From the IMG/VR virus record IMGVR_UViG_3300011126_000046, positions 1 to 22,296 of that record: 22,296 nucleotides of DNA. One strand, written 5' to 3'. The DNA is from a virus. The translations under genes and the position numbers were made by a program. Positions 1-22,296 of this stretch are shown one piece after another. The notes under the pieces were generated by a model, which was given only the letters and a program-made list of their open reading frames with translations, was not told where the DNA came from and ran no database searches. Numbering within the stretch: position 1 is the stretch's first letter; each line of letters begins with the position of its first letter.

Positions 1-1
1 A

Positions 2-10
2 TGGTACAAT
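2..10 (+). promoter_or_regulatory. Possible extended -10 promoter element
   Basis: The bases TGGTACAAT match the extended -10 pattern TGnTATAAT with one change. They end 21 bases before the first start codon, a suitable distance for a short leader. The -35 region would lie outside the window, so this is only a candidate. Confidence 0.25.
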
Positions 11-31
11 CTAGTAAAACGGGGGTAGTTT

Positions 32-277
32 ATGAAAGCATTTTTAAAGTCGTTTGTTAGGTTGTTACTAGCTGAAATACTGGTACCAGTTATCGCCAAA
101 GCTGCTCGAAAGTGGTTGGAAATGATGGAGGAGCGGGCGCTAGATAAACTTAAGAGCAAGAAGGTTATATTCGAGTCTGAAGACTACGAAAGCGCAAAAG
201 CTGAGATCGTCAAGGCCAAAGAGGCTATAGAGTCGGTATCTAAACTTAAAACTAAACTACAAGGTGTGAAGCTGTGA
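32..277 (+). CDS. Small phage protein with amphipathic N-terminus, unknown function
   Basis: The 81-residue product is not recognised as a named family. Residues 3-26 are hydrophobic with scattered Lys/Arg, like an amphipathic or membrane-associating helix. Residues 28-81 are strongly charged (Lys/Glu) and probably helical, perhaps coiled coil. A purine-rich ribosome site (ACGGGGG) stands about eight bases before the ATG, supporting this start. The stop overlaps the GTG of the next small gene, and the two following genes are coupled in the same way. Position in a cluster of small membrane proteins just upstream of the terminase genes suggests a lysis-associated or membrane role, but that is inference from context only. 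Confidence 0.7.
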   Translation: MKAFLKSFVRLLLAEILVPVIAKAARKWLEMMEERALDKLKSKKVIFESEDYESAKAEIVKAKEAIESVSKLKTKLQGVKL

Positions 278-387
278 AGACTAAGGCGAAAGCAAGCAAC
301 TATAAACCAAAGAAGCCGAAGAAGAAATCAAACAAGGTGGCAGGCGGCTTTGATTCAAATATCACCAAGCGTCGGAAAGTAGCATGA
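274..387 (+). CDS. Very short lysine-rich protein (37 aa)
   Basis: A GTG-started frame of 37 residues fills the gap between two accepted genes. It begins inside the last codons of the upstream gene (GTGA overlap) and its TGA overlaps the ATG of the downstream gene (ATGA). AAGGTG at 261-266 gives a ribosome site with seven-base spacing. The product starts MKTKAKASNYKPKKPKKK and is extremely basic, with no hydrophobic segment, so it could bind nucleic acid or be largely disordered. The back-to-back overlaps on both sides and the fitted ribosome site are the main reasons to accept it. No family is recognised. Confidence 0.65.
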   Translation: MKTKAKASNYKPKKPKKKSNKVAGGFDSNITKRRKVA

Positions 388-833
388 TTTTATTCTTTGC
401 AGTAGTTGCGCTGGTTATATTTATCTTCACTGCTAAGCGGTTGGCGTTAGTCTCTTCGATAGCGTTCTTCATTGCGCAGTTTATATCAACTCGCAGTGTA
501 GAGACGTTCAGTTATGAAGCTGCTGTAATTAGCATGATGATTCTTAACTTCTCAGTGTTTTCGATTGCTGTAGTCGAGTATAGAAAGCACCACACAGACC
601 TTTCACGCTCCCTCATGTGGCTTTATCTTGGATTCCTTGCTATTACCGGCTCTTATGCCTTTTCCACTACTGTCGCGCAAGGCTATATTCTAGCTGGCAT
701 GTCTGTAGTAGAGTTGATACTCCTGATGTCTATGGACGGGTGCCGAAGTGTTTGGACTGATTTTAGACTCACTGCTGATACTATTCGTAACGGGAGTTAT
801 CGTCAGCGCCGTCATACACACCGTGAGGGCTGA
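384..833 (+). CDS. Multi-pass membrane protein, holin-like candidate
   Basis: The 149-residue product has about four hydrophobic segments: roughly residues 1-16, 21-34, 43-63 and 77-117, the last probably two helices. Loops are short. The C-terminal 33 residues (from about MDGCRSVW) turn abruptly polar and Arg/His-rich, and this is exactly where a second frame opens (748-906). The start overlaps the stop of the lysine-rich gene upstream. A multi-pass small membrane protein next to the terminase genes fits a class I-type holin or a similar membrane effector, but no family signature was recognised. The odd tail could be real or could follow from a frameshift near 727-748. Confidence 0.7.
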   Translation: MILFFAVVALVIFIFTAKRLALVSSIAFFIAQFISTRSVETFSYEAAVISMMILNFSVFSIAVVEYRKHHTDLSRSLMWLYLGFLAITGSYAFSTTVAQGYILAGMSVVELILLMSMDGCRSVWTDFRLTADTIRNGSYRQRRHTHREG

Positions 834-906
834 AAAGGATGGACGAAAGGTATCAAACAGGAGGCGCGCTAACCGCACTCGGAATGATCGGAACATGGAT
901 AATTGA
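748..906 (+). CDS. Candidate overlapping single-pass membrane protein (52 aa)
   Basis: A GTG-started frame opens inside the end of the 149-residue membrane gene and runs into the next gene. The product starts MFGLILDSLLILFVTGVI and has one hydrophobic helix at about residues 2-25, then a basic tail (RAEKDGRK, then NRRRANRTRN). That N-in helix plus cationic tail is typical of small phage holins and antiholins. The ribosome site is weak (GGACGGG, about seven bases before the GTG). Two readings are possible: an independent overlapping gene, or the true C-terminus of the upstream protein reached by ribosomal frameshift or separated by a sequencing indel. The overlap with two other frames makes this uncertain. 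Confidence 0.4.
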   Translation: MFGLILDSLLILFVTGVIVSAVIHTVRAEKDGRKVSNRRRANRTRNDRNMDN

Positions 907-1063
907 TAACCCTACTGAATTTGTAACGATGGCGGTAGCGGTAGGTGGCTTTGTTATTATGCTAGCGAAGTATCTTGAAGAGCGAGTGCAGCGGAACGAG
1001 CAACACAGATTGGACATACGGCGAAAGAAGTTAGAAATTGAGAAGCTAGAAAACCCGGATTAG
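839..1063 (+). CDS. Single-pass membrane protein, probable holin or spanin-like
   Basis: The 74-residue product has a polar N-terminus with a weak hydrophobic stretch (about 11-22), a clear hydrophobic helix at about residues 28-45, and a long charged C-terminal helix rich in Arg, Lys and Glu. GAGGG sits about ten bases before the ATG. The final Asp codon and stop lie inside the terminator hairpin, so the gene ends its transcript. This shape (membrane anchor plus charged coiled-coil-like tail, under 100 residues) fits a holin or a small inner-membrane spanin-like protein. Function is inferred from shape and location, not from a recognised motif. Confidence 0.65.
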   Translation: MDERYQTGGALTALGMIGTWIIDNPTEFVTMAVAVGGFVIMLAKYLEERVQRNEQHRLDIRRKKLEIEKLENPD

Positions 1064-1076
1064 TCTGGGTTTTTTT
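1051..1076 (+). terminator. Intrinsic terminator after the small membrane-protein cluster
   Basis: A nine-pair stem (AAACCCGGA against TCTGGGTTT, one G-T pair) with a four-base loop is followed directly by a run of seven T. The stop codon TAG of the upstream gene lies across the loop and first base pair. This is a textbook Rho-independent terminator separating the membrane-protein cluster from the packaging genes. Confidence 0.85.
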
Positions 1077-1083
1077 ATGCCTG

Positions 1084-1111
1084 TTCAAGATGGCGCGAAT
1101 TGGTGTATATT
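1084..1111 (+). promoter_or_regulatory. Weak candidate promoter for the packaging/head genes
   Basis: TTCAAG (1084-1089, 3 of 6 consensus bases) and TATATT (1106-1111, 5 of 6) are 16 bases apart, just downstream of the terminator and about 38 bases before the small-terminase start. A promoter is expected after a strong terminator, but the -35 match is poor. Confidence 0.25.
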
Positions 1112-1125
1112 TATCCTGAAATTGA

Positions 1126-1147
1126 AAAATAACGGGAAAATAACGGG
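1126..1147 (+). repeat. Tandem 11-base direct repeat before the small terminase gene
   Basis: The unit AAAATAACGGG occurs twice back to back and ends one base before the ATG. The second copy supplies the only ribosome-site-like bases (ACGGG) for the gene. It could be a duplication of the translation signal or a binding site for the terminase. Confidence 0.6.
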
Positions 1148-1148
1148 A

Positions 1149-1598
1149 ATGGCAGAGTTCACACCAGAAAACCAACCCAAGAAGCGCACCCCTCGCGGAA
1201 AGGCGCAACGAACGCTCCTGATAGAGTCTATGGAGCGTTTAGGAACCTCTGAGGCCAGCTTATACGATACGATGATCATGGCGGCTCTAGGGCTTACTGA
1301 GGACGAATCAATACTTAAGCTTCAGTCGTTCGCATTCCCTGAAGTAGTTAAGCGTCTCTATCCGATACCTAAGCAGGTAGCGCCTACAGTTGAGTTTGAT
1401 TATCCAAAAGACGGAACGCTGACAGAGAAGGCAAGCGCGATAGAAGTGGCTATTTCTGACGGTGTTATTCCTCCTGATGTCGGTGTAAACCTTATATCTG
1501 TATTAGCGCACGTTGCCAAGATTGAAGAAGTGACAGAAATCAGGGGTGAGCTAGACCAACTACAAGAGATTGTCGAGCAACTGAGAACGCAAAGTTGA
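1149..1598 (+). CDS. Putative terminase small subunit
   Basis: The product from this ATG has 149 residues. The first 20 are basic and Pro-rich, residues 20-70 are helical and could hold a DNA-binding fold, and residues about 95-149 form acidic helices that could oligomerise (TEIRGELDQLQEIVEQL). It directly precedes and overlaps the large terminase gene (TTGA overlap), the standard place for a small subunit that recognises phage DNA and stimulates packaging. An in-frame start at 1077 would add 24 residues read partly through the repeat and promoter region, so the later ATG is preferred. No family-specific catalytic motif exists for this protein; the call rests on position, size and composition. 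Confidence 0.65.
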   Translation: MAEFTPENQPKKRTPRGKAQRTLLIESMERLGTSEASLYDTMIMAALGLTEDESILKLQSFAFPEVVKRLYPIPKQVAPTVEFDYPKDGTLTEKASAIEVAISDGVIPPDVGVNLISVLAHVAKIEEVTEIRGELDQLQEIVEQLRTQS

Positions 1599-2995
1599 AC
1601 GCAGCCCTAAAGAGCATTAAGGCACTTAGGGAAGAGGCCGAGGCGCTGCTTGGTAGTAAGACGCTGCCGGTCTGTATCACAAGCCCGGATTCTGACGATG
1701 TCCATGTTTTCACACTTAATGGTAAGAAGTGGCTACATGAGCAGGTAGACGAAAAGCCTAATGAATGCCTTGATATACAGCTGCCTGCTAAGCTTGTGCC
1801 GGTGTTTATTGAGAAGGCTAGGCATAGAGGTGCCTTTGGTGGTCGTGGCTCAGGTAAGACGCATTCATTCGCTTTAATGACTGCTGTTCGCGGTTATATG
1901 TTCGCAGAAGCCAAAGAGCGCGGCGTTATTCTTTGTTCTCGTGAGCACTTGAACTCGTTAGATGATTCGAGTCTTCAGGAAGTAAAGCAGGCTATTGCGT
2001 CTAATGCGTTCCTTTCTGATTACTACGAAGTGGGCGAGAAATACGTTCGCACGAAAAACCGCTTTATCTCATATGTATTCGCTGGCCTACGGTCTAATCT
2101 TGATTCGATTAAGTCTAAAGCTAAGATTCTAATCAACTGGACGGACGAAGCTGATAGCGTATCGGAGATAGCGTATCGCAAGCTTATGCCTACCATCCGG
2201 GCTAAGGGTAGTGAAAACTGGGTGACATGGAACCCGGAGCGCAAAGAGAGTCCTACCGATACCCGGTACAGATTAAAAACCCCTAAGTCTGCCATTATTG
2301 TAGAGATCAACTACACTGAAAACCCATGGTTTACCGAAGAGCTAGAACAGCAGCGACAGGAAGACCAAGAGCTGTTAGACGACAATACGTACACTTGGAT
2401 TTGGGAGGGTGCCTACCTTGAGAACTCAAACGCTCAGGTGCTACATGGGAAAGTTAAAGTTAATGAATTCGAGCCGGGCCCTGATTGGAACGGCCCTTAC
2501 TTTGGTGTGGACTTCGGTTTCTCGCAAGACCCTACAACAGGTGTTAAGTGCTGGGTGTTCGATAATCGCTTATATGTTGAAAACGAAGGCGGCAAAGTAG
2601 GTTTAGAGTTAGACGACACTGGCGAATACTTAACTAAGATGTGCCCTGAGATTGAAAAGCACGTTTGCCGGGCTGACTCAGCAAGGCCTGAATCAATTAG
2701 CTACCTGAAACGCAAAGGCCTGCCGAGAATGGAAGGTGTGAAGAAATGGCCGGGCAGTGTTGAAGACGGCATTACTCATCTGCGCTCATACAAAGAAATC
2801 GTCATTCACCCACGATGTAAAGAGACGATAAAAGAGTCGCGGGCATACTCGTATAAAGTCGATAAACTCACAGAGGAAGTGTTGCCCGTTATCATTGATA
2901 AGTTCAACCACTACATTGACGCTATCAGGTACGCTGTTAATCCATTGATACAGAAACCACGAGAAACGCCCGATGTACCATTCAAGATGTTTTAA
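1595..2995 (+). CDS. terL: Terminase large subunit (ATPase and nuclease)
   Basis: This is the packaging motor that cuts concatemeric DNA and pumps it into the prohead through the portal. Walker A (GGRGSGKT) is at residues 82-89, Walker B followed by acidic residues (ILINWTDEAD) at 178-187, and the coupling motif (WVTWNPE) near 209-215. The RNase H-like nuclease domain shows the three expected acidic positions: D306 in GVDFGFSQDPT, D361 in CRADSARPES and D442 in HYIDAIRYA. This order matches the PBSX/Terminase_3 group. Length (466) is normal. The start is TTG, overlapping the small-subunit stop. About 75 residues precede the first ATPase strand, longer than in many relatives. Confidence 0.95.
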   Translation: MNAALKSIKALREEAEALLGSKTLPVCITSPDSDDVHVFTLNGKKWLHEQVDEKPNECLDIQLPAKLVPVFIEKARHRGAFGGRGSGKTHSFALMTAVRGYMFAEAKERGVILCSREHLNSLDDSSLQEVKQAIASNAFLSDYYEVGEKYVRTKNRFISYVFAGLRSNLDSIKSKAKILINWTDEADSVSEIAYRKLMPTIRAKGSENWVTWNPERKESPTDTRYRLKTPKSAIIVEINYTENPWFTEELEQQRQEDQELLDDNTYTWIWEGAYLENSNAQVLHGKVKVNEFEPGPDWNGPYFGVDFGFSQDPTTGVKCWVFDNRLYVENEGGKVGLELDDTGEYLTKMCPEIEKHVCRADSARPESISYLKRKGLPRMEGVKKWPGSVEDGITHLRSYKEIVIHPRCKETIKESRAYSYKVDKLTEEVLPVIIDKFNHYIDAIRYAVNPLIQKPRETPDVPFKMF

Positions 2996-3031
2996 GTGTA
3001 AACTGTGGTTATTTATTAGACGGATTGCGAC

Positions 3032-4420
3032 ATGCCTGTAAATAGTATTCATCCTGACTATGCTTTATATGCTCCTAGATGGCGCATGACTAGAGACGCG
3101 GCGCAGTCTGATGTGAGTCGTGATACTTATTTGCCAGCGGTGTTTAAAGAGTCAGAGCCGGAGCGTTACAGGGTTTATAAAGAGCGCGCTTATTTCTTAG
3201 GTGTTACCGGGCGCACTGAGAAAGCCATGAAAGGTATGGTATTTCGCAAGCCTGCTGTTTATAACCTGCCAAGCCAACTTGATTACTTGCTAGAAGACTT
3301 TGACGGTTCTGGTCAGAGTGCTGAGCAAATAGCAAAGGATGCTCTTAGTGGACTACTTGAAACGCGTAGGCATTTACTCTTAGTCGATTACCCAGACGCA
3401 GGTGAAGGTTTAACCGCTGCTGATGAGCGACGCTTAAACCTACGTCCAACTATCGCAAGCTACCCGGCAGAGGCCTTAATTAATTGGCGCTGGGATGGTG
3501 TGAACGGTCAGAGAAAGCTTGTAATGGCTGTTTTGCAGGAGCAAGACAATAAGGCGCAAGATGAGTTCGACCACGACTATAGAACGATCTATCGCGTTCT
3601 GAGATTGACTGACGGTGTTTATACTCAGCAGATGTATGACGAAAACCATACACCAATGACTGAAGAATATGCGCCTAAAGTTGCTGGCGGTGGTACGTTT
3701 GACCATATCCCGCTACATGGTGTACGAGAGTTAGAGAACCCGCCTCTTTATGATATTGCCAAGGTTAATATTGCCCACCATAGAAATATTGCCGACCTTG
3801 AAGATGCTGCTTATGTTGTAGGGCAGCCAATGGCACACCTCAACTTAGGTGAGACTAGCCCGGAAGAATTCAAGGAGAATAATCCTGACGGTGTTAAGTT
3901 TGGTAGCCGTCAAGGTATTGTAACTCGTGGTGGTTCGCTGGATTTAGTTCAGGCTAGTGAAAACAATCTAATTCGTGAAATTAAGCAAGACAAAGAAAAC
4001 GAAATGATCATGCTTGGCGCTCAGCTTATTAGTCGTGGCGGCCAAGCCCAGACAGCGGAAGCTGAAAGGCTACAGGCTGGCGCGGAGGCTTCAGTGCTTG
4101 ATAGCCTAGTCAATGATCTATCTGAAGACATGGAGGCGGCCATAGAGGACGCAGCGCTCTATATTGGTTTACCTGCTGATTCTGTTGAGTATCGTCTGAA
4201 TACAGACTACTGGGAGAAGGGCTTAGACCCGCAGACATTTATGGCTGTTGTGCAGGGTTACACTAGCCGCTTATATGCTCAGACTGACGCCTTAGCAATG
4301 ATTCGCAAGGGCAAGATAGAACTAGACTCAGAACGTGATGACGATCAGATAAAACAGGATATCGCTGAAAGTTTGCTTGATGGCGGTCTTGATGTAGAAT
4401 TAAACAATCAGGTCAGGTGA
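3032..4420 (+). CDS. Portal protein, DUF4055 family
   Basis: The 462-residue protein would form the dodecameric ring at one head vertex through which DNA enters and leaves. The N-terminal pattern HPDYALYAPRW, a charged stretch, then GVTGRTEKAMKGMVFRKP (about 57-74) is what I associate with the DUF4055 portal-like family. A Gln/Ala/Glu-rich helical segment (about 345-360) and a C-terminal acidic region follow. It lies directly after the large terminase and before a scaffold-like gene and the capsid gene, as expected. The ribosome site is weak (AGACGGA). Start chosen because the family usually begins just before the HP-Y motif. Confidence 0.88.
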   Translation: MPVNSIHPDYALYAPRWRMTRDAAQSDVSRDTYLPAVFKESEPERYRVYKERAYFLGVTGRTEKAMKGMVFRKPAVYNLPSQLDYLLEDFDGSGQSAEQIAKDALSGLLETRRHLLLVDYPDAGEGLTAADERRLNLRPTIASYPAEALINWRWDGVNGQRKLVMAVLQEQDNKAQDEFDHDYRTIYRVLRLTDGVYTQQMYDENHTPMTEEYAPKVAGGGTFDHIPLHGVRELENPPLYDIAKVNIAHHRNIADLEDAAYVVGQPMAHLNLGETSPEEFKENNPDGVKFGSRQGIVTRGGSLDLVQASENNLIREIKQDKENEMIMLGAQLISRGGQAQTAEAERLQAGAEASVLDSLVNDLSEDMEAAIEDAALYIGLPADSVEYRLNTDYWEKGLDPQTFMAVVQGYTSRLYAQTDALAMIRKGKIELDSERDDDQIKQDIAESLLDGGLDVELNNQVR

Positions 4421-4452
4421 TCTGATAAATTTTGGCTATGACGGGGGTTTAT

Positions 4453-5121
4453 ATGCCATTCAATGTAGAGCACGACGGTAATACGATTAAGGTATGGTCT
4501 GAAGAAGAAGTTGAAGACCATGTAAAGGGCTTAAAGGTTACGAATGAAAACCTGAAGGCTGAAAAGCAAGAAGCTATCGACAAGCTAAAAACCAGCAAGG
4601 ATGAATTCCGAGCACTGGAAGAAGCAAAGGCAAAGTCTGACGGTGATAATGATACACTGAGACGCATTGCCGAAGAACGAGAAGCCGAAAAGCGCCAAGC
4701 TGTTGAAGATGAGCGCAAGCGTTACTCTGACTTGGTGAATATCACTAAGAAGGAAAAGATCGACAACTTAATTAATGATATTGTCGCAGAATTAAAGCCA
4801 GCGGATTCAGTGAAGGCTAAGCACCTGAAAACGTTGTTGAAGTCGTCTTATGAGTTCGATGTAGATATTGAACAAGGCGCATTTAAAGTAACTGGTGATT
4901 CAGTCACTAACGCTGACGATCTAAAGCGTTTTGTATCTGAGTCACCTGATTATTCCTACCTATTGTCAGGTAGTGGGGCTTCTGGTGGAGGTGCTGCCGG
5001 TAGCAAAGGGACAGGTGTTCCCGTCAAGAAGTTTAACGAGTACAGCGGTGCCGAGCTTGTAGCATTAAAGCGGGATAACCCCGATTTATACAACCGACTC
5101 CGAGACGAAAGAAACGCCTAA
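4453..5121 (+). CDS. Head scaffolding-like protein (coiled coil)
   Basis: The 222-residue product is dominated by a long charged coiled coil at about residues 25-105 (EEVEDHVKGLKVTNENLKAE and on), followed by a globular stretch, a Gly/Ser-rich linker (GSGASGGGAAGSKG) and a short basic C-terminal helix. That design is typical of scaffold proteins, which bind capsid subunits through a basic C-terminus and leave the head before packaging. It sits between portal and major capsid genes. The start at 4453 has GGGGG five bases upstream; the longer TTG or ATG starts at 4432 and 4438 lack a good ribosome site. Confidence 0.8.
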   Translation: MPFNVEHDGNTIKVWSEEEVEDHVKGLKVTNENLKAEKQEAIDKLKTSKDEFRALEEAKAKSDGDNDTLRRIAEEREAEKRQAVEDERKRYSDLVNITKKEKIDNLINDIVAELKPADSVKAKHLKTLLKSSYEFDVDIEQGAFKVTGDSVTNADDLKRFVSESPDYSYLLSGSGASGGGAAGSKGTGVPVKKFNEYSGAELVALKRDNPDLYNRLRDERNA

Positions 5122-5136
5122 CAAGAGGAAATCCCT

Positions 5137-6150
5137 ATGGCTACCACACGTCTATCCGACATCATTGATGTCACAGTATTTCAGGACTTGCCGCAAATCG
5201 ACGGCCCTGAAAAAACAGCGTTCTTTGAATCTGGCATTGCAGTTCGCAATGGCATGATTGATCAGTTCGCAAACGCACCCGGTAAGACTGGCGAGCTTCC
5301 TTTCTGGAATGACTTAGATGGTTCTACCGAGACCAATTATTCAACCGACAACCCGGCTGATGTTGCTACGCCTCAAAAGATCGACCAAGGCGAACAGATT
5401 TACCGTAAGGCGTTCGTGAACCAAGGTTGGCAGGCTGCTGACTTGGCTTCTGAGATTGCTATGGGCGGTTCAGCTATTGATGCTATCCGTGCGAAGGTTG
5501 ACAAGTACTTTATGCGTCAATGGCAGCGTCGCTTGATTGCTACCACTAACGGTATCCTTGCTGATAACGTGGCGAACGACTCTGGTGATATGGTTGTTGA
5601 TGTTGCTGCTGAGGTAATCGGCTCTCAGACTTCTAGCACTAAGTTCAACCGTGATGTATTCACTGAAGCCGTATACACAATGGGCGATGCCGCTGCTGAT
5701 GGCCTTAGCGCTATTGCGGTTCACTCTCGTGTAATGCAGCAGATGGTTAAGAATGATGACATCGTATATATTCCTGATTCTCAGGGTATGCTGACCATTC
5801 CGACATACATGGGCTTGCGCGTTATCGTTGATGACGGCATGACTGTTACGGCTGGTACTACTAGTGGCTTCAAGTACACCTCTGTACTGTTCGGTGCTGG
5901 TGCGTTTGGTTACGGTGTTGGCTCTCCTGAAGTACCAGTTGAAGTTGAGCGTGAAGCTGCACAGGGTAACGGCGGCGGTATTGAGACCTTGTGGGTTCGT
6001 AACACTTGGATTCTTCACCCGTTCGGCTTTAAAGCAACCGGCACGCCTGCTGGCCAGTCTTTCACACAGGCTGAGCTTGGCACTGCTGCAACCGTTGACC
6101 GTGTATTGGATCGTAAGCTGATTCCGATGGCGTTCTTGACTACTAACTAA
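5137..6150 (+). CDS. Major capsid protein, HK97 fold
   Basis: The 337-residue product starts MATTRLSDIIDVTVF and continues with EKTAFFESGIAV, a pattern found in the Gp13-like group of HK97-fold capsid proteins. It lacks a long N-terminal delta domain, consistent with a separate scaffold gene just upstream. AAGAGGAAA gives a strong ribosome site eight bases before the ATG. The gene is rich in preferred-looking codons and its reverse strand carries a long spurious frame, both common in highly expressed structural genes. The downstream hairpin may stabilise this abundant transcript. Confidence 0.9.
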   Translation: MATTRLSDIIDVTVFQDLPQIDGPEKTAFFESGIAVRNGMIDQFANAPGKTGELPFWNDLDGSTETNYSTDNPADVATPQKIDQGEQIYRKAFVNQGWQAADLASEIAMGGSAIDAIRAKVDKYFMRQWQRRLIATTNGILADNVANDSGDMVVDVAAEVIGSQTSSTKFNRDVFTEAVYTMGDAAADGLSAIAVHSRVMQQMVKNDDIVYIPDSQGMLTIPTYMGLRVIVDDGMTVTAGTTSGFKYTSVLFGAGAFGYGVGSPEVPVEVEREAAQGNGGGIETLWVRNTWILHPFGFKATGTPAGQSFTQAELGTAATVDRVLDRKLIPMAFLTTN

Positions 6151-6162
6151 GTTAGTTATCAA

Positions 6163-6189
6163 AGCCCCCGAGATAGCATCAAAGGGGCT
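6163..6189 (+). promoter_or_regulatory. Stem-loop after the major capsid gene
   Basis: AGCCCC and GGGGCT form a six-pair GC-rich stem around a 15-base loop, 12 bases past the capsid stop. No T run follows, and the ribosome site of the next gene begins right after it, so it is more likely an mRNA-stability or partial-attenuation element than a full terminator. The stop codon region 6142-6156 can form a smaller six-pair hairpin as well. Confidence 0.35.
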
Positions 6190-6200
6190 ACGAGGTACTT

Positions 6201-6344
6201 ATGTCAGATTTAAATGAAGATGGATTAAAGCCCGGTCAGACCGTCTCATGGGATGAAATGATCAAGGCAGAGAAAGCACGAAAAGAAAGCAAACCTAAGA
6301 AAGAGGTGAAGCGCCGTGTCAAACAAGACTCCAAAGAAGATTGA
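6201..6344 (+). CDS. Very short charged protein (47 aa) after the capsid gene
   Basis: The ATG is preceded by ACGAGG with five-base spacing. The product begins MSDLNEDGLKPGQTVSWDEM and ends in a run of alternating Lys, Arg and Glu. It has no membrane segment. It overlaps the next small gene by 29 bases in another frame. Together these two short genes fill what would otherwise be a 320-base gap between the capsid gene and the next virion gene. No family is recognised; the place suggests a head-related accessory role, which is only inference. Confidence 0.65.
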   Translation: MSDLNEDGLKPGQTVSWDEMIKAEKARKESKPKKEVKRRVKQDSKED

Positions 6345-6480
6345 AACGCCTCAAGAGCGCTGGTTCATGGCTCAGTATCAGCGTAAGCAAAAGAAGCGCC
6401 GCACACTTGCACAATATGGCGTAACTCACGACGGTGGCGAAGTAACCTACAATGGCGAGTTAGTTACCCATGGCAGTTAA
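6316..6480 (+). CDS. Short basic protein (54 aa)
   Basis: A GTG start has AAGAGGTGA as ribosome site with about eight-base spacing. The product starts MSNKTPKKIETPQERWFMAQ and has a central basic stretch (QRKQKKRRT), then a short polar C-terminus. It starts inside the preceding 47-residue gene and ends inside the start of the next (stop TAA at 6478-6480, next ATG at 6470). This overlapping pattern is the same as in the rest of the operon. No family is recognised; a nucleic-acid or capsid contact is possible from its charge. Confidence 0.65.
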   Translation: MSNKTPKKIETPQERWFMAQYQRKQKKRRTLAQYGVTHDGGEVTYNGELVTHGS

Positions 6481-7063
6481 AAGCTACAACATTACCGACT
6501 TCGGGCCGTCTGACTTGCTCACTAGTGATAGGCTTGGCGTTCGTCGTATTGCTGTTGATTCGCAGCAAACGAGCTTTGAAGCTGGCACTGAGTTCTATTG
6601 GTCATACGACTTTGAGGGCGTACCGGCCAATAATGACATCATCATTCGGGTAACGCTTAGCGCCCCTGTCATTTTGTTCAATCGAATATTTAACATATTG
6701 TCTGGCAGTCGGTTATATAGAGCATACCCGGCAGGCTACGGTGAGACGTTTACCGGCACGTTCACAGATGAAAGTGCACGAATTCGGCCAACAAACTATA
6801 ATGTTGATGTAAACCCTGATTCTGGTGGCACTTGGGAAGTAAATACAGGTGGAGTGTTCACTACTGGAGCGGCACCTCATGTTGGCGCGCCCGGCTCTAT
6901 ATCAGCAAGCGGCTCAGGTAGTAACTCGCAAGGACAATACTCTGGCAGCTCACTAAAACTGGGCTACCCAGCAGGCGCTCAATTTTACATAGTGTTCTCG
7001 AACTACGAGGGGAACGCTCAAACAGATTTAGAGTTCTTTATGGCTTGGGAGCGTCTTGTATGA
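6470..7063 (+). CDS. Probable virion protein of unknown role
   Basis: The 197-residue product looks like a beta-rich structural protein with many Gly, Ser, Asn and aromatic residues. A low-complexity Gly/Ser segment (GSISASGSGSNSQGQYSGSS) near residues 142-161 separates two beta-rich parts. There is no signal peptide or membrane helix. It sits between the capsid gene and the connector genes, where head decoration or vertex proteins are often found. The stop overlaps the next ATG (ATGA). I do not recognise a family; decoration, spike or fibre roles are all open. Confidence 0.7.
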   Translation: MAVKSYNITDFGPSDLLTSDRLGVRRIAVDSQQTSFEAGTEFYWSYDFEGVPANNDIIIRVTLSAPVILFNRIFNILSGSRLYRAYPAGYGETFTGTFTDESARIRPTNYNVDVNPDSGGTWEVNTGGVFTTGAAPHVGAPGSISASGSGSNSQGQYSGSSLKLGYPAGAQFYIVFSNYEGNAQTDLEFFMAWERLV

Positions 7064-7503
7064 TTATCGGATACGTTGAAGACACGGACTTTACAGCATG
7101 GGCAACGGCTCGCGGTATTACCTTAACAGGTACGGCCTCTGTATTGCTCACTAAGGCGCTTGATTACCTTGAGCTGCAAAACTACAAAGGCACTCGCACT
7201 GACGACGCTCAGGCGCTCTCATGGCCGCGCACAGGCGTTTATATCGACGGCGTATTGATTGATAAGGATACCGTACCGGATCAAGTCAAAGAGCTTCAAT
7301 ATCGAGTAGCTGCTGATGCTGATGCAGGCACTGACCCGTTATCCGTTCGTACTCAAGGTGTTAAGTCTAAATCGGTTGACGGTATCAGCGTTGAATACAT
7401 GGATGGCTCTAGCGCGTCTGGCGTGTCGCGTCAAACAAGTCTTCTATTGTCTAAACTAGTTGCCTCTGGTGGCGGCTATCAGTTTGTGGTGTCCCGTGGC
7501 TGA
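7060..7503 (+). CDS. Head-tail connector adaptor, DnaT-like family
   Basis: The 147-residue product starts MIIGYVEDTDFTAWATARGI and carries the helical pattern ALDYLELQNYKGTRT followed by LSWPRTGVY. That combination is typical of phage proteins called putative DnaT-like ssDNA-binding proteins, which occupy the HK97 gp6/adaptor position and form the first ring below the portal. The order here (before stopper-like, neck and tail-terminator genes) agrees. ATG at 7060 overlaps the previous stop and has GGGAG upstream; a TTG at 7045 would add five residues without benefit. Confidence 0.75.
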   Translation: MIIGYVEDTDFTAWATARGITLTGTASVLLTKALDYLELQNYKGTRTDDAQALSWPRTGVYIDGVLIDKDTVPDQVKELQYRVAADADAGTDPLSVRTQGVKSKSVDGISVEYMDGSSASGVSRQTSLLLSKLVASGGGYQFVVSRG

Positions 7504-7843
7504 TTTCTACGATGATATGCAGGGCGTGGCGAGTGAGCTACTGTCAGAATTCGGGCAGGGTGTAATAACCTATACGCCTATCACGCCAGCAGCTAACGAC
7601 TGGGAAGACGGCACGGAAGGCACGCCGATAACTCTGGACGCCATCGCAAAAGGCCCAGCTTACAAATACCTATCCGAACTAATCACAACGTCAGACATTG
7701 AAATAACCGCCTCTGTATTTAGCCAAACACCTAACATGAGCAGTATAATCACGATAGACGGCGTAAAGAAACAGACTATCGCTATTAAACAAATACCCGC
7801 TGCCGGAACGCCGGTGTGCTGGAAAATCTGGGTTAAGGGCTGA
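7496..7843 (+). CDS. Head-closure/stopper-like protein
   Basis: From GTG at 7496 the product has 115 residues and starts MADFYDDMQGVASELLSEFG, a helix followed by a beta-rich body with ITLDAIAKGPAYKYL and IAIKQIPAAGTPVCWKIWV. Size and place between the adaptor and the gp10-like neck gene suggest a stopper or head-closure protein that keeps DNA in the head until the tail joins. The start overlaps the previous gene by eight bases. An upstream TTG (7460) would add 12 residues read from the end of the adaptor gene and was not chosen. Function is assigned by order and general fold, not by an exact motif. Confidence 0.65.
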   Translation: MADFYDDMQGVASELLSEFGQGVITYTPITPAANDWEDGTEGTPITLDAIAKGPAYKYLSELITTSDIEITASVFSQTPNMSSIITIDGVKKQTIAIKQIPAAGTPVCWKIWVKG

Positions 7844-8235
7844 TGGTCACCATCCCCGACTGGATAGAGAAAACCAAGGCACTAAAGCTGGCAGTCATAC
7901 AAGACGCCAGCCTTAGCCTTGCGCGTGTAGCTAATACAAACTACAACAGCGGCGGTAAAACTCCGGTCGATACTGGCTTTCTGATTAATAGTATGAAGGC
8001 GGCTATTGATACGTTACCGGCTGGCCAGAATAAGAAGCCGGTTGGCTTCCGTGCTGCGGACTGGGATGAAGGTGCGGTGCTTGCGGTTATCAATAGCATG
8101 AAGCTAGGTGATGTCCTATTCATTGGCTGGACAGCTGAATATGCGCCGTACATGGAAAACCGCTTTATGTTCGCACGTTCAGCGGCTCAACAGTGGCCGG
8201 AAATTGTAGCTAAATCAGTGGCTAAGGTGAAGTAG
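7843..8235 (+). CDS. HK97 gp10-like neck protein
   Basis: The 130-residue product shows the hallmarks of the HK97 gp10/minor tail completion family: an N-terminal helix, the segment GKTPVDTGFLINSM near residues 38-51, a later WTAEYAPYMEN near 146 bases before the end, and a C-terminal helix. Proteins of this family line the head-tail joint or complete the tail. The ATG shares one base with the stop of the previous gene (TGATG), and AAGGG lies three bases upstream. The next gene encodes the tail terminator, which supports this place in the connector series. Confidence 0.85.
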   Translation: MVTIPDWIEKTKALKLAVIQDASLSLARVANTNYNSGGKTPVDTGFLINSMKAAIDTLPAGQNKKPVGFRAADWDEGAVLAVINSMKLGDVLFIGWTAEYAPYMENRFMFARSAAQQWPEIVAKSVAKVK

Positions 8236-8243
8236 AGGTTTAA

Positions 8244-8630
8244 ATGAATAACAGTCAGTTGCTTGAATCAGTATTCGACTTAACTAGCGAAGTTGCGGAA
8301 GCCCTAACGTTGACGGTTGCCTATCCGGGCAAAAAGTTCACACCTCCGGATTCTGGCGAATGGCTAGAGCTATCGACGACAGCGAACGACTTACAGCCAG
8401 ACATTAGTGGAAGCTCAGTGTTTCGTCGCGGCATTTTTCAGATAAACGTGTGCGGAAGGCCTGACAAGAATCCATTGGTGCTTTATGGATACGCTGACAC
8501 CATCGCTGCAATGATTCCTAAAGGCCCTAATGATGCAGGATTCACAATCACTAACAACCCAACCGTTAGCTCACTAATAGAGCTTGACGACCGCGTTATT
8601 TTACCTATTACAATCACTTATTCCGAGTGA
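8244..8630 (+). CDS. Tail terminator-like protein (DUF4128-like)
   Basis: The 128-residue product has an N-terminal helix (NNSQLLESVFDLTSEVAEAL), then beta strands with GEWLELS, FRRGIFQINV and a C-terminal strand pair, as in DUF4128/gpU-like tail terminators. Such proteins cap the tail tube and set its final length before head joining. AGAGG is five bases before the ATG. It lies between the neck gene and the tail tube gene, where a terminator is expected. Family assignment is from pattern and order rather than a unique motif. Confidence 0.72.
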   Translation: MNNSQLLESVFDLTSEVAEALTLTVAYPGKKFTPPDSGEWLELSTTANDLQPDISGSSVFRRGIFQINVCGRPDKNPLVLYGYADTIAAMIPKGPNDAGFTITNNPTVSSLIELDDRVILPITITYSE

Positions 8631-8636
8631 TACAAT
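8608..8636 (+). promoter_or_regulatory. Candidate extended -10 promoter for the tail genes
   Basis: TGATACAAT (8628-8636) is an extended -10 with one change from consensus. TTACAA (8608-8613, 3 of 6) lies 17 bases upstream. The TGA is also the stop of the previous gene. The only clear gap between connector and tail genes follows, with a strong ribosome site, so extra transcription of the abundant tube gene is plausible. Confidence 0.35.
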
Positions 8637-8663
8637 TACGACAACTAAATAGGAGGGCGCGAA

Positions 8664-9116
8664 ATGCCTGACAAGTTAACCAATATTGGTACTACCATCG
8701 CAGTGAGCACCACACTCCCGGCTACTGAAAACGTTGCGGGCTATGGTGCTTTAACATTTACCGAAGTTCTTGGTGTTGGCTCTATTCCAGAGTTTGGCGG
8801 TGAGTCTGAGGTGCTAACCTACGTTGATGTCAAAGATGGCGTAACGCAGAAGGCCCACGGCGGTCGTGACTTCGGTGGCGGCACTCTGTCTTACCGTATT
8901 ATCGAAGCTGATACAGGCCAAGGTATCCTTGAAGATGCTGATGACAATCAAACTACGCTGGCGTTTGAGCTTACCCGCTCTACAGGTCTGATTGAGTACT
9001 TCCAAGGTATCGTAACCAGCTCGCGTACTTCTGAAGCGTCTTCTGGTAATACTTATACTCGAAACTCAGCCATTCAAGCCTCTACCGCTATCATCAAGGA
9101 TGCATCTGGCGTATGA
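8664..9116 (+). CDS. Major tail (tube) protein
   Basis: The 150-residue product starts MPDKLTNIGTTIAVSTTLP and is beta-rich, with the pattern EVLTYVDVKDGVTQKAHGGR followed by GGTLSYRI. This agrees with tube proteins of the lambda gpV type, whose hexameric rings stack to make the tail tube. The ribosome site TAGGAGGG is the strongest in the window, fitting a product needed in many copies. The next gene starts in its stop codon (ATGA) and is the tail chaperone, the invariant neighbour of the tube gene. Confidence 0.85.
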   Translation: MPDKLTNIGTTIAVSTTLPATENVAGYGALTFTEVLGVGSIPEFGGESEVLTYVDVKDGVTQKAHGGRDFGGGTLSYRIIEADTGQGILEDADDNQTTLAFELTRSTGLIEYFQGIVTSSRTSEASSGNTYTRNSAIQASTAIIKDASGV

Positions 9117-9496
9117 AGCTGAGCGAGCTTAAAGCCCAGTCAGAAGTCATCACTCCCCTTCATCCTGAATTGGGTGATGTGGGGGTGACGTTTACTGTCT
9201 GTAGTCCGTTTAGCCGTGAGTTTAACGCTGCAACGTCTCGCATTGCGCCGGAGCTGCTGAAAGACTCTGACGACTACGCTCGTGACTGGGAGATATTTCA
9301 GGCTGAGTCTCTGATGCTGGATTGGTCAGGCATTGAAGATGGCGATGAACCGCTCGCATTCAGCCCTGAGAAGTGTTCTGAGTTGTTCCGCGATCCTGAT
9401 TACCACTGGATGGTTTCTCAGCTTCTTGAGCATATCTCAAAAAAAAAGGGCTATTTGCAAACCATTTCAAACAGATTCGCACATTTACGCAAGTAG
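9113..9496 (+). CDS. Tail assembly chaperone, upstream frame (gpG-like)
   Basis: The 127-residue product lies between tube and tape measure genes and is acidic and helical, as usual for the shorter tail chaperone. It contains FTVCSPFSREFNAATSR and DWEIFQAESLMLDWSGI. Near its end is a run of nine A then GGG (9439-9450), which is read as Ser-Lys-Lys-Lys-Gly here. A second frame opens after this run and continues 111 residues, giving the longer chaperone. The 15 residues after the run in this frame (YLQTISNRFAHLRK) are what non-shifting ribosomes add. Confidence 0.85.
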   Translation: MKLSELKAQSEVITPLHPELGDVGVTFTVCSPFSREFNAATSRIAPELLKDSDDYARDWEIFQAESLMLDWSGIEDGDEPLAFSPEKCSELFRDPDYHWMVSQLLEHISKKKGYLQTISNRFAHLRK

Positions 9497-9783
9497 ATGG
9501 ATTCCTGAATTCGTCTTACGATGGCGAAAAGCAGCGTTTTAGCGAATGGACTACGAGCCTGCCGGACAAAGGCGGGCTTTCTTATTTATACGACTGGCTG
9601 ACTCAGATTGGTATAGGCTCAGAGCCGATAGGCTGGACAGAGCTTAAGGCATGGTCGGATATAACCGGCATTGTACCGACTCCTGACGAAGCAACGGCTG
9701 TGATACAATTATCACGCGCTTGGTCTAACGAGTTTGTCAAAGGCCGAAGTAAAGACGCCTTCCCACCTTGGCTACCGGAGTGA
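9113..9783 (+). CDS. Tail assembly chaperone, -1 frameshift product (gpGT-like)
   Basis: If ribosomes slip back one base on A AAA AAG (9442-9448), translation joins the frame from 9448 to the TGA at 9781-9783. The fusion has about 223 residues: 112 from the upstream frame and 111 from the shifted one. The shifted part includes WTELKAWSDITGIVPTPDEA and ends in DAFPPWLPE, which looks like the C-terminal domain of phage tail chaperones. That part has no ATG or usable start of its own, no ribosome site, and ends five bases before the tape measure gene. In lambda the equivalent G-T fusion bridges tube protein and tape measure. Confidence 0.8.
9439..9448 (+). promoter_or_regulatory. Programmed -1 ribosomal frameshift slippery site
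   Basis: Nine A (9439-9447) followed by G contain both A AAA AAA and A AAA AAG in the upstream frame (codons TCA AAA AAA AAG). A AAA AAG is the most slip-prone heptamer in Escherichia coli. No strong downstream stem was seen by eye; a weak stimulator cannot be excluded. Confidence 0.8.
9700..9715 (+). promoter_or_regulatory. Inverted repeat with embedded extended -10, before the tape measure gene
   Basis: GTGATA and TATCAC are perfect six-base complements around CAAT. The same bases include TGATACAAT, the extended -10 string seen at 8628. It lies in the shifted chaperone frame (A-V-I-Q-L-S), 72 bases before the tape measure start, so coding constraint could explain it. Confidence 0.2.
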
Positions 9784-9787
9784 TTTT

Positions 9788-11560
9788 ATGGTTGATGTAG
9801 CACAATTAGCAATTAGAGTAGATTCCTCCGATGTTTCAGCCTCAGTCATGCAACTTGACCGCATGGATAAGAGCGCAACAAAGGCCGCAACAAGCACTGA
9901 CAAGCTAAGCAAGGCCGGGAAGAATAACTCTTTCGCAATGCGTCAAACGGCTATGCAGCTATCACAGGTTGCTTCTCAGGGTGCTGTTACTGGTAACTAT
10001 ATTCAAGCACTTGCAATTCAGTTGCCGGATTTGGCGTTAGCTCTTGGGCCGGTTGGTATTATTGCTGGTGCCGTGGCTGGCTCACTTGCTGGCCCACTTA
10101 TTAGCGCTCTGTCTAATTCAAGCAAAGGCGTTGATGAGCTTAACGAGATTACTACCAAGTTAGCCAAAACCTTTACAGATGCCTCTGATGGTTCTTATAA
10201 ATTCTCTGAAGAGCTTGTGCGACTTGCCCGCGTATCAGAAGAGATTGCACGCCTAAAAGTAACCTCAGGTATTGAGGATGCGCGCCGCAGTATTTTAGGC
10301 ATTGGTGAAGCCCTTAGTGATACCTATTCGGATATTAAAGACACGCTCTCCCTGACTGTAGAAGAGTCAAAGCGATTATCTGAGGCTGTATCTGGTGCTG
10401 TACAGAGTAAAGACATAAGCGACTATGACGCCTTAGCGGGTGTTATCGCTGATTTAGAATCTAAGTATCAGTCTGCCACTGTCGCAGCTCGTGAGAATCT
10501 GTTAGCACTAAGAGAGTCTAGCTCTGGCGGCCTTATTGACCGCAAGCGAATTCAGGAGGCGAGCGAGGAATACCTACGCCTCAGAAACTCCCTCAATGGT
10601 ATCCGTGGTGAGTTTACCGATTTAATTCAGAGCGGTGCTGAATCTGCTTTAGTATTTAGTCGGCTAACAAGTGCTGGTGATGACTTCGATGACATGCTTC
10701 AGCGTTCAACCCAGAACGTAGACGACCTACAAACAGCGATACCTAAAACATCTTATACTTTGGCGGATTGGTTCGAGGAACAAAACGAGCGCATCGAGAA
10801 AGAACTAAAAGAAAGAGAAATGCTGGTCAAAGCTGCGCAAACAAAATTCAGTCGCTTAATTACTCAAGACGTGATGGCTGTTATGAGTCCAGACCAGCAA
10901 GCCGCACAGATGCTTGGTCAGACTATGCAGCAATATCAACAGATGCTAGATGACCGTCTAATCTCAGATGAGCAGTACTTAGCAGCCAAGGAAGCCGCAG
11001 AGACTCGCTATTATGAGCGCATTAAAGACCTTAGAGAGCAAGATAAGCAGCTTCAGCTTGGACTAAATGAGGCAACTCTTAATGGCGCGTCTCAACTGTT
11101 CGGAAACCTTGCAGAGATAGCAAAAGCAGGCGGTGAAGATAGCTTTGAGGCGTGGAAACGAATGGCTCAGGCTCAGGCGCTGGTAAACGTAGCTCTTGGT
11201 ATTAGTAACGCATTGGCAACGGTTCCAGCCCCGTTGAACTTTGCTGTAGCAGGTACAGTGGCTGCGATGGGTGCTGTCCAGATAGCGCAAATCGAACAGC
11301 AGCAATACCAAGCTCGTGAGTATGGCGGGCAGGTTAAAGCTGGATCGTCTTACTTGGTTGGTGAACGCGGCCCTGAAATGATTACAATGGGTGGTAACGG
11401 CAATGTAACGCCCACTAAAGATGTAAACACCGGCAGCAATACTACAGTGGTTTTACAGGTGTCAACCGGCGTACAATCAACTGTGAGGGCTGAGATGGCT
11501 AGTATGATGCCTATGATAGCTAAAACCGTTCAGCGTGTAGTGGGAGCACAAAGACGATGA
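9788..11560 (+). CDS. Tape measure protein
   Basis: The 590-residue product sets tail length and probably takes part in DNA entry. It has a polar helical N-terminus, a hydrophobic Gly/Ala-rich segment at about residues 70-105 (LALGPVGIIAGAVAGSLAGP) that can cross a membrane, long charged coiled coil in the middle, a second Ala-rich hydrophobic segment at about 478-510, and the C-terminal VGERGPEMI motif common to tape measures. It follows the chaperone pair. It is short for the family, implying a short tail of roughly 90 nm by the usual 1.5 angstrom per residue rule. GGAG seven bases before this ATG decides the start over a TTG at 9734. Confidence 0.92.
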   Translation: MVDVAQLAIRVDSSDVSASVMQLDRMDKSATKAATSTDKLSKAGKNNSFAMRQTAMQLSQVASQGAVTGNYIQALAIQLPDLALALGPVGIIAGAVAGSLAGPLISALSNSSKGVDELNEITTKLAKTFTDASDGSYKFSEELVRLARVSEEIARLKVTSGIEDARRSILGIGEALSDTYSDIKDTLSLTVEESKRLSEAVSGAVQSKDISDYDALAGVIADLESKYQSATVAARENLLALRESSSGGLIDRKRIQEASEEYLRLRNSLNGIRGEFTDLIQSGAESALVFSRLTSAGDDFDDMLQRSTQNVDDLQTAIPKTSYTLADWFEEQNERIEKELKEREMLVKAAQTKFSRLITQDVMAVMSPDQQAAQMLGQTMQQYQQMLDDRLISDEQYLAAKEAAETRYYERIKDLREQDKQLQLGLNEATLNGASQLFGNLAEIAKAGGEDSFEAWKRMAQAQALVNVALGISNALATVPAPLNFAVAGTVAAMGAVQIAQIEQQQYQAREYGGQVKAGSSYLVGERGPEMITMGGNGNVTPTKDVNTGSNTTVVLQVSTGVQSTVRAEMASMMPMIAKTVQRVVGAQRR

Positions 11561-12141
11561 TTGTAGAGATTACCGAAAAGCCTGACTCTTTCACTCCTGT
11601 ATTGGTGATCAACTCAAACACCTTTACGTCGTCACTAAACGCATTTAGACAGGACGCGGTATTACCCGGCTCACGCTGGGCGGCGTCATTTACTTGGACT
11701 AACCGCAAAGGCGCGGCGGCTCGAACATTGACAGGTCAACTTGCCAAACTACTAGGACCAGTGAATACGTTTAAGATTGCATTGCCTGTTAGTCTTATCG
11801 GCACTGGTTCTGGCACTGGTTTAGTAAACGGAGCAAGCCAGACAGGCTCGGAGATCATAACTAACGGTTGGGATGTCTCTCAGGACTTACTGTTAGCCGC
11901 TGGTGACTGGATTGAAATAGACCAAGCTGTTTACCTAGTCACTGACGATGTTGCCTCTGACGGCTCAGGAAACGCAACAGTATCAATAAGCCCGCCTATT
12001 CGCAGAAGTCCGCCTGATAATGCTGGCGTTTCTGTATCGCCATCGTTTTACATGAAGACGACAAAGAATGACGCGGCCCAATTCTCTTTTGGTGGTGCGC
12101 AAGTTTTCGCAACATCATTAGACGGCTTGGAGATTGATTAA
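11557..12141 (+). CDS. Tail-tip/minor tail protein (distal tail position)
   Basis: The 194-residue product follows the tape measure gene directly (ATGA overlap) and is beta-rich, with WAASFTWTNRKGAAARTLTG near residues 42-61 and PVNTFKIALP. Its position equals that of lambda gpM or a small distal tail protein that closes the tube end. No enzymatic motif, signal peptide or membrane helix is seen. It is coupled to the next gene by TAATG. The structural role is inferred from order and size. Confidence 0.7.
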   Translation: MIVEITEKPDSFTPVLVINSNTFTSSLNAFRQDAVLPGSRWAASFTWTNRKGAAARTLTGQLAKLLGPVNTFKIALPVSLIGTGSGTGLVNGASQTGSEIITNGWDVSQDLLLAAGDWIEIDQAVYLVTDDVASDGSGNATVSISPPIRRSPPDNAGVSVSPSFYMKTTKNDAAQFSFGGAQVFATSLDGLEID

Positions 12142-12716
12142 TGCCTAGAACCATTGATGCTGCGACAATAGCAGCAATACAAGACCCGCTTGTTCGATGG
12201 GTAGTTATTGTGCGCATTGAAACGCCTACGCTGACTCTGTTGATGACATCTGGCGATAACGACCTCACTTATGATTCCGAGGTCTACACACCCGGCACGC
12301 TGGGCAATATATCCCCGGTTTCTGAGTCTGGCCTACAAGATTCAGCTATTTCTATCACGTTCTCAGGCGTTGACGTTTCAACTCTAGCCGTTGCCGCTTC
12401 TCAGGACTTCCTTAATAGTCCGACGATGATTAGACTGATTCCGCATGATGAAGACTGGCAGCCTGTGGGCGATGGTATCCTAATGTTTGACGGTTTCACT
12501 TCTGAAGCTCCTTCTATCTCATACGGCAACAAATCAGAAATAGCGGTAGCTTGTAAAGGCAAGTTCGCAGCATTAGACCGTAAACGATCAGAGCGATATT
12601 CTGACGCAGAGCAACAGCGAAAATATCCGGGTGACTTGGGTATGCAATATGCGGCAAGTGTGGCTAATAAAGACGTTATTTGGCCCGCTTCTAGTTTCTT
12701 CACGAGGGAAAGTTAA
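12141..12716 (+). CDS. Tail-tip hub-like protein (gpL/BR0599-like)
   Basis: The 191-residue protein has beta-rich N-terminal strands and a later segment LMFDGFTSEAPSISYG followed by an Arg-rich stretch LDRKRSERYSDAEQQRKYPG (about 145-164). The motif RYSDAEQQRKYPGD resembles phage proteins of the DUF2163/BR0599 type that form the tail hub upstream of the host-specificity protein. It lacks an obvious C-terminal metal-binding extension, so it may be a minimal form. GGAG lies eight bases before the ATG, and the stop overlaps the J-like gene (TAATG). Confidence 0.7.
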   Translation: MPRTIDAATIAAIQDPLVRWVVIVRIETPTLTLLMTSGDNDLTYDSEVYTPGTLGNISPVSESGLQDSAISITFSGVDVSTLAVAASQDFLNSPTMIRLIPHDEDWQPVGDGILMFDGFTSEAPSISYGNKSEIAVACKGKFAALDRKRSERYSDAEQQRKYPGDLGMQYAASVANKDVIWPASSFFTRES

Positions 12717-15700
12717 TGGCCACTATATTTGATAGGGCGGCGGACAGTGTAGGTGATGCAGCTAGAGGTGCGGTAGACAGCATTGGCAATTCGTTTGATA
12801 GTATTGCCGACTCGACTGGCGATTTTTTCCGTGCTGTTGGTCGTGGTGACTTAGGTGGTGCTCTTAACGATGTCCTGTCTATTGGTTGGGAATCACTAAA
12901 CATTGTTTCTGGTGGCGCACTCAACGCGGTATCCGATTATGTCAGGGACGCAATCCTTCCAGAAATTCCTCCGATTGATTATCAGGATCGTAAGGTTATG
13001 TCCCGGTCTGCATCTGAGGCTAGGCGTATTGTTTACGGCACAACTCGCACAGGCGGGGTGGTTCGCTACATGGAGTCCTCTGGTACTGACTCCGAATTCA
13101 TGCACATCATTGTAATTTTTGCAGCGCACTCATGCTCAGACATTCAGCGCGTCTACTTTAACGATGAGCTGGCGTTCATTGGTACGACCCCGCAAGGGAA
13201 ATACGCTGACAAGGCGACAATGATTTACGAGACCGGCAAGCAAACAACTGCAAACGCCTCTATCGTTTCAAGTACTCCGGGCGGCTGGACTAGCTCGCAT
13301 AAATTACTTGGCCATACCTACGCATATTTCAAGTTGTCATACGACACAGAGGTCTACAACGGCCTTCCGAATATTGACGCTCTAATCAAAGGCAAAGATG
13401 ACATCTACGACCCGCGCACACTAACGAGCGGCTACACTGACAATCACGCCTTGATTTGCCGTGATTACCTAGCCAGCGAATACGGCTACAACATCACGTC
13501 ATTTGATGAGCAGTCTTTTATAGATGGCGCGAATATCTGCGACCAGAATGTATTGAATGGCTCGCTGCCCAACGAAAAACGATACACGGTTCATGGCACT
13601 ATCTCAGTGATTGACTCACCAGCTAATGCTTTGAACAGCTTACTAGCAGCGGGCGCATCGTCTATCCAGCCAGTGGAAGGGCAGGTTCGTTATATTCCCG
13701 GCGTTTACCAAGCACCCGCTTCTGGGGCTGACTTTGACGAGTCCGACTTTGTTGGCGGCCTTCAATATTCCCCGCTTACTTCTGCTTCAAATCGGTTTAA
13801 CGGCGTCCGGGGCACATATATAGACCCCAATCAAGAGTATGAGGTTATCGACTTTGTACCTTATCAGGTGGCCGGATATGTAACGAATGATAAACAGGAG
13901 TTGTGGCAGGATTCTAAATTCCCATTTATCAACTCAGGTACCCGTGCCCGTCGTGTTGCTAAGATATTCCTAGAGCGCTCACGCTACGGTGTTCGGGCTT
14001 CTTGTACGCTTGGCTGGCGTGCTCTTGAGTACTCAGAAGGCGACCGTATCACTTTAAGCATCGACGGCCTTGGCTGGAGTTCTAAGGTCTTCCGCATTGA
14101 TAAGATGGAATTGTCATTGTCCGGTGTGAATGTTGAGTTATCAGAGGATGCCGTAGCTGTTTGGGACTGGGAAGAAGGCGACGCTTTAGAGGTTGATGTT
14201 CCGCCTGCACTCAATCTGCCTGACCCCACCTCTGTTACCGCCCCGACTGGACTTAGCGTATCCGAAACGCTTTTCTATGCCGCTGACCAACGAACGGTTA
14301 AAAATAGAACGATTATTTCATGGGATGGTGCAGCAACGGTTAGGCGCTGGGAGTTGCAAGGCTCTTACGACGGCGGCTCGTACGTCACCCTGTCCGACTT
14401 TCTGACGACCTCTTACTTTGAGCACAATGAACCAGAGTTAGGCAACTGGATATACCGGGTGCGTGCGTTTAACGGCGTTGGCTTTAGCTCCGCCTATTCG
14501 TCTGTATCGTTTACAGCGCTAGGCAAGCAGGCACCACCTTCTGATGTTGCAAACTTCACAGGTACGGTTAAACCGTTCGGTATTGAGTTTAGTTGGGATC
14601 AAATAGCCGACCTTGATTTAGACTTTTACGAGATTCGCTTAGGCACAACTTGGGCAACAGCTACAGTATTACAGAAAATCTATGCGACACGCTGGACGTG
14701 GGAAACCAGACCAACCGGCCCGGAGAATATCTTAATTAAAGCCGTGGACACTTCGGGCAATTATTCAGATATTGCAACACTGGCTTATCTTGTTATTAGC
14801 AACCCGGCCAACCCGGTTGTAACTCAGCAGGTAATTGATAACAACGTGTTACTGCGCTGGTCTGACTCGACTACCTCATTTGCTCTCAAGTGGTACGAGG
14901 TACGCCGGGGGGACACCTATGCCGGTTCTGAATTAATCGGTAACGTAACCTCTACGTTCACAACGATATTCGAGACGCAGGCCGGGACTTACAAATATTG
15001 GGTTAAGGCTATTGATATTGCGGGTAACGAATCCGCACCTATTGCTACTCAGGCTGTTGTAGACCAGCCACCAGATTTCGTACTCTTGACCAATCAGGCT
15101 GTTGATTTTAGTACCGGCACGCTGACAAATATAGTCTTAGAAAATGGTGGCGTGGTTGGCCCAGTGAATACCACTGAGACCTATGCTCAGCATTTCACTA
15201 ACAATTCATGGTTGACACCTCAAGACCAGATAGACGCAGGCTTCCCGGTTTACATTCAGCCAACGCCAGCCAGTGGTAGCGCTGAAGTTATCATTGACCT
15301 ATTGTCTGTGTTGAGCAGCGGCAAGATTAAGCTATCTGCCGTCGTTGATATTCTGGACGGCGCACCAACTCACGCGTGGACGCTGGGATATTCTGAAGAC
15401 GACGTAACATACACCGACACGGTAGCGACTGAGGTTTTCGCCTCTGACTTCCGTTACATTAAAGTGCGGATTGACGTTGCGAGTGCTAGCGGTAGCGATT
15501 TGCTACAAGTCGTAGAGGCTGCGATACAGATTGACGTTAAGATCAAGACTGACCAAGGCTCAGGCACTGCAAACGCAGGCGACGTGACAGGCACAGCGGT
15601 TACGTTTAATCAGTCATTCGCTGATATAGTCTCTATTGTGGTGACTCCTAACGGAACAACACCGATAACACATGTTGTTGACTTTACCGACGTACCGAAT

Positions 15701-15784
15701 CCCACCGGATTTGATGTATACTTATTCGACAACACAGGTGCCCGTGTGACGGGTGGCTTTGGCTGGACAGCGAGGGGCGCATAA
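12716..15784 (+). CDS. Host-specificity / central tail-tip protein (gpJ-like)
   Basis: The 1022-residue protein is the largest here and forms the central tip. Residues 1-80 are an Ala/Gly/Asp-rich amphipathic stretch. Residues about 85-490 are the J-type hub core, including RKVMSRSASEARRIVYGTTR, followed by segments on solvent-exposed loops. Three fibronectin-type repeats start near residues 507 (APTGLSV), 606 (APPSDVANFTG) and 696 (NPANPVVT). The last 240 residues are beta-rich and end with VYLFDNTGARVTGGFGWTARG, a pattern common at the end of J-like proteins. It contacts the host surface and anchors the fibre genes that follow. GAGGGAAAG before the ATG supports the start. Confidence 0.88.
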   Translation: MATIFDRAADSVGDAARGAVDSIGNSFDSIADSTGDFFRAVGRGDLGGALNDVLSIGWESLNIVSGGALNAVSDYVRDAILPEIPPIDYQDRKVMSRSASEARRIVYGTTRTGGVVRYMESSGTDSEFMHIIVIFAAHSCSDIQRVYFNDELAFIGTTPQGKYADKATMIYETGKQTTANASIVSSTPGGWTSSHKLLGHTYAYFKLSYDTEVYNGLPNIDALIKGKDDIYDPRTLTSGYTDNHALICRDYLASEYGYNITSFDEQSFIDGANICDQNVLNGSLPNEKRYTVHGTISVIDSPANALNSLLAAGASSIQPVEGQVRYIPGVYQAPASGADFDESDFVGGLQYSPLTSASNRFNGVRGTYIDPNQEYEVIDFVPYQVAGYVTNDKQELWQDSKFPFINSGTRARRVAKIFLERSRYGVRASCTLGWRALEYSEGDRITLSIDGLGWSSKVFRIDKMELSLSGVNVELSEDAVAVWDWEEGDALEVDVPPALNLPDPTSVTAPTGLSVSETLFYAADQRTVKNRTIISWDGAATVRRWELQGSYDGGSYVTLSDFLTTSYFEHNEPELGNWIYRVRAFNGVGFSSAYSSVSFTALGKQAPPSDVANFTGTVKPFGIEFSWDQIADLDLDFYEIRLGTTWATATVLQKIYATRWTWETRPTGPENILIKAVDTSGNYSDIATLAYLVISNPANPVVTQQVIDNNVLLRWSDSTTSFALKWYEVRRGDTYAGSELIGNVTSTFTTIFETQAGTYKYWVKAIDIAGNESAPIATQAVVDQPPDFVLLTNQAVDFSTGTLTNIVLENGGVVGPVNTTETYAQHFTNNSWLTPQDQIDAGFPVYIQPTPASGSAEVIIDLLSVLSSGKIKLSAVVDILDGAPTHAWTLGYSEDDVTYTDTVATEVFASDFRYIKVRIDVASASGSDLLQVVEAAIQIDVKIKTDQGSGTANAGDVTGTAVTFNQSFADIVSIVVTPNGTTPITHVVDFTDVPNPTGFDVYLFDNTGARVTGGFGWTARGA

Positions 15785-16389
15785 TGGCAGCAGATTACAA
15801 CAAACCAGTAACGACTGATAACTACGAAGATATTCTAACTCAGCTACGGGATAACATTGCCGCAGCTCAGAATATGCTTAATGACCTGACGGGTGTTACT
15901 AATATTCCCACAGACGCGTTACGTTACGACCAGACCGCTAAAAAATTCCAGACTTACAATGGGACAACCTTTGTCGATACGGTTTTGTCAAAGGCTGGAG
16001 GTGGTACTGGAACAGCCACTCCGTTTGAATCGACTAGAACAGACTTTACCCCTGACGTAACAGTAGATGGGACTTCAGTTTCTAGCTACATAAGCAGGCG
16101 GTGTTATGATTTTGATTTGACGAGTAAGGTTTCTGGCGTTCAGTACGAGCTTAATTTTTTGGCTAATGACACCGGTTTTGTTTATGTTCCAACAGGAAAA
16201 CCACATAAAGATTTAGATGTTCCGAAGTTGGTTGGAGTGATGACTGTTGAAGGTTCGCATTTTAACATATTTGCCATACACCAAAACAGCGGGTTTAGCA
16301 TATATGACTCTGCGACCGGATTGCCAGTTACGGTGACAAATGGAGATGATGTCGCTTTGGATTTTAGCGGCGTTTTTGTAACTGCATAA
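15784..16389 (+). CDS. Short tail fibre-like protein
   Basis: The 201-residue product begins MAADYNKPVTTDNYEDILTQ, then a helical segment LRDNIAAAQNMLNDLTG and KFQTYNGTTFV near residues 57-67, patterns found at the N-terminus of fibre-like proteins next to J genes. From about residue 95 it becomes beta-rich with no recognised family. The N-terminal third has base use like its neighbours; the rest is more AT-rich, for example 25 G/C of 60 in 16261-16320. It is coupled to J and to the next gene by TAATG overlaps. A receptor-binding or fibre role is inferred from location and mosaic structure. Confidence 0.6.
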   Translation: MAADYNKPVTTDNYEDILTQLRDNIAAAQNMLNDLTGVTNIPTDALRYDQTAKKFQTYNGTTFVDTVLSKAGGGTGTATPFESTRTDFTPDVTVDGTSVSSYISRRCYDFDLTSKVSGVQYELNFLANDTGFVYVPTGKPHKDLDVPKLVGVMTVEGSHFNIFAIHQNSGFSIYDSATGLPVTVTNGDDVALDFSGVFVTA

Positions 16390-16715
16390 TGATTATATCT
16401 GTCGCAATATTCACAGCTCATGCTATTTGCACAACTTGTAACGATGGTTGGTTTAGCAATAACCGCCTTGTTTCTGTTGAATATGAGTTGTGGAATGCTT
16501 CGACAATGATAAATAGTTATGATTCTAGGTCTTTCGTATTATCTAAAAGAGTAGAGAAAACAGATAGTTATGGTTACTACATTGGCTTGGCCACTGGGTA
16601 CGATGAACGTTATTGGCCTATCATCCCGGTGTTTGCGCCATATTACAACATAGGTGACTTTCGAGTTACTACTATGTCAGAGTCAATCGCAATTTCTTAC
16701 TCAGTGGAGTTCTAA
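16389..16715 (+). CDS. Orphan 108-residue protein, unknown function
   Basis: The start ATG overlaps the fibre gene stop (TAATG) and no good ribosome site is visible, so expression is probably coupled. The product is Tyr/Phe/Trp-rich with two Cys near its N-terminus (ICTTCNDGW) and looks beta-structured. The first 14 residues are hydrophobic, but there is no clear cleavage site or second charged region to call a signal peptide. The gene is the most AT-rich here (17 G/C of 60 in 16501-16560). It might be a second receptor-binding subunit, a fibre chaperone or an attachment-linked protein. No family is recognised. Confidence 0.6.
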   Translation: MIISVAIFTAHAICTTCNDGWFSNNRLVSVEYELWNASTMINSYDSRSFVLSKRVEKTDSYGYYIGLATGYDERYWPIIPVFAPYYNIGDFRVTTMSESIAISYSVEF

Positions 16716-17734
16716 TGACAGCAAAGATAACGTCAGAGCAAGCTAGAGTTATGCGCCGCGAGTTTGAGCGTGCTATTTCTGCCGTTCGCGATTCCGTTCG
16801 ATTGTCTGACGTTGAGAGTCTTATTCGTGCCAATGACATTGACGGCTTGATTCGGCTGCTAGGTCTTAACGCTTCGACATTTGAGCCGCTAGAGAACTCT
16901 ATCCGTGATTCTTTTCGCGTGGGTGGTAACTACACTGCTGAGATACTGAGTCCTATCTACGTTGATGGTTTGGGTAATATCGCTTTCACCTTCTCGATGC
17001 AAGCCACTGAAGCTACGGCATGGCTATCTGCCAACGCTGCTAAGTTAGTCACTGAAATGGCCGAAGAACAACAGCAGATGATACGCGAGCGGCTAGCTTA
17101 CTTTTTACTGAAAGGCACCGGCCCGCGCACCGCAGCACTAGACCTTGTAGGACGCATTGACACGACGACTGGACAACGAAAAGGCGGCTTTGTAGGACTA
17201 ACAAGCCAACAGGCCGAATGGGTGTCAAACGCCCGCACAGAGCTTGAGACGCTTAACCCTAATTACCTTAACCGTGGCCTGAGAGATAAACGCCTTGATC
17301 CTATCGTTCGAAAAGCCATAGAGAAAGGCGAGTCACTAACGGCCAAGCAGATTGACGCCGCTATAACTTCACTGCAAAACCGCACGCTGAAATACCGTGG
17401 CGATGTCATATCCCGTCACGAATCTATCAAAGCCCTTAGAGCTGGCCAGCACTTATCAATCATGCAAGCCGTTAAGCGTGGCGAAATGGACGCGGGCGAC
17501 GTGACAAAAGAATGGGATGCAACGGGTGACGCACGTACACGCGAAGAGCATTTATTGATGGAAGGCCAGACCGTGCCTTTATTAATGCCGTTCACCTTTC
17601 CGGATGGTTCACGAGCACAGTACCCGTCTGATGACAGCTTAGGAGCACCGGCTAGTAACTTGATACAATGCCGGTGTAAAATAGACTACAGAATTGATTT
17701 TATTGGACGTGCTAAGCGCGTAAGAGGGTTTTAG
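16715..17734 (+). CDS. Minor head (head morphogenesis) protein, Mu F/SPP1 gp7-like
   Basis: The 339-residue protein is helical in its first 240 residues (DVISRHESIKALRAGQH near 230-246) and carries the family's C-terminal signature: KEWDATGDARTREEHLLMEGQ at about 265-285, then PDGSRAQYPSDDS and IQCRCKIDY near 317-325. Relatives sit inside heads near the portal and help assembly or DNA ejection. The gene normally follows the portal gene, but here it lies about 12 kb downstream between fibre and tailspike genes. Base composition is like the head and tail genes (34 G/C of 60 in 17461-17520). The start overlaps the previous stop with GTGGAG upstream. Confidence 0.85.
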   Translation: MTAKITSEQARVMRREFERAISAVRDSVRLSDVESLIRANDIDGLIRLLGLNASTFEPLENSIRDSFRVGGNYTAEILSPIYVDGLGNIAFTFSMQATEATAWLSANAAKLVTEMAEEQQQMIRERLAYFLLKGTGPRTAALDLVGRIDTTTGQRKGGFVGLTSQQAEWVSNARTELETLNPNYLNRGLRDKRLDPIVRKAIEKGESLTAKQIDAAITSLQNRTLKYRGDVISRHESIKALRAGQHLSIMQAVKRGEMDAGDVTKEWDATGDARTREEHLLMEGQTVPLLMPFTFPDGSRAQYPSDDSLGAPASNLIQCRCKIDYRIDFIGRAKRVRGF

Positions 17735-17735
17735 A

Positions 17736-19475
17736 ATGGCAGCTTTTGACTTAAAGGAAGTAACTAGCGGCATGACGCCGCAGGAGATTGGCGACTCACT
17801 CCGAAGTGGACGAACAGTAAAGAGCCGAACGGAAATGAAAGCTATCACAGGCCTAACCGCTGGCGATGTCGTCTACCTCAGCGAAGGAGGCCGATCTGGT
17901 ACATTTGAATACCTAGTTGGTGATTACAGCGCAGAAGTGGCGGCTGATACGCTGGAAGGCGTTTACGTCAAATTAGATGCCGTTTCTGCTACTGTTGGGG
18001 TACTGAAGCGCCGCCTGAATGGCTATGTGACGCCTGAGATGTTTGGTGCTGTTGGAACGCCTGATGAGAGTCTTGAAATAATAGCGTGCGCGACGTATTC
18101 AGGCTCATCAAAGGTTCCGACGTATTTAAACAGAATGTACAGGTCATCGACGACGGTAACTTTTGATAGCTGCGCAGTGTATTCTAGGCTTTGCGGAGGC
18201 ATAGAGGCAACAACTCAGGGCAGTGGTGCGATTATACTAACCGGGTCGTCACCATCTGCGATAGGCTTGCTTAAAACATACACAGGAGCAAACGTAAGAA
18301 GCTCGTCAGATAATTCACACGGTATATTTTTAACATCTGCAACAAATGCGATTGTTTCAAGTTGTTATGTTTCTGGAGCTTCTGGTGCTGGAATCCTTTC
18401 GCGCGGATGTAGCAATGTTTCTGTTTATGGCAATACAGTCAGAGATACACTGGCGGATGGGATACATTTTACAGGTGGAACAACAAAATTTATAGCCGCT
18501 GGTAATATGGTTGATAACACCGGCGATGATGGTATCGCTTGTGTATCTTATGTATCTGATTCTAATTATTCCGGCTTTGGCACTATTTCAGGGAATAAAG
18601 TTAGCAATACAGGGGCTAGAGGTATCTCATGTGCAGGCTCCAGAGACTTGACAATTACAGGGAACTCAATTAATAGCGTTGCTTTAGCGGGTGTTTTGAT
18701 AAATTCAGACAACACGTACAATACAATGGCTCCGATAAATGTGACGGTTGCTAGTAATGTAATTGATGATTGCGGCTCAGCATCCGGGACAATTCAGCCA
18801 GCGATTGTTGTGTTTGCACGCTCTGGGTATGTAGCTAAAAATATAATAATTAGAGGAAATAATATTTCTTCGTCTAGGTATCGAGGGCTTGGAGTGGGAA
18901 CCTCAGCAGGATCTTTTTTTGTAGAAAATGTAGATGTCTCTGGTAATAACATTAATGGCTGTTCAGCAGAAGCGGCAATTTTTCAGGGCGTAGCGTCGCT
19001 TAAATTTAACTCCAACTCAATCTATGAAACTCAAGGCGCGGGGGTTGTTGTTGACGGCTGTACAGGAGTAACTTCTATTTCAAACAACAACTTCACGGAC
19101 GTTAATATTTCTGGATCAGCAGCTAATGATGTAATCCAGTACACCAATGGTTACTCATACGATAGGATCAGCATTTGTAATAACCTACATAGCAATCCCG
19201 GCGCTTACGTAGTGGATAGGATGATTTCATGTCTTTATGACGACGCCGTGGTTTTTGGTAATATTAGCGATGAAAATTCAATTTTAGGTAGCGGTCTTTC
19301 CGGTAAGGCTAGGTATAACAGAACTCGAAGAGAATGTGAAATGACATCTGTCCCAACCTCTGGAATTTGGGATTCCGGGGATTTTGTGTGGGATGTAACC
19401 GGATCAAACTTAGGTTGGCTATGCACTACAAGCGGTGATTTTTCAGGAACCCCTCCTGTATTTTCTGTTAAATAG
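17736..19475 (+). CDS. Tailspike / receptor-binding protein with right-handed beta-helix
   Basis: The 579-residue product has an N-terminal adaptor region (1-110) ending in YVTPEMFGAVG, the entry motif of many tailspikes, then a long repetitive Asn/Gly/Ser-rich part of roughly 25-residue turns (for example ITGNSINSVALAGVLI and GNNISSSRYRGLGVG), as in pectate-lyase-like parallel beta-helices. A short C-terminal beta part follows (GIWDSGDFVWDVTGSNLGW). Such spikes bind or degrade surface polysaccharide as trimers. The usual Gly-Asp-Gly-x-x-Asp-Asp after the entry motif is missing (GTPDESLE). AAGAGGG is seven bases before the ATG. From about 18060 on, the gene is clearly AT-rich. Confidence 0.85.
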   Translation: MAAFDLKEVTSGMTPQEIGDSLRSGRTVKSRTEMKAITGLTAGDVVYLSEGGRSGTFEYLVGDYSAEVAADTLEGVYVKLDAVSATVGVLKRRLNGYVTPEMFGAVGTPDESLEIIACATYSGSSKVPTYLNRMYRSSTTVTFDSCAVYSRLCGGIEATTQGSGAIILTGSSPSAIGLLKTYTGANVRSSSDNSHGIFLTSATNAIVSSCYVSGASGAGILSRGCSNVSVYGNTVRDTLADGIHFTGGTTKFIAAGNMVDNTGDDGIACVSYVSDSNYSGFGTISGNKVSNTGARGISCAGSRDLTITGNSINSVALAGVLINSDNTYNTMAPINVTVASNVIDDCGSASGTIQPAIVVFARSGYVAKNIIIRGNNISSSRYRGLGVGTSAGSFFVENVDVSGNNINGCSAEAAIFQGVASLKFNSNSIYETQGAGVVVDGCTGVTSISNNNFTDVNISGSAANDVIQYTNGYSYDRISICNNLHSNPGAYVVDRMISCLYDDAVVFGNISDENSILGSGLSGKARYNRTRRECEMTSVPTSGIWDSGDFVWDVTGSNLGWLCTTSGDFSGTPPVFSVK

Positions 19476-19501
19476 ACTATATTGGCTAATTAACCACACC
19501 C

Positions 19502-19518
19502 GCCGCACATAGTGCGGC
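19502..19518 (+). promoter_or_regulatory. Perfect hairpin just upstream of the endolysin ribosome site
   Basis: GCCGCAC and GTGCGGC pair over seven bases around the loop ATA. No T run follows. TAGGAC, the ribosome site of the next gene, begins one base later, so folding could affect access to it, or the hairpin may protect the 3' end of the tailspike message. Confidence 0.5.
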
Positions 19519-19528
19519 TAGGACTATA

Positions 19529-19951
19529 ATGTATAAATGCAAACACTTTGAAATTGAAGAGCTAGTACCCCCTGAGCTATTCGTTATGCTGAATGAAGAT
19601 GCGCTCTGGCGTATGTTCGACCCTGACGTTTTAAAAGCCGCAGACTGGCTTTGGGAGCGTTACGGCACCGCTACTGTCAATGACTGGAAATGGTCTGGTA
19701 ACTTTACGCAGTCTGGAATTAGAACGACTGATTCTGAGTATTATTCTCCGACGTCTCAGCACTCTATCGGCTGCGCCCTTGATCTAAAATTCAAGCACAA
19801 AACAGCGCAGGAAATACGCGACGATCTAGCAGAATATCAGGCTCAAGGTAATGACATTCCTTATTTTACACGAGTAGAGAATAAAGTTAGCTGGCTTCAT
19901 ATCGACACGAAACCAACCGGCCAGAGTCACCTTTATTTTTTCAATCCGTAG
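19529..19951 (+). CDS. M15-type peptidase, probable endolysin
   Basis: The 140-residue protein carries the M15 zinc-peptidase pattern: SQHSIGCALD with H78 and D85, and WLHID with H124 and D126. R65 in SGIRTTD is in the expected substrate-side position. H78, D85 and H124 would bind zinc and D126 act in catalysis. Phage members cut peptidoglycan stem peptides. There is no signal peptide or membrane anchor, so export would need a holin. The gene lies behind the tailspike, away from the membrane-protein cluster at the left end, and meets the minus-strand genes tail to tail with 11 shared bases. Confidence 0.85.
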   Translation: MYKCKHFEIEELVPPELFVMLNEDALWRMFDPDVLKAADWLWERYGTATVNDWKWSGNFTQSGIRTTDSEYYSPTSQHSIGCALDLKFKHKTAQEIRDDLAEYQAQGNDIPYFTRVENKVSWLHIDTKPTGQSHLYFFNP

Positions 19952-20156
19952 CCTGCTTTCTTAGAGCCTTGCGAATGTTCCTAGCTGTTACTTTGCTCAC
20001 TGATGTTAAGTGCCATTGGTCGCAGCTAGAGCACAAGTAGGGCCGCAACTTTTTACTTCCTAGACTACTCTTGCTGGCCCTCCCTACTTTAATATGAGTC
20101 ATGGCGCTTGCCTTATCAGGAAATGCCATCTTGTTGGGATGAATCTCACAACTCAT
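19941..20156 (-). CDS. Small Cys/His zinc-binding-like protein
   Basis: From the ATG at 20156 the product has 71 residues. Cys3 and His6 at the start and C42-x2-C45 with His49 later (RPYLCSSCDQWHLTS) could bind zinc. The linker and C-terminus are basic (ARNIRKALRKQ), which fits nucleic-acid binding. The start overlaps the upstream stop (ATGA) and has GGGGGTGG as ribosome site, so the longer start at 20180 is rejected. The 3' end overlaps that of the endolysin gene. I recognise the general type of small phage zinc protein but not a named family. Confidence 0.75.
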   Translation of the reverse strand: MSCEIHPNKMAFPDKASAMTHIKVGRASKSSLGSKKLRPYLCSSCDQWHLTSVSKVTARNIRKALRKQATD

Positions 20157-20629
20157 AGCCACCCCCGCACTTTGCGCCAAAACTTGCTAGTGTCAGAGGC
20201 GTAATATATGTGACCTCCTGCCCGCACGGCTTTATACATTAAATCCGCTTTCCAGCGTGGCACTGGCGACATGCAAAGCACGTAATAGAACACCACATCT
20301 TGCAGAACGCGCCTCTCTCGGTTTTCATAGCCTAAGTCATGGAATAAGCTGGCTACACGAAATTCTTTGTCTGTGGGCTTTCCTATTAGCCACTGGGTAC
20401 GCTTAGGGATGCTTGCACCGTCCCAAAGATAGTATTTCTTTAGCTCATAATCGACATTGTGAACCGTGGTTTTCTTGCCGTCGATTTCTTCCACAACAAA
20501 GCGTATTTTCTTGTCAGGACCACGATACATTAGCTGGTTCTTGAACCTAATAATCCAATGCTCGACTTGGTTTAGCGGCGATGTCATATACACTTTGTAG
20601 TGCTTGCCGTCGTGCCCGTATATTTTCAT
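20153..20629 (-). CDS. DUF1353 family phage protein
   Basis: The 158-residue protein matches the DUF1353 pattern: YYLWDGASIPKRTQWLIGKP at about 67-86, then ASLFHDLGYENRERR at about 93-107, an aromatic helix (DVVFYYVLCM) and the C-terminal MYKAVRAGGHIYY. The conserved Asp/Ser and HD residues suggest an active or metal site, but the function of this family is not known to me. It is common in phages near lysis or tail genes, as here. Starts and stops overlap both neighbours (ATGA on each side). Confidence 0.85.
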   Translation of the reverse strand: MKIYGHDGKHYKVYMTSPLNQVEHWIIRFKNQLMYRGPDKKIRFVVEEIDGKKTTVHNVDYELKKYYLWDGASIPKRTQWLIGKPTDKEFRVASLFHDLGYENRERRVLQDVVFYYVLCMSPVPRWKADLMYKAVRAGGHIYYASDTSKFWRKVRGWL

Positions 20630-20802
20630 GCCTCACCGCCCTTAGTCATGTCAACTTTATTGCCGATAAAGTGGAAATCCTCAGCTTCGATAGGAAATGG
20701 ATGTCCGGTTAAATAGTACTCGTCACGCTTCGGATAATACCGCGCAACGTGCCAGCCGGTGTCGTCGCGCACATAAACGTAATAGGGCATCATTGTAGTC
20801 AT
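20626..20802 (-). CDS. Small hypothetical protein (58 aa)
   Basis: The product starts MTTMMPYYVYVRDDTGWHVA and is rich in Tyr, His and acidic residues, without membrane segment or Cys motif. It looks like a compact beta protein with WHVARYYPKRDEYYLTG. CGGAG stands seven bases before this ATG, so it is preferred over the GTG two codons upstream. It overlaps the 33-residue gene at its start (TAATG) and the DUF1353 gene at its end (ATGA). No family is recognised. Confidence 0.7.
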   Translation of the reverse strand: MTTMMPYYVYVRDDTGWHVARYYPKRDEYYLTGHPFPIEAEDFHFIGNKVDMTKGGEA

Positions 20803-20903
20803 TAGCACACTCCGAAATTAATGCAGTCTTGAAAAGCCAGCTCGTTAGATATAACGAGCACGACGATGAGTAGAACGAATAACGCTATTTTATAATCTGC
20901 CAT
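20802..20903 (-). CDS. Membrane microprotein (33 aa)
   Basis: A start ATG overlaps the upstream stop (TAATG), with GGAGG about seven bases upstream, and the stop TAA overlaps the next ATG. The product starts MADYKIALFVLLIVVLVISN and is almost entirely one transmembrane helix (residues 5-19), followed by ELAFQDCINFGVC with two cysteines. It is too short for most gene finders, but the strong ribosome site and both perfect overlaps support it. Such single-helix phage peptides can be holin regulators, toxins or superinfection-exclusion proteins; none of these can be chosen here. Confidence 0.75.
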   Translation of the reverse strand: MADYKIALFVLLIVVLVISNELAFQDCINFGVC

Positions 20904-21550
20904 TATTTTTCCTCCGGTGCTTTGAATCCAGCGTCGTAGAGAGCCTCCGCCATGCGTTCAGCGTTTCCACTTGATACCTGCATTTCTTCGAGTGGTTTCT
21001 TTGCAGCCTCAATAAACTTCTCGCGGTCTGATTTAATGGGGCGTAAGAAATCAGGATTCAGGACACAAAAACCACAGCTGGTATTTGTTGTTGATTGTAC
21101 AACTGCGCATGTCGCGTTATTGTCGTAGCGTGTAGCAACTCCAGCGATAACAACTTTATGACCGGATTTAAGTGTCGTTGATTCGCCAGTCTGCGCGGAG
21201 AAAAAATCAGTATCTTCCACCAGCTCCATGATTTCACCGACTTGCAACCCCGCATTCACACCATCATACTTCTCACAAGGAAAAGCATCGCGGAATTCTT
21301 GCATTGTTAGTTGTTTTGCCTGAGGAGGCCAGTCGATTGATAGCGCACCAGTGTATGTTCCGTGCTCTGAACAATATCCCCAGCAGTCGTATTCATTGTG
21401 CTCATAATCATACTCATAACCACAACTAGGAATATCCATCCCTTCTACAACGTCATGTGCCTTCGCCCCATTAGCTACCAGCCGCTCGATAATCTCAACA
21501 GCTTCATCGTGCGTAGGGTGTGCAACGTAGCATTCGAATAATTTAGTCAT
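20903..21550 (-). CDS. Hypothetical protein (215 aa), Cys-rich middle part
   Basis: The product starts MTKLFECYVAHPTHDEAVEI. Residues 43-64 have several Cys and Tyr (CGYEYDYEHNEYDCWGYCSE), which could bind a metal. The middle looks beta-rich with VGEIMELVEDTDF and GHKVVIAGVATRYDN, reminiscent of small SH3-like folds, and the end is helical (EKFIEAAKKPLEEMQ). The ribosome site GGAGG lies before the ATG, which overlaps the upstream stop (TAATG). No family or function is recognised. Confidence 0.75.
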   Translation of the reverse strand: MTKLFECYVAHPTHDEAVEIIERLVANGAKAHDVVEGMDIPSCGYEYDYEHNEYDCWGYCSEHGTYTGALSIDWPPQAKQLTMQEFRDAFPCEKYDGVNAGLQVGEIMELVEDTDFFSAQTGESTTLKSGHKVVIAGVATRYDNNATCAVVQSTTNTSCGFCVLNPDFLRPIKSDREKFIEAAKKPLEEMQVSSGNAERMAEALYDAGFKAPEEK

Positions 21551-21909
21551 TAGTTAATCCTCCAAGCTTCTTTTAATTGTTCTTCTAGTCGTTCAATCTT
21601 CTTTTGCGCTGCTATGTCAGAGCATCGTTCTGCAAGCTTATCAACCAGATTATCGTAGCTGTTTGAAGAAAGTCGATTTAACGGCCAACCATCAACGCTA
21701 ATCACATCGTCTATTATCTCAAAATCACCACGCACTAACTTTTCTACCATATCTGTCGCTCGATGAATTGCGTTGCATTCTGTGTCATCGTTCAAATATG
21801 GCACCATCTCTCCATGAATGCGATCCAAGGAATCCTTAACTGCTACGTCAACCGCTTTCTTAAAGTCAGCTACTATCTCATTGAATTTTGCTTCTGCGTC
21901 ATTACTCAT
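21550..21909 (-). CDS. Hypothetical acidic helical protein (119 aa)
   Basis: The product begins MSNDAEAKFNEIVADFKKAV and ends with a probable coiled coil (AQKKIERLEEQLKEAW). Between them is a short segment with VDGWPLNRLSSNSYDN. There is no membrane helix or catalytic motif. AAGGAG stands eight bases before the ATG, which shares one base with the upstream stop (TGATG). Its helical, acidic nature would fit a regulator or protein-binding partner, but nothing specific can be said. Confidence 0.7.
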   Translation of the reverse strand: MSNDAEAKFNEIVADFKKAVDVAVKDSLDRIHGEMVPYLNDDTECNAIHRATDMVEKLVRGDFEIIDDVISVDGWPLNRLSSNSYDNLVDKLAERCSDIAAQKKIERLEEQLKEAWRIN

Positions 21910-22172
21910 CAGTTCAACTCCTTAAAAATACGCACAACGGCGTCATATAGCGGGCTTTCTTCGTGTTCGCCTACTGATTTTAGATACTTGATTAAAACTT
22001 CGTCCATTGCGTCTAAGTCTTCCTTAGTCGCGTTATCGTGAAACATAGCAAGCAGCGCTTCAGGCTCGTGCTGAATCATGCAGAACACGTCATGCTCGGC
22101 TTCTTTATCGGCAGCCTCTAGCGCGTCAATATCGTCTAGTCGTTCTTTTTCGATTACTTCGTCATGGCTCAT
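21909..22172 (-). CDS. Hypothetical very acidic protein (87 aa)
   Basis: The product starts MSHDEVIEKERLDDIDALEA. By hand count it has 25 Asp/Glu against eight Lys/Arg, so a net charge near -17. It appears all-helical with no membrane segment. AGAGGG lies about nine bases before the ATG. It is the first complete gene of the minus-strand operon visible here; upstream sequence becomes adapter within 31 bases, so promoter and preceding genes are lost. DNA mimicry is one idea for so acidic a small protein, but there is no motif for it. Confidence 0.7.
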   Translation of the reverse strand: MSHDEVIEKERLDDIDALEAADKEAEHDVFCMIQHEPEALLAMFHDNATKEDLDAMDEVLIKYLKSVGEHEESPLYDAVVRIFKELN

Positions 22173-22202
22173 GGTATTGCCCTCTTGGTTTTTACTAACT
22201 AT

Positions 22203-22296
22203 AGATCGGAAGAGCGCGTGTAGGGTAAGTGTTTCTATATCGTGGTTTGTGTAGTGATTAGGAAGGTCGACTATAGAACAGCTTTTGTATCAGACA
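22203..22296. other. Illumina adapter and unreliable read end (assembly artefact)
   Basis: AGATCGGAAGAGC at 22203-22215 is the standard TruSeq adapter start. The next 45 bases follow the adapter continuation with a missing T and growing mismatches (CGTGTAGGG is exact). The last 36 bases (22261-22296) match nothing expected and are probably low-quality read. Biological sequence ends at about 22202. Confidence 0.93.

Follow-up and report, generated by a model that had tools for sequence, protein, structure and literature searches.

The question raised by this locus is how a second reading frame that overlaps a phage tail assembly chaperone gene, and has no start codon of its own, comes to be translated, and whether the ribosome or RNA polymerase would be the slipping agent. 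The DNA analyzed here (hereafter the window) is a virus record of 22,296 bases, given as one strand, in which the gene order runs head-to-tail: terminase, portal, major head protein, head-tail adaptor, neck, tail terminator, tail tube, the G/T unit, tape measure, distal tail protein, tail protein and J-like tail fibre. The G/T pair is flanked by the tail tube gene on one side and the tape measure gene on the other, as is characteristic of lambda-type units (Table 1). The stop codon of the tail tube gene overlaps the start of G (ATGA), and a gap of four bases separates the end of T at 9783 from the tape measure ATG at 9788, in line with a preliminary description that had the second frame ending just before the tape measure gene. 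The tape measure protein is the expected client of the G/T chaperones. The window contained no tRNA gene and no match to Rfam.

Table 1. Features of the G/T region, in coordinates of the window
Feature	Position	Strand	Match or remark
Major tail (tube) protein, gene before G	8664..9116	+	PHROG 158 major tail protein, E 7.5e-12
G, tail assembly chaperone, zero frame, 127 aa	9113..9496	+	PHROG 313, E 1.6e-12
Putative slip site, A9 then G	9439..9448	+	zero frame TCA AAA AAA AAG GGC; A AAA AAG at 9442-9448
T, -1 frame extension, 111 codons + TGA	9448..9783	+	no standard start before GTG 9700
Tape measure protein	9788..11560	+	PHROG 1538 tail length tape measure protein, E 1.7e-34

Outside the G/T region, a Phage Mu F-like protein (PF04233) is encoded at 16715-17734, far from the head genes, with the tail fibre region on one side and a tailspike-like beta-helix protein on the other. 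The major head protein (5137-6150) has relatives that are up to 84% identical and were found in 63 contigs. Recognisable tail genes (compare 8244-12716 in the window) were present in a minority of these contigs. The two modules, head and tail, may differ in their history, although many of the contigs are short.

The run of nine A occupies 9439-9447, near the end of the G open reading frame, and is followed by GGG at 9448-9450. Three overlapping heptamers are in phase with the G codons, namely A AAA AAA at 9439, A AAA AAG at 9442 and A AAG GGC at 9445, so that a slippery heptamer lies in phase within the overlap of the two frames. The -1 frame is open from stop to stop over 9430-9783 (118 codons including the stop) and is closed by the TGA at 9781-9783. 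Counted from 9448 it provides 111 codons, and the fusion would comprise 112 + 111 = 223 residues. The earliest ATG, GTG or TTG in this frame is the GTG at 9700, 27 codons upstream of the stop. Hence, the nine A followed by G near the end of the first chaperone frame, the 111 open codons devoid of an own start and the length of 223 residues for a predicted fusion, all of which had been proposed from the letters of this stretch, were confirmed.

The run at 9439-9447 is the only run of at least seven A on the plus strand. In dinucleotide shuffles, 26 of 100 sequences contained a run of this kind on one strand or the other, and the nine-A run by itself is therefore not rare. The open -1 frame is more than chance, since none of 3487 windows of 111 codons in the twelve other genes of the record was open in the -1 frame. 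The comparative evidence for the G/T unit presented below is stronger than these open-frame statistics.

One explanation of the arrangement would be that T is made by re-initiation or from a start of its own past the end of G. Part of T is indeed annotated as a separate gene in the records of Acinetobacter phage Effie and Pseudomonas phage PaMx28. However, the T frame of the window offers no ATG, GTG or TTG before 9700, and conservation of T sets in well before that position, which makes an own start highly improbable.

With regard to the identity of the two proteins, PHROG 313 was matched by 19 of the 25 aligned G proteins (at 0.001). The AlphaFold2 model of G (mean pLDDT 84.3) had the HK97 tail assembly chaperone 2ob9_A as its top match among solved structures (Z 5.0, rmsd 3.6, 92 aligned residues); this Z score is itself modest, and the next-ranked structure reached only Z 2.8. 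Both results point to kinship of G with known tail assembly chaperones. The G profile gave only chance-level matches when searched against the sequences of solved structures. For T, the window protein matched PF23812 (Phage_TAC_18) with E 0.0033 and 17.9 bits, under the curated cut-off of 27, and for this reason we name it Phage_TAC_18-like only. The T protein of phage Effie scored 34.5 bits, above the cut-off, and 24 of the 25 aligned T domains matched the family at E 0.01, in agreement with the earlier suggestion that the second frame is chaperone-like. The T model (mean pLDDT 88.1) resembled predicted viral proteins named tape measure chaperone (268 aa) and tail assembly chaperone (259 aa), both of which are long enough for fusions. 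Among solved structures T had no convincing match, the best being an unrelated protein at Z 4.0.

Comparison of the G and T profiles with the single lambda G and T sequences (hhalign) gave probabilities below 1%. Low similarity between phages is reported to be usual in the G/GT system (PMC5009743). NCBIfam held nothing relevant for eight G and T proteins. A DNA search of the region among named phages found no match, and neither did single-protein queries with T, G, the protein at 12141-12713 and the tape measure protein against viral and genome contigs, nor a search of genome contigs with the alignment A1. The relatives analyzed below were obtained through the major head protein and through alignments, and were complemented by named phages.

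T-like places were examined in the window, L002-L023, L032, L040, L042, L046, L053, L054, L061, L082 and L095-L126. These 63 rows correspond to 60 distinct contigs or records, since L061 and L103, L082 and L102, and L046 and L117 are the same contigs. L005, L006 and L008 were omitted from the frame count, which reduced it from 60 to 57: re-inspection showed that L005 and L008 lack a G-like partner, and L006 was dropped because its ORF layout is identical to that of L005. L024-L026 (annotated records with G or tape measure matches), L091 and L094 also stood outside the count. Counting the window, 57 contigs or records have a G partner. In 56 of them T was in the -1 frame of G; these 56 include near-identical contigs such as L098, L099 and L101. 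The sole exception was PaMx28 (L011), with T in the +1 frame. L012 was counted as -1 from a separate inspection.

A slippery heptamer of the form XXXYYYZ was found in phase within the overlap in 29 of 33 representatives (T identity below 70%), against an expectation of 2.2 derived from equally long windows elsewhere in G. The remaining two phases yielded 7 and 9 such cases, numbers inflated because some runs are slippery in two or more phases. The commonest heptamers in the relatives were T TTT TTC, A AAT TTT and T TTT TTT, and four of the 33 representatives (L004, L021, L046 and L053) had no canonical heptamer. The input of this survey was 56 rows picked for having a -1 partner, among them both L046 and L117 but neither L011 nor L012, and its "56 of 56" in the -1 frame is a consequence of that selection rather than an independent count. 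In lambda, used as a positive control, GGGAAAG was recovered in phase with T in the -1 frame, and the record of Acinetobacter phage DMU1 annotates the join as gpGT.

Several individual loci deserve mention. In PaMx28 the T domain stands in a +1 relation to the annotated G frame, at a T run at about 1630-1740; either the deposited run differs by one base or the exception is genuine. In Acinetobacter phages MD-2021a (L002) and Effie (L003), T is annotated from an internal start only (3477-4321), and downstream of the G-T pair come a short gene and the terminase, where the tape measure gene would be expected. The T-like proteins of L005, L006 and L008 are encoded behind a different protein and possibly have a start of their own; they are perhaps gene-transfer-agent-like. 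A weak T match in L093 contains one in-frame TGA.

Substitutions among close relatives were examined in the part of T beyond the G stop. Between L102 and L103 there were 17 synonymous and 7 non-synonymous differences (dS 0.36, dN 0.031), and between L095 and L096 there were 27 and 12, respectively (dS 0.63, dN 0.055). Judging from these patterns, T evolves in close relatives as a protein in its own frame under purifying selection, and G is constrained too. Across the 46 bases that start inside the run and end at the G stop, L098, L100, L102 and L103 showed 0-1 differences, compared with 24-29 in the first 300 bases of G, which fits two overlapping reading frames.

The relation of the frames in 56 of 57 cases, the heptamers in 29 of 33 representatives, the purifying selection on T and the gpGT join of DMU1 together support -1 recoding. 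It is very probable that the unit is of the lambda G/GT type, recoded in the -1 direction into GT, in a long-tailed lambda-like phage. The -1 frameshift joining two tail chaperone frames that had been suggested for the window alone is thus supported by its relatives. Most ribosomes would finish G (127 aa) at the stop at 9496, and a minority would slip back by one base at A AAA AAG (9442-9448), inside the nine-A run, and continue in the -1 frame to yield GT, a protein of 223 residues. If lambda is a guide, G and GT would coat the tape measure protein, with the T part recruiting the tail tube protein. The two frames, the tail chaperone homology, the selection and the conserved slippery site are drawn from sequence comparison; the occurrence of the slip, its mainly ribosomal nature, its rate and the roles of both proteins are what we infer. 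Within -1 recoding, the ribosome is probably the main agent. One fixed direction of shift is a criterion for ribosomal frameshifting (PMC3711429), and one direction together with ordinary heptamers, as appears in the wider family, is the pattern taken for it. Points against the main reading are the score of the window T under the PF23812 cut-off, the missing profile match to lambda G and T, the lack of a detected stimulator, the +1 relation in PaMx28, the three loci without a G partner, the representatives without a canonical heptamer and the A AAA AAA of the near relatives, which is the weaker ribosomal site in E. coli.

As to stimulators, RNA folding downstream of the site was ordinary (z -1.15 and -0.39), and the consensus fold of the relatives contained no conserved hairpin close 3' of the site; these results do not support an RNA structure, pseudoknots aside, as a stimulator. 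A GAG 5' of the run was seen by eye in the window as well as in five of the six rows L098-L103, with GAA in L103 and no GAG in L095-L097. We do not claim a Shine-Dalgarno-like stimulator, given its absence from L095-L097 and the GAA in L103. Some frameshift sites of tailed phages are reported to function without stimulators (PMC5009743).

The length of the A run raises the role of RNA polymerase. Exactly nine A were present in the window and in each of the nine contigs of near relatives (L095-L103), whose T domains are 46-50% identical to that of the window. These contigs hold seven distinct G-T sequences in two groups, L098, L099 and L101 sharing the same G-T unit. Together with the window there are three groups (window, L095-L097 and L098-L103), with 62-74% nucleotide identity between groups and 62-63% between the two groups of relatives and the window. 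The codon phase differs, TCA AAA AAA AAG GGC in the window versus GGC AAA AAA AAA GGC in L095-L103, and the run is shifted by one base relative to the codons; T is always in the -1 frame in this nine-A group.

The same contigs bear on the view that sequencing or assembly went wrong in the A run, creating the frame break, and that the real gene is an uninterrupted fusion. Long homopolymers do invite errors, and the record has no known isolate. However, nine contigs of relatives share both the nine A and the -1 relation, and that relation recurs in 56 of 57 cases, mostly at other slippery sites, so that an error is very unlikely to be the explanation.

It is possible, at a probability clearly below that of a mainly ribosomal event, that transcriptional slippage accounts wholly or largely for GT: RNA polymerase would add an A, giving some mRNAs with ten A in which G and T form one ORF. 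The run reaches the length of about nine A or T associated with this process, and in each of the twelve surveyed loci that include the site it was the only A or T run of at least nine. Lysine codons in the window are used near evenly (AAA:AAG, 116:133), so AAG was available and a shorter run would be costless for the protein. The tail chaperones of psiM2 and ul36, which belong to the AAAAAAG cases listed in PMC3483164, have runs of seven and six A, in phase by coordinates. Bacterial RNA polymerase slips efficiently on nine A or T (PMC5009743), and in magnesium chelatase cassettes 7, 9 and 11 A gave 10, 40 and 63% frameshifting (PMC3711429). Since nine A are conserved although a shorter run would suffice for the ribosome, transcriptional slippage is a serious alternative or addition, and it merits more weight than the preliminary description gave it. 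In addition, the AAA AAA AAA GGC of the near relatives provides A AAA AAA, a weaker ribosomal site in E. coli, where A AAA AAG is reported to be far shiftier (PMC5009743).

On the other hand, diverged relatives have ordinary heptamers and keep to a single direction, and shifts in both directions among orthologues, a criterion for transcriptional slippage in PMC3711429, were not observed beyond the +1 of PaMx28. High slippage would yield far more GT than the roughly 30:1 ratio of lambda (PMC5009743). Three AAA codons per group, in two groups, are statistically not strong under near-even usage. The conserved nine A are not proof, because nine A contain an in-phase A AAA AAA whatever the phase, and three groups are few. 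Mainly ribosomal -1 recoding remains our preferred reading of the unit, with RNA polymerase as a possible alternative or second agent at the site. We would only tentatively suggest that in the group of the window recoding has moved from a ribosomal heptamer to nine-A transcriptional slippage or to a dual site, with a G:GT ratio set partly by RNA polymerase and maybe much richer in GT than that of lambda.

Compared with known systems, the unit resembles lambda G/GT in its place between the tail tube and tape measure genes, its -1 extension and an in-phase XXXYYYZ near the end of G, and differs in having A AAA AAG within a nine-A run instead of GGGAAAG and in lacking detectable sequence similarity. 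The likeness to the HK97 tail assembly chaperone (PDB 2ob9) is that of the top solved match of the G model, with 15% identity over the aligned part and a modest Z. Acinetobacter phage DMU1 gpG/gpGT has a related T in the -1 frame and lies between tail and tape measure genes, whereas its slip site is T TTT TTC. The preliminary description presented A AAA AAG as a replacement for GGGAAAG; the site is present, but it is not special in itself, as the heptamer has already been reported for several phages (PMC3483164). The heptamers AAAAAAG and AAAAAAA occur in tail chaperones of Burkholderia phage AH2 and others (PMC3483164) and of Paenibacillus larvae phages (PMC6003738, PMC6256562). In the two AAAAAAG cases inspected, psiM2 and ul36, the runs were shorter than the nine A of the window. 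Homopolymers that join two frames by transcriptional slippage are found in Citrobacter rodentium tssM1 (11 A) and Thermus thermophilus dnaX (nine) (PMC4256274, PMC5009743); unlike the present unit these are not tail chaperones, and slippage was measured there, while here the site is known from its sequence. A -1 slip of this kind is already well known in phages, and the run length is the unusual part.

These results add a further, diverged phage group to the G/GT rule, and they show that several public records leave T domains of the Phage_TAC_18 kind without annotation or annotate them in truncated form. In the open-access literature that was searched we recognised no report of a tail chaperone ratio set by RNA polymerase. 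If it is true that the nine-A run acts in transcription, the ratio of the tail chaperone products in these phages would be set by RNA polymerase.
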